A model generated the notes under the pieces. The model searched no databases and was not told the DNA's origin. It was given only the letters and a program-made list of their open reading frames with translations. 64,000 nucleotides of DNA, from positions 109,643-173,642 of the forward strand of contig NBIV01000170.1 in the NCBI GenBank assembly GCA_003194525.1. The letters are read 5' to 3'. The position numbers were made by a program, and so were the translations under genes. The DNA is from Gracilariopsis chorda (taxonomy: Eukaryota; Rhodophyta; Florideophyceae; Gracilariales; Gracilariaceae). Each line of letters opens with the position of its first letter. Position 1 is the first letter of the stretch. Shown piece after piece: positions 1 to 64,000 of the stretch.

Positions 1-70
1 CACACGCTCTCCTCCTGCACGTACCGGAATAGACATTGAGAATTCATAGCTCACGTAGTGCAGATGGGTT

Positions 71-2462
71 TTGTTTGTCAAACAGACAGATGGAGTGTAT
101 TGTGAAATGAAAAAAATGTCAGAAAGGGGCATCACGCTCGGCAGAAGGCAGTGGAGCGCGTTGGTTCGCAGTCTTTATAGCCTGAACGTCTTGAACAGCC
201 ATTTACTCGACTTTAATACGCTCTTTGCGACGATGAAATCGTTCATGGATATTTCGTATGTGACGGGAGGCGTTCCCTTCTTTCTCAGACTTCAGGGCAA
301 CGCAGCCCTTGCTCTGCCCACGCAGAACCAGAACAACACACGTTACAGCTTTTTGTGGGGTACCGGTCCGCCTTCGTTCGATCCATCTCACTATGCGCCT
401 GCCAATCTTCGTGCGTTTATTCAGGACATCAACGTAAGAGACATCGTATCCAAGTTGTACGATTTGATCCAGCCGAAGCTGGACGTGCTGCAAGAACATT
501 ACCGATCCATGCTTAGCACGCAACAACAACAACAAAATGCGGAGACCGCCGTGGATATCATGTTACAAGCGGCGGAACAAGGAGTAGTCGTACGTGGATA
601 CGAAGGAACCCAAAGTGCTACAGTCAGTGCTCCTCATTCAGGTGCCGGCGGTCTCCTTGAAGATGTTCCTGGTGGGGGGCCAACCATGATAAGAACGCTC
701 ATGGTTGATCCAACTGGCCTGTACCGAGTGGAGTCTCAAGTACAGCGATTCGTAAAAGGAACAGTTACCGAAGAGCACACTGCAGTGACGACTGCTGCTG
801 CTGCTAATGCAGGGGTGATTGCGAATGTCGCAAACAATGCACATGTGCGGTACCGACTTCTAAAACTGGCATCCAAACTTGCAGAGAAGGGCACTTTCCA
901 TCTTCTGTACCCGTACGTTGATCAGCCCGAACCGTTTGACATCAGCCTGTTTATGGATGCAAGGAACTACAAAAAGCAAAGCTCAGGTATCAGCGTCAAC
1001 GATTGGAAGCTCCGAAAGCTCACCTGGGCTGAGAACGCAGAGCTACGTTTGTACTCAGACAACATCCTACTATGCAGTGGACCGTTGATGCAGATGTCAA
1101 TGCTCCGCACGCAAAAAAACCTTGAGGACGTGCGACTACGTTTCCTGGAGAGAGAACGACAGGCAAATATGGTACACGAGCACGAGATCCAGCAAGCACA
1201 ACAGCAATCAGGTCATGTGTCACCATCACAGTTCGCAAAAATGGGACGCATATTACTGCCCAATGACCCGGTCAACTCAGCAGCGTACTGGAAGAACAAG
1301 CAAATGGATTTACAGGCGATCGTAGTGCGTACAGGACCGCTTTCTCTTTTCAGTAGAATCACCATGAACATCTGGAGAGAGGACATTCGGTGCCTTGGTA
1401 TGGATACCAGCAATCAAAGCGCATTTACGACACAGATTAACCGCTCTCGACCGTTTGACCGACCAGATCTGATTGCAATGGTGTACAACCAGTACGCAAA
1501 CGACTTCATGAAGGACTTACAGACGAACTCGGAGCATATATTTGGAATGAAGTGCCTGGGGCTTGCATCAGAGCTCTAATTTCAAGAGTGCAATGTGCCT
1601 CATCACAACATGCTCGTGTGGCTCGAATGAGACGTGATTGAAGACGTTGATGTGATCGACGAGCTGATTCGTGCAGAACTTCCCCCTCCCGGTTAAAACT
1701 GCGCATTGAATGCCCTCATTCGTTCCATGCACAGGCACCGCCACTCCCCCTATTGTCGGATTTGCGCTGGGCGGTGCAATTTTGGATACGACAGCAACAT
1801 GATTGTGCTGGAGACGTATATTGAAGAAAACACGAATCGCGTGATGTACCGCAGAAGAAAGCAACAAGACCTCAGGATTGTGCCATAAAACCCAAATCTG
1901 ACCAAGAAGTACCGCTCTCATATCAACGTAAACCACACGCAAGGAGGGGGCGCAGTGGCTTATGTGATGAAGTACGCCTTCAAGCAGCCCAAAAATCAAG
2001 AGGTGGTGCTCAATGTGAGTAGTGCTAATGAGACAGACACACAGAAAGAGCAGCAACAAGAGCCGCAGGCCCAGAACGACATTCATGCATACATGCGAGC
2101 GCGTGTGGTGGGCTCCGTCAATGCAGCTTGGAGAATGTTCGAGTTCCGACATGTTCAATTCGTACCAAAAGTAAAGCGACTAACCATTCACTTGGAAGGA
2201 GGGCGAATTTTTCTGATCAGAGGTCCAAATCAAATCTATTCGGCATCGCAGCCGTCTACATTGGAGAGATACTTGGCAAAACCCGAAACATATGCGAACC
2301 TCGAATACCTTTCGTACTTTGAAAATTTGCGATTGTATCGCACGCATCCTGCTTGCGTGCTTAACCAATGCAACGGAGACAGCACTCAGTTGCCCAAAGA
2401 CGACTGGAATCCGCCCATGTACGTGGTAGAGCGCACGCGTTCTGCTACGTTCAATGTTCTTG
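71..2462 (+). pseudogene. Helitron Rep domain relic (copy A)
   Basis: Helitrons move by rolling-circle replication using a Rep-helicase protein. One frame stays open in sense across this interval, interrupted only by four stops at 1577 (TAA), 1628 (TGA), 1694 (TAA) and 1886 (TAA). The Helitron_like_N region is recognisable from RSRPFDRPDLIAMVYNQY (about 1440-1500), followed by a degenerate HUH-type site VPHHNMLVWL, a Cys/His cluster MHRHRHSPYCRICAGRC and the Tyr motif AYVMKYAFK that should hold the nicking tyrosine. The N-terminal 350 codons contain a poly-Gln run and an Ala-rich run. The same order occurs in copy B near 11.5-13.5 kb at roughly half identity. No helicase follows, because the frame runs into antisense gypsy sequence at about 2440-2462. 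The first codon used is TTG and upstream is closed, so the left end is probably lost. Dead as it stands. Confidence 0.8.
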
Positions 2463-3420
2463 AAGAAAATGCAACAGGTCGTTTAACATTACTTTCAACC
2501 TGTTCCATGACAGCTCCAATGGCGTATTGAGAACCGTCGTTAGTAATGATAATAGGCAGTTTTAGGTCAAAGTTTCTGAGCACTGGGGTTATCGTTATAG
2601 CTTTCTTCGGAGACTCAAAACGTTCAATTTGTTCTTAAATCCATTCAAACTCTGATTGATTTTCCGCATAGTTTGTTGAAAGGTTTTGATATTACGGAAC
2701 AGTTCTTAATGAATCTTCGGTAGTAGTTTAGTAACTAATCGACCTTCTTTTTCATAAACTCACATTTTGAAATCTGCCGATAAAGTTCGTACTCGCACAC
2801 TTGGTCGAGTACACATTTGAGTGTTTGAGATGTTCGTCTTTGTTTGTATTATAAATAAGAATGTCATCTAGATATAGAAGGACGAATGTATCTAAGTACT
2901 CTCGTAATACGCTATTCATCAGGCTCATGAACGAAGCTGGCGCATTGGTAAGACCGAAGGGAAGTACAAGGATCTCAAAGTGACCATGTCTTGTACGAAA
3001 GGCTGTTCTAGCAACCGACTTTTCGGAAAGTTTTATTTGATGATACCCTGAACGGTAATCTATTTTCGAGAGTATTATAGCTCCACTCAACTGATCGAAT
3101 ATGTCATCAATTCTGAATGTAGGATAGGTGTTCTTTACCACTAGTTTTTTCGAACCTCGGTAGTCTATTCATAGCCTTAACGACGCATTTTCTTCGCGAC
3201 CAACAGTACAGGGGCACTCCAAGGACTTGAATTCGGTTGGATGAAACCCGTTGAGGTAGGTCATCGAGTTACTTACGCAGTTCTGTAAGCTTTTTATCTG
3301 GCATTCGAGATACTCCTTTCTTTAATAGTGTAAAATCGGGTAGTAGGTCGAATTTAAACTCTTATTCTCACTTCTTGGGTAGTTATTTTGGGAGTTTACC
3401 TGGTAAATAATCTTTGTTAT
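2440..3420 (-). pseudogene. Ty3/gypsy RT-RNase H relic
   Basis: On the minus strand, 3141 to 2752 encodes a reverse-transcriptase core: YPTFRIDDIFDQL, then KIDYRSGYHQIKL, LPFGLTNAPASF and the catalytic LLYLDDILIY. The palm Asp pair is intact. Nearer 2583-2461 the frame reads as the start of RNase H (IITNDGSQYAIGAVM ... RPVAFSSRTLN). Upstream, 3300-3145 holds frameshifted remains of the RT fingers (LDDLPQRVSSN, VVKAMNRLPRFEK). Gag, protease and integrase are absent, so this is a fragment. It ends inside the Helitron relic, where both readings share the stretch near 2450-2462. Confidence 0.75.
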
Positions 3421-3925
3421 CACTTAACAACGACTTTAGATTAGGGATGTTGTGATGAACGTTCATGAATGTGGCGATCCCCCTTGGAAAGTGCAAATGC
3501 GCTCATAAGGCGCCATGCACGATCCTTGCTGTTAGATGAAAAAACGTGCAGGCAGCAGTTTTTCATCTAACAGAAGCGATAGGCAGTTTACTTACAACTA
3601 TAGAATTTGCAGGCCAATCATCTCAGAGGTTTGCAAAAAGGACAAACATGAGTATGAGTGGAGAGTACCGGCCAAAACGGATCACAGCTGAACAGGATTT
3701 TTTCATGCTCTTCGCGTAGTTCAAAGTACAAAATCTGACTATGAAAGCAGGATCGTTGGAACTATTAAATAAATGTAGAAGCTAACTCCTCTACAACCTT
3801 TTCACTAAATATCCACTTTGCCCGTCGTATTAATCACTGTTGAACTATACTATCTCTCAGAGGTTATAGGCCTAGCTTTGGCGCTAACAAAGCACAAAAA
3901 TACCAAACGTTTGACTTGATCAGAG
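3421..3925. other. Non-coding stretch
   Basis: I see no gene here. The only structure is a 15-bp perfect inverted repeat at 3529-3573, listed separately. Confidence 0.6.
3529..3573. repeat. 15-bp perfect hairpin
   Basis: The left arm CTGTTAGATGAAAAA (3529-3543) and right arm TTTTTCATCTAACAG (3559-3573) are exact reverse complements around a 15-nt spacer. It lies in non-coding DNA between two retroelement relics. It could be the terminus of a small foldback element or a chance survivor. Confidence 0.7.
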
Positions 3926-5268
3926 ATGAATGAGTTCAACGACGTCTTGAAACTTAAGGTACCACTACTGACTGCTAAGAACTGTTTTATGTGGTCGAAC
4001 ACGCTAGACTTGGTACTGAGAGCAAAGGGGGCATGGTCCATTGTAATTGAATCTGAGACCAAACTAGAATATGTTGAAGAAGAAATACCCAAGTTCGAGC
4101 GTCGTCGGGACATTGCCCTGTCGGCAATACTGCAATCCGTTCACCCTGCATGTGTAGCTTCATAAGTAAGGCTTCGCGATTCAGTATTTATCTGGAAAGG
4201 GTTGAGCTCGAGTTTAGAGAGTGAATCTCAGGTTATTCTGGATGCATTAGTCGAAATGAATCAAGGTATGAGGTTGAGACCGGCAGAGTGCATTATGCAT
4301 TTTTCAAGCCGGCTTGCAGAAGTGAAGTCGAAGTTAAGTGGAATTGGTAAGATCACACCTGACGACTAAAGACTTCGAGCATTAATGAGAGGCTTACCAG
4401 ATGAGTATAGCACAACGAAGGAGATAATTAGGGGACTTGAAAAGTCCTATCAGCAAGAACTGGCAATACTTATTCAGAAAGAGGTAGAGCTCAGACAGGA
4501 TGATGGAAAGGAAGAGGACGTTAGAGAGCATGGCATGCCGACTAAGGGAAATACTGAAAGAAGCAGCTACTTTGTCCACGGACGAGGAAAATGTTACCAC
4601 TGTGGGAAACCTTTCCACAAGATGGACAGATGCTGGGAGATTCCGGACAGTAAGTGTTACCGAGGCAATGGCATACACAAGAAGAAGCCCAGGAAAATGA
4701 ATCAAAGACCGGAGAGAGATGACAAATATATGGCAGGACTACTACTTTATGCTCATGGCTCAGAAGTTCAGCATACATCTTGTCATGAGGAAGGGCAAGG
4801 CCTTGTTGCCAAGTATCAACGGGCACCCGGGGCAAGCCGAAAGTGGTATTTGGATTCCGGAGCATCGAAACTCATTACAAATTCGTGTCAAAACTTCGAT
4901 GGAGAAGTCCTTAAACCGCACAGCACAAAGATTTCTGTTGGCAGCGGTGAGATCCTGGATGTTAAAAGGATGGGAACAATTCAGTGCAAGGTGATGGAAA
5001 ATGGAGTAGCAATCCGGATAACACTTCGTGAAGTCCATTACATCTCTAAAATGGCTTGTATTCTGGTATCCGTAAGTGCTATCCGTTAAAAAGGGTTTGA
5101 CATGGCGCTTTCAACCAATGAGAACTGTAATGAGATTGCTACTGTAACCAAACCATTAATGAATATGCCAATTGTTGATGCTTTGGAATTGGAACATGGA
5201 CTATACGAAGTGCTGCTGAAGGTAAAGGACTCAGATGGAAAAGCGATGCTTTGCTCCGATGATTGACC
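3926..5268 (+). pseudogene. Ty1/copia gag-protease relic
   Basis: One frame reads through gag into protease with stops at 4163 (TAA), 4366 (TAA), 5087 (TAA) and about 5264. The N-terminal part (CFMWSNTLDLVLRAKGAW) resembles the copia gag N-terminus. The middle (LRALMRGLPDEYSTTKEII) is the usual gag 'sLP..y' region. A CCHC zinc knuckle CYHCGKPFHKMDRC follows at about 4594-4635, then the aspartic protease site KWYLDSGASKLIT (about 4842-4880). The integrase and RT expected downstream in copia elements are missing. All breaks within gag-protease are nonsense changes and I see no frameshift. Confidence 0.8.
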
Positions 5269-5529
5269 TTAATATTAGTCATAGAGATCTTGATTATTTC
5301 TATGGGTGCGGTGGTTCCGATTGGAACTGAAGACATTTTGGTCAGTTTCTCTCGCAGTTTTTTGGGCAACGGGGATCATTTGCTCTATGCCATGGTTCTC
5401 TGCAACGAAAACAATGTGCGTGCTTGCGGCAGTGTTCTCTGGTTTTCTGGGTAAGGTTATATAACTTCACGTTCCCAATTTCCACCAGTACGAGTCAATT
5501 AGTCTGCCGGTGGACGTCTGCCGATCTGC

Positions 5530-6180
5530 CGAACCTACTGCACCCCATCTTTTATACGCTGATTCAACTCTTTCCGCATCCTTCATGGAGTCGGTAACAG
5601 ATTTGTATTCCTTCGTACAAAGTTCTTTCCAATGAAGCTCTGCAGACCTCTTGTGTATCTGCCTACCTGTTCTTCCATACTGATATTAGGAATATCCAGT
5701 AGGATCTTCAAGAAGTCTTCATGGTACTGCTGGACGTCTTTTACCTGTTTCCCCTTGCTCAGTTTATCGCGAGCAAGTTTTTCTTTGTTCACTATTCTGA
5801 AGCGAGTCTCGAGACCATTAAGTAGCTCGTAGAATGTGCCAAAGTCTATTCCATTCTTCACTTGGGTGAGGTACCATTCTTGAGCAGCTCCACTAGTATA
5901 GCTGAGTGCTATGGGAAGCACCTTTTCGTTTGAAGTTCCTTCAAGATAGTTTCAGAGGTGGATGATCCAACTATCAATATTCTGTTTTCCAGTAAACATA
6001 GGAGACCTATTGAACTTTAGAGCAGACAAACATTCGCCTCTAGAGCAAAGAAGGAGGCTAAGAGCAGACTCAAGCGATGTGATCTGCTGTTCGGCTTATC
6101 TTTCGAGTCTTTCCATTCTCCCATGTGTATTTTCCAGCGCATTTCGAAGATTTTGGATGATTTGATTTGCACGGGACTTT
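5530..6180 (-). pseudogene. Ty3/gypsy gag relic
   Basis: The minus strand from about 6180 carries a short coiled stretch, then FTGKQNIDSWIIHL with an in-frame stop, then an open 112-codon section (5921-5583) reading ALSYTSGAAQEWYLTQVKNG and LLNGLETRFRIVNKEKLARD. This is the Retrotrans_gag pattern: a 'tG.A..Wy' motif followed by a charged helix. No zinc knuckle or protease follows, so it is a capsid fragment. It may belong to the same decayed element as the minus-strand RT at 2440-3420, but the copia relic between them prevents a firm link. Confidence 0.7.
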
Positions 6181-6333
6181 GAAGAAGGCGCAGCATTGCC
6201 TGGAGTGCCCAAAACTGCTTGGAATCAAGTGCAACAGGAAAACCTTTCCTAATAGGTCGAATTATTTGGCCAAAAATCGGTATCTTGGTAGTTATAATGC
6301 TGATTGTTTTTAGAACCCTGCTAGAATAAAGAC

Positions 6334-6410
6334 CTATGATGTTACGAAGTGGTAGCAGACCGTCAGTCGAGAGTTCGAGGTCTTGGGTTCGAATCCCTTC
6401 GCTGTACGAA
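6334..6410 (+). repeat. tRNA-derived sequence (SINE-like or pseudo-tRNA)
   Basis: GGTTCGAATCC at 6386-6396 is an exact consensus RNA polymerase III B box. TTACGAAGTGGTAGC at 6342-6356 resembles an A box with the D-loop GG, at tRNA-like spacing. The T stem keeps only three pairs and the two acceptor strands do not pair, so this is not a working tRNA gene. A tRNA-headed SINE or a decayed tRNA fits better. Confidence 0.35.
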
Positions 6411-6636
6411 CGTGGACGTGTATCGGAGTGGCTAACGTTGAGTTTGTTCAGTCGAGTTTACCAGTTGTCAGGAGCTTGAGAAGATAGTAAGAACTTTACG
6501 GCAACTTCTTCCTTGACAAAGCTTGTTAATCTTGGCGCAATGGGAGCTCGAACATATCCACAAACGGTAACCTAAAGGGTAGAGTGGCCAATGTTTATCC
6601 TTTTACAAAATTTTATTTACCGGCTAAAAACCGCGG

Positions 6637-7374
6637 TTAACGTTTCTCTTGCTGACGTCTTCGTTCTTTTTCTTTAGCCAATCGATGCTCGGTACCCTTG
6701 CGGTGGCATTCGTATTTTCTCCGATTGTTGAACGGCGGTATAAGGCAAATATTACAACCAGGTGGTGACGTTTTCGACAACACTTTGTTTTTGTGTTTGG
6801 TACCGTGAAGGTGTTCTTCGAGTTGTTTGCGACTGTTGAGGCATATTGCAATCGTAACACGTAGGTGTAGGGAGGTAACGTCGAAGTGTATGCCTCCTTT
6901 GGCACTGGATGCAATCGTATGCCACACGGCAAAGGTTGATGTTTCCCCCGTCACTGATTGGCAACACACGAGGGCGGTTCTGATTGGCTGATTCTTACGC
7001 TTGACGAATTTGTTTTCTGACCGTGTGGACTCCTACAGGTTGTCCATGACGGATGCTTGTTGGAGTTCTTGTAGGACTTCTGCAATCTTGTCCACTGGCT
7101 CTGAAGATGGTGGTTGGCTCCGAGGTGTCCGCGGTGTGAGCAAAACGACGTTATCGAATGAGTCGGGTGACGGCGTCTGGGGTTCGAAGGAGACGTTGCG
7201 GTCAGTCACGGAGTTCCAGGGTCGGAGAGGACCGTGGGTGGCGGCGGCGGCGGTGTTGACGCTGGTTCGGAGGATACGTCGTTGTTGGTGTACACCGACG
7301 GCGAAGGCGGCGGTGAAGTAGGTCGGAGTATTAAGCTTACTCGAAACACAAACACACAATTGGTCAGAAATCAA
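6637..7374 (-). pseudogene. Broken two-finger U1-type zinc-finger gene
   Basis: One minus-strand frame runs from 7374 to 6637 with a single TAG at 7033-7035. Its first part is Pro/Ser/Thr-rich. Its end carries a matrin/U1-type finger CNICLIPPFNNRRKYECHRK ending in H-x5-H (C-x2-C-x13-H-x5-H) and a basic tail. A second finger sits just upstream, but its CYDC half is in another frame from the LNSRKQLEEHLHGTKH half. An apparent 2-nt loss near 6850 would explain this, giving C-x2-C-x12-H-x5-H. Fingers of this type bind double-stranded RNA or splicing factors. Whether this is a host pseudogene or a transposon passenger is unclear. An intron covering the break is a weaker alternative. Confidence 0.5.
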
Positions 7375-8837
7375 CAGTCAGTATGATCTGGGTCTATGTA
7401 GCTCATCCAATCTTCGGAGATTTCGTGTAGCAATACCCACCAAGGCTGGTTGGTCGCCAGTTCCAGGTAAGCAGAATACTTACTTGCGACGCTATGAATG
7501 TTAGAAACAGATGTGCAATGGTTCAGAATGGTTGGAAGTCGATGGTGATGATCCGAGTTGAACTTCGGAGCATAAATCAGGGTTGCTATAGAGGTTCTAG
7601 CCTAATCCTATCAGTGTTAATAGTCAATAATAAATCGCCCAAGTTTATTGGCATTATGCTTGGCCACACTGGTGGCCTCCTTACGCAGGTAGTTTACCGG
7701 GTTCAATGCCAGATCTAGCCGTTTGATGACTTGGCGAAGTCCCTAGCTGATGAATTATTCTATGACTTGGCAAAAGTAAGCAAGAGGGAGGGTCTTGATG
7801 ATCTATGATGATTTGGCACGGATCTCTCGGGAACCTTCTATGACCTTTTGATCATTGCTGTACCGTGTGAGATGTTTGTCAACGATGTAGGTAGTAGGCG
7901 ACGTGTAATTCTGAGTCAAATTTGTCCACGTAGTAGGTCAGGGCTTTTCTGACATAAGATTGGTGTCGTGTCATATTCACAGTATGTCACAAAACATGCC
8001 AACTAGGTTTTAAGGGCAGGTAGACATGTCAAGCAGGTAACCGATGTCTTCAAGAGACAAAGTGGAATATACGAAAAATAGACTCGTAAGAACTGATATT
8101 GTATCCAACTATACTCAAACAAAGGTAAAATAATAACTAAATCTAACATCTTCATACTAACGCTGTAGATGTATTTCTTCTGGTGGTATTGCTTTGAGGA
8201 ATGTTTTTGCGGAGGGTTGTACCGGGACGTTCATGTACTCTCTGCGTTTGACAGTGATTATAATATCACCTTTCGGTATTCTGCCTGAATCACCCGAGAG
8301 GGTAGTAGAGGATCTTTCATCAGCCAGTCCTGAATCAGGAGGGACATCTAAGGCAAGAGCTTTTGCAACTAGTTCAACCCGGATTGTAAGCATGGCATCG
8401 AGGGCACAAGGTGAAGTCTCAAAACCAATATCTGGGTTCCCGCGGTGTCGTAACTACATTAGCCATCCATCCCCAAGAGCATTGGTCCTAGGCCATGTCC
8501 TGCGGAACTTGAGCACAAGTGCATTTCTCCCGACATATGACATATCGCACCAAAATTAATCAAGGAGGACGTTCTAAGAGTTCGAGCCATGAAGCCAAGA
8601 TGATATTGTACTGTACTCTGAACCTTTGTTGTTCGTACTCCGTGGTCAGGGCTATCGTTCTTGAAATGTCCTTACTTCCCATACTATAAACTCTTTGCTT
8701 TCAGACGAGTCCTGGAGGTCTTCTCTGACCCTACAGATGGTGCATCATCCAAATGACGTCCATCAAAATCACTAGTAGTGTCATATTACTGAAGTAAGCT
8801 AGCGGTAGATATGTCACAAGTCAGGTTTTTTCTCTCA
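7375..8837. other. No recognisable gene
   Basis: I found no convincing coding region. A 78-codon minus-strand open frame at 8157-8393 continues upstream through one stop to about 8560 but matches nothing I know. Confidence 0.5.
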
Positions 8838-9310
8838 CTACTTGCAGAACTGACACAACGGCACAATATGGTAAGTCGTTAGAGGTTCCAAAGCTAGAGG
8901 AAACATTTCTATGTATATTGAATCTTCTACTGCGCCATCAATACTGTTCATTCGGGTAAACAAAGACTGAATTTCGTCTACGTACTCTTTCATCATCTTG
9001 TTTTCTGTTTTTCTTTCCTGATGGAGCGTAGTCACGATTTGAACTCTTGTCGCAAAATAAATAGTTTCATACCGTTCTCTCAGCTGCTGATGAAGGTAGT
9101 ACTGGTTCTGTTGCTGACCGCAGAAAGTGTGCAACCGTATGTTTTATAAAGAATACGCAAAGGACATCTGATACTTCGAAACAATCTTCTTGCCATCCTC
9201 TTGCACTGCAATCATATTCCCGTAAGCTGCGTTTGAAGCCATTTACTCTAACCAAGGATTTCGCTGACAACGAGCAAGCTGACCTCTTAGAATACATCAA
9301 TAAACGCACA
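8838..9310 (-). pseudogene. Probable copia-type gag relic
   Basis: Minus-strand 9134-8838 reads LRERYETIYFATRVQIVTTL, then ENKMMKEYVDEIQSLFTRMN, then a 'lpl.leplttyhi' segment. This matches the UBN2 (copia gag) layout of an alternating-helix region followed by a short hydrophobic 'sLp' block. Sequence 5' of it (9310-9140) is open only in scattered frames. There is no zinc knuckle. It differs clearly from the copia gag at 3926, so it is another family or an older copy. Confidence 0.5.
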
Positions 9311-9882
9311 TTTATTTCCCTCCAAACGACTAGCCAGTGGTAATCAAAAGATTTGTCCTACTGGCGCGAACCAGTCAAGCACGTGTAAGATCTGTCACTC
9401 TCGACAGCCTCAACTTCCATCAGCACCGTCGAACACATCTCATACGCGAATATCTCTCACGGCCGACGAACAGGAAAATCCTTGCTGCATCCAATCAGGT
9501 GATAGTCTTGCAATTCCATGTACAGGGTTTCGATCTTCGGGCCGACGGAGCACAAAATCTATTCCAAAAAAAAACAAGTAACATTGCCACGGTGCACATC
9601 AATGTGCTTCAAGTCAGCCTGTATTATGCACAATTGTTCTAATAATGTGCACAAAGGCGGCGGAATAGCATCCATACGGTCGCACAGAATGCATAGTTTT
9701 AGGTGGCAAACCTCTGTTTGGGACATATCGGCCATGGCTTTAGATGATAGTTGAAACGACGAAGTAGAGTAAAGTAAATTGTAGTTGGTTGCTTGGAGAA
9801 ACCTTTTCTGCAACTTTAGGGTACATTATAGCTTAAGTACACAATCTTCAGCACATTAGAAAATAGGTAAAATAGAAATGTA
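9311..9882. other. No recognisable gene
   Basis: Short open frames on both strands carry no motif I can identify. The stretch becomes AT-rich toward the tandem repeat that follows. Confidence 0.5.
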
Positions 9883-10250
9883 TACTATTCAAACAACAAA
9901 ATAAATAACGTACAGTACATTCTACGTATACCCTTCTAACAAAAAAAGTTATAGTTTACGTATTGCATACGTAATCTGCACAGTACGGCAAAATTTTACC
10001 CTCCTAAAAACAATATTTGTAATCTATGCATTGCATACGTAAACCGCGCAGTACTAAAAATGTGTACCCTTCTAACAAAAATATTTAGAGTTTACGTAGT
10101 GCATACGTAGGCTGCGCAGTACTGCAAACGTATACCGTTCTAACAAAAATAGTTTTAATCTATGCATTGCATACGTAGGCCACACAGTACTACAAAAGTA
10201 GAACCCTCGAACAAGAACAGAAGTCAACTATACGTTGCATATGACGGTAA
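9883..10250. repeat. 68-bp tandem repeat
   Basis: A diverged unit recurs with starts of its TACCCTTCTAACA-like segment at 9929, 9997, 10065, 10133 and about 10202, a period of 68 bp (69 for the last). A partial unit precedes it near 9883. Each unit contains a GCATACGTA core and a (G)CAGTAC segment. About four and a half units remain. There are no unique spacers, so it is not CRISPR-like. It lies upstream of the second Helitron relic. Confidence 0.8.
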
Positions 10251-10678
10251 ATCGTATTCAATATGTATTGACGTCTCAAATCAAGACTGAATAAGAGCGA
10301 TGCATATGTACTTAGTGAAGTACTACGTGTGTAAACTATCAATGTACTGCTGGTTCCAGGAACATCTTGAGACAATGAAGGCAATATTTATACGTATACA
10401 TCATGCAGCAAACCATTATACAACACCAATTCTCTACTTAAGGGGCAGAGACGGTACATTTTCCATCGAAAGTTGATCACCAAATCTCTCAATCTCTCTC
10501 CGGTTCCCGCAGTCCGACATGAGATCTTCATCGCATCGACCGCCATCAAAAAGTGGTGGACGCCGGCCAGGAGCAGGCTGTCGTCCAAGAGAGAATATAT
10601 AACCCATGTATCATCGGGACATAACCGATGAGCTTGCTCAGGTGGACCTGGGAGCTAGAACCGAGCTTCCTCAAAAAG
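10251..10678. other. No recognisable gene
   Basis: Sequence between the tandem repeat and the first readable Helitron codons. I see no motif. It may hold the Helitron 5' end, but no terminus can be placed. Confidence 0.4.
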
Positions 10679-11214
10679 TTAAGGAACCTCATAACACTGA
10701 AGAGATTTACTTGACCTCCTCTCTTTCATCCGGCATTCAACAAGAAAGAGATGGGATGTTTATTTAGTTCGCTGGGAGACATCGTGAAGTCATTCAATAT
10801 GGAGCAGAATATGTCTCGGATGCAAATGCAGAAAATAATCGTCAAGGGCTCGCACGTCCGAGCTCTTCTTATCCGAAGTATTCACCAATCACTGACAAAT
10901 TTCCAGCATTTTCTGGAACGTGCGGTGAAAATTGTGATCAAGCACCTCAATGTCCTCCGAATGATTCAGGGCGGGTGCTTCTTATTCGTATGTGCAAGTA
11001 TTGTGGCGCCGTTCTGCTTGGTACGGAGAACGAAGGAACATGCTTTGGATATAAGAGCTCCAGGTTGCTTGGAGTTTCTCTTAGACGAGTGCATATCAAA
11101 TGGCAACTTGGAGATTATATATCATTTACATTCTTTTTAAATGCTATCAACACAATTAAATGTGTTATTTTTAACCGTTGTCACGTTCATGGATATGAAG
11201 TACGCTCGGGGTAG
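10679..11214 (+). pseudogene. Helitron N-terminal Cys-rich region (copy B)
   Basis: One frame with a single TAG near 10766 runs from about 10679 to 11214. It carries RMCKYCGAVLLGTENEGTC (about 10986-11043), the C-x2-C-G-A block that precedes Rep in many Helitron RepHel proteins. Upstream is a low-complexity Ser/Pro-rich leader. About 200 bp of unreadable sequence separate it from the Rep domain, so the N-terminus of copy B is damaged. Confidence 0.55.
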
Positions 11215-11532
11215 AAGTCCATCATTTCTTTGACTTCAAGGCAATGTGTATCTTTCTGTTCCAGGCCAGGACGTACGCTCCACATACTTGTGGTCGGAAG
11301 GCCCTCCCGGTCTTAAATCACGGGTTTTTCTTCGTCTTTTACGAGAAGAATGATTTCTAACCCGAATATTCGACACTTGGTTCCAAATTTATACGATATT
11401 TATCAACCAACACCAGATATTGTCTGACAGAGATATACAATTTGTTCAGATTAGACAAAAGTCTTCGGAGGATATTAAACACCGACGATTCTACACTGGA
11501 CATCTGTGCAGACGCTGTTCAGGAAAAAATAG

Positions 11533-13778
11533 TTGTCCGGAGTTACCAAGGTGCCCGAATCAAGGTGCACTCCAATTCACAACCGTTACCAGATGACAGC
11601 CGAGGTAGATCTTGCAAGAAAAGCCTTCATCGCAGAGCCAAGTGGACTGTTCAGGCCGGAAGCCTCCGTTTCCCAGCTGGTAGGGGGAGGAGAATCGGAT
11701 CACATGTTAACCGGACATCTTCGACGTTGAGTGGTCACGTACAAGCGTTTGAAGATTGATTCAATGGACGCTGAGAAAGGAGCGTTTCCACTGTTCTACC
11801 CTTACGGTCAAATTCATGCCCAGTATGATACAGCGACATATATTTCATCAAGGGATGCGAACAACTGAGACGAAAGGAGCTTAACATGGGCAGAACACTC
11901 TAAGCGAAGACTGTACACCAATAACGTGCTGCTGAACTCTGATACTTTTCTTCAGCAATGGTTGCGTCGTACTAGCACAAACATTGAAAACTTGAGACTT
12001 CGTTACTTGCAAACAGAGCAGATGATATTGGGTGAAGAACTGGATTTGCAGGCTGGAACCATACCCAAACAGATGAAATTGGCCCCCCCGGTAAATTCTT
12101 TCTTCCAGGTAATCATAAAAACTCTCTAGCGTACTGGAGACAAAAACGATTGGATGTGCAAGCAGTGGTCGCTCGACTGGGCTCCCTGACGGTTTTCGTC
12201 ACAATCACAATGAGCGTATGGCGGGAAGAGATGAAAAGGCTTAGTATGGACAACGAAAACACCGGAGCATTTTCTCCACAGGGAGACAGAAGCCGTCCTT
12301 TTGGTAAGCCAGATCTTATTGCAAGAGTGTAGAACCAGTATGATAATTGAATCATGAATTATCTAAAGAATACTTCAGAACTGCTATTTGGCTTGAAATA
12401 CATTGGAATTGCCGCCAAACTTGAGTTCCGGGAGAAAAAAAATCTACCTCATCACATTACTGTTTGGTTAGAAGGGGGCGTAATTGAAGATCCTGAGATC
12501 ATTGAAACTTTGATCAAAGCCGAAATGCCTCGGGGTGACCTGACTGAAGACCAGAAACTCCGAAAATTGGTAAAGAAATTCAATATGCACAGACACTATC
12601 CATATTGCCGTGGTTGTATCTCTGGCCAGAGGTGCAGATTTGGGTATGATCGACAAGAAATTGTGGCTGAAACAACGATAAATTAGTACACAAACCGAGT
12701 GACCTACCGAAGAAGAAGGACCGAGGATTTGAAAGTGGTTCCCTACAATCCAGATCTCACAATGAAGTACAAGGCTCACATCAATGTTGAAAGAACACAA
12801 GGTGGCAGCGCTGTAGCATACCTGATGAATTATGCTTTGAAAAGTGTCAAAGAACAGTATTTGGTTGTATCAAGTCGAATGGAAAGCCAATCAAGTGCAC
12901 AGAGCGGCATGCTTCAAAATGATATCAGGGCGTACATGAGAGCGAGAGTGTTGGGTGCAGTTGAAAGTGCATAAAACCTCTTTCAGTTCAGGCACGTTCG
13001 CATCAATCCAACTGTACAGGCAATTGACATACATCTTTGTGGAGAGCGACAGGTTTTGATTCGAAACGTAAGACTGCCTACACGTCTGAAGTCTTCCCTG
13101 CTGGAAAGATAATTCAAACGACCCTCCGGGTACATGGCCTTGGACTACATGACATACTACGGGACTGTACGTGTATGCGATAAGCTACCCCGCTATGTAC
13201 CAGAGTCTGACTCTACTTGGGGTGGAGGAAGTCCAAGAAATTGCGTCGTGCAGCGATCCGAAAATGATCGAACAGTGAGTCGAATTAGATTTGCTTCTCC
13301 CGCAAATCCCGAACTTTTCGCTCTTCAAATATTGCTCATGAACTCTGCATTCAGCTCCTTTCATGATCTGAAACGTGTTGGGAACGAATCTTCCCCAGGT
13401 TATAGAGACGTGGCAGAGTCCAGTGGATTATATATCCCTGGTGACGAGTACGAAATGGCGTTTGATAAGGCATAAAGATACTATTCTACTCTTCCTGAGC
13501 TGCGTTACTTGGGCGTCACTTCCTTTCAACAAGGGTTAAATCCTAAAACTGTTATTGAAAAGCACGAACGAGCTCTAAATGCAGATATAACCAAGGGAAA
13601 CACAGCACAAAGAAGAGTAGAACTACTTCGAAGAATCATTGAGATTTCGGACAGACCTGGTGGTCGGCTTATCAGAAATGATCCCTTCTATCATCATGTT
13701 GTATCAAAACTTCATCTCAGAGAGAGCGAACTGCAATTAGCAGAGAAACGAGCTGAAGTACGTCGCAGCTCTTCTTAG
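11533..13778 (+). pseudogene. Helitron Rep domain relic (copy B)
   Basis: The Rep part of a Rep-helicase protein. 12150-13778 is one frame with in-frame stops at about 12330, 12348, 12684, 12972, 13110, 13473 and 13776. The preceding 11533-12090 part is frameshifted against it. Motifs in order: AEKGAFPLFYPYG (about 11775), SRPFGKPDLIARV (about 12290-12330), the metal-binding site reduced to LPHHITVWLEGG, the Cys/His block HRHYPYCRGCISGQRC, and the Tyr motif AYLMNYALK (about 12818). The second His of the expected H-x-H is missing here, as in copy A. It continues directly into the helicase. Confidence 0.8.
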
Positions 13779-13809
13779 ATGTCCAGGCGAAGGTAAAACG
13801 AGCGATATG

Positions 13810-15324
13810 ATGACCTGAAAGAAGGCCAGAGGCTCGTTTTTGACAAATTAATGAGAGAAATACAATACCGAGAGAGAATGAAAGAGTCTGAAAGGCTCAA
13901 CAGACACAGAAGCGTTTTATTCTTACAAGGACGAGAGTGGACAGGGAAGACCTATCTACAGATCTTCTATCTTTGATGAGAGATATTGTTGAGCACAAAG
14001 GCCTTTTGGTACAGATGACAGCCACGACAGGTATTGCTGCCGCACTATATGAAGGCGGAATAACTTTGCATAGTTTGCCTAAATTGGGATTTGATGACAA
14101 CAAAGATTCGCAAAATAGAGAGCTTCGGACACTTTCCAAGTACGAAATATGATCACAGAGAACAGAAATAATACGGAAGACTGTTTCGCTGGTAATTGAT
14201 GAAGCTTTAATGTGCTCGAAAATGCTCTTCAAGATTGTGAACACCGTACTTAAGGACTTAAGAAACTCTACGAAAGACTTTGGAGGTATGATCGTAGTTA
14301 TGGCAGGCGACTATATGCACCTGGTTCCAGTAGTTACAGGAAAGATAAAAGTAGCCGAACGGGATGGAAGAATTTGTGTTATTCCAGTGAGTCCCCTACG
14401 GGAGCACGTATGGTGCTCTTTGGAGCTTTGGGACAGAAGAGTCAAAGTTCTTCGCCTTACAAAACAGGTTCGTCAACAAGATGATCCAGTTTTAGCGAAA
14501 GGTTTGCTCAGTCTTGGACTTGGTACATTTCCAGCAGATCCAAATCTTCCAGTCATGTCTTTTTCAGATGTACACGAAGCATACAAGTTGCTGGGGAAAT
14601 GGTTTACAACACAAAAGAGAGAAGATGTAGAGATCAACCGATTGATTGTTGCACCAACAAATAAATTAGTGGAGGAACATAACCAGAACGCATTGGAGTA
14701 TTTAGCATTAAGGATGTTTGACTTAAGTCTGCAACGACGATCGTTCCCAATTAAGGGCCAACCAGTGAAAAGTTTCACACAAATACTATCATTGGACCTG
14801 AACTGACGGATAATTACGCTCTAACTGGAGTCTCGCACCATCATTTGAAACTGAAGTTGGGTTTGCATGTTCTGGTCATTCTAAATTTACTTCGTATGCA
14901 CTTGGTGAATGGAAAGATGTTTATGGTTACCGGCAGTTATGCCAGAGTGATTCAACTTTTGGGAATTGATGAACATTGGGATATTCAACGAAGAGTTTTA
15001 CTCCAACCCACTGACTTTGTCTTTGAATTTGCAGATTTGGAAATCAAACGGCCACAGTTCCCCATCAGATTGGTATTTGCAGCATCTGTGCATAAAGCAC
15101 AAGAACAGACGCTGCAGAAAATGATAATTGACTTTTGAACAAACGTTTTTTCGCCGCGTCCGGTCTTTGTTGTACTTTCGCGTGTCAGGACATCTGATCA
15201 TGTGTTACTACTTCATGATGAAGACGAAACGCCCCGAAATGTGGAAGATTTCCATTCAATGCCGGTTCGCATCAAAAACCCTGTTCTAAAAGACGCTGTA
15301 GACTTTGTAGAGGGGCTCCATTAA
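13810..15324 (+). pseudogene. Helitron Pif1-type helicase relic (copy B)
   Basis: The C-terminal DNA helicase of the Rep-helicase. In order: DLKEGQRLVFDKLM, a damaged Walker A LQGREWTGKTYL (about 13923-13958, the usual GGTGKT changed at two Gly), TATTGIAAALYEGG, Walker B LVIDEALMC (about 14190), FGGMIVVMAGDYMHLVPVV, IVAPTNKLVEEHN, and the C-terminal motifs FPIRLVFAASVHKAQEQTL and VVLSRVRTSDH. Frameshifts occur near 13960 and 14800, and there are in-frame stops near 14150 and at 15136. The order and spacing are those of a full Pif1-family domain, so copy B once encoded a complete RepHel protein. The terminal CTRR end and 3' hairpin of the Helitron could not be placed. Confidence 0.85.
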
Positions 15325-16988
15325 CTTGACATAGTTCAATTTCTGCATAAACTAAAATATGTGCAGATATCTTATGCAAAATTTCAGCCGCAGTGCAAAG
15401 CATTGCCTGTGCCCGAAGGCCCCTTTTCCTCGTCTATTGTCTAACCAATGTTAAAATGTCTTTAAAATCCAGCAACGCCTCGATGCACAATGTACACAGT
15501 GTATAGGGCTTATTTTCCCTGCGGCGAACATTGGCATATTTTCATATTGTTTCCGTCCATCGAAGAATCTAAAATATAAACAAAGACCCACAAAAATCGT
15601 GCAGACGAACAGGGCGGGTATTTTCTACAGTGAAGCTCTAGCTAGTGACGGGTGATGGTACCACTTTTAAGTGGGGTTGGGTTTTTTTTGACGTATTGTC
15701 GTTTCATCTTGGGTTCCAATACACCTTTTATTCTCTTCGAAAAATCTAAAGCCTCTAGAAAGGAAGATAGCCTCAGTAGAGCTAAAAGGCTACGACCTAC
15801 AACATGTTTCGTAATGGGATTTTGTATTTGCCCCTTGAATTGTTCTGTAAAACAATGTCTCAAACAATTTATGTGACCTGGGTCTCTCTTCTACTCATTG
15901 CACATTCACTGCAGCTCAGTAGCTTCGTCAGGCGCGTGCAATGTCTTCCCACAATACAATAGGTGTACTGCAAACCTGTGGCATAGGTAACTTGCGCTGG
16001 TATCTTCAACAACCAAGATACTGCAACTGCGCGAGTGGAGGACGGTAGTTGTAGCTGGTCGAAATGGGTGACAAGGGTCTCCTCGCTCGTCTAATGAGGC
16101 TCTGCTCAAAGGTGAGAAACTTCAGAACACCTGACATTTTCCTGCTCTCTCTTCCTCCCCGGCGAACAGCAGGGTAATCAGTAGATCTTAGTACAAATAT
16201 CTGTTAGGCGGGTGGCTGTCGCACTTTGACCTAAACGCTTACTCACAGAATCATTGCTGCTCACCTAGTAGTTAATAAAATAAACTTTCTCCGTTACCAG
16301 AATCAGATCTTTGTAGGTTGCATCCTTGTTCGCGTTCAAAGTAATCCAATATATGGTCTGATGTCGCAATAATCCACTTCTTCGGTGAACACCCAAGTCC
16401 GCTTCCTACAGGTCGTCATGTGTACATATAAAATGCCATACCAGCCTATTTTTATCATCCCAGACCATCAGTACCATGAATTGATGGCACATGGAAGCCA
16501 AAAGGATGACGTGCAGATGCTTAGATATATGCATTTGTAGCCTATGCACGATGTGTCACATTGGGAGGTACGCGGAACGCTAGCGGTATGCAGATGGAAT
16601 GCAGAGAATACGCTTTGCCTTTAATTTACAGTCAGAATACATTTCTTGGAAAGTGGCCACGCTTCAGTTGCAATCTGCGAGATCCAGAAAATGAAAAAGT
16701 GTAATTCTTCGTACCTGATGCGTCGTTTTTGATTACCCACAAAGTTCTGCCTGATTTCATACGGGAGTGCGAGGTCCTTGAAGATTCCACTTCCGTGGTA
16801 CTCATCAAAGAGGAAAAGTATCTTCTACGGTATCGTGAATGGTTTCCAAACGAACAGCTGGCAATACTCATAGCACTAAGTGACCAAGCACTAAGAGCTG
16901 ATATTTGCAACGAGATCTTGTTGTGCTTCGCGTATCAGAAAGCTCGATTCCGTTGTATGAGCAGTCTTTTCTTATTCTTATCAATCGT
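15325..16988. other. No recognisable gene
   Basis: No coding motif found. An open plus-strand frame at 16729-17052 (about 107 codons) ends inside the 62-bp tandem repeat and has no family signature I recognise. Confidence 0.5.
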
Positions 16989-17174
16989 AACTGTAGTGCA
17001 ATGCCTAGAAATGAGAAAGCACTGCGAAGACGTTCTGGATCTTCAAAAATAACTGTAGTGCAATGCCTATCAATGATAAAGCACTGCGAAGACGTTCTGG
17101 ATCTTCAAAAATAACTGTAGTGCAATGCCTATCAATGATAAAGCACTGCGAAGACGTTCTGCATCTTCCTCTCA
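16989..17174. repeat. 62-bp tandem repeat, three units
   Basis: Units start at 16989, 17051 and 17113. The second and third are nearly identical (AACTGTAGTGCAATGCC to CTTCAAAAAT) and the first differs at a few positions. The unit is not a multiple of three, so it cannot be a simple protein repeat. It lies about 440 bp upstream of the readable gypsy gag. Confidence 0.85.
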
Positions 17175-17610
17175 AGAGTCGGACCGGGAAGGGGAGCCCT
17201 TCTAGGGGTGACACGACACAGGTGGTTCGAACTGCGGGTCACTTTCGCAACGATCGCAGAAAGGTAGAATAAGAAGTACTTCACCACTATGCATTGCTCT
17301 AAATAGGAAGAAGGGGCCCAAATGGATGCACACACGACAGGTGTCAGTGCGAGCCGTGGAAAGCGGGAGCTATTGTTGATGGCAGCCTTCGCAGCTGCGT
17401 AGATGGTGGTCTGCGACAGGTATCAGCATCGTTTTTCTGTAGATTGTAGCCTACTCAATTTACAGCGCACCCAAAGTAGATGGGTGGCGCACTTGAAAGA
17501 GGAAGGAACCTCTTTGGCAAAAACGCCCGAACGAGGCAGAATAAATACCCGACTCCAGCTTCAGAAGCTGAGAACTTGGAGGCACCCTAAGAGAAGCTTC
17601 CTATGTCCTT
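17175..17610. other. Leader of the gypsy element or unassigned DNA
   Basis: No LTR end or primer-binding site could be identified. Open frames here are in conflicting phases. Confidence 0.35.
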
Positions 17611-18723
17611 GTGCCTGCCCGTTTGCTCGTGCCTCGACGGCAGCGTGCCTGCAACGCCCATTTGGATCAACAAAGCGCTTTGAGACTTCAAAGAGTACCA
17701 GAACGTATTCGAGGCACCATTTCGTCATATGGCATAGTCAATACTATCCACGCTCCGAATCTCGCGAGAGCATCTCAACGGGAGCTAATCAAGTTTGTAG
17801 GGGAATATTAAGCCTACAAAGAGCGAGTTCAGGAAGATAGTTCTGCACGGCCAGAAAACCAGCGAATTAAGGCTGGTTCCGTCACACAGTGTATGAAACC
17901 GAGGCTTTTGCACAGCTTGTGCATATTGGGAAGACCCGAAGGCTCCGCCAAAGCTGAAGAAGCAACTGATGATTCCATTTGAGCCTGGTTTGACCAACGT
18001 TTGGCATCTACTATGTGTGACCTAAGTGACCGCGTTGAAGAGGCCCTTTTGAGGGTGAGATATAAGCAAATGCCTCGAGACCTGTCTGGGGCCGCGGATA
18101 ACCTTTTTTTGGAAACTATCGCAGCCTCGGACTACTACAACGCTGCAACCATTATCATGGATAATGATCAATGTAAGGAATTTATCGCAAAGCTTTTGCG
18201 CAAATTGGAACCCGCAGAGCTCAGGCAAATTGTGACTGATCAGATGCGTCTTTGGAAGAATGAGCAGAAAGGAGACTTGAAGTTTTTTACGAACACGATA
18301 TCTATTCTTGCAGCGCAAGTGCATCTGGTACAGTGCATGAGTTTGAAGCTCAAGCGTAAACTCACGCATAGGCGCGATAGTGAAGGACACACTGGAAACT
18401 CTGAAGAGCCAGAGAGGAAGAAATCCCGAGGAGGCTCACGACCACAGATTACAGGCACCGAAGACCTAAAGAGCAAAACAAGGAGAGCAACCGAAAAGTT
18501 CGAAGCTGGGGAATGGAACAACCCATGTCTGTACATCGAGGAGTGCTCAGAAGTACATCTGATCAGCAAGTGCCCCGTTACCACGAAGGAAAAGAGACAC
18601 GAGCTTCTTGACAAGCACTTCGGAAGAAAGCGCAATAACAGGAAAACCGTGAACCCCACCGTATTGCGTTCTGCAGCCGAGTCCGACCGAAATTCTGGAG
18701 AAGGAAGGTACGTATCCGTCTAA
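17611..18723 (+). pseudogene. gypsy gag
   Basis: One frame with stops at 17809 (TAA) and about 17980 (TGA). The first part (LIKFVGEY*AYKERVQED, then a Met-Lys-Pro-rich block) and the long 18001-18723 section look like capsid helices. Near 18528 is a degenerate zinc knuckle CLYIEECSEVHLISKC (C-x5-C-x3-H-x4-C), followed by a basic tail KEKRHELLDKHFGRKRNN. Gag forms the virus-like particle and packages RNA. The protease that follows is in another phase, so a programmed frameshift or a mutation near 18720 separates them. Confidence 0.65.
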
Positions 18724-19510
18724 ATGACAGCGATACCGTAGCCTTGGGCGATTCCGGGGCAGACTATTCGGCAATCCTCTCTGACTTTTTCAAGTCTGTT
18801 TCAGCAAATTACCCCGACCTAGTGGCAAAAGAACTCGAAACCCCCCTGACCCTCGATACTGCGTTGAAGGCAAACGAAAGAGTGCCATCCGCAACCGCGT
18901 CGAGAAGAGTGAACCTTGATCTCACAATCCTGCTGCCACATACCTGACTACCCGTACGAGTCCGTGAAGTGCAGTCCTTGATTGCGGACGCCGGAATGCC
19001 TGAAGTTCTTCTAGGAAGACCCCTCTTCAAAGCTATGGGTTTCGATTTTAACGAGCACCTCCACCGCGTAGCCACACTCATTGACGGAAAGTCGGAAAAT
19101 GATCTGCTGGCACGGAGCTGTAGGCTCGCGTCTGCAAGTTATCGAGAACTGAGCTACACCGACGAAGAAGAGGATCTTATCAAGCTCCCGGAATGTCTCC
19201 AAGCCAGATTCGGAATCGGAACTGTTGAAGAAATCAATGAAACAATCTGGTCTGCAGCAGGTGACGCGAAGAAGAACGGTATGTCTTTCGCAGGATCGGA
19301 GAATTTGCGCACTCTTTTGGAAGAGAACCGCAGCTGTTTTGGTATCAAGTTGGTACCAAAACCCCCAGCGAATGTGCGCCCCCTCTTCGCCCATCTCGCG
19401 CCAAACGCTAAGCCGTACCTTACGCCTCAGTGCCGGTATTCTCCTGCACAAAGAGGTGTTATCAAGCACGCCATTCAACAGCTAGAGAGAATAGGGTGTA
19501 AAAGAACGAC
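18706..19510 (+). pseudogene. gypsy aspartic protease and RT linker
   Basis: The frame opens with TVALGDSGADYSAIL (about 18736-18780), the D-[ST]-G-A site of retroviral-type proteases, and then has one TGA near 18945. LIADAGMPEVLLGRPLFKAM (about 18972) is the C-terminal flap-side 'LG...' motif of the same fold. The stretch after it leads to RPLFAHLAPNAKPYL and the RT entrance, where the frame is lost near 19500. The protease would have cut the Gag-Pol polyprotein. Confidence 0.7.
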
Positions 19511-20660
19511 CAGGCAAGATGGGCATGCCCCACACTGGCAGTTCCGAAACCCGGTACAGACATATTTTGTTTTACTATCGACTTGCGTGGAACAAACGCA
19601 AGAACTCTACCAATTCAGTCCGCAATGCGGCATCTCGCATCAATGTGGCAGGACTGCGGAGGAAGCAAGTGCTTTGCCAACATCAACGTCACGCACGGAG
19701 ATTGGCAAATACCATTGGACACGATATCTCAGGATATTATGTCTATTCAGACACCACTGCGAATCTACTCTCCGACCAGAACACTCCAGGGAGGTACAGA
19801 CTCTGTAAACCACTTTCAATCTGTGACACGGGAAATGTTCGAGGGCAGGGTACAGTGCATGCTGCAATGGCTCGACGACTTCCCTATCCACGCTGAGAAC
19901 GAAGATCAGCTGCTAGTGGAAATTGCAGCATTTCTCAAAGTGTGTAAAGAAGTAGGATTCAAAGTAAATCCAAGAAAGACCTGTTTCTTCGCAACAAAAT
20001 TGAATTTCTGCTGCAGGCTAGTTTCATCCGAAGGTGTCCAGTTCGAACCAAGAAACTTTGGGGTTTTGTTGGCGACGAAAGTGCCGGAAAGGGGAGACGA
20101 GCTACTGCAACTGCTTTGCGCGACAAACTGGATGAGGACATCCATACCAGACTACGCGACTGTAGTAGAGCTGCTACACCAGCTCCTTGAAGAAGCGTGT
20201 AGGAAGGCCGGGAAACTAAGCAAGAAAGCACTCAAGAAAGTCCAGATCAACGGGAAAGGTGGGCACTCCCAGGCATTTGATCTGGTTAAAAGACACTTGG
20301 CTGCCGCAACGAAACTCTCACTCTCCAAGGAAGACTACAGAGTCTGTCACTTTACCGACGCTTCAGAAACACACTGGGCTGGAATTTTGACCCAGTCTCC
20401 AAAGAATGAGGAGAAAAAAGCACTCGAGGTACAAACACACGAGCCTCTGCGTTTTTTATCTGATGAGCCCAGTGGATCTTCAGAGAGATGGAGCGTACCC
20501 GAGAAGGAAGGATTCGCAATCATGTAATCTATGTGCAGACTAGACTACCTTACCATCGGAAGAACGGTTTCCATACATACCGATCATGCGAACCTCGTGT
20601 ACATCTACGACTCGTACGGTCACAACCTCGGCGTAGCTCGGCACGTTGCCAACAAACTCA
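19504..20660 (+). pseudogene. gypsy reverse transcriptase and RNase H
   Basis: RT begins with WACPTLAVPKPGTD and FTIDLRGTN (about 19530-19590) and continues in one frame to the stop at 20525. The palm site is CMLQWLDDFPIHAENE (about 19860-19890), with the Asp pair kept. RNase H follows with VCHFTDASETHWAGILTQ (about 20344), then PLRFLSDEPSGSSERW and EKEGFAIM, a stop, and SIHTDHANLVYIYD, which completes the domain. Together they copy element RNA into DNA. All breaks within this section are nonsense codons. Confidence 0.75.
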
Positions 20661-22105
20661 CCCGTTGAGCTCTGAAGCTGAATGGTTTTTGTTTCATAAT
20701 CGAGCACGTCTCTGTAGAACGAAACAAATGGGCCGATATGCTCACCAGATGGGCCGTCCAGACAAAAATAACCGTAAAACCCAGAACAATTGGACGCATG
20801 CGAGTACTGATGTCTGCACCTATGAACCCTGGAACGAATGGAAGGAAAGGAAACTACGACTGACCTTCTATGGAAGATATTGCCAAGACACAGCGCAGCA
20901 GTCACACTCCGCCTCCGAAACATTGCAAAAAGACCGGCGACGTCGTAGGAATTCCGACAGGACAGGTTTGGATACCAGAAAACGATGTAAATCTGCAGCT
21001 CAGGATCCTCATCGCTGCTCACACTGGAAAAGGAGGACATCGAGCAACAGACCCTACCTTAGACACTGTCGCCGCACATTTCTGGTGGAAAGACCTCCGA
21101 AGACACAACTTCGAATTTACACGATCTTGTTTCCACTGTATCGCCTCCAAGTCCAGTAAAGTAGTTATGAGGCCTCTGCATCACACGATACATGCGAGCA
21201 AGCCCAATGAATTCCTGCATTTTGACAACTGTTACATGAGCAAGGGTGAAAAAGGAAAATTGTACACGCTGATCATCAAAGACGACCTTACAGGCTACGG
21301 TTGGCTTAAAAACGAAGAAGAAGCCGACTCAGAAATGACAGCAAAAGCCTTAGTAGACTGCTTTGCTGCATTTGAAGTGGCACATTCATGGATATCGGAC
21401 CAAGGCAGTCACTTCAAGAACAAGTTCGTGAAAACACTTGCTCAAAAGCTCAAAGCACACCATCATTTCACACTACTGTACTGTCCGTGAAGTAACCAGT
21501 CAGTCGAAGTCATTTGTCGGGAGCTACTAAGAACATACCGAGCACTATTGCCCAAATTTCAACTACTGCATTCTGCTTGGCCTGCCGTCTTACCACTCAT
21601 CCAGTCAGCCTTGAATAGCGTGCCAACAAGGAACCTCAATGGAAACTGCCCGCTCACAGTTCTTACTGGACTACCGCAAAACTAGCCACTTGCCGCCATA
21701 CGTAGAAGCCAGCAGAACGTAGTTGCGATCAAGAAAATAGAAGGCTGTCGCGCAAAGGCTCTAATGGAAATTGGGAAGCTACAAAATGCGCTGGAAGGCT
21801 CTCATCGTATTTGTGTGGATCGGGGAAAGAAAAAACGCCAATCTGAAGTCGATGCCCACAACAAACGCACACAAATCAGAATTATTGACTTCACGAAAGG
21901 CGAATACGTGCTCAAGGCTATTATGCAGAAGAACATCCGCGCAAAAAACAGTCTGCGCTGGCAGGGGCCATTCCGCATAGGCGAGTGCCGAGAGGACTAC
22001 CTTTTTGAAGTGGAAAACCTGCTAACAGGAGAGAAAGAACTTGTGCATGGAAAGAGACTTAAGCTAGTTCCTAATAAGAACAAAGAGGTAAAAGAAGAGC
22101 TCTAA
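20661..22105 (+). pseudogene. gypsy integrase
   Basis: Same frame as RT. The HHCC zinc domain is seen in AAHTGKGGHRATDPTLD followed by CFHC (about 21010-21140). The DDE core follows: LHFDNCYM, then WISDQGSHFKN (about 21390), with the Glu in VEVICRELL after an in-frame TGA at 21488. Further stops occur near 20666, 20856 and 21683. The C-terminal part, KGEYVLKAIMQKNIRAKNSL to KRLKLVP, is the SH3-like GPY/F-type tail. It inserts element DNA into the genome. Confidence 0.75.
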
Positions 22106-22111
22106 GAGCAC

Positions 22112-22334
22112 ATGGCCTATCAACTGAATGAGTTACTAGTTCTCGAGGATTTTGAAGACATCCGAAGGAAAAAAAAACAAGACAGAACTGCTGGTAAAGT
22201 GGGCTGCTTTCGGGAAGGACGAAATGGATTGGGTAGATATGGAATCACTGAAGCACGACGTGCCCGAACTTTTACAGGAGTACTTAGAAGAAACCCAAAA
22301 GTCGGGCTCGCACGGACAGCGTAACACAAATTAA
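22112..22334 (+). pseudogene. Integrase C-terminal chromodomain
   Basis: After the stop at 22105 the same frame reads YQLNELLVLEDFEDIRRKK and is then lost in a run of A residues near 22170-22178. The adjacent frame continues KTELLVKWAAFGKDEMDWVD and ends at 22334. Together this is a chromodomain, which in chromoviruses directs integration to particular chromatin. The frame break lies in a homopolymer, so it could be recent slippage or a sequencing error. Confidence 0.65.
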
Positions 22335-24880
22335 ATCGTCTGAAAGCAGGTCTCCTAAGGAAGGTATTAAAGAAGGTAGGGATTGCTCGGTGGGGCCGGG
22401 TGGAATCCCGTCCTGATCTTGAGTACGGAGCGGCGGTATTCTGCAATGTTTGTCTGAGCGGTGCATGGTGGTCGCGATTTCGAAGGGGATATGGCGATGC
22501 GTTGAGATTGGAACCAGAGGTTTGGGATCGGGAGGAGGGGGGTGGTGAGGGGGCGAAGGGTTGGATCGGAAGTGAGATAGAAGTGGGACAGATGTGGGAC
22601 AGATGTGGGACAGATGTGGGACAGATGTGGGACAGATATGGGAGAGGTAAAGCATGAGGCAAGAGAAGCGGTGGTAGGGTTGTAAAGTACAAGATGAAAC
22701 TGGAGACTGTCGACTGTTGGTTCCCACGCTACCAAATGGTTCGAAGAATTGCTCGATAAATGGTTTACAACTATAAAAACTAGCTACAGATTAAACCATG
22801 GCTGAAGCATTTGCTTTGTAAGTATATACGTATACCTGTGTACGAGCAAAGCAGGGCAGCAATCCTTTTGCACCTTCATTGTTATGGATATCTGCCCTTT
22901 TTACCGTTCCAAAAACCATTTCGTTCTCGTTTGGTTAATTTCTCAGCCAGAAATTTGTACTTTATTACGCCTAAAGTTAGACCTAGCTTTCAAGATAAAC
23001 ATTGACTTTCCTCATTGGTACACCGGCTCTTTTATGAACAAAAATCCCACACATGTTCTACATATAGCGTTCCAGAGCAGCCATTTACTTTCTCCAGACA
23101 TTCGAAGAGTTCTTGCCTGTGCGACGTGAATTGCCGCGGGTATTGAGCTCTTGAAAATTGACGGCATCCCGTGAGAGACCCGCCGTGAATCAGATTTCAT
23201 CCTATTTCAACCACCAAGCTAGCCTCTCTGACCACCCTTCATGTTGTTATACCATGTCAGTCTGTAATTCTCGTCGCATAGTGAGCAGAAGAAAGGCCCT
23301 GAATCTGGGGAGGCGGGTGGATGGTCAAGCGGTTCCCTGTGGCGTCTTTGCTCTACATATTACCTACGCATAATCTGAAATACTTCACAAAACGGATCAA
23401 TACTCAAGTTCATTGCATGCTTACGATTAACACCTTAGAGAGCTTTCAATTTTGGGTATTGTAGGAGATACAGAGCAGCAGAACCATATGCCCAGCTTCA
23501 CCGATAGGCAGAAACTATCGCGTTCAGTGAGTCACAGGATTTTTCACTGTTCCTACGGGAAGAGCTGGGTAGGAAAATTTCGGGAACAGTATAATCGGAG
23601 TTAGGTAGACAAGTTGCTTCCAGAGCGATGAAGAAGCCAAGATAGCGAGTGTCTAGCGAAAGGAGAAGGGCTACGCTCTTATCCTGATGCAGAAGGCGGC
23701 GTCTGACCTGAGAAGTCATCTGTCGCATTGAGATGTTCTACCCAGCGACCTAAAGAGTAGCGATATATCTTCTTCGGAGTTCCTGCCAATTCCAGGAAGA
23801 CAGTTTTAGGATTTTCGGCTCTCAAAGCGTTCGATCTGTACCAAGGGTACACCATTCCTTGTTACCGCTTACAAGCTTACAAACGAGACTTGCTTTCCGT
23901 CTGAGGTCGGCAAGTCGTATCGTTTTCGTTCGAACACGTATATTCCAGTGTTGCAAGAGGTATTCAGCTGGATTTGGTTTATTGCTACACTACTACATGG
24001 GAGCAGAACTGTGGTTTCGCAAGTTTTGATCTCACTTGAGGCAATATCTTCCCTCTTGTGTGTTCAAAGACTCGATTAGTTGGTTCTCGCAGGGCGTTCT
24101 CACCGCGATACTTCGGAACATGTCAACTCGCTGCACAAACTCACTTTCGATATGCCTCTGCTTTTCATACACAAGCTCAACACAGTGCAGGCTCCTTTCA
24201 CATGTTTCAGCTGCAGGGCAAACTCTACGCAAAGTACGTACAATGGTGCATTCGGTAGCTCGCTTGCTTCTGTTCACTGTAAATGCAGCAAGCCCTATCA
24301 CTCTGGTCGTACGTGAGTGCAACCACATCATGTTCTACTTAATCTCTTCACAACAGCGACTCTCCAACATCACCGATAGTTCACCATACCAGACCCTTAG
24401 CTTCTTCAATCCGCTCTGAACTAGCTTTTATTTCAGATGCTTCCATCGTATGGGACCATTACCACTCTCACCGTTCGCAACTTCATGACAGCAGCTGACA
24501 TTCTCTTCACCAAAGCAACACGGCAGCTGCAACAGCAGTACATCTGGTATCTCTGTAGCCACGTTAAGCATAGTATTGAGCTATATTTGCGACATAGTAT
24601 CCGTTATACAAATCTTCATTCACAAGCTCCAAGTTGTCTCACACTAGCTGCAACTCTGTTCGTTTTCTGGGCGCCGCTCTGAAACAAACCTCAATAATTG
24701 TCGACCGAACAAGAGTTTGGGCAGTTCGGCACGACAGCACAATCTACAAAGAGAAATGAGATGGAAAGCTTGAAGGGCAGTTCAATTAATTTGTTCAAAG
24801 AAGAGTTGTTCGAATTCATTGACATAGTTTGACGTTAGTTGGGGGCCACCCAGCTCTACCGTCGATATGTTCAATTATAA
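22335..24880. other. No recognisable gene
   Basis: Apart from the 11-bp tandem array at 22583-22637 I see nothing coding. Open frames on the minus strand at 22120-22735 are rich in Pro, Ser and His only because of the G-rich array on the other strand. Confidence 0.55.
22583..22637. repeat. Five 11-bp units
   Basis: GTGGGACAGAT is repeated five times head to tail without interruption, followed by a decaying sixth unit. A short minisatellite just beyond the gypsy chromodomain. Confidence 0.95.
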
Positions 24881-25490
24881 AAAAAACGTTTCGCATGGAT
24901 ACGCGAAGGATTCGAGAGAAGATTTTCAGTGCTCTTCCACGAAATTGAGCCATACAAGTGTTTGAGGTAAGAGGAGTTCAGATGAGAGCCTGAATACAAC
25001 ATAGAGAGTCGTAAACCACATCAAGCAAAAGGATAGTAACGAAAAGATAGAGATAAAGCCCTGCGGATCCCATTGATGTCATGCTTTCAGAAAAGAAGGA
25101 TCACAGAGACCATCAGAAGTTGCCCCCGCAGTTAGAAAGGAAAGAAGATGGGAACCATGCGGTAACAGGTCAAGCTTACTATGGGCTTGTAAAAAGTATC
25201 AGCAGAGAGGAAGTTGTACTGAAATTGAAGACACGCCCAAGGATTGGAACAGAATCATGATCCCGGCAGCAGAAATGCAGTTACTCAGATGACGAAGCAG
25301 TGAGATGTCGAAAAGTGTAGAGAGTAAATTGACTCACACCATTCTAAGCTTCTCTCAAGCGGAGGCCGCAAGGCAGAGATGTTATTGGTGCGACAAAGGC
25401 AGAGATCCAAAAGGATGTAACAATCTGTCTCACACAGACTCGAAAGCTCTATTGCACAGACATAAAACTGAAAGGCATGAGTAAATGCCA
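24881..25490 (+). pseudogene. Possible gag relic with zinc-knuckle-like motif
   Basis: Around 25375-25480 one frame reads RCYWCDKGRDPKGC followed by KALLHRHK, similar in layout to the last part of gypsy gags in which a CxxC block precedes a basic helix. Upstream, the segment GQAYYGLVKSISREEVVLKL and several charged stretches are open only in pieces, in different frames. No capsid motif is certain, so this is a weak call. Confidence 0.3.
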
Positions 25491-26235
25491 TGGCCAGATC
25501 ATGTTTACGATCTTCAAAATGTGATCCCCGCGGATGGTGGGAGCTGTCAAAAACGAACGATAGAGCTGCAAACGAGAAGGAATTAGAGGACCATGTTGGT
25601 CAGTCGCACTTTTGCGGTCGCTTCGCGCTTCATGGAAGGGCAATGCACACGATTGGGCACCAAGGAAAGTCCTGCGCTGACGGCGGATGCCCCCAGACCT
25701 CCAGTGGAGAGTTTGGAATTCTTTACTATGTATTGTTTTTGTCCTTGCCACCTACGACTCGTGGGTGGGAGGTAGTCCAAAAATGTACCCAGACTGTTTA
25801 GGTCGCAATGTGCTTAATTCTGCACTTGTGTGGCTGGCAGTGCTCTTCCTTCGGGACGCCACTGCTGGTCAGGATCACCTTGCTGCTATGGTGTATCAAC
25901 ACTATCCAATACACCAACTGGATCCGGCGACTAATTGACGACATGGAAATGTCTGTGAACCACCCAACAAAGACGTACATCCAAAACAAGAGCGCCATCC
26001 AAATTGCAACAAACACGGATCCGACAAATAGAAGAAGGCTTACAAGAATGCGAAGTGTAGTAGACTGTTCGTAGAAATATCCAGCGATAGGCGTCGGCTG
26101 AAGACGTATCTCTGGAATAGTTCTATGCGCATCCAGTAGCAATCTAATCCTCGACGACTCACAGGAGAATGTGGCACATTAACTGTCAACTAGTTTACTT
26201 GGGTACTCGTATTATGGCTCGTAAAGAAAGTCAGC
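25491..26235. other. No supported gene
   Basis: A minus-strand open frame at 25798-26142 contains two hydrophobic segments, but it has no ATG ahead of them and no known motif, so I do not call it. The 3' flank of the oxidoreductase gene falls here. Confidence 0.45.
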
Positions 26236-27294
26236 TTACTCATCTCGAATGGATACGACTATTTTTCCATGGCCCTTCCGAGCAATCATTTTGTCAAAGG
26301 CGTCATGAACCCCTTTAGTAGTAAAAGAATGAGGTGATTCAGGGTCTAAGACAACTTTAAGACCTCCTTCTTCAACAATATCCAGTAGACGACGATTAGA
26401 GTCCCCCCGAGGAGCCGGAAACATCATGGTATACGTAGGTGATACAGATCCCAGACAGCGACTTGCAATGACTCTGCGAACAACCGGCAGGAACCACGAC
26501 AACATTTGCCAACAGTTGTGAATTTCAATGTGCCACTCATTGACAACCACAGCCAGAAATCGACCGCCCTCCTTTCTAGACTTAACGATACCATGTTCAA
26601 GTGCTTTTCGCCACGCTGAAGAGCCTTCCGCGCAATCGATCATGACATCAAAAGCCTGCTCTGTGACCTCTGGGGCTTTCCACCAATCCACTTCCTTGTA
26701 ATTTATCACCACATCAGCACCCAGCTGTTTACACAATGGTTTGTCGGTGGAGGTGGTCACGATATGCGAGACATCCGCACGACGCAAAAGCTGCAGCAAA
26801 GAGGTTCCCACACCGCCACTTCCACCAAGAACCAAAACGCGATCACCGGCCTTGACCCGAGCGTCCTCAACCGCCAGAAGGGCGTTTGCAGCACTATCTG
26901 CGACAGCTGCAGCCTCCAAGAACGAGAGCTTTGGCGGCTTCAGTTCAACAAATTTCTGGTGGACCACGGCGAGCTCAGCAAGAGCACCGATTCCAAACGC
27001 ATCCCAGGTGCCAATAACGTGGTCGCCCGGCTTGAATCGAGTGACATTCGGAGCTACTTGTTCGACCACCCCTGATAAGTCGCCTCCGGGGATATAGGGC
27101 CATTTGTTGTGGGGGGGTTTCTTAATTAGGTCACCCGCTCCTGTGAGCATGCGATAGTCACTCGGGCTGAGGGAGACGGCATGAACTCGAATTAGAACAT
27201 GATCCGGGATAGGCGCGGATGGCGGATCAACTGAGTCTGAGACATTGAGCACCTCCGAAGGAAGGCCGAAGGCTTTCACTTGTGCTGCTTTCAT
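26236..27294 (-). CDS. Quinone oxidoreductase-like, zinc-independent MDR dehydrogenase
   Basis: An intact 352-codon ORF ending in TAA. I start it at the ATG at 27294 (MKAAQVKAFG); the open frame extends four codons further only with a TTG start. The N-terminal GroES-like fold is seen in VLIRVHAVSLSPSDYRMLTG, IPGGDLSGVVEQVAPNVTRF and FKPGDHVIG. The Rossmann nucleotide-binding loop VLGGSGGVGTSLLQLL (residues about 155-170) is the quinone-oxidoreductase form of the MDR NAD(P)H site. The Cys cluster of zinc alcohol dehydrogenases is absent. Such enzymes reduce quinones or enals with NADPH, or act in mitochondria when related to RTN4IP1. No targeting peptide is obvious. It is alone, single-exon, and has no in-frame stops, unlike everything near it, so it is the best host gene here. 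Confidence 0.9.
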   Translation of the reverse strand: MKAAQVKAFGLPSEVLNVSDSVDPPSAPIPDHVLIRVHAVSLSPSDYRMLTGAGDLIKKPPHNKWPYIPGGDLSGVVEQVAPNVTRFKPGDHVIGTWDAFGIGALAELAVVHQKFVELKPPKLSFLEAAAVADSAANALLAVEDARVKAGDRVLVLGGSGGVGTSLLQLLRRADVSHIVTTSTDKPLCKQLGADVVINYKEVDWWKAPEVTEQAFDVMIDCAEGSSAWRKALEHGIVKSRKEGGRFLAVVVNEWHIEIHNCWQMLSWFLPVVRRVIASRCLGSVSPTYTMMFPAPRGDSNRRLLDIVEEGGLKVVLDPESPHSFTTKGVHDAFDKMIARKGHGKIVVSIRDE

Positions 27295-28592
27295 TGCGGG
27301 GGACAAACCTTAGAAGTGGTGTAAGAACGCTAGGAGGGACGAAGAGATACTTCAGGAATCTTGCGGAAGATGTGCAGAAGAGAATCATCTCGAACTCTGG
27401 GCGCGAAGAGGTTTAATAGCAGGCGGCAAGCTCGAAGACTCGGTCCATGTCGGTCCAACATGGCAGCGCTTCTTGAAGTACCAAGGGTTACCAACGGTAC
27501 CCAAGGGTGGCCTTGGATGTCATAGAACGGCATACTGCAGTCTCAAAACGTGCTTCGGAGTTGCGCCATCATGGCACCTGGTGATTGGTGCGCCAATTGC
27601 GGAAAGCAAACCGAACCGTGACGAGTATCAGCTGATGAGCTCGACATAATAATACTATAGGCAATACTCTTGTACCGGCAAATGGTGTAGGACGTGTACA
27701 GCTGCCCAATTCGGCTCTTGCTGAATGGAACGTAGTGTAGACACACGGTTCACACAATAATGTCATTATCTCATTCGTTGGATGGCCTCGTTCTTGTTGG
27801 CGGCATGGATATTCAGAAGCCATATCTTTGCTCCTCGTTGATCGTTTTGAGGTCTGAAAGCTTCTACCAAAGCTCAAAGAATGCAATACCAGAAAGCAAA
27901 GTTTCAATACGAAAGGATTGGTAGTTTAGAATGGAGATGAGAAACAAATGACATTGCCAAAGAATGCTGTTGTCGCATATGACATTAATTCATCGCACGT
28001 GCCGAAAGTGGCCATAAGTTTTCAAAAAAATGTAAAAGAAGGTACAATCTAGAGAAACTGCCTCCGTACATACGCACATGATTCATCTGCTCCCTTTCTG
28101 CTCCAGTAAAAATCCATCTGCGATTCAACCACACGATTGCCCCATTTTCTTGACGAGGCATGACGTTGGGCACCATAACGCAGAGCAAAACTGGAAGTTT
28201 TTCTAGCTCGCATTTTGCCTGGAACAGATTCTTCCGCTTTTCTCCGATCAAATCACATGCACATGCAGGTTTTGTTTAGACTTAAACGTTGTCAATCCTG
28301 TTTTTGCACCCACATCGACCGCAACCATCCCTCCTCTCCTTTTCTATCATTTCCACAATCTGTGCCCCCGATTCCTCCGCATTCTCTAAACCGTTCAAGC
28401 AATGCTGTACAACGACCCCCTGAAGGGTGGTCACAAGCTGCGTTCTATTGCTCTTAGTGCCGCCCTCTCTCGAAAACGTCAACAATGTACGGCTCCAACA
28501 AAAAGCGTCAATCTACCTTACAGGCATGTTATGGAAACACAGGACCCCATACAGCCCTGTCCCAACGCCCATTCTTGCACTAAACCTCGGAG
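27295..28592. other. Upstream flank of the oxidoreductase, no gene seen
   Basis: It should contain the promoter of the minus-strand oxidoreductase, but no TATA box or other element stands out. Short open frames have no recognisable content. Confidence 0.5.
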
Positions 28593-28597
28593 AAACC
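28593..28597. repeat. Target-site duplication AAACC, left
   Basis: AAACC immediately outside the left LTR matches 42690-42694 outside the right LTR. Confidence 0.85.
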
Positions 28598-28847
28598 TGT
28601 GTTGCTGAGGTTGGGGGTACTGGAGTTCGATCAGACACCTGCCGGTCGTTCTGGTTTACTGGGCCCATGGAGTCCTTCTTATAGGACTCCTGGGTTGCTA
28701 CTGACATCTAATACCTAGGATGCACATTCTAAAGCGCCAAAAAGGGTAACAGTCCAACCAGAATAGGTCCGTCTGATTCCATATGAATTCAGAGGTTGCC
28801 CGTTGGGTAGCTACTTCAGTCTGCCTGATTGCGTGTCCATCACCACA
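28598..28847 (-). repeat. 3' LTR of the minus-strand gypsy element
   Basis: 250 bp. On the minus strand it begins TGTGGTGATGG and ends CAGCAACACA. About 97% identical to 42440-42689 with no indels. Confidence 0.93.
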
Positions 28848-28862
28848 TTACCCCCGTCCAGG
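28848..28862 (-). other. Polypurine tract
   Basis: The minus strand reads CCTGGACGGGGGTAA directly before the LTR TG. This is the expected place for plus-strand DNA priming. Confidence 0.65.
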
Positions 28863-28949
28863 TCCGTCCTATCTCGTTTGCTTCCAGCTACGGGTTGGGC
28901 GGACCTTCTTCCAATACCTACATATCACGTTTATGTCATTGAAGTTTTC

Positions 28950-30290
28950 CACGGGCTCTCAACTAGGTTCAATGGTATGGTCTTTCCAAGTCACGTAGTA
29001 GGCCATTTTTTTATTCTTTCCAATGCTATGGTCAGTTATTTCTTTCACTTCATGGGTGCTTTCCTCAAATACTGCGTCATTCTGTTCGCGGAAAACGGCT
29101 TTCAACTGGTCAGGTGGGACGGTTCTCTTTAGCTGTCCGAGTTCGTCTTTCAGAACATATGCCCCTCCACAATTTGTTCTGACCACCATAAAAGGACGTT
29201 AGTAGCGCACGTCCCATTTCGATTCCTTTGTTACATATTTCATCATAACTAACGATCCAGGTGCGAACGCGTCTTCTTTAAGCATGCGTTTGTTCTTCTT
29301 GAAGTAACGGGCATCCTTTTTCTGCACATCTATGACTGGCTCGCGCACGGAAGGGTACACAGTTCTAAAGATATCATCCTGATGCTTTTTCCAAAGCTCC
29401 AAGTCCAGCGTAGCCTTCGTGTGAGATTTTCCAAATCTTTCGAATCCATTCATACTTCGGCCAAACATTAAAGAGAACGGTGTGGATCCCGTCAAATCAG
29501 CTACATTGCAGTTGTACGCGAGCTGAACAAACGGTATAAATTCCTCCCACCTATGCGTTACTCCGTCGAGCTCCTTTAGCAGCAGCGTCTCCACTTTTCC
29601 ATTGACCCGTTCTACTGTGCCATTAGCGTGCGGTTTGTATGCCAAAATGGTGCGATGGTCTATTCCGTTAAGGGTAGTGAGTTCTTGGATAAGTTCGTTC
29701 ACAAATTCAGAGCCATTGTCAGACTGCAACACTTTTGGAACTCCAAAGATCGATAGCACTTCCCACAGCGCGCGTGCAACTTGTTCCATTTCCTTGCTTC
29801 GCAGTGGCCGCAGTATTGCAAACTTCGTCATGATGCAAACGATTGTCAAAAGTGTGTTATGCCCACTGTCCGATTCTTGTAGTGAAGTGATGAGGTAGAT
29901 GGCAATGTGGTCCCATGGTAGACTGGCAACCACCGACTTCAATGGGTGGAATCCTCGCTTCAGAATATTGTAGCGTAGACAAGGGAAACAACTGTTGGTC
30001 GCTCTTCTGATGTCCTTTCATATATTGTCCCACTAGTATCCGTCGTTCCACACCTTCTTAAATACTTCCATCTCTCCAAAATGGCCGAAAGCGTGTGCTC
30101 GCTGTAACAAACTGTGTCGTTCTTTCTCTGTGCCTGGAGATTTCTTGTCCCTAACAAGCTGCAAGACCGTGATGCTTGAGAGCAAGACGGTAGGCATTTT
30201 GCGGCTGAGGGCGTCTGCAAGGTCATTGTGTGGGCCTGGGAGATGAACGACAACAAAGTTGAACGAATGATCCGATCGAACCATCTGGTC
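28950..30290 (-). pseudogene. Integrase with chromodomain (minus-strand gypsy)
   Basis: One frame from 30284 to about 28950, with stops at 30033, about 30021 and 29199. The HHCC domain is RAHAFGHFG followed by CFPC. The core has LQSDNGSEFVNE and the Glu in ANGTVERVNGK, but the first Asp position reads WDHIAIYLI, where the family has Asp in place of the Tyr (GAC to TAC). The C-terminal part has the GPY-like SLVMMKYVTKESKWDVRY and then a chromodomain, EVKEITDHSIGKNKKMAYYV and VTWKDHTIEPS. With the first catalytic Asp lost it could not integrate DNA. Confidence 0.8.
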
Positions 30291-31700
30291 ATCACCGAGT
30301 TCACAGTTCGCTGGCTATGCAAAAATGTCAGCCCTCGATGGTCGGTATAGTGCAGAAAATGTCGTCCCAGAAGGTAGCATCTGAATTTGTCAATGTCCCA
30401 AAAAACGGCAAGGAGTTCCCTCTTCGTAGCCCCGTAGTTCTTTTCTAATTTAGACAAGGATCGGGACGCAAATGCAATGAATCGGAGATTTTCATCGTCG
30501 CCTTTTTGGCCGATCCATGCGCCGAGACCGTATCCAAACGCGTCCGTGCCTACAAGGTATTTCTTGTTGCCTTCGGGGTAAGCCACTTCTGTTTGATCTG
30601 CCATCTGTTTTCTGATGTTCATGAACGCACTTTCCATTTCAGTGGTCCATGGCAACTGCCCTTGTCCCTTTCGAGCGTCATCTAGAGGTTTTGAGAGGTG
30701 GAAGAGCGGCGGAATGAACTAGTGGTAGTAGTTTGCAGCACCGAGAAAGCTCAGCAGTTGTTTGAAATTCTGTGGTCGTTCCTGGCTCGCGATTGCTTCG
30801 ACTTTGGCTGGGTCCTTCCTGATGCCTTCTACAGTTACAACAAATCTTAAGAGGCGTACTTCCTGCTGCCCAAAACGGCATTTGTCCGTCCTAATCGGGA
30901 TGCCCCATTCTGTAAATCTCTCTATTACTTTTTTCACATGCTCAGCATGCGTCGTCTGGTTGGAAGAAAAGATAATGATGTCGTCGATATAAATAGCCAC
31001 GTATAGTATGTCATCATATATCTTTTCCATTAGCTGCTGGAACTTTGCGGACATCGTTTTAATTCCAAACGGGGCTGCGCACATGCGGTAGTGTGCACCG
31101 CACCAGCGAAACGCAACCCAGTTTCGGTCTTCTTCCGGTATGGGAAACCGGAAATACCCGTCACGAATGTCTAGCGTTGTGAAAATGGCATCTGGTCCGG
31201 TGACAGATCCAACAGCGTCCAAGATGTCCTGTAACCGAGGGAGTGGGTAGTCCGGGTCTGGTAGAAGGGCGTTTAGGCGGCGGAGGTCGATAACCAGTCG
31301 TACATCAACGAGATTTCCACTACCATCTTTCTTAGACACGCTGAGGATTGGAAATGAGTTGGCACAGTCAACTGGAGCAGGTTCGATTACTTCTGCTGAG
31401 AGCCATCGCTTGATCTCTGCGTCGACACGGTCTCTGTTCTTTCGGGAGACAAAATATACTCGGCTACATATCGCTGAAGTCGTCTTTGGCTGTACCCGAA
31501 GCATTGCAAGAGGATGAGAGCATCTCGCAGAGAGTGGGATATTCTGGTTCCTTTTCAACGCCTCTGCTAATTCGGTAGAAATACTCTCGGGGGTATGTGC
31601 AACGTCGGGTTGGCGCTCTTCATCTTTAGGGGACGGGTCCGGCGTTGCCTGGTTCTCGTCGGCAGAACTACATACAGCTTGAGAGACTCCTTAAATGGAG
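29960..31700 (-). pseudogene. RT and RNase H (minus-strand gypsy)
   Basis: RT reads in one frame from about 31690. SFPILSVSKKDGSGNL and VRLVIDLRRLNALLP open the domain, and FTTLDIRDGYFRFPI, CAAPFGIKTMSAKFQ and the catalytic VAIYIDDIIIFSSN follow, with both active-site Asp kept. A TAG at 30719 interrupts GAANYYH*FIPPL. RNase H follows in the same frame: KKYLVGTDAFGYGLGAWIGQ, FASRSLSKLEKNYGATKREL and LHYTDHRGLTFLHS. After SVMTRW near 30290 the frame shifts by one base into VRSDHSFNFVVVHLPGPHND, which leads into integrase. Confidence 0.85.
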
Positions 31701-32160
31701 AAACCAAACTGTCTAAAATGGGGTAAGCCAATTATCATGTCCCGGTTACGCTGCATTTGCATCAGTTCGGCTGTGATTGACGCCGTTCAGTCCCCACTCT
31801 TAACGAGAACTGTGACTAGGCCTTTGCGTTCTGCCATGATTTTTCCTCGGCCATCTCGAATGTTTCCTGACACCCGTTCCACCGGGATGGAAAGCCTTGC
31901 TACAAATTCCGCTGATATGAACGACGCCGAAGCCCCTGAGTCCACCATTGCCCATCTTTCTGAGTTTTCAATCAACACAGGAGTGTACAACAGCTCCTCA
32001 GCATCTTTGGGGGCCGCTAACAGCGCGTTAAGGACCGGTTCCCTTGGTGAATCGTTTTCTGCAATATCGGCTTTCAGCTGTGCCTCTGGGTCAAACTCGT
32101 AGTAGCCGGGCAAAGCGCGAAGGTCACCATCGCAGGGGATAGTTTCCTGAAGACTGTCGG
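31690..32160 (-). pseudogene. Aspartic protease (minus-strand gypsy)
   Basis: AMVDSGASASFISAEFV carries the protease D-S-G-A site (about 31950-31900). The frame continues through TGA at 31787 to the family's second motif, MIIGLPHFRQFGFSI, then TAA at about 31694, and on into RT. Its 5' end is cut by the insertion at 32160-32164. The remaining N-terminal codons and gag are at 41240-42369. Confidence 0.8.
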
Positions 32161-32164
32161 TTTC
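32160..32164. repeat. Target-site duplication GTTTC, left
   Basis: GTTTC precedes the 5' LTR and matches 41235-41239 after the 3' LTR. Confidence 0.93.
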
Positions 32165-32712
32165 TGTCGTACAATGAGCGCTACGTTCTGGTTAGGAGTC
32201 GGAATGCGCCAAAGTGGTATTGGATTGGCCCTGTTGGCCTTCAGACTGACGACGTGGGTGTTGATAATTTTGTATCTATTCTACTAATTTTTAGAACTAC
32301 CTATATAATTTGTATAACTAGATATATATTTAGAGACGCACGTGGTGCACCTGTACAGGTAGTGGTGCACCAGACGGTAAGTCGTACACGTAGGATAGGT
32401 CGCGTTGACCTTGCAGCTACACTTAGACGCTGCCGAGGTCTGCACCTTCACGGCATTGTAAACTAAGCACCATCGTGGTGAACCCTTGCCTTTCAGGTCG
32501 AGAACTACCAATTAGTCAGGTTTTGTACGTCTGTTACTGCCGTTGCGCGTCGTTACCAACACGGCCCCGGCTAGGTATCACACCTACTGTACCACTTGGT
32601 ATTCAGGTGCTCTATTTCCCTACTGGTTCTTATTTTTATTCTTTCACCTTACAGGTTGAGCTCACCAGAGCTCCCTAGCACAGCCACTGTCAGACCCGTT
32701 GGTTGTACGACA
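32165..32712 (+). repeat. 5' LTR of the nested element
   Basis: Starts TGTCGTACAATG and ends GTACGACA. Holds several perfect palindromes, for example ACCTGTACAGGT at 32349-32360, CACCATCGTGGTG at 32468-32480 and ACCACTTGGT at 32591-32600. Open frames inside it are repeated in the 3' LTR and are not genes. Confidence 0.95.
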
Positions 32713-32717
32713 TATTT

Positions 32718-32735
32718 TGGTCTCCCGACCTAGAA
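32718..32735 (+). other. Primer-binding site
   Basis: TGGTCTCCCGACCTAGAA begins five bases after the LTR. A near-identical stretch lies just inside the element at 57.1 kb (57923), so both families seem to use the same primer tRNA. Its identity was not determined. Confidence 0.65.
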
Positions 32736-32871
32736 GGTTGTCGTTGGAAGGCACCGTATAGGTCTTGTCGTTAACCGTTGGAAAAGAAGTCCTTCGTAGG
32801 TGAAGAAGGATTTGAACCGTTTGGTAATAGGAATACTGAGAAAACAATTTGGGTACCCCCGTTGGCCAATC

Positions 32872-35127
32872 ATGGTGAAACCTAAAAGGAATGCTCAAGG
32901 GTCTAGCGCCCCATCGAGCCTTGCAGGTGGACGCTCAGTTCCCCCGGTGCATCCAATTTTGGATAACCCGGAGGAACTGTTTCGTAACCAATCTGGTAAA
33001 GCTGACCGTTCGGCAGACCCATTGGTGGGTCCGCGTTCGGATACCGTTGAGGAAAGACCTTATGGTGAAATGGTTGAGGAGATCTGGCCTCTTCTTGAGG
33101 AGCGAGCAAAAGATTTCGTGACCGTAGCGGTGCAGGATGCCGTAACTAAAAAGGTTGACCTCAGAAGTGGAGAAGTTGAACCCAATTTGGATGTGGACAC
33201 AGTTACCCGAGTGGTGACTGACCGTGCGGTTGTAGAAGTAGGACCTAGAATACCGGAAATGATGCGCGAGTATCTCCGGACAGATGCGAGGGAAGATATT
33301 TACCGTGTGGTTCAGGACCTATGGATTACCGAAGGTTATGCTGAATCTAATACCGCAAGGGTCAAGGTGGCTCAAGCTAGATCCCAAGAGGTACTGAAGG
33401 GTTTCTCACAATATCCTCAGTCTTTAAGGGCTGGCAGTGGGGACCATAGTGGTGATTTGGGCCGTGACCGAAAGGGCTCAGGGGCTGATGTCCCTATAGG
33501 TTACTTTTTGCCCAAACCAATTGGTATCGCTCGAAAGGGTGCCAAAGGAGGTGACCCTGAGGGTGATTGGTCCGACTCAGAGGATGAGCGGCGAAGAAAC
33601 CGTAAAGGTAGGAAGAAGGAGAACCGTCGAGGTAGACAGAGGAAGAAGGATTCGAGCCCTACGTCGTCGAGTTCAGATACCGATTCGAAGTCCTCGGAGG
33701 ATGACCGTAAAGGTAAGAAGAAAAGAAGAAGTGAAACCAGAGGGTCTAAGAAGAAATCAAAGGGAACCCTCAAGGGTAGGAATCGAAGGAATGATTCTGA
33801 TACCAAATCAGACACGCTTTCGGACCTAGAGGTTATTCAGCCGTTGAACGACTTGTTTACCAAGGCGGTTGACTATCGTACCTATAGGTTGCGGAACAAA
33901 TCTCCGGACTACATCGATGCGGTAGCCCAGAGGATTACTAAGCATCACAGGAAACTCAGTTTCCAGATGGGTGATACTGTATTTACCGGTGAGGATCCCA
34001 TCGCGGTGATCAAGTTTCTACAGAAGTTCAAGATCGCATGTGACCAAAATGGGTTTTCCGAAGGGGCTGCCATGTGGTTGTTCCAGTGCTACCTTAAAGG
34101 ACAGGCCTACCATCTCCTGCAGGGGCGCCTTCGAGGAAATACCTTAATGGTTGATGAGGAAGGGACAGAGATGTTGGAGACTTACCCAGAAGTCGTCAAC
34201 TTTCTTTTGGAAACGTACGCGACCGATGAGGTGATTCAAGAAGCCTACTCAGAAATGCTTCCTTACCGTCAGCGGTCAGGACAAACCGAAATGGAATTTT
34301 CTGTTGGGCTCTGGAACCTCGCGACCCGATGCGGTAATGTAATCACGTCCACTCGGCTGAAATCTATGTTATCAGATAACATCGACAAAGCCATAAGGTC
34401 TCAGGTTCGTAATTATCTGACGACTAACCGAAAGGTGGATTACAACGCCCTCGCAAGGTACCCACAGGGTCTTGGTGACACTCTCCGCATGGGAAGGAAA
34501 CCACCTCTTGGTACTACCACAAAGGAGAAACCGAAACGGGCAGTGATGGAAATCGAGGAGGATACTACCACAGGTGGTGATTCTTTAATCAGGATACCGA
34601 CTGGTACTGCCATTCATTTAGTTGCGGTACCACAAGGTATTTCACGACCATCAATGGTGGGGAGCTGGTCAACTATCCCAGTGGTCACGCCTCAGTCCGT
34701 CACTCCTCCGACCAGGAAGGCAACTCAATCGCCAGCCTCGGTTAGTAGCAGTGGACCTCTTAGGGATACACCAGTTGGTTCTAGTTCGTCTTACGCCACC
34801 GCTGCTGGTGAGGAACGAAAACTAACTTCTATGGGAATGAGGGACCTTACCACTGGACGTCTTTTGTGCTGGTTCTGCCTTTTGCAGGACCACGTCGCCT
34901 ACAGGTGTGATAAGTTGCCACCAGGTCTGCGAGATAGCCTCGTGCAGTCTAGCAACATAATCATTCCAACCTGTTCGGTGTCGAGAAGAATTCACCAATT
35001 GGTAAAACGTCCACCGCTTCGGGATCCCGACAAGTCAATTTATTGGAAGAGAAACCGATCTTGGAAGAGCCCCCTGCCGCCGAGCAGGAGGAAAACTAAA
35101 ACCGGTTGTAGTAGAGGCCACACCTAA
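32872..35127 (+). CDS. Gag polyprotein of the nested gypsy element
   Basis: An open frame of 751 codons from the ATG at 32872. The frame is open from 32800 only with a GTG start. A long charged N-terminal region contains a Ser/Arg/Lys-rich segment (about residues 235-330, GRKKENRRGRQRKKD). The capsid part follows, from EDPIAVIKFLQKFKIACDQN through GAAMWLFQCYLKGQAYHLL and SVGLWNLATRCGNVI. Near the C-terminus is a CCHC knuckle CWFCLLQDHVAYRC (about 34867-34908). It would build the particle and bind element RNA. Pol follows after 7 nt in another phase. Dense ACC...GGT palindromes run through the gene. Confidence 0.85.
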   Translation: MVKPKRNAQGSSAPSSLAGGRSVPPVHPILDNPEELFRNQSGKADRSADPLVGPRSDTVEERPYGEMVEEIWPLLEERAKDFVTVAVQDAVTKKVDLRSGEVEPNLDVDTVTRVVTDRAVVEVGPRIPEMMREYLRTDAREDIYRVVQDLWITEGYAESNTARVKVAQARSQEVLKGFSQYPQSLRAGSGDHSGDLGRDRKGSGADVPIGYFLPKPIGIARKGAKGGDPEGDWSDSEDERRRNRKGRKKENRRGRQRKKDSSPTSSSSDTDSKSSEDDRKGKKKRRSETRGSKKKSKGTLKGRNRRNDSDTKSDTLSDLEVIQPLNDLFTKAVDYRTYRLRNKSPDYIDAVAQRITKHHRKLSFQMGDTVFTGEDPIAVIKFLQKFKIACDQNGFSEGAAMWLFQCYLKGQAYHLLQGRLRGNTLMVDEEGTEMLETYPEVVNFLLETYATDEVIQEAYSEMLPYRQRSGQTEMEFSVGLWNLATRCGNVITSTRLKSMLSDNIDKAIRSQVRNYLTTNRKVDYNALARYPQGLGDTLRMGRKPPLGTTTKEKPKRAVMEIEEDTTTGGDSLIRIPTGTAIHLVAVPQGISRPSMVGSWSTIPVVTPQSVTPPTRKATQSPASVSSSGPLRDTPVGSSSSYATAAGEERKLTSMGMRDLTTGRLLCWFCLLQDHVAYRCDKLPPGLRDSLVQSSNIIIPTCSVSRRIHQLVKRPPLRDPDKSIYWKRNRSWKSPLPPSRRKTKTGCSRGHT

Positions 35128-35134
35128 CCGGAAT

Positions 35135-38100
35135 TTGGAAGGCCATTCGATACCAAAAGGTTTGCATGACACCGTAGCCGAAGAGGTTGATGACCATGCA
35201 GCACCGACGCCGGTTATGTTCATGAAGTACAATAACTATAAAGTTGGTGTTTCGCTATGTCTCTCACCTTCCCATACGGTCCCTGCAACTTGCGTGCTCG
35301 ATACCGGTGCCGGTCCGTGCATAATGAATGCTCGAATTTTACCTGAGTCGGTATTGCGAACACTGAAGCAGGAACGTCTGTCCAACCCTTTGTTAGATGC
35401 AAACAACCGTCCTCTAATGATTCGAGGAACGCTGACCACTATGGTGCAATTGGGAACCTGAAAGGTAGGAGTGAAGTTCTTTGTCGTGGACCGATTGGCT
35501 ACGGATCGTATCCTGGGAACGAGATTTATTGACAGTCACGTCAGATCGATATTCCCAGGATCGCAGGCAGTCCTTCTCCGTTACGGTGGAAGAGTTGCCA
35601 TTCAAGGTCACACGAAGACCAACAAGGAATGGAGCCGAACACCGAAGCGGAAATTGCCAACCAACACGGTTTCCAACAAGGTTCGACTCACGAAGAAGGT
35701 TTCTATACCACCTATGCACCAAGCCACCGTCACGGTTTCATGCGCTTCACCAGGTCTGGTTACATTGCAGAACCATCCGAGGACTGCAGAACGGCACTTA
35801 ACCTTAATGGCAAATGGAATTCTGGAGAACGTACCGCACAGACCCTTTCAGGTATACCTCAGCAAATTCGGAAACCACGCGGTTCACTTACCTAAGAATA
35901 CCGTTATAGGTATCGCTCTACCTGCCACAACAGGTGTATTCAGTTTGCAAACCGAGTTCGGCGAGGTCGCCTCCGCTAAGGAAGGGGGGAGGGACTTGTT
36001 CGCACAAGACCAAATGGTATCGAAGAATGCTGATGGGAAGACCGTACTGGTGGATACTCGAACCGACTCGGTAGAAGCCAGGAAGAAGCTGGAGCTGGAC
36101 CCAGTGAAGGATTGGAGAGAGGAAGTTCACGTTGGTGACGAGTACGAACAGTAAAAGCGCCGAATCCTCCGTCTCCTTGAGAAATTTGAAACCATGTGGT
36201 CAGGCCACCTTGGGGAGATCAAGGCGGCTGAGCACCACATTGACATGGTTCCGGGCGCTAAACCTATATGGCAACAACCTTACCGTGCAGGTCCTAGAGC
36301 CCGAGGGGTGGAGTTAGAAGAGGTGGAACGGATGCTCCGTGAAGGGGTAATTGAGCCTGCGCAGTCGGAATGGGCGAGCCCAGTGGTTTTGGTTCAACTT
36401 CGTGGAGATCCCCGTATGCGGTTCTGTATCGATTACAGAAAGCTGAACAATGTGACCATACGGGATTCCTATCCTATACCAAGAATGGACGAGTGCATCG
36501 ACTCTTTAGGAGATGCACAAATATTTACAACGCCGAATGCCAATTGTGGTTACTGGCAGATGCCAATCAGGAAGGAGGACCGAGACAAGACGGCCTTCAC
36601 TTGCCATGCTGGTCTCTACCAATTTACTCGGATGCCATTTGGTCTTTGTAACGCGCCCGCTACGTTTTAGAGAGCGCTTGATATCATCCTCTCAAAAGTG
36701 AAGTGGGGAACCGCATTGGCATATTTGGATGATGTAATCATCTATTCCAGATCGGTGGAAGAACATTTCGTTCACGTCCGTCAGGTTTTGCAACTTTTAC
36801 AAGATGCCGGAGTGACGTTGAAGCTTCGTAAGTGCTTCTTTTTCGATACCAAAGTGGAATATCTTGGCCATAAAATTAGCCCAGGACAGCTTTCGGTAGC
36901 TAAGAGGAATCTACGTGCCGTTCGGGAGGCGAAGGTACCACAGTCGCAAACCGAAATCAGGTCCTTTATTGGTTTATGTAACGTGTACCGAAAGTTTGTG
37001 AAGGGGTTTGCGACAATAGCTGCCCCCCTGAACAAAAAGCTCCTAAAGGGTCAACCTAGGAGGTTCGAAACCCTTTTGGATGAGGAGATGGATGCTTTCG
37101 AAACGCTCAAGAAAGCACTCCTCAACCCACCAATATTGGCCCTACCCAAAGCTGGTGACAGGTATACCCTTGATACGGACGCGTCAGATGCTCAAGTTGG
37201 TTGCTGCCTCATGCAGGAGCAAGAGAACGGCGACAAGTTACAAATTGGTTATTGGAGTCGAGCGCTTACCGATGCGGAGAAGAACTATACTACTACGGAG
37301 AAGGAATGCCTAGCAGTTGTGTGGAGCATGTTGATGCTTCGACCTTACCTATATGGTGAACGGTTTACCTTAAGGACGGATCATGACTCCTTACGGTGGA
37401 TACTCGGACTTTCCGACGCCTCTGGTAGGTTAGCCCGTTGGAGGTTACGTCTCTCAGAGTTTGAGTACGACGTAGGGTACCGTCCTGGTATCAAAAACAA
37501 GGTGGCTGACTCACTGTCACGGCTTAGTACCGAGGGGCTTGAAACCGAACAGGTGGAAGACGATATTCCCTGCTTCATAATATCGTCGGACCCAAGTGGT
37601 AAATCGGAAGAAACCTTAGACGGAGTTTGGGAATTACCTGGAGAAGGTGAGCTTTGGAATGAGAATCTTTACAAACAGGTCATGGCTCTTGAGGATATGG
37701 ACGTGACGCCCATCTCTCGGGAGGAGTTTCTTCGGGAGCAAGCAAGCGATGCATATTGCAAATCGCTTGCGGACCAAATAGGTAAGAAGGCATCACAGTT
37801 CGACATCGACCTTAATGGTTATCTGGCACGGAAATCAGACCTCGATGGGCTACTCCAAAAGGTGGTGCCGAAGACCTTATGGCCGCGAGTACTGTATCTT
37901 GCTCATTTCCCAAGATTGGCTGGTCATCCAGGTGGTACGAGGACTTACTATACCCTCAGGAGGCAGTTCTACTGGTCACATATGGCACACGATGTGTACT
38001 CCTTCGTGGCGCAGTGCGAGTCCTGCCTGAGAACCAGAGGTGGTGTACGCAAACATAGGAAGTACCTCAAGTTGTTTCCAGCTGCGGCTCCTATGGCGTT

Positions 38101-39397
38101 TGTAGCTATTGACCTCCTAGGTCCACTACCAAGAACCTCAAGGGGGTACCAATACGTCATGGTAATCATCGATCGGTTCTCGAAGCTCACTCGAGCTATA
38201 CCTCTGAAGGATACGAAGAGTACCACCCTGGCGGTAGTGTTTCTGAACAACTGGATTTACCCGTATGGTGCACCGCTTTACTTGCTGACCGATAACTGTT
38301 CTAACCTCGCATCGAAGTTTTTCGAGGCAGTTTGTAACCTACTTGGTATAAAACACTACTTCACTACCGCCTACCATCCGAAAACCAATGGTCAGGTGGA
38401 GAGGTTTAACCAAACACTGGTCGCGAGGTTGCGTTATTATACTGAGGAACACCAAACTGGTTGGGATGAGCTGGTTCAGCCGTTGACTTACGCCTACAAC
38501 CTTCAGGTACACCGCTCGACGCAGACGACACCATTCGATTTGGTACTATCACGTCACCCTCCTGGTATAGTCTTTCAAGGTGAGCCCGCAGGCGAAGCAC
38601 CAGCTGGTTCTTTAACTCCCGCACAGGTCAAGAGGAATACCTTATTGAGGTTGAAGAAGGCTCTGAAGTACGCGGAGAGCAAACTTACCACCAACCAACA
38701 ACGCTACAAAGCCGAATACGACCTAAAGGTGAAACGCGTGGTATCTGTGGAACCTGGTCAGTACGTCTATTTGGACGTGCCACCAAAAGGTTCGAGCCCC
38801 AAACCTGGTGATGAGGCTTACGACGAAGAGATTAACCGCGAGGTAAACTCTAAGTTGCTGCCAAAATCTACTGGTCCCTATAAGGTTTTGAAGTCTGCAA
38901 ACCAAACGGTAATAATCCTCCAAGATGGTCTGCACAATACGGTGTCCATCGACCGCGTATCGGTTGCACCTGAGACGGTTCAACACCGTATAGAGGTGGG
39001 AGAACGCGCGCGGGATCTGCGAGCAATTAAGCTTCGCGTCGTACCAAATGGTGGTGAAGGACCTCTGGAGGTTGATGAAGGCCACGCTGGTAGCGACCCG
39101 GACTATGTCCCTCCCGCGGAGGAACCCGGAGACCATCAAGGTGGAGTCGATGGTACCCATAGGGTTGACGCTACCGACGCGTCGGACCAACTGGTAAATG
39201 CGCAAACATCGGACGAATATCCTTTGGAAGCCATTGTGGGCCATGAATACACCTCTGAAGGTCTGAAGTACCGCATCCGGTGGTATGGATGGGGGCCGGA
39301 CGGTGACTCTCTTGAACCACCGTCGACCATCCCACGCAACTTTGCCATTAGGTACTGGCGGAAGCGCGGGGAACCCATCCCATCCGAAGGGTACTGA
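35135..39397 (+). pseudogene. Pol polyprotein of the nested gypsy element
   Basis: A single phase encodes the whole pol, broken only by TGA at 35459, TAA at 36152 and TAG at 36668. Protease: TCVLDTGAGPCIMNA (about 35290). RT: MRFCIDYRKLNNVTIRD, TRMPFGLCNAPATF and ALAYLDDVIIYSRS (about 36713-36755). RNase H: YTLDTDASDAQVGCCLM and FTLRTDHDSLRWILGL. Integrase: HFPRLAGHPGGTRT with CESCLRTRG, then FVAIDLLGPLP, LLTDNCSNLAS and NGQVERFNQT (D, D, E all kept). The C-terminus is chromodomain-like, LEAIVGHEYTSEGLKYRIRW. The TAG lies where relatives have Gln in ATFQRA, a C-to-T change. It may have been mobile very recently or be moved in trans. Confidence 0.92.
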
Positions 39398-40686
39398 TCG
39401 AGACCACGTGGTATATCAGTTCAAGGAAAGGGGAGCACATGGCCTCCCTCATTGTACAGAATTGTTACTAACTACCAACCCACTGGTAACTGGATTCTAA
39501 CGGTACAAAGTCAACACACCAACTTGGAGAGAGATGAGGCGCCACTCGGCTTGTCGCCGAGGCGTCTATCCGCTACGGTGAACGCGCAAGGCACGCGCCA
39601 CGAGCGCGCCGTACATGCGCGTCGCTCGCGCCGCACACGCACCGTGCCACGCTGCACGCAGCGCGCGCATGTCACCAAAGTGGTTCAATTTGGAAATTTT
39701 GGAGAGTTACCTTGAGAGGGAATGCCGCCGGCAGCGCAAGGCAACGTGGTCGGTAACCGATTCGGTATACACTCTAGTGTGTAGCGGTAGCGCGCTGGCA
39801 CGCTTAAAAAAATCGAAGTCTTTTGAGACTGCCGCGCGCGCAAATCGCGCATTCCCAGTCTCTGAAACCGCCTGGTTTCGGAGATACAGACCAAATGGTG
39901 AATCGACGTTTTTGATACCATTTGGAGGGGTAATTTCCGGTGCAAATATTTTGATTCGCCTTTCAAGTAACCTGTGAGGTCTGGCTCGTCGCGCGCGCGC
40001 ATACGGCCGCAGGGAGTATGCGTGACCGCCTAGTACCATTGCTGGACGGCGCCTGCGCGCCCGACCTAATGGTTCGAAATGGCCACTCCCTGCGCAGTAA
40101 GATGCTCCATGAGCTCAGACCATGTTGGCTAGGAACAAGAAAGCGAAGAGATGGTTATGCAGGAACAGGACGGTTTATTGACCACTGCAGGGCAGACTAA
40201 GATAATCTATCGACCGACTGGTTAAGGATAGTCATCCATCATGGGAGCGACATTCGGGCCGCCGGCAGGTTCAGGAGCGGTAGTTGACGGGCGGCTAGCG
40301 CGGCGCGCCAGCCCGGCCACGCCCCCAATTACCAGCTGGGCCATCACCACGAGAACCACTGGGGTCGGCCCTGTCTGGTAGGCGGTGTAACTGTATAGGG
40401 TAAAGGGACCAATCCGGGTGGTCAAACTGCTGACCAAATGGTCCGCTTACTGGAATGGGCCAAAAGGTGGTTTGCAACAAAGTCCGACGGAAGTCCGACG
40501 GGAGCAAACCAAACTCACCCATGCGGGCTTCGTCTTGACTGGTCGCGGTGGCCACATAGGGGCCTCACAGGCGAGTGCCCTTCCCCGCCAAAGGTGGTAA
40601 AACAAATGGTGAGCACTGGCGCTGGACAGCCCTTCGAGGAGAAACTTAGCATCCACGGGATCGTGGCTCAAGGTAGGAAGGAGGTC
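39398..40686 (+). other. 3' untranslated part of the nested element with polypurine tract
   Basis: About 1.3 kb without a gene. It contains a GC-rich stretch around 39590-39670 with alternating GCGC and many further palindromes (for example ACCAAATGGT near 39890). It ends in the purine run GGTAGGAAGGAGGTC (40672-40686) directly before the 3' LTR, the expected polypurine tract. Confidence 0.75.
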
Positions 40687-41234
40687 TGTCGTACAATGAG
40701 CGCTACGTTCTGGTTAGGAGTCAGAATGCGCCAAAGTGGTATTGGACTGGCCCTGTTGGCCTTCAGACTGACGACGTGGGTGTTGATAATTTTGTATCTA
40801 TTCTACTAATTTTTAGAACTACCTATATAATTTGTATAACTAGATGGATATTTAGAGACGCACGTGGTGCACCTGTACAGGTAGTGGTGCACCAGACGGT
40901 AAGTCTTACACGTAGCATAGGTCGCGTTGACCTTGCAGCTACACTTAGACGCTGCCGAGGTCCGCACCTTCACGGCATTGTAAACTAAGCACCATCGTGG
41001 TGAACCCTTGCCTTTCAGGTCGAGAACTACCAACTAGTCAGGTTTTGTACGTCTGTTACTGCCGTTGCGCGTCGTTACCAACACGGCCCCGGCTAGGTAT
41101 CACACCTACTGTACCACTTGGTATTCAGGTGCTCTATTTCCCTACTGGTTCTTATTTTTATTCTTTCACCTTACAGGTTGAGCTCACCAGAGCTCCCTAG
41201 CACAGCCGCTGTCAGACCCGTTGGTTTAACGACA
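40687..41234 (+). repeat. 3' LTR of the nested element
   Basis: 548 bp, the same length as the 5' LTR, followed by GTTTC at 41235-41239. Confidence 0.95.
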
Positions 41235-41239
41235 GTTTC

Positions 41240-42369
41240 CAGGGATTCTGAATGTACTACTTGCAAGTTAGCCGCTTGCGGATCCTTCCTGCCTTTTTCA
41301 TTGCATTTGTGCCCGGGTTTCTAGGATTATTCGCATTCAAAAAAACGGGCTTCTTTCCTCAAACGTTTCTTAGTTTCCGAGTCAAGATGCTTTCCTTTCA
41401 CGTTCCCATCTTCTTCTGTTTTGCACCGATGCTTCTATTTGGAGTGTTTACTGGATCCACAATGGCTACAGTGCTTCTTCTTGGTCTTTGTTTGCTTCTG
41501 CTGTTCAGTCTTGGTCTTCATAGAGGTCTGTTCGGTCCTACGATTGGACGTGCGCTACGATTCGAGAGTGATCGCGCTCGAGATTTCATCAGCTATTGAC
41601 ACGGGAGGTGTTCTGTTATTTGTCCGTTTCCACCTATTCAATGTGGCTGCACGAGCCACGTGCATCACGTCTTGCTGACATGGTTCCAGTCCTTGAATAA
41701 ACACTGCTACAGGGGTTTCATCATCGTCTCGGCGGCTAGTGAGAGTCATCAAGCTGGTGAAACGATCGCTGTACTCTTGAACGGACTCTGAATTGGATTG
41801 GCGGATGGTCATGAGGTCTCTTATCAACTTATCTCTGATCGCCGGGGACTCAAAATGATGGAGCAAATTTGCGTGTACCTCTTCTCATGTCAGGTTGGAC
41901 AAGTTCCGCTCTGCCCATCGTCGGTCATAACCATTCAAAGTAGTCAGAAGTGCTGCAAACCAACGCTGCTGCGGTATTTCATGCGCTGAAAGCAACGTCT
42001 GGATTTTGCCAAGAAATTCAAATGGGTCCTTGATAGATACAGAGTCATGACTTCTAAATGATGGCAGGTTAGGTAAACGGGACGGTGTGGTACGAGTAAA
42101 GACTGATCCAACGCTACGTTCGTCTGCATTTGCCGGGGGAAGCAGAGATCGTGTAATCTCTATTCTTCGTTTCGTGTTATCAATTGTCTGCATGACATCA
42201 TTACGTTCCTGTCTAATTCTGTTCATCTGTCGTCTGTATTCTTTGGTCTGTGAGGCGCCCAATTTCTCAACGTTCAAAGATTAAGCTCGTAATACTCTTC
42301 TTCCAACTTCGAATAGGAGGCAAATAGCGACTTCATCTCCATTTCCTGACGCCGTAGCAATGATTCCAT
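41240..42369 (-). pseudogene. Gag of the interrupted minus-strand gypsy element
   Basis: The ATG at 42369 opens MESLLRRQEMEMKSLFASYS, with a frame slip near 42285. It continues in the frame with EYRRQMNRIRQERND, SIKDPFEFLGKIQTLLSAHE and AALLTTLNGYDRRWAERN, then after 41885 with LIRDLMTIRQSNSESVQEYS and TPVAVFIQGLEPCQQDVMH, a Ty3-type capsid. Nearer 41450 is CSHCGSSKHSK*KHRC, a zinc knuckle interrupted by a stop. The frame runs to the insertion site at 41239 and resumes at 32159. Confidence 0.8.
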
Positions 42370-42439
42370 CACGGCTGAGGAGCTGTCTGTTATCGTTCTA
42401 CCACGCTAACGATAGAGTAGTTCGGTCGATCGAAAAAAA

Positions 42440-42689
42440 TGTGTTGCTGAGGTTGGGGGTACTGGAGTTCGATCAGACACCTGCCGGTTGTTCTGGTTTA
42501 CTGGGCCCACGGAGTCCTTCTTATAGGACTCCTGGGTTGCTACTGACATCTACTACCTAGGATGCACATTCTAAAGCGCCAAAAGGGGTAACAGTCCAAC
42601 CAGAATAGGTTCGTCTGATTCCAGATGAATTCAGAGGTTGCTCGTTGGGTAGCTACTTCAGTCTGCCTGATTGCGTGTCCATCACCACA
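42440..42689 (-). repeat. 5' LTR of the minus-strand gypsy element
   Basis: 250 bp matching 28598-28847 with about seven substitutions and no indels. Flanked outside by AAACC (42690-42694). No clear TGG-type primer-binding site follows it on the inner side. Confidence 0.93.
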
Positions 42690-42694
42690 AAACC

Positions 42695-43509
42695 CATCTC
42701 CGTCGCTTAGCAGAACACCTTTTTCTTTCAACAACGCACCAATGAAGGCAATGTCGCGATATCCCTATGATTGACACATCAAACCATTTTTGCGACATCA
42801 AGACACAGGAACCATAACCCCGCTGAAAGATTTGCAGAGCGCAGCGAGTGCATTGCTACGTGTTGTTGGTCCTTTCTAGAACAATATGTGTAGTGTCAGC
42901 GTGCTGCAGATCGAAGATGCTATCAGTACGAACTATCAGTACTGATAGTGTCTTCGATCTGCAGCACGCTGACACTACAGATTTGCTTTTCGCAATACCT
43001 CGGCACATTCGGTAAATTGAGCTAGGGAGCAAGCACACAAGAATCGGGCGCTATTAGATCGCCGTTGGCTCTTCGTATGTGCTCAGGAATTCGAAGTATC
43101 ATCTTCGAAGAGCTTGTAAAAAAACTTAAACCCATTCCTATTGGCTGAGATCCATCTGGGGGCCTTTTCATATCTGGGAGTTCAACGGTCATGTTTAGGT
43201 TCCTGTACCTTACCAGTTGTGGAAGGGCTCTCGGTCCATCTTCTTTGCCCCACAACTTTCACAGTCATCTTGGTCACTTTCGCCTAGTCTGCCGGCTAGT
43301 ACTAAACTTTGGGCAAAGAGTAACACTATCTTCGCATACCTTTGTCCCCATTAGAAAGTTCAAAAGCAGTATTCTGATTCTTGTTCCCAAGCGCATGTGA
43401 ATTTAAGGCCACCAATCCGTTGGGCAGCAGATGACTGTTCTAAGAGGATCTTTCCACATACATCATTGTGAGGAACAAGAATTCTTGTCTTGGCACTAAA
43501 AACCACACC
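42695..43509. other. Non-coding flank with long hairpin
   Basis: No gene seen. It contains the 41-bp hairpin at 42889-42979. The promoter of the membrane-protein gene at 43510 should lie at the right end, but I see no clear TATA box. Confidence 0.5.
42889..42979. ncRNA. Candidate small-RNA hairpin, 41-bp arms
   Basis: Arms 42889-42929 and 42939-42979 are reverse complements over 41 positions, with two T/G oppositions at 42918-42919 against 42949-42950. Both would be G-U pairs in RNA read from the plus strand. The loop is nine bases, GAACTATCA. The outer 29 bp (TGTAGTGTCAGCGTGCTGCA and on) and an inner 10 bp pair perfectly. Length, loop size and near-perfect pairing fit a miRNA-type precursor or a foldback or inverted-repeat transposon end. 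No ORF or retroelement uses the sequence. Calling it an ncRNA is inference; the fold itself is visible. Confidence 0.45.
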
Positions 43510-44295
43510 ATGTCATCGCACGACGCGAACTACGAATCTATCCCACTCTCCACACCCGAAGAGGGCGCTGTGGGGCAGCTTCGACATCACCAGCAGCTTC
43601 TCACAAGTCGCCTTCCGGTTGCTCGGCGTGTCATTCCAGTTCTCGTCTGCTCACTTTTCATCTTCAATATCTTTTTCACTTCCTCCAGGTCGTCAAACAA
43701 AATCTTTGCCGGCGAAAATGCTACGAAAGTCCTCCATCAAGACGGATTGGCTACTTGGCGCTCCGCAGATTTCAAGGAAGTGTGTATTCGTATCCTGGAG
43801 TCACATCCGTGCAATTCTTTGAAGGCAAAAAACAGGCTTTGTGACCTTTGTATCGAAAGGTTGCCATGTGAAAGCACCCAGGGCTTCTGCTCGACTTCAA
43901 GCAGTAGTTTGAGAAGCCCTGCATGTAAGAGGTGTAGACGGAATTTTGAGAAAGAAGGCATTGCCAGGGGGCCGGGTATGTCCACTCGGTCGATTTCATC
44001 AGAAGGAAAACAGCTTCCTGAATTCAGTCCAGAGTTGGAGTTTGTTGAAATGGAGAACGAGAAAATTGAAATAATGACCGAACCGTCCGCATTCTCGAAT
44101 GAGCGGTTTGGTCTGTTGCAGCTCTGCCAAGCCATGCGTGATACAGAAGCTTTTTGTTTGGAGGAAACCCTTGATCAACAATTATGCGAACCATGCAGCT
44201 ATTGTGCTATGCTTCGTAGGGAGAAGGTCTGTACAAAGCAAGACTATCCCGCAATGGCAGATTGTGTTGAATGTGGTATAGTCTCAATGTCTTGA
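43510..44295 (+). CDS. Cysteine-rich single-pass membrane protein, unknown function
   Basis: An intact 261-codon ORF. I choose the ATG at 43510 (MSSHDANYESIPLSTP) over a GTG 14 codons upstream. Residues 1-40 are polar and end in RLPVARR. Residues 41-57 (VIPVLVCSLFIFNIFFT) form one membrane span with no cleavable signal look, so a type II topology with a luminal or extracellular C-terminus is likely. A possible N-glycosylation site, ENAT, follows. The C-terminal part is rich in paired cysteines: CDLC, CKRC, CEPCSYC and CVEC. They could bind zinc or form disulfides. I recognise no family. It has no in-frame stop and no transposon motif, so I take it as a host gene or a recent paralog. Confidence 0.65.
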   Translation: MSSHDANYESIPLSTPEEGAVGQLRHHQQLLTSRLPVARRVIPVLVCSLFIFNIFFTSSRSSNKIFAGENATKVLHQDGLATWRSADFKEVCIRILESHPCNSLKAKNRLCDLCIERLPCESTQGFCSTSSSSLRSPACKRCRRNFEKEGIARGPGMSTRSISSEGKQLPEFSPELEFVEMENEKIEIMTEPSAFSNERFGLLQLCQAMRDTEAFCLEETLDQQLCEPCSYCAMLRREKVCTKQDYPAMADCVECGIVSMS

Positions 44296-46409
44296 AGGAG
44301 TGCGCGCAATGCTTTTCTCCGCAGTCCTTCAGACTTAACTGTTCAGGAAGTAAGTGAAGTTTACTGAACGTCGGGAAGAATACATGGGAATCTCATTGCA
44401 GCTGAACGTCTCCTTAGCAACTTGGTAAAACAGTCCATAGCACATTCCATACTAATAAAGTACGGAAGAAGACCAATGACATCGTGCACAGTACCATGGT
44501 AACTGAGCCGATCGACGTTGACCCGAAGCCTATTAGAAAGCGTTGCGGTGCTACGGTTTTGTGAATGCTGGAGCTATGCACAACGCTTATTGCAGGGATA
44601 TAGCTGGCGTTGGACATTCAACGGATAACTTTTTGAGGTTGAAATGTGGTGGGAAAAGCGCCGATGACGTTTGCGTGGAGTCTTGCCGGTGCAGGCAATG
44701 CGCTGTCGCATCAAGTACTGCTGGCAGTTTTTTTGCAATTAGTACTGATTTGTGTTGATGCCTTATTTAGTGCTGGCGATAGTAAGATGACAAACTTGAG
44801 AGGTAAATATTGGATGAATCTTGATGATGTTTTATTTGGAGATTCGAGAGCGTAGCGTAGGCGAGTGATATATTTAGGATGAGAAAGTCGAGCCGCGCGA
44901 CTCAAGATCTGGTTTCTTTTAGGATGCGCCGTGAGTGCGGCCGGCGGTCGGCTTATAGAAATGCATGCTCTTCACTCCAGGCTCTGTGAAGTTCAGTGTA
45001 GACTCGTCAGGCCGAACCCCGATGCTCTAGTCGTCCTTCGTTGAAACCAAACGCCTTTCACACTTCAATCTGTTTCGCTCCGCATTTTGGTTTCGTTTGC
45101 CCACCCTCCCTCCCCTTCTCTTTATGCGGTCATTGGATTGATCTTTTTAATCACAGTCGTAGTTGTGATTAATTTTCTATTGCGCTAGGATGAAAAACAC
45201 AACGCATTGCAGTAGCGCCACTGGATGCCACCAGATATCTTCGCACAACGCGTGATATCATCTTTTCTAGCGGAAGAAATGCCTGCATCGCAAAGCAGGC
45301 TTTCCAAAATATTACAACATCTGGTTCTGGTTCGCGCACCAGCGTAATAATGCTGATTGTCACTGTTCGATACGATGCTCGGGTCTTCCCGTAGAAGCTT
45401 GGTGCTGATCTTTCCATGTTCCGATATAGTAGCTAGTGAGCGCAACACGGCTGCTGCAAGGTGAGAGCAAGCAGCAGTCATCGGCTACATTTCGGGGACA
45501 TGAATAGAGATTGGTACTACGGGACAGAGAAAATCTTTCTTTCCGAGGAGCTTTACGTACATAGAGTTTAGCATGCTAGACGAAGTAAAGCTCCCCTGTA
45601 GAGTTAGATTCTACCACAATGCCGTAATCAGGTAATGTGTGTCCATAAAAAAGAAAGATGCTTGGATGGAACTACGTGTACAGAATAAAGTATCTCTCGC
45701 CAGAGAGGCCACTGGAATCAAATTTCAAAGATATTATGAGACTAAATTATGTTTCATGCTGGTAAGAAATTTCTTACGTTCATCACACTCTTACTTGACC
45801 CACGCCCATGACCGACATGCGATACATAAATAAGGACATCTATGGAAAGAGAACATGATGGGTCCGAATAACATGTGGTACGATCATGACTTTCCTCCAC
45901 ACCACTCTTTCGAGATCTTGGGTCTTTTATAGATAATGCGGGGGCATGAGAATGATTCCGTAACGCTGGACATGGCCTGGCACAAGGTTTGCAAAGACGG
46001 TCCCACATTTTCTATTACGAATTGATTTCGCAAGGCAAAGCAATTTTGAGGCGTTGAGATGAAAATCAAGAGTGTGTCGCTCTATTGTGTTCTCGGATGT
46101 TTTAAACGTGCTGAGTCAGACTTTTTCGGAGTTTAACCATCAATACGGCTGCGTAATACGGTGAAGATGGTATCTGGAGCAGTTTTCATGCTTTGGCCAT
46201 ACGTCGCACATTTCCAATTGCGGCTCGAATTATTGCTCTTTTGTAGATGGTCATACCTGCTCTCTATTAACGAGGTGTGTGGGGTAAGGTGCAAGACGTA
46301 TTCAGGGATTGACAAAATGAGACACTTGCCTACTTGGATGTATGGATCACGCCAATTTTGCATTGGCTCCAATGGCGATGAGATCCGGGAACTGAAATCG
46401 TGCGTTATT
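44296..46409. other. No recognisable gene
   Basis: Short cysteine-containing frames near 44543-44758 may be remains of a neighbour of the gene at 43510, but this is not supported. Small inverted repeats occur: TTAATCACA (45147-45155) against TGTGATTAA (45164-45172), and GGAGCTTTAC (45547-45556) against GTAAAGCTCC (45585-45594). Confidence 0.45.
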
Positions 46410-47087
46410 CTATCGCTTTAGCGTGCTTTTGTCTGTAACGGTCCTGTTCGAAATTGTCACACTGAAGTACTCCATATGGAAATCGTCTGAAGCGTTGACC
46501 CTGCGATTGGGGGCGTTGGCAACGGGGTTAGTCTGGGTGCGATATAAAGCCCTTTGAAGTACTCCATATCTTTTTGCTTTAAGTCGCCCAATATTCGTAT
46601 TTTTGCAACACAAGTTGTAAAAACTTTCGGTGAAGGTGCCTAAAGTTTTACGTCATCCGCAAACATTATCATGCCTTTTTCTGCGGTTCTGTAATGCCTC
46701 ACATTTCTCATTATTCGTCCCGAGTAGACGTCCATGTAGGAACTGAACAAAGTAGTGCCTGGGGGATCACCATGGCGCACTTCTATTCTCACTTCGTAAC
46801 CTTTTCTCGAACGATTTTCTACACTGGTTTCCACGGTTTCAAGGATCTTGGGCTGAAGAAGTACGTCACCATCCTTGCATGTTATCTGGTAAACGGTAAG
46901 TAACATGTGTCATTAATATGTCCTTAGTGACAGTATCGTAATCTCTCTTAAGGTCAAGAACAGCTGTGTAATGCATCCGTAGCTGATTCATTTTCGAGAT
47001 GCGAAGTATGGCATTTCCATTCCTACACTCCGTCTGAATCCTAGTGTCTATCGGACCGCTGACCTCATATGAGGTCAAAACAATCAA
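46410..47087 (-). pseudogene. LINE-type reverse transcriptase relic
   Basis: The minus strand from 47087 reads KMNQLRMHYTAVLDLKRDYD, the RT motif with the first palm Asp as in non-LTR elements (LDL.rayD). After a frame break near 46880 it continues LRHGDPP-like RHGDPPGTTLFSSYM and then IMFADDVKL, the F-A-D-D catalytic motif of LINEs. Nearer 46450, FHMEYFSVTISN resembles the 'yLGv.i' thumb motif in another frame. Endonuclease and RNase H are not seen. This is the only non-LTR retroelement found in the window. Confidence 0.7.
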
Positions 47088-47476
47088 CTTTACATTTAAT
47101 TTTAGTTATTTTGATCGGATTTTTTTGCCTTTTGTAGTTTGTATAAGTTATGCAACATATTTTTGTATAGCAAAAATTCTAAGCTTCTGTTGTTTATGCT
47201 AGGTGAGAAGCAGAAACATAAGACAACCAGATGGTTTGATAGAGATGTGCTTGAAAAATATGTCGAATTTACTACAGAGCTTCAGAAAACCGGCTTTTTT
47301 GATATCAAAAACGTACTTTTGATTCAAAAACACCGTTCCTGACGCGTGTATGAAAGGTTCAAAACCTTCAAAAAATAATCATTTGGCTACAGTACATCCG
47401 GGCGGATAGACACTAGTTGAGCTGAATGATATGAGTATATTTCCCGAATCGCAAGCTCAATCGCTTGTATCAATAG
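47088..47476. other. No recognisable gene
   Basis: AT-rich flank of the next LTR element. Nothing identifiable. Confidence 0.5.
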
Positions 47477-47481
47477 CTTTC

Positions 47482-47758
47482 TGTCATACGTGTACTAAAC
47501 GTGTATCACAGCAATGACATAAGTTAGCAATGTCATTGCTATTCCGTATTTAATTGGATAGCATGGCAATTAACCCTCCAGCTACTTGCCACGTGTAAGA
47601 TTTATGTTACAACCGAGAAGCATGTAAGTAGGTTTGCTTCACTGCCCTCGGTTGCAGAATGAACAAGAGAGACAACACAGAAAGACAGAAAAACAAACAG
47701 ACAGACACACAGACACAACAATGAATATTCTTGGCGCCGCCCTTTTGCAGCGCTAACA
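47482..47758 (+). repeat. 5' LTR, copy 1
   Basis: 277 bp, preceded by the CTTTC duplication. Contains a CAGACAGACACACAGACACA microsatellite tract near its right end. The first gag ATG overlaps its last base. Confidence 0.9.
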
Positions 47759-48680
47759 TGATACTCTCCAAGAGGGTCGATGCCTCTAGTGCGGACTCTC
47801 GCATATACATCGTTGAGGCCAGTTCACAAAATCATGTTCTCAAGTTCATTTTCTACTATGAAAGTTTCATTATGAAGAAAACGTCATCAGAAGAGAGAGC
47901 GTCAGAAATCATCGGATATCTCGACTGTGAAGCATTTGAATTCTATTATGATACGTATGCGATCAATTTCGCTTCATCTAAAGAGGCTTTGGACTACTCT
48001 GAAGTAAAACGTTTCCCACTTAAACGTTTTGCAGTTTTTGAAGAACCAAAAGAGCTTACTAGGACAGGAATAACATGTAAGCTTCGACCACTGGAACTTT
48101 TGGAGGCTTTGAAGGAAATAGATGTGTTTCGAGACAGCTTGTTTCAACGAAAATGACAAGTATGGACGTTTTCGGAACGCTGTCGTAGAGCATATGGATC
48201 TTCTTCAGTTCATCTTTGTCAAATGAGCGGATGAATATGAGCCTTTGAAGAAGAGAGTTAAAAAATATGTGAGTTGTGTAAAGTCCTTTCAAACTTCATA
48301 TTCATTTTCTCACGGTTCATCATGTCGTCGAGATGAACAAAGGAAAATCATGCGTCGTTTAGAACAGGCCGCCCAGTCTTTGGAAAACAAGGTGGAGGAT
48401 CTGAGTGAGCAGTTATCAAAACTCTCTCTGTTAGTGAAGACAACACATAGTGAGCCATCACAAGAAAGTATGATTCGCACCTGTTTGTATTGCAAGAATC
48501 TCGATCATGGAGCCTCAAAGTGCCCCAAAACCGACAAAGAAACACTCGTTGTCGAAGATGTGACAAACATTGGCATTCTGAAGCTACATTCTGGGCAAGA
48601 ATTCCACCTCCGGAGCCGAAGAAAGTACGAATTTCCGAGGCTGATATTGAATCGAAACCCGAGGGGAACCTGAAATCATC
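47758..48680 (+). pseudogene. Gag of copy 1
   Basis: The ATG at 47758 opens MILSKRVDASSADSRIYIVE, then RASEIIGYLDCEAFEFYYD and ELTRTGITCKLRPLELLEAL to the stop at 48154. After a one-base phase change the protein continues KYGRFRNAVVEHMDLLQFIF, one stop, and a coiled stretch EQAAQSLENKVEDLSEQLSK. A knuckle follows, CLYCKNLDHGASKC (C-x2-C-x4-H-x4-C, about 48482-48523). A second knuckle remnant, CRRCDKHWHSEATF, lies in the next frame, with its last Cys changed to Phe. No capsid family is obvious from the first half. Confidence 0.65.
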
Positions 48681-50022
48681 CTCTGGTTCTAACGCAGGCC
48701 TATCTGAAAATAATCAGGTAACGGTGGTCACTGACTGTGAAGAAATAGACATTGTGAATACTGCCAAACAGGGTCCTGATGGCCAGGCCATGCCAAAGCA
48801 ACAAAAGGCATCAGAAGCTGATTACCCGCCCTTGCTGAATCCAATGGAGCGCGTTTCTATGAACGTCGGGGAGAAAGAGCCTATACGACTCCCCTCCATT
48901 CGGAACAGAATTTCCACTAGAAAAACAGCACAAAAGAAGAAAGCTTCCAATGAACGCAATTCATCTATACCGGATCATGTTGGCAAGTACCACGTGTTGA
49001 TTGAACTTGCCAATGCCTCATGTGGCCTCAATTTTGGACAACGCTTGTGCGGAGACGCTGATGAAGCCAAGAAGCAAATCAAGAAGTTATTCGTGAAGAA
49101 TGTTGCACCTCGAGCAATGCCTGCTACGCTGGCAGATTCACCCACTAGAAGACTAAACGTTGTCTCAGTGAAGGTATATGGAACAGCTGTTGCAGCGGTA
49201 TCGGACTCTGGAGCAGTACCGAATCTTATGCCCCTTTCATTTGCAGAAGGACTTGGCTTATCTCTAGAATCTACCACTAGAAAGATAACGGTGGCTGATG
49301 GAACCTCATCTGTTGTGAAAGGGATAATAAGGAATATACCAGTAACTTTTGGAATTTCGAGAACACATTTGAACTTCCTAGTTGTTGAAGAACCCCCGTT
49401 CGATGTCATCGTAGGATTACCGACATTGGAGGAATTACAGACCTGTCTAGACCTTGGTATTCAGAATGTGATGGTTTCCATCGATAAAAAGACATCTGTC
49501 CTAGACGTGGATTATGATTACAAGATACCGAGTCTACTCGACTCTGGTACCGACAGTGAAGAATTCACAAGTGATTCTGATATTGTTCCTTTCCCAACCT
49601 CCTCCGAGAGCGAGAGTGAGAAAGATCTGGTGCTTTCAGTAAGGGATGAGATCCCTTTCGAGCCAGACATATTTCATGCTGAAGAAGAGGAAAGGATTCC
49701 GGATTTGCTAGAAGAATATCATAATTAAGATGATGAAGACACCGCATCGGAGACTGTTTCTGAAGAATATGATGAAAGGTCTGCTCAGTTAGCGACAAAG
49801 TTGAAATATTTACCACTACATGTACAGCAAGTGTTAAGCCAGACAATGAAGAACAAAAACATCATTGCCTGGTCTTTGGAAGACCTGCGCCCATCTGATG
49901 TTCTACTGAGACATTCATTCGAGCTGAATTATCCAACACCAATATGCAGTAGGGTGCGAAGACTGCCTCCGAAATATAATGATGTTGTACGAAAAGAGAT
50001 CAAAGTACATGCTGCGCATTAG
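48681..50022 (+). pseudogene. Aspartic protease and RT entry of copy 1
   Basis: One frame, entered from gag near 48490, is open to 49728 and continues in phase after a stop to 50022. An acidic, Ser-rich linker leads to VAAVSDSGAVPNLMPLSFAE (about 49190-49250), a protease with D-S-G-A, and FDVIVGLPTLEELQTCLDLG, its C-terminal motif. A second acidic region follows, then RLPPKYNDVVRKEIKV, which would lead into RT, but the frame is lost near 50010. Confidence 0.7.
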
Positions 50023-52465
50023 TATAATTACCCCGTCGGCTTCTGAGTGGTCTTTTTCTGTCGTTATTGCACTGAAAAAGGATGGCATACCTCGCTTTTG
50101 AGTTGACTATCGAGCCCTGAATGTAGTGATGAAAGCCGATCGTGTGCCTTTACCGAAGATCGATGAGATATTTGATGACCTGAGAGTATCAACAACTTTT
50201 GCAAATTTAGATCTATTCTATGGATACTGGCAGGTAAGAATGGCTGACTATTTCAAATAGAAGACAACTTTCGTTTGCAGATACAGTGCTTACCAATTTG
50301 AAGTCATGCCATTTGGACTTATGAATGCCCCTGCTACTTTTCAGAGAATGATGGATGTTGTCTTGAAAGGACTAGAATTCGCCATGTATGTGGATGATGT
50401 TGTAATAATCTCGAAGAATATCGAAGCCCATATAGATCATTGCTTACAAGTGTTTAACCTAGTTGAATCTAATGGATTGAAGAATAAGGTTACGAAATGC
50501 AGCTTCGCTCAATCCAAAGTGCGACTCCTCGGCCACATTGTTCATGGTAGTGGAATTCAAGTAGATCCAGAGAAGATTACAGTAATACAGAAGGAATTCG
50601 AGCCATCCAACGCATCTGAATTAAGACATTTTCTGGGACTAGCCAGGTATTATCGTCGTTTCATACCACATTTCGCAGAAACTTCGGCAGTCTTCCATGA
50701 AGCTACATCAGAAAAGAATAAATGGATTTGGACCTTCGATATGCAGAATGCATTTGAAGAACTGAAGGTGAAGTTGATTACGCCACCTTTCCTCGAATTT
50801 CCTGACTTCAAATCGCCATTTGTCGTAGAAACACATGCCTCTTCTGTTTCGCTTGGTGCTGTTCTTGCCCAGAGAAAAGAAGATAACAAGCTGCAAGCCA
50901 TGCAGTATGCCAGTCAGACTATGACATCGGCAGAACGAAACTATTCAGCATGCCAACGTGAAGCACTTGTGGTCATATTTGCGCCGAAGAAGTTAAGGTT
51001 GTACTTGTTGTCAGCCCTTCCTTTTACATCGATAACTGACAACCAAGCGCTGCAGTACGCATTTAAGAAGAAAGATATACACAGAAGACTTGCGAGATGG
51101 ATGGATTTTCTAGCCGAATACGATTTCAAGAGTTAGTACCGCTCAGGGAAGAAGAACCAAGCGGCCAACTATTTATCACGAATTATGATTGATGAGATCG
51201 AAGAACAGTATGAGGATGCGAGCTGTATCATTGTGGAAAACTTAGAGTCGTTGAGAATGGAGAATCATTCGGAGGATACTCTGAGATACCTTAACGGTAA
51301 AGACACCTTGGAGAAAGACCCCAAACGTCAAGGAACTATCCGCCGAAACGCAAAGATGTTTGTTGCTTGTAATGATAGACTGATGAAACGTACCTCCAAA
51401 GGCCTCCAAGTAATCCCTCCACTTGCTTCAAAAACGTTAATTCTGAAAACATGTTATGATGATGTTGGGCACTGGAATGTTCAATATACTAAGAAAATTG
51501 TTTTGTACAGGTACTGGTGGCCGAACATTCATCGTGAGATCATTGATTATGTCAACAGTTGTGATGGATGTCAACTAACTGTGCCCATACCAACATACAG
51601 CACGACACTGAAGCATCCTCTCACGGGCTTGTTTCACATATTTTCAATTGACTTTGCCAGACCATTCCCAGACACAACTTTAGGAAATAGGTTCACGTTA
51701 GTCGCAGTTGAGCATCTAAATAGATAGCCTCTTGCTTGGGCTCCACAAACTGCCACCGCTTAAGTCGTTGTTAACTTTGTGCAGAAGGAAATAATCTTTC
51801 CTTTTGGGCCTCCTCATCTGATCATCTCTGACAATGCGACTTGCTTTACCGCAAGTACTTTAACGAACTTTACGAGTAAGCATGGCATTGTCTGGAAAAC
51901 CGTATTGGCCTATGCTCCAATGTCAAATGGAAGAGCTGAGAGGATGATTGGAACTTTGAAGAATGCTATGAGAAAAACTGTTTTAGAGTCTCAGAAGACT
52001 TGGGATGAAGCAATTCCCGGTGTCCTATACGGATATCGGCGCCGTTCACTTCGAGGAGGCAGTTCACCTTTTGAACTCCTGTACGGAATTCCTCCCCGAA
52101 TGACTAATGATGACGCCACCCCATTACTTCTAGCTGCCACTGAGACTCATCGGAAATTGGAACTAGATACTTTGATTTCGAGAAGATTCAAGAGGATTGA
52201 AGATCAATCTCAACCGAAGACTAGACATACGCGAATTATCACATTTAAAGTTGGTGATGAGGCGCTCATCTGCAAAGGCAAAGCACTTAACCCTGCTAAG
52301 AAATGACCGGCCTTTACATCCAAGTACTTCGGCCCATGCCGTGTGACCAGCGCCAATCACCCTCGCTATGAACTGAAAAGTATGCACGGTAGAGTGACAA
52401 GACAACCTGTTCATGCCAGGAGATTGAAACTCTATCGCCGACGCCGATTGATACCGGAAGATTAA
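50000..52465 (+). pseudogene. RT, RNase H and integrase of copy 1
   Basis: RT begins SASEWSFSVVIALKKDG with TGA where relatives have Cys, then FANLDLFYGYWQVRM, VMPFGLMNAPATFQR and FAMYVDDVVIIS (palm Asp kept, about 50380-50412). RNase H: FVVETHASSVSLGAVLA, where the first catalytic Asp of the usual 'TDAS' is His. Integrase: GHWNVQYTKK with CDGCQ, HIFSIDFARPFPD, LIISDNATCFT and MSNGRAERMIGTLK. From 50306 to 52465 the phase never changes; stops lie at 51134, 51725, about 51761 and 52304. The last, a TGA before PAFTSKYFGPCRV, is also in the sister copy. Confidence 0.8.
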
Positions 52466-52561
52466 AAACCAAAATTCATTAGGCATTGAGCATTTGATTA
52501 ATTGAACATTTATGAAGAGTGCATATGCATATGTAAGCATTTTGCATGTTGAGTATGATTA

Positions 52562-53783
52562 TTTGCTATTGGTAATGCGTAAAGTACATCTCTGGTAATT
52601 CCGCGACGCGAGGACTGCGTTGCTCACCTCCTCCGCTAAGTCTCAATGAAGCCATGCATAGTTTGATATGATGAGACTCGGCACTGTCGATTATGATCCC
52701 TTTCAAAGAATCAATGACAATGACAAAGTTTATTCCAGAACTATTGCGAAAACGAACCAAATACCAATGAGGACCAGAGAATCCAGCTAAGAAGCCGAAG
52801 GTGTACATGTAATTTGGTATACGTCGAAGATCAACCCCGAGACCAGAAGTTCGAATAGCATTTGATGCACTAGAAACACTTTCCAGTACATGAGGAAACT
52901 AAAACAGTGCATTCTGCAGTAGACCTGCGAACTCTACGGCTTTCGTGCTCGACATAGAACGGTATAGAGCCATCTGATATGCGCAGTTCGTAGCGGCAGC
53001 AAGATGACAATTGCCGCTGTTCTGTCGCCGAAATGGCCTGTTAACGTGTGGAACATGAAAGTGCCGTAGGCCAGGGACAGTTGAATGAGCACCAGGTTCT
53101 CCAATAACAATTCTATATCCTGGATATGTCCGAATAGCATTCAATATCCTTTCGGTATTCGGTATACCCCTATCGACCAGAAGTAAAAGATGACGAAACA
53201 CCAAAGCGAACACGAATTTTCTTCTGCGGATTTTAGCGCCGTGCATGCGGAGTCTCAGCAATCATAGTTCGGGACACAGAGTCCCCGTCTTCATTTAAGA
53301 GTGAAATCGAGTTGATATCAACCTCATGAAATTGATGAATGCCACCTCGAGATGACAAACATGCATAAAACATTGCCGATCGAAACATTTTGTTTTCAAG
53401 CCGTACTCCATCTAAAACCATTAGCTTTTCAATGACCTACTCATCCTTTGACGTTTGAACCTTATTTGAAAATGCTCCACCTGCGTACATATGCAAACAA
53501 AGTATAAAGGCCAAAGTACTCGAAGAAGACTGCCCATTACCACTTGATTAAGAAACTAAAGAAAAAGTAGAAGTTCGAGCAGTGTTAAATTCTAAACGCC
53601 GACATTTTTCTAAGATTTCAGCAAAAAATCCGCAATATCAGCATAGAAAGTAGTTGGTGGATTGCCATGGACATATTTTGGATTTGGGCAACGGAAACAC
53701 CGAGAACGACAAATTGGAGGATTTCTTTGCTGTATTCGAGCAACATGTGATGTACGCTCTTTTGGGGGATTGCGACACCGCAT
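52562..53783 (-). pseudogene. Antisense papain-like gene, decayed (copy 1)
   Basis: Reading on the minus strand from the ATG at 53783 (MRCRNPPKERTSHVAR), it aligns along its length with the intact gene at 55193-56398 but has several stops and frame breaks (near 53615, 53230 and 52905). The putative nucleophile region is kept, RRQNSGNCHLAAATN, while the putative catalytic His is Phe (SGINFVIVIDS). The terminal TAG has become TAC, adding two codons. In this copy the gene is dead. It lies between the end of pol (52465) and the 3' LTR, opposite in direction to pol. Confidence 0.8.
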
Positions 53784-53975
53784 TGGAGTCAGAGTAGCGC
53801 ACAGACTAAACCGTGAACCGGGGTTGAGTGGGCAACCTGCAGCTGCAACTCTGATTGTGTGCAAATAAATCTGCGAACGTTGACTTTCGACCGTTTACCA
53901 GAAGTTGAAAAACAGTCGGAGGGCGATTCTATTGCACATAAGCTGCGATAGACCATTTGAAGAGGTTGAGTGCAG

Positions 53976-53984
53976 TTTATATAG
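53976..53984 (-). promoter_or_regulatory. TATA box of the antisense gene, copy 1
   Basis: The minus strand reads CTATATAAA, about 190 bp before the ATG at 53783 and just inside the 3' LTR. The same box is kept in the sister copy at 54992-55000. Confidence 0.6.
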
Positions 53985-54014
53985 AGTTCAAGCGCCAGCC
54001 CCGTGGCACGCGCT

Positions 54015-54027
54015 GGGGAGGGGATCG
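54015..54027 (+). other. Polypurine tract of copy 1
   Basis: GGGGAGGGGATCG directly before the TGTCAT start of the 3' LTR. The sister copy has the reverse complement at 54951-54963. Confidence 0.7.
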
Positions 54028-54309
54028 TGTCATACGTATACTACACGTGTATGACAGCAATGATATAAGTTAGCAATGTCATTGCTATTCCGTATTTAAT
54101 TGGGTAGCATGGCAAGTAACCCTCCAGCTACTTGCCACGTGTAAGATTTCTGTTACAACCGAAAAGCATAAACTGTAAGTAGGTTTGCTTCACTGCCCTC
54201 GGTTGCAGAATGAACAAGAGGGAAGAAACAGACAGACACACAGACACACAGACAGACACACCGACACAACAATAAATATTTTCGGCGCCGCCCTTTTGCA
54301 GCGCTAACA
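54028..54309 (+). repeat. 3' LTR, copy 1
   Basis: 282 bp, followed by CTTTC (54310-54314). Differs from the 5' LTR by about ten substitutions plus indels in the CAGACA tract and a short insertion. Confidence 0.9.
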
Positions 54310-54314
54310 CTTTC

Positions 54315-54697
54315 CTTAGTTTTCAGTTCAACATGGACTACGACAAATTTGACGCCTCTCTTGTGGAATGATCCTCAAGGATAGGTGCTTTGCTTTGAAA
54401 AGCACTGCATCTACAAAGCTCTGAAAAAAAATCAACGTCGCGATAATCAAAGATTTTTCCCCCGAGATTGGACATTACTGTTGTTCGCAAGCGCGTGCAG
54501 AGCCAAAGGGTACGGTGGAAAGTCACTGAGCAAGCAGCACGGGCGCGTTGCTGGAAAGTCTCCGAGTTTTTGCGCCGTGATGGCAGCAACGGTGGCGCGA
54601 ATCACGGAAAGCAGGTTCCCCTTCTGCCTCCCTCCTCCGTCGCAACCGGGGGACAGCGAGGATTGGTTTACTAGATCTCGAAAGTCGCCATGGTACA
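54315..54697. other. Spacer between two oppositely oriented 3' LTRs
   Basis: No gene or motif recognised. It separates the tail-to-tail copies of the same family. Confidence 0.55.
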
Positions 54698-54950
54698 TGT
54701 TAGCGCTGCACAAGAGCGGCGCCGAGAATATTTATTATTGTGTGTCTGTGTCTCCTCTTCTTTGAGTTCAGTGTGCAACCGAAGGCAGTGAAGCAAACCT
54801 ACTTATATGCTTCTCGGTTGTAACAGAAATCTTACACCTGGCAAGTAGCTGGAGGGTTACTTGCCATGCTACCCAATAAGATACGGAATAGCAATGACAT
54901 TGCTAACTTATGTCATTGCTGTCTTACACGTGTCTGACATGTATGACACG
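54698..54950 (-). repeat. 3' LTR, copy 2
   Basis: 253 bp, minus strand, TGTCATACATG...GCTAACA. Roughly 10% different from the LTRs of copy 1 and with a shorter CAGACA tract. Confidence 0.88.
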
Positions 54951-54991
54951 ATCCCCTCCCCAGCGCCTGCCACGGGCCCGGCGCTAGAACT

Positions 54992-55000
54992 CTATATAAA
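54992..55000 (+). promoter_or_regulatory. TATA box of the antisense gene, copy 2
   Basis: CTATATAAA about 190 bp before the ATG at 55193. Conserved with copy 1 at the same distance. It lies within the retroelement, just inside the LTR, and points opposite to the element's own transcript. Confidence 0.65.
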
Positions 55001-55192
55001 CTGTACTCAACCTCTTCAAGTTGTCTCTCGCAGCTTGTGTGATATAGAATCGCCCTCCGACTGTTTTTCAACTTCTGAGAAGCGGTCGAAAGTCAACGTT
55101 CGCGGATTCCTTTGCACAGAATCAGAGTTGCAGCCGCGGGCGGCCCACTCAACCTCGGTTCACGGTTTAGTCTTTGCGCTCTTCTGACTACA

Positions 55193-56398
55193 ATGCAAAG
55201 TCGGAATCCCCCAAAAGAGCGTACATCACATGTTGCTCGAATGCAAGCAAGCAATCTTCCAATTCGTCGTTCTGGGCGTTATCGTTGCCCAAATCCAAAG
55301 TATTTCCATGGCAATCCACCAATTACTCCTCGTGCAGATATTGCGGATATTGTTGATGAAATCTTAGAAGAAGGTGGGCCTTCAGATTCAAACACTGCCG
55401 GCACTTCTACGTATGCTTCGTTTTCTTCATCAGGTGGTAGTCGGCAATCTTCGTCGAGTACTTCGTCTTCTGGAAGTTCTTCTCATATGTCTGCTGGTGG
55501 ATCATCTTCGAATTCTCTTCAAACGTCACAGGGTGAGTGGGCCATTGAAAAGCTAATGGTGGGAGATGGAACCCGGCTTGGAAACAAAATGTTTCGACAT
55601 GGAATGGTTTATGCATGTGCGTCATCTCGAGGTGGCATTGACCAATTTCATGAGATTGATGTCAACTCGATTTCACTCTTCGATGAAGACGGGGACTCTG
55701 TGTCCCGAATCATGATTGCTGAGACTCCACATGCACGGCGCCAAATTCCGCAGAAGAAATTTCGTGTTAGCTTCGGTGTTTCGTCATCTTCTACTTCTGG
55801 TGGACAGGGGTATACCAAAAGGATATTGGATGCCATTCGGAGATATACAGGATGTAGCATTGTTATTGGAAAACCTGGTGCTCGTTCAACTGTCCCTGGC
55901 CTACGGCAATTTCATGATCCCCGCGGTAATAGGCCATTCTGGCGACAGAACAGCGGCAGTTGTCTTCTTGCTGCCGCTACAAACTGCGCATATCATATGG
56001 CTCTATATCGTTCTAGGTCGAGCACGAAAGCCGCAGAGTTCGCAGGTCGACTGGAGAATGCACTGTTTCAGTTTCCTCATGTACTGGCAAGTGTTGCTAG
56101 TGCATCAAATGCTATTCAAACTTCTGGTCTCGGGCTTGATGTTCGGCGTATACCAAACTACATGTACACCTTTGGTTTCTTAGCTGGTTTCTCTGGTCCT
56201 CATTGGTACCTGGTTCGCCTTCGCAATAATTCTGGAATAGACCATGTCATTGTCATTGATTCTTTGAAAGGGATCATAATCGACAGTGCCGAGTCCCGTC
56301 ATCTTAGACTATCCATGAGTTCTTTGAAACTTTGTGGTGGAGGTGAGCGACGCAATCCTCGCGTCGCAGAAGTACGAAAGATGTACTTCACGCATTAG
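55193..56398 (+). CDS. Papain-like cysteine peptidase-like protein, antisense gene of an LTR element
   Basis: Intact, 401 codons from the ATG at 55193; the frame is open 27 codons further with a TTG start only. The N-terminal part is basic with CPNPKYFHGNPP. Residues about 74-109 are a Ser/Gly tract. The C-terminal half has WRQNSGSCLLAAATN, with Gln 252 and Cys 257 spaced much as the oxyanion Gln and nucleophile of papain-fold enzymes. HWYLVRLRNNSGIDHVIVID gives His 351 and Asp 356, and GIIIDSAESRHLRL resembles the block after the His in transposon-associated papain-like domains. This suggests a cysteine protease or deubiquitinase-like enzyme, by inference from motifs only. Its own TATA box, the antisense direction and its presence in two copies make it a standing part of the element. 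It converges on pol with about 115 bp between the ends. Confidence 0.75.
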   Translation: MQSRNPPKERTSHVARMQASNLPIRRSGRYRCPNPKYFHGNPPITPRADIADIVDEILEEGGPSDSNTAGTSTYASFSSSGGSRQSSSSTSSSGSSSHMSAGGSSSNSLQTSQGEWAIEKLMVGDGTRLGNKMFRHGMVYACASSRGGIDQFHEIDVNSISLFDEDGDSVSRIMIAETPHARRQIPQKKFRVSFGVSSSSTSGGQGYTKRILDAIRRYTGCSIVIGKPGARSTVPGLRQFHDPRGNRPFWRQNSGSCLLAAATNCAYHMALYRSRSSTKAAEFAGRLENALFQFPHVLASVASASNAIQTSGLGLDVRRIPNYMYTFGFLAGFSGPHWYLVRLRNNSGIDHVIVIDSLKGIIIDSAESRHLRLSMSSLKLCGGGERRNPRVAEVRKMYFTH

Positions 56399-56511
56399 CA
56401 ATAGCAAATAATCATATTCAATATGCAAAATGCTTAGATATGCATATGCAGTCTTCATGAATCTTCAATAAATCAAATGCTTAATGCTTAATCAAAGTTG
56501 TTTCTTAATCT

Positions 56512-57112
56512 TCCAGTATCAATGGGCGTCGGCGATAGAGTTTCAATGTCCTTGCATGAATAAGTTGTCTTGTCACTCTACCGTGCATACTTTTTAGTTC
56601 ATAGCGAGGGTGATTGGCGCTGGTCACACGGCATGGGCCGAAGTACTTGGATGTAAAGGCCGGTCATTTCTTAGCAGGGTTAAGTGCTTTGCCTTTGCAG
56701 ATGAGCGCCTCATCACCAACTTTAAATGTGATAATTCGCGTATGTCTAGTCTTCGGTTGAGATTGATCTTCAATCCTCTTGAATCTTCTCGAAATCAAAG
56801 TATCTAGTTCCAATTTCCGATGAGTCTCAGTGGCAGCTAGAAGTAATGGGGTGGCGTCATCATTAGTCATTCGGGGAGGAATTCCGTACAGGAGTTCAAA
56901 AGGTGAACTGCCTCCTCGAAGTGAACGGCGCCGATATCCGTATAGGACACCGAGAATTGCTTCATCCCAAGTCTTCTGAGACTCTAAAACAGTTTTTCTC
57001 ATAGCATTCTTCAAAGTTCCAATCATCCTCTCAGCTCTTCCATTTGACATTGGAGCATAGGCCAATACGGTTTTCCATACAATGCCATGCTCACTCGTAA
57101 AGTTCGTTAAAG
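56512..57112 (-). pseudogene. Integrase C-terminal part (copy 2)
   Basis: Minus strand, TLTNFTSEHGIVWKTVLAYA, MSNGRAERMIGTLKNAMRK (carrying the third catalytic residue, Glu) and LLYGIPPRMTND, to NPAKK and then TGA, the same stop as in copy 1. It continues PAFTSKYFGPCRVT to the pol end near 56512. Over the roughly 500 bp up to the TGA it differs from copy 1 at only a few bases, far fewer than the antisense gene and LTR next to it. Confidence 0.85.
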
Positions 57113-57919
57113 TGAAGTGCAACGCCCTCAGGGAGGGATTCTGGGTACTTGAACGCTTTCTCGATATTATCGGTTGTGTAGTGTGTATATGAACTACGCC
57201 CCACAATGGTGGGTATGGACACGTGGGACACGGTTTTGGGTCAATTGGCAGTTGGCCATAGTAGTGGATGTTGCCACGGAATGTGGAGTATTTTAGTTAA
57301 TTTTATTTATTATTTTCACACCCATTTCTGGGAAGCTAGTACTTAGTGCGACGGCGCACTGCCGTCGCACCAGTAAACCTTCCCCAACAAGGGACCCCAA
57401 CCTGGGGAATTGGCTCTGAGCTTTACCGCCTCCGCGTGTTCTCAACTCCTCCTTGGAGGGAAGCACCGTAGTGTACGGAAGTTCACCCCCCTTGCACATC
57501 TAAAGGAGACCCATCATTGGGAGTACTAATTGTTCCAATCATATTGGTGTTTCGCCCTGTATAGGGAGTCCTGTCCACCGGCATTGCCGTATCTACTCGT
57601 CGCTCTCGCGACCCACTCGTCCTTCCTCTTTCCCCTTTTTAGGGTAGCACCTCCCGCTATCCGCGGCCCTCTTGTGCGCATCCGCTCACACACCCCCACT
57701 TACGTGGAAACATACCTCTACTGAGGATCACGCCCCGCTCACGCGGATACCGATTCTTCGCCTTCACCTCCCTGCGCGAGTCGCGACAGGTGTCCCTGGT
57801 CTTACAAACCGGCTTCGCCGTGACACCTCTGGGAGGGCTCTACCCATCTGGGTTCACCTCGTGAGAGGAAGATCCCGGACGTCTTTCGGTGTTTTTCCCC
57901 TTTGGGGCATTGCACCACA
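57113..57919 (+). repeat. Inferred 5' LTR of the GC-rich element
   Basis: TG...CA ends (TGAAGTGCAACG and CACCACA) and the adjoining primer-binding site define it. The partner LTR is outside the window, so it is unproven. Palindromes include CCCTGTATAGGG (57555-57566), CCCCTTTGGGG (57897-57907) and TGCGACGGC/GCCGTCGCA (57347-57369). Confidence 0.6.
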
Positions 57920-57922
57920 AAG

Positions 57923-57939
57923 TGGTCTCCTGACTTAGA
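57923..57939 (+). other. Primer-binding site
   Basis: TGGTCTCCTGACTTAGA, two mismatches from the site of the element at 32.2 kb (32718). Confidence 0.6.
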
Positions 57940-58024
57940 ATCGGTTTTTGTTTTCCCTCTTACGAGGTTTGTTTTCATTCACCGGAAGTTCCGTGATCGT
58001 TTCCCGTCGTAACGGTATTTTCTC

Positions 58025-60197
58025 ATGTCGAGAAATCCCTCCGACGCGGAGCCAGTGGTTACGCGTAGTCGCTCCCGCGACAACGCGGACACTTCCGAAG
58101 TTCGGTTCGTACCCCGTATCCCTATACGGACAAGTTCCAGCCGTGCTGGCGCCGCTTCATCGCGGAATGATACCCCCGGCAGGGAACCCCGGAACTTCCT
58201 TTTGCCCTCGTTATCACCCCCGCAGGGGAATGCAGCATCGACTCCGGCTGTTGCCGCAGTGCCCCAGGCACCCCGGCCTGCTCCCGCTGTCGCGGCTTCA
58301 AGCCCCCGTGGAACGGGCGATAACACCCCCCGGGGACTTCCCTGGAATCCCAGGTCCGCGCTCTGTGGACCGCCCATGACACCCTTGTAGGGAAACTAAA
58401 ATCCCTCCAAGAGGTGGTCTCGGCAACCCCCGTAGAGGAGGTCGCCGAGGAACTCCGTATTTTACGGTCTGACGTCAACTCCGTGTTGGAGAGTTTGGGA
58501 CAACCCGCCGCCTTCATCGAAGGAGTTGAAGCCCGATTTGATCGGATTGGTGCCCGCCTGGAGACGCTGGAGCAGTTCGTCCTCATGGACAAACCATCCC
58601 CGGGTGATCCGGTAAACGAGGCATCGCACAACGACCAGCTTGCTGGGAAGAAGAAACGCCGTCACCGACGGAAACATCACCGAAAATATTCGGACTCCGA
58701 TTCTTCGACATCGTCGGACTCACCCCGAAACCATTCGGTTAGCTCGAGCTCCTCGGACTCCGACTCGGAGGACGAGAAGCGAGGCTACTCCTCCCGCTCG
58801 AAGCGGTCATCGGCCACTGAAGGTGTGGTCCGAACCCGCCAGAAGGGGAGAAGACACCCCGGTCTCCGGAATTGAAACCGACAAACCCGGATTACCGGAA
58901 GCTTTTATCATACCGGTACTACCGGCTTGAAGATTCGTCACTTGGACGTACGCCCCGTGGTACGGGAAAGGTGCGAGAATGCATTAAGCGAATGCAGCTC
59001 TCGCTCCGCAACCAGTATTTTACTGGAGAGGACCCAGTCCTAGTACTGGATTTCCTATCCCGCTTTGTAGCGGAGGCCGATATCCTCGGTATGAATGAGG
59101 GACAAGCCTATTTGGCTTTACCGTATTTCTTACGGGGAGTGGCCGAGGACCAATACACCTCTGTCCGAGGATCTTCTCGCGCCTCCGAGGGAGGAGTTAC
59201 TTGCTGGCCGGAGGCTGTGCAGTATCTTCTGCGCTCCTACGCCACCAACACCGCTATTCAGCAGGCTATCCTCGCTTTGCGAGATACACGCCAGCGTGCT
59301 GGAGAGACCGAGACCGATTACTCGGTGCGCCTTAACAAGGCTTTCCACAGATGTGGTAACGTATACCCCGCTGGGGAGCGCAGTACCATGTTCATTGATG
59401 GTCTTGACCCGGCAATCCGGAGTTTAGTTACCCGTTATCGGGAGGACAAGCGAAGGATCACCTACCTCGAGCTGGTCCAACACGCTCGAGCGGAAGGGGA
59501 TGCACTTCGTGCAAGAACTCCGAACAATCGGTCTAAATCCGCCAAGGCGTTGTTGCTGGAAAGCGAAGCTTCCTCTCTCCCGCTCACCGCGGATGGGAAC
59601 CCTGGACAGGGATTTGATACCGTGCATTTAGCGCAGGGGGATGGTGTGTCGATACCCACCAGTGAGTTACCGTCAACGACGGAGATGACCCATGATACGG
59701 GAACAGAAGATCCCGTTCTATACGGTGGTAACAGTCGGGTTCAACCCCAACGACTCCCGTTTTCAAACGGTCAATCCCGTTATCAACGGCCTGGATGGAC
59801 TGACACCCGCCCTGCGGTTCGCTTCTCCGATACTCGGAATAATAATCCGCGTGTCGCGGTGCTGGCTCTCATTTGCCACCTGTGCTATGCCCATGGCCAT
59901 ACCTCTCCTCAGTGTATTTGTTCACTGAAGGATATGGCCAAGGTGGTGGCAAATTATGAGGCCCTCACTCCAGAGGAGAAACGTTCCGTCCCGACGGCTT
60001 CCTACCTCCGTGCTAAAACGGACTTTTCTCACGCCCTACCACAGACCCCGCGTGCGCGGCAAGCTTCATACACCCCGATTCGGGAGATCACGCAACCATC
60101 CGTTGCAACCCCCGCTTATGCGGATAGAAACCCCCGTCAACGGGATGAAGCACTCGTTGTCGAGGAAACCAACCCACCGCCGAAGGCGGAAAACTAA
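58025..60197 (+). pseudogene. Gag of the GC-rich element
   Basis: The ATG at 58025 opens MSRNPSDAEPVVTRSRSRDN. The phase slips near 58330 and again twice around 58850-58900. The middle has KKKRRHRRKHHRKYSDSDSS and a Ser/Asp-rich stretch. The capsid, EDPVLVLDFLSRFVAEADIL to FHRCGNVYPAGERSTMFIDG, matches the layout of the gag at 32872 (FLQKFKIACD..., TRCGNVI). A CCHC knuckle, CHLCYAHGHTSPQC (about 59875-59916), lies near the end. The slips mean no single product is made as read. Confidence 0.75.
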
Positions 60198-60214
60198 CTG
60201 AGGGAGTCTCCCCT

Positions 60215-63200
60215 TTGGGAGAGGCGTCCTCAAAAACGAGGCTGTTGGCGCCCGAGGCGTCCTCGCCTGGCTCCCCGGTGAAAGTCCTCTCGAGGAAAGA
60301 CACCGCTGACGCGGACTCTGCGCACCTCGGTGTGTTGCGTCGCCCGTGGATACGCAGTAAAAATCCCCGGATTCCCGGTAGAGTCTTGGTCTTGGCCAAG
60401 CGCAATTATAAGGTCTATGCCGACCTTGGCCTTGACCCCCAGTTTATGGTGAGGTTTCTCACCGTCCTGGATACAGGTGCAGGCCCCAACTTTGTTGTGG
60501 AATCATTGTTACCCCCGCTTGTGCGGTCGCGTATCCGCTCTGACGCGGTCCCCGACATTTCGGATGCGAACAACAATCCGTTACAAACGGTGGGCACAGT
60601 GGACCTCTTCGTGAGACTTGGTACATCTGTGGTGAAGTTGGACTTCATCGTTTGCCGTTCACTGGCAGCACCAGTCATACTGGGATGTGATTACTGCGAC
60701 AGATTTGTCGACGCAATCAGGCCCCGCCTCAGGCGTGTAGAACTTGACGACGGATCGTCGGTTCCGATTGTTCGCCGCCCGCTAAAGCGGTCCTCTCGGA
60801 AACAAGTTCCGCTCCCTGCTGCGCAGGAACCACCGCCCGCGTCCCGCGAGTCCACCAAGCTCCGCGTCGCTGCCTCGGTTTCTATACCGGCTGAGTCCCA
60901 AGTCTGGGTACAGGTAAATTCCCGTCAACACGGTCTTCGGGTTATACAACCCCTCGCCTCGTTGTACGAGAAATCCCAGCTGGCGCTGGCTAATGGAATT
61001 GTCTCCATTTCCCCGGATGTTCCTTTCCGGATATTGGTTGCCAACCTTGGCAAACACCCCCAGTATCTGGTCAAACACCAAGTAATTGGGAGTGTAACCC
61101 CCCATCCTATGGGAATGCTGCCAACGAAGATGACAGCCGCCGATGTACTCGGAGTTACCATCTCTTCTGAGGAGTTCACCCCGCCGTCCGAAGACGTCAA
61201 GTCTAAGGAGGGGGAGGAAACCGCTACTTCAGCGTCGAACATACCGAGTAACTCGGAATTGCGAACCACACCTGTTCCACAGGACAATGCTCCATCGAGC
61301 AATGACCGGATTGATCCGGAAAAAGCACTTGAAGCGCTGGACTTCAGCCACGTGCCAGAGTCGCACCGCGACAAACTCCGTACTATGTTACGGGAATTCA
61401 CCACAATGTGGGATGGCTCGCTTGGCGAGATTGATGCAACGGAACACCGGATCGATTTAATCCCCGGTGCGCGACCGGTTGCACAACCCCCTTACAGGGC
61501 AGGTCCGAAAGCTCGGGAAGAGGAGCAGTCCCAGGTGGACAAGATGCTCCGCGCAGGTGTGATTGAGCCCGCTCAATCGCCCTGGGCATCCCCAGTTGTA
61601 CTGGCTTTAAAGGCTGACGGAACCTGGAGGTTCTGTGTCGACTACCGCCGGCTCAATGCCGTGACTGTTAGGGACACGTACCCCATCCCTCGTATGGACG
61701 AGTGCATTTGACTCCCTTGGAGACGCCACCGTGTTCACGGCCCTTGATGCCAATTGGGGATATTGGCAAGTACCTGTCAGACAGGAGGATCGCGACAAAA
61801 CCGCATTCACCTGCCATGCAGAACGTACCGCTTCAAGCGGATGCCATTTGGGTTAACCAACGCCCCCGCCACCTTTCAGCGTGCAGTAGATATTCTACTC
61901 AACCGCTTTAAGTGGCGGAGTTGTCTGGTCTACCTTGATGATATTATCATCTTCTCCAACTCGTTGGACGACCATCTCACTCACGTCCGAGACGTGCTGA
62001 CCGTACTCCGCGATGCGGGAATTACCCTCAAGTTGAGGAAATGCGAGTTTTTCACAGATACTGTGAAGTATCTGGGTCACATTATCCGTCCTGGACGGTT
62101 AGCGATCGAGAAAGCTCGAGTCAAATCCCTCGTTGAGGCGAAAGAACCCCGTACTCAAACGGAACTGCGCTCCTTTCTGGGGCTGGTCAACGTCTATCGA
62201 CGGTTTATCCCGAACTTTTCGGATACTGCAGCGCCCCTGAACGCGTTGTTGCGAAAGGGGAACCCCCCAAAACTGGGAACATTTACGCCCGAGCAATCGG
62301 AAGCTTTTAACTTCTTAAAGGAGGCTGTCACATCAGCACCAATCCTACATCTCCCAAAACTTGGGTTGCCATACTCCGTAGATACGGACTCGAGCGACTT
62401 ACCAAGTCGGGTGTGCTCTTTTTCAAACCACCCCCGAGGGGGAACGACATCCAATTGGTTATTGGTCACGTTCGCTCAATGTTCATGAGCGGAACTACTC
62501 CGTATCGAGAAAGAGTGCCTCGCCGTCGTATGGGCGATGACCACTCTGCGCCCTACCTTATGGGAATTCACTTCACCGTGTACACGGATCATTCCTCATT
62601 GAGGTGGTTGATGAATATCTCCGACCCGTCGGGACGCCTCATGCGCTGGAGACTCCGCCTCGCGGAATATGACTTTCAGTCATTTATAAAAAGGGTGCGC
62701 AGAAACTCAGGCCGACGCTTTATCGCGGTTACCCCACAAGTGGGAAGCACTCCCAAGGAGGATGATGAAGTCCCATGCTTCATGGCTATAGACCCGGATG
62801 ATCCGGAACATGCCGTCGAGGCTAGGCCAGAAACCTGGGACGAGGATGCTGATTTTGACGAACTACTCGCATCGCGAGATAATCTGAGAACCCGTTACCG
62901 GAAACTTTGTACGTATCACCGGAAGAAATGATCCGAGAACAATTCGGCGACCCATTCTGTACGAGAATTCGTGCCCGTATCAACGGTGGTGAAGATCTCC
63001 CTTTCGGGGTAAACGACAAAGGCTACCTCGTAAGAAAGGTCGAAGCCCGCCCACAGATTGTGGTACACATTCCTGCAATCGTGGGTGTTACATCTATCAC
63101 ACTACGCCCCATTGGAGGTCACCCAGGTGGGAGGAAACTCTACCTAACCCTGCGAAGGGATTTCTATGGCCGCAATGGCGGTGGATTGCTACGCAACTGT

Positions 63201-64000
63201 GCGGTTTTGTAGCGAATGCGCGAAGATCGCGTCATAACTCCGCAAAAATGCGAAGAAGATGAAACTATTCCCCGCAAGGGCGCCGCTCGAGTTTATTGCG
63301 ATCGATTTTTCTCGGACCATTACTCACCACGAAACGTGGAAACAGTTTACTTGTCATTACCGACCGCTTTTTCTAAGCTGGTACGGACTGTCCTCTTCGG
63401 AGGATACCGCTCTCACGGTGGCCCAGGCTCTGGTGACGCACTGGATTTTGTCTACGGTCCCCCTGTAGAGGTGCTCTCTACAAACGGGAAGCAGTTCGTG
63501 AGCAAGTTCTTCCAGGATGTTTGTCGCATCCTGGATGTCAAGAACTTGTTCACGACTACCTACCACCCCAGTGTAATGGGCAAGTTGAACGGTTTAACCG
63601 GACGTTACTCGCGGCGTTACGTTCCTACGTCGCTGACCACCCAGCGAATTGGGATCTCTACGCTGATGCGGTAACCTACGCGTACAATAGGTACACCGGA
63701 CTACCGGAGTTTCGCCATTCGAGTTAGTTCTATCTAGAACACCCCGCCTGTGGCGCTGGAACCCCAAGCTACCTTGGACAATTTCCCATCTGTGGGTATC
63801 TACCGGCAGCAATGGAAGCGATGGCTTTCCAAGCTGGTCCCCGCTGCGCGGAAGTCTATGGCACGGGCCCAAGCCGCTTACAAGCGGGATTTTGACGCTC
63901 GCGTGCGAGGAAAACCATCCCCGATTCGGGCAAATAACTACGTCTTCATCAGGAAGGAATACTACAACCCGGAACGGGAGAAGCGTCACAAACTCTCACC
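60215..64000 (+). pseudogene. Pol of the GC-rich element
   Basis: Protease: FLTVLDTGAGPNFVVESLLP (about 60454). RT: WRFCVDYRRLNAVTVRD up to MDECI, where an extra T near 61710 breaks the phase, then KRMPFGLTNAPATFQR and LVYLDDIIIFSNS (about 61930-61965). RNase H is broken near 62400 and recovers as FTVYTDHSSLRWLMNISDPS. Integrase: PIGGHPGGRKLYLTLRRDFY, a displaced CSEC, APLEFIAID and GQVERFNRTLLAALRS, but the second Asp region reads LSTNGKQF, lacking the Asp of TDNG. At least six one-base slips occur. It ends at the window edge in the integrase C-terminal part. Confidence 0.82.

Follow-up and report, generated by a model that had tools for sequence, protein, structure and literature searches.

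The 64,000-nucleotide stretch of DNA analysed here (the window) contains an intact open reading frame of 401 codons that belongs to an antisense gene family of both Ty3/gypsy and Ty1/copia-type LTR retrotransposons. The ORF lies at 55193–56398 on the plus strand, and is supported by the ORF call and by an alignment of its family in the genome. It is called the cargo below. The cargo is a selected protein, as its invariant Cys, His and two Asp residues and its low dN/dS between lineages indicate. It is most plausibly an old antisense accessory gene of LTR retrotransposons, probably encoding a cysteine hydrolase that helps the element in trans; our confidence in this reading is somewhat better than even. 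The family is selected between lineages and has a few invariant residues that can be mutated, so that whether the protein is an enzyme, what its target is and how it benefits the element can be tested directly.

The cargo is flanked by the 3' LTR and the integrase of a truncated Ty3/gypsy element (element B), and is antisense to it, as the initial annotation had described. The LTR copy (54698–54948, minus strand) is oriented like the integrase, and the polypurine tract of the element (CGATCCCCTCCCC on the plus strand) occupies 54949–54961 on the minus strand. On the other side is an integrase fragment (56664–57206, minus strand, opposite to the cargo), which is 93% identical to the pol of contig C42 and matches the rve_3 model with an E-value of 5.4e-4, under the Pfam cut-off. 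Element B is itself a fragment consisting of the LTR, the cargo ORF and the partial integrase; the gag of another element starts near 58.4–58.9 kb, beyond it. The 401-codon frame is confirmed in the sequence, and Gln252, Cys257, His351 and Asp356 are found in the window protein at the positions first assigned to them. The protein has a basic N-terminus, the predicted Ser-rich linker (approximately residues 64–113) and a C-terminal half with the invariant Cys257, His351, Asp356 and Asp364. A TATA-type box, TATATAAAC (TATATAAA), at 54993–55001 on the plus strand, 200 bp 5' of the cargo ATG, may be the cargo promoter. The claim that the gene has its own TATA box holds for the window, but such a box is present at -196 to -236 in only 4 of 7 cargo copies of the family and absent from the other 3.

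No minus-strand ORF of at least 150 aa is listed within 55193–56398. Constraint imposed by an overlapping sense gene was rejected on this ground, and because third positions of the antisense frame are the most variable. Contig C926 matches 54082–57898 of the window with 0 mismatches and 14 gaps, and its cargo ORF is split near codon 130, which leaves a doubt about the intact state of the frame. In view of the 0 mismatches, C926 was rejected as an independent copy. In all it repeats 53378–57898 in two overlapping pieces (0 mismatches, 12–14 gaps), and it resembles a redundant, less polished contig.

The host of the cargo had been described as an LTR retrotransposon. The element holding the intact ORF is a fragment, but its sister (element A, 47482–54309) is complete, with CTTTC flanking both outer sides. 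The 5' LTR of element A (47482–47758, plus strand) is immediately preceded by CTTTC, and the 3' LTR (54028–54309, plus strand) has a polypurine tract before it and CTTTC after it, forming a 5-bp target duplication. The protease, RT-RNase H and integrase ORFs (48490–52306, plus strand) are in the gypsy order and are broken into several frames. The sister was said to carry the same gene at the same place; the place is indeed the same, but the copy (about 52575–53783, minus strand) is broken by stops and frame changes, and has Phe at the position of His351. In both elements the ORF runs against the direction of pol and lies in the interval that separates pol from the 3' LTR. Element A is inverted relative to element B, with 3' LTR facing 3' LTR. 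The facing LTRs are separated by a gap of ~0.4 kb (54310–54697), and a long inverted repeat results.

A six-frame search of the same genome with the window protein returned 93 matches, and four other family members used as queries returned 81, 105, 105 and 64. These totals are lower bounds and are not gene counts, since the lists overlap and contain fragments as well as several pieces of one copy. The family was sorted into five groups, whose representatives outside group I are 19–33% identical to the window protein (19–30% for groups II–V in the full alignment, 33% for C439 in the genome search). Group I comprises the window ORF and C42, which are 67% identical. Group II includes C64, C25, C417 and others, group IV C51 and others, and group V C66 and others; group III is the single copy C439, for which the best match other than itself is the window ORF (32%). 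Many copies in the genome are broken. Stop-free full-length frames were found in group I for the window and C42, the only two in 18 tallied places (one of the 18, C926, being the window locus again), and in group III for C439. Among the matches listed, such frames also occur in group II (C64, C25, C417), group IV (C51, C678, C75, C153, C638, C29) and group V (C66, C85, C5, C28, C154, C13, C52). The first 40 residues carry a net charge of +6 to +11 in all 7 members compared, and the group IV representative also has a basic tail (net +9).

In four of the groups the cargo is antisense to pol and lies next to its end. Three of these are in related gypsy lineages (I, II and V) and one in Ty1/copia-type elements (IV), and the order of pol and cargo agrees among them. 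On C42 (group I) the cargo is on the plus strand and an RT-integrase ORF of 679 codons on the minus strand. On C64 (group II) the cargo is likewise on the plus strand and integrase and RT on the minus strand, with a second antisense ORF in between. For the C42 and C64 copies the placement is taken from the order of pol and cargo. On C25, also of group II, both antisense ORFs are present and no pol ORF was found within the 8 kb examined. On C66 (group V) RNase H-integrase is on the plus strand and the cargo on the minus strand; LTR-like matches at 296488–296665 and ~303463–303634 flank 7.1 kb that contain the cargo (301541–302782). By coordinates, such a pair brackets the cargo on 9 contigs, C66 and eight others. 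The gypsy pols of groups I, II and V are 60–62% identical in integrase and 72–79% in pieces of RT-RNase H.

In group IV, pol lies on the minus strand of C51, 25 bases past the stop of the plus-strand cargo. Its two ORFs both match RVT_2, the Ty1/copia RT model, one above the curated cut-off (E 1.3e-11) and the other below it (E 8.8e-6). We read the stretch before the RT as integrase; no integrase model matched it at E 0.1. By coordinates, matches of 199 bp resembling LTRs bracket the cargo on 6 contigs, as on C153 (170398–177353, cargo at 175486–176781).

The second antisense ORF of group II lies 3' of the cargo on the plus strand, at 4613–5329 of locus L034 (238 codons) and 4707–5309 of locus L031 (200 codons). 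The two copies are 62% identical over 200 codons with a dN/dS of 0.31 (0.20–0.45), and a 210-residue piece of the L034 copy has no Pfam match.

The group III member on C439 (L032:2722–3942, minus strand) is intact and stands alone, ~0.5 kb from an RNB exonuclease gene. No pol was found among the other six ORFs in 7 kb, four of which were scanned against Pfam. It may be a domesticated element copy or a host relative. Its position beside the exonuclease gene, and the presence of one family in gypsy and copia elements alike, would be expected if a host gene family had been captured repeatedly and were carried as a passenger, the antisense place merely sparing gag-pol. However, no second stand-alone copy was noticed, this one could equally be a domesticated element gene, and the low dN/dS between lineages speaks for use inside elements, so that repeated capture is considered improbable.

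Selection was assessed by the Nei-Gojobori method, with bootstrap intervals for chosen pairs. Between lineages dN/dS is mostly 0.11–0.39. The group I value is 0.35 (0.25–0.45). The 15 pairs of group II range from 0.11 to 0.65, the top value belonging to the near-identical pair C352–C63, and the pairs bootstrapped in this group gave 0.15, 0.16, 0.37 and 0.39 with upper bounds of 0.21–0.65. In group V, C13 against five others gave 0.19–0.25 (C66–C13 0.19, interval 0.12–0.32), and the ten pairs among five young copies gave 0.80–1.06, or 0.93 pooled. Group IV is saturated and yields no value. As a yardstick, pol pieces of element A or B against C42 gave 0.47, 0.48, 0.70 and 1.45, with wide intervals. 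Differences between C64 and C417 number 69, 65 and 189 at the three codon positions, an excess at the third.

These values bear on whether the ORF has any protein function, since a frame open by chance, or a transcript with an antisense regulatory role, might show the ~0.9 seen in young group V copies, and many copies are broken. The group V value is the result least favouring selection, and is also what decay after insertion would give. However, the third-position excess, the low dN/dS and the invariant Cys, His and two Asp speak against such a reading, which we consider very improbable. With dN/dS below 1 and third-position excess between lineages, and many open relatives, the ORF is more than a chance frame, and that candidate was rejected. 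The initial annotation had named a dN/dS near 1 as a result that would count against its reading; bootstrapped pairs between lineages gave 0.15–0.39, but the youngest group V copies do approach 1. The gene persists in many copies and is constrained, with the ~0.9 of these youngest copies as the exception.

An alignment of 14 rows, some of them close kin, has seven invariant columns: C257, G335, H351, D356, D364, E367 and L373, in numbering converted to the 401-residue window protein. All 21 places free of stops in the aligned pieces keep Cys257, His351, Asp356 and Asp364, and 10 of the 24 places with stops have a change in one or more of them (Fisher p 0.0007, a value that ignores the relatedness and age of copies). 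The tally covers 45 places, one locus each, from 63 partly repeating loci. It includes only four places of group IV and omits L021, the N-terminal fragment of C926, which ends before these residues. The stop-free places include C926 (the window locus), five group-reference rows, as well as C700 and C199, each made up of pieces in different frames. The idea of a conserved antisense cargo gene with Cys, His and Asp in an LTR retrotransposon is supported by this alignment, and the expectation that intact copies keep Cys257 and His351 was borne out. Gln252 fared differently as a conserved catalytic residue. It is confined to the group of the window, and among the remaining groups the representatives show G, S, D, E or T instead. 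Seven representatives have Q, G, S, D or T in this column and N, S, E or R in the next.

In most rows the Cys precedes an Ala-rich helix-like stretch (GxCLxAALxN), the His begins a strand-like stretch (HVVxVD), and LDS follows 13 residues past the His (LDP in the C99 row). The order of Cys, then His, then Asp or Asn, with the Cys before a helix-like stretch and the acid after the His, recalls papain, C39 and OTU enzymes. The acid partner lies ~16 residues after the His in papain and C39 enzymes, so that Asp364 fits this role better than Asp356, and the two are equally invariant. Papain-type enzymes (clan CA) have a conserved Gln or Asn 5–6 residues before the Cys. The cargo family shows the clan CA order, but no conserved Gln or Asn before the Cys. 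Of the papain-like set first proposed, the invariant Cys, His and Asp stand in order, but Gln252 varies and Asp364 has as good a claim as Asp356. In Ulp1-type (C48) peptidases the order is His-Asp-Cys; this type was rejected, the invariant Cys preceding the His in 14 of 14 rows.

Unlike papain-type enzymes, the cargo has no significant sequence match to a clan CA family in Pfam, NCBIfam, PHROGs or the PDB, by sequence or profile. The best matches were taken as chance: a colipase-like family in Pfam (E 1.1), an amidase in NCBIfam (0.16, residues 46–108), an unknown family in PHROGs (0.062, in the Ser-rich part), and in the PDB a designed protein (0.15) and the mitochondrial ribosomal protein mL43 (0.44, an NPG stretch before the Cys). 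Relatives outside this genome were sought among 5.8 billion proteins. None was found with P0001 or with a five-row alignment as the query, the best 8000 word-sharing candidates being scored, and residues 205–401 gave 874 candidates, none at E ≤10. Pattern matches to the family in viral contigs (58) and in prokaryotic GTDB genomes (116) yielded 0 confirmed relatives. Elicitins (PF00964) were sought as a marker of the host group and found neither in this genome nor in any of the 14 controls, so that their absence carries no weight. The negatives for the family leave room for relatives in other organisms, because a word search finds close relatives only and the other searches covered viral or prokaryotic DNA. 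A papain-like fold is offered as a prediction, given no significant match in family, PDB or protein databases. That the cargo may work like a papain-type hydrolase is a lead, and membership of the clan is not claimed.

The same data could suit a conserved non-enzymatic protein, still encoded antisense, whose invariant residues serve to maintain its fold and whose task is to bind nucleic acid or to regulate the element. The basic N-terminus in 7 of 7 members, the basic tail in group IV, the varying Gln and the missing peptidase match are in keeping with this. However, the invariant set is a Cys, a His and two Asp, not a Cys/His cluster, and its order and spacing are hydrolase-like by comparison with the enzymes named above. 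We regard a non-enzymatic role as a possible but less probable explanation. Such a role has a proposed precedent: the antisense TRP28 proteins that Retand elements of plants encode have been suggested to bind DNA and to act in regulation (PMC11963269).

Under the hydrolase reading, this antisense gene between pol and the 3' LTR probably has a promoter of its own, situated just inside the LTR. Its product would begin with a part that is basic and variable, followed by a C-terminal domain, most likely a cysteine hydrolase. In that domain Cys257 would open a helix, His351 would lie on a strand and Asp364 (or Asp356) would be its partner, in the papain-type order Cys-His-Asp. The gene would be retained because it helps the element in trans. 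The most likely target would be a host factor limiting the element, cleaved or deconjugated, or else a protein of the element. Ubiquitin-like tags or silencing factors, the targets first suggested, would be candidates, and action against host silencing is a guess.

The window copy also appears to be a mosaic. In 300-bp windows element B is 89% identical to C42 at the LTR end, 53–73% from the promoter side through the N-terminal half of the cargo gene, and 83–98% towards the integrase, with 96–98% in the integrase. Synonymous divergence between the two cargo genes, by sixths, is 1.18, 1.45, 1.43, 0.64, 0.36 and 0.14, compared with 0.07–0.12 in pol. As the divergence is seen at synonymous sites, recombination is a likelier cause than selection, and the promoter side and N-terminal half probably derive from recombination with a distant relative. 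C700 shares the pattern, and element A, C77, C128 and C3 are without it. None of the 7 pairs compared in groups II and V has a divergent island in the cargo. As a general feature of the family such an island was rejected; it was seen in the window copy compared with C42 and with C700. In group V, sequence between the LTR and the cargo also varies among copies, and the cargo itself does not.

An unrooted tree separates groups IV and V from I, II and III with support of 99/98, group III forming a long branch. Rooting on group IV would agree with the split between copia and gypsy. Common inheritance of the cargo by both types looks unlikely to us, because their pols are so far apart; the gene more likely moved between elements or was captured by them separately. 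A fuller account, which we advance only tentatively, is that one antisense hydrolase gene passed between gypsy and copia elements and serves in trans for counter-defence or protection of the element, that its promoter and N-terminus were swapped by recombination, and that the C439 copy is now a host gene.

Antisense ORFs between pol and the 3' LTR are already known from plants, where their role is described as undetermined (PMC7264820). In plant Retand elements an antisense protein is coded at this place in most copies of the family (PMC11963269). The cargo resembles these in strand, in position and in its presence in most copies of a family. However, most Retand antisense proteins carry TRP28 (PF04195) (PMC11963269), for which 7 cargo members gave no match at E ≤10, and the cargo family keeps its invariant Cys, His and Asp and is found in elements of both the gypsy and the copia type. 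The brtn gene of Boty elements in Botrytis (PMC7264820, PMC8365987) is likewise an extra antisense gene of a gypsy-type element outside plants; the excerpts describing it mention no peptidase-like site, and the comparison is one of description, not sequence. In bdelloid rotifers, additional ORFs after pol are also common to diverse types of retroelement, but those named in the excerpted text are env-like, DEDDy, GDSL and similar, not peptidase-like, and 'antisense' there refers to small RNAs (PMC5408684). The main text of a paper on oomycete retrotransposons (PMC5348765) has 0 occurrences of 'antisense'. In the open-access papers searched, no report was found of a peptidase-like antisense cargo, or of one antisense family in both the gypsy and copia superfamilies. 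While the position is known, a cargo family in both superfamilies looks new.

Cargo copies on contig C43 lie near 285745, 292468, 299193 and 305916, with a regular spacing of ~6.7 kb, and regular spacing is also seen on C677, C678 and C1064. These look like head-to-tail arrays of elements with shared LTRs.
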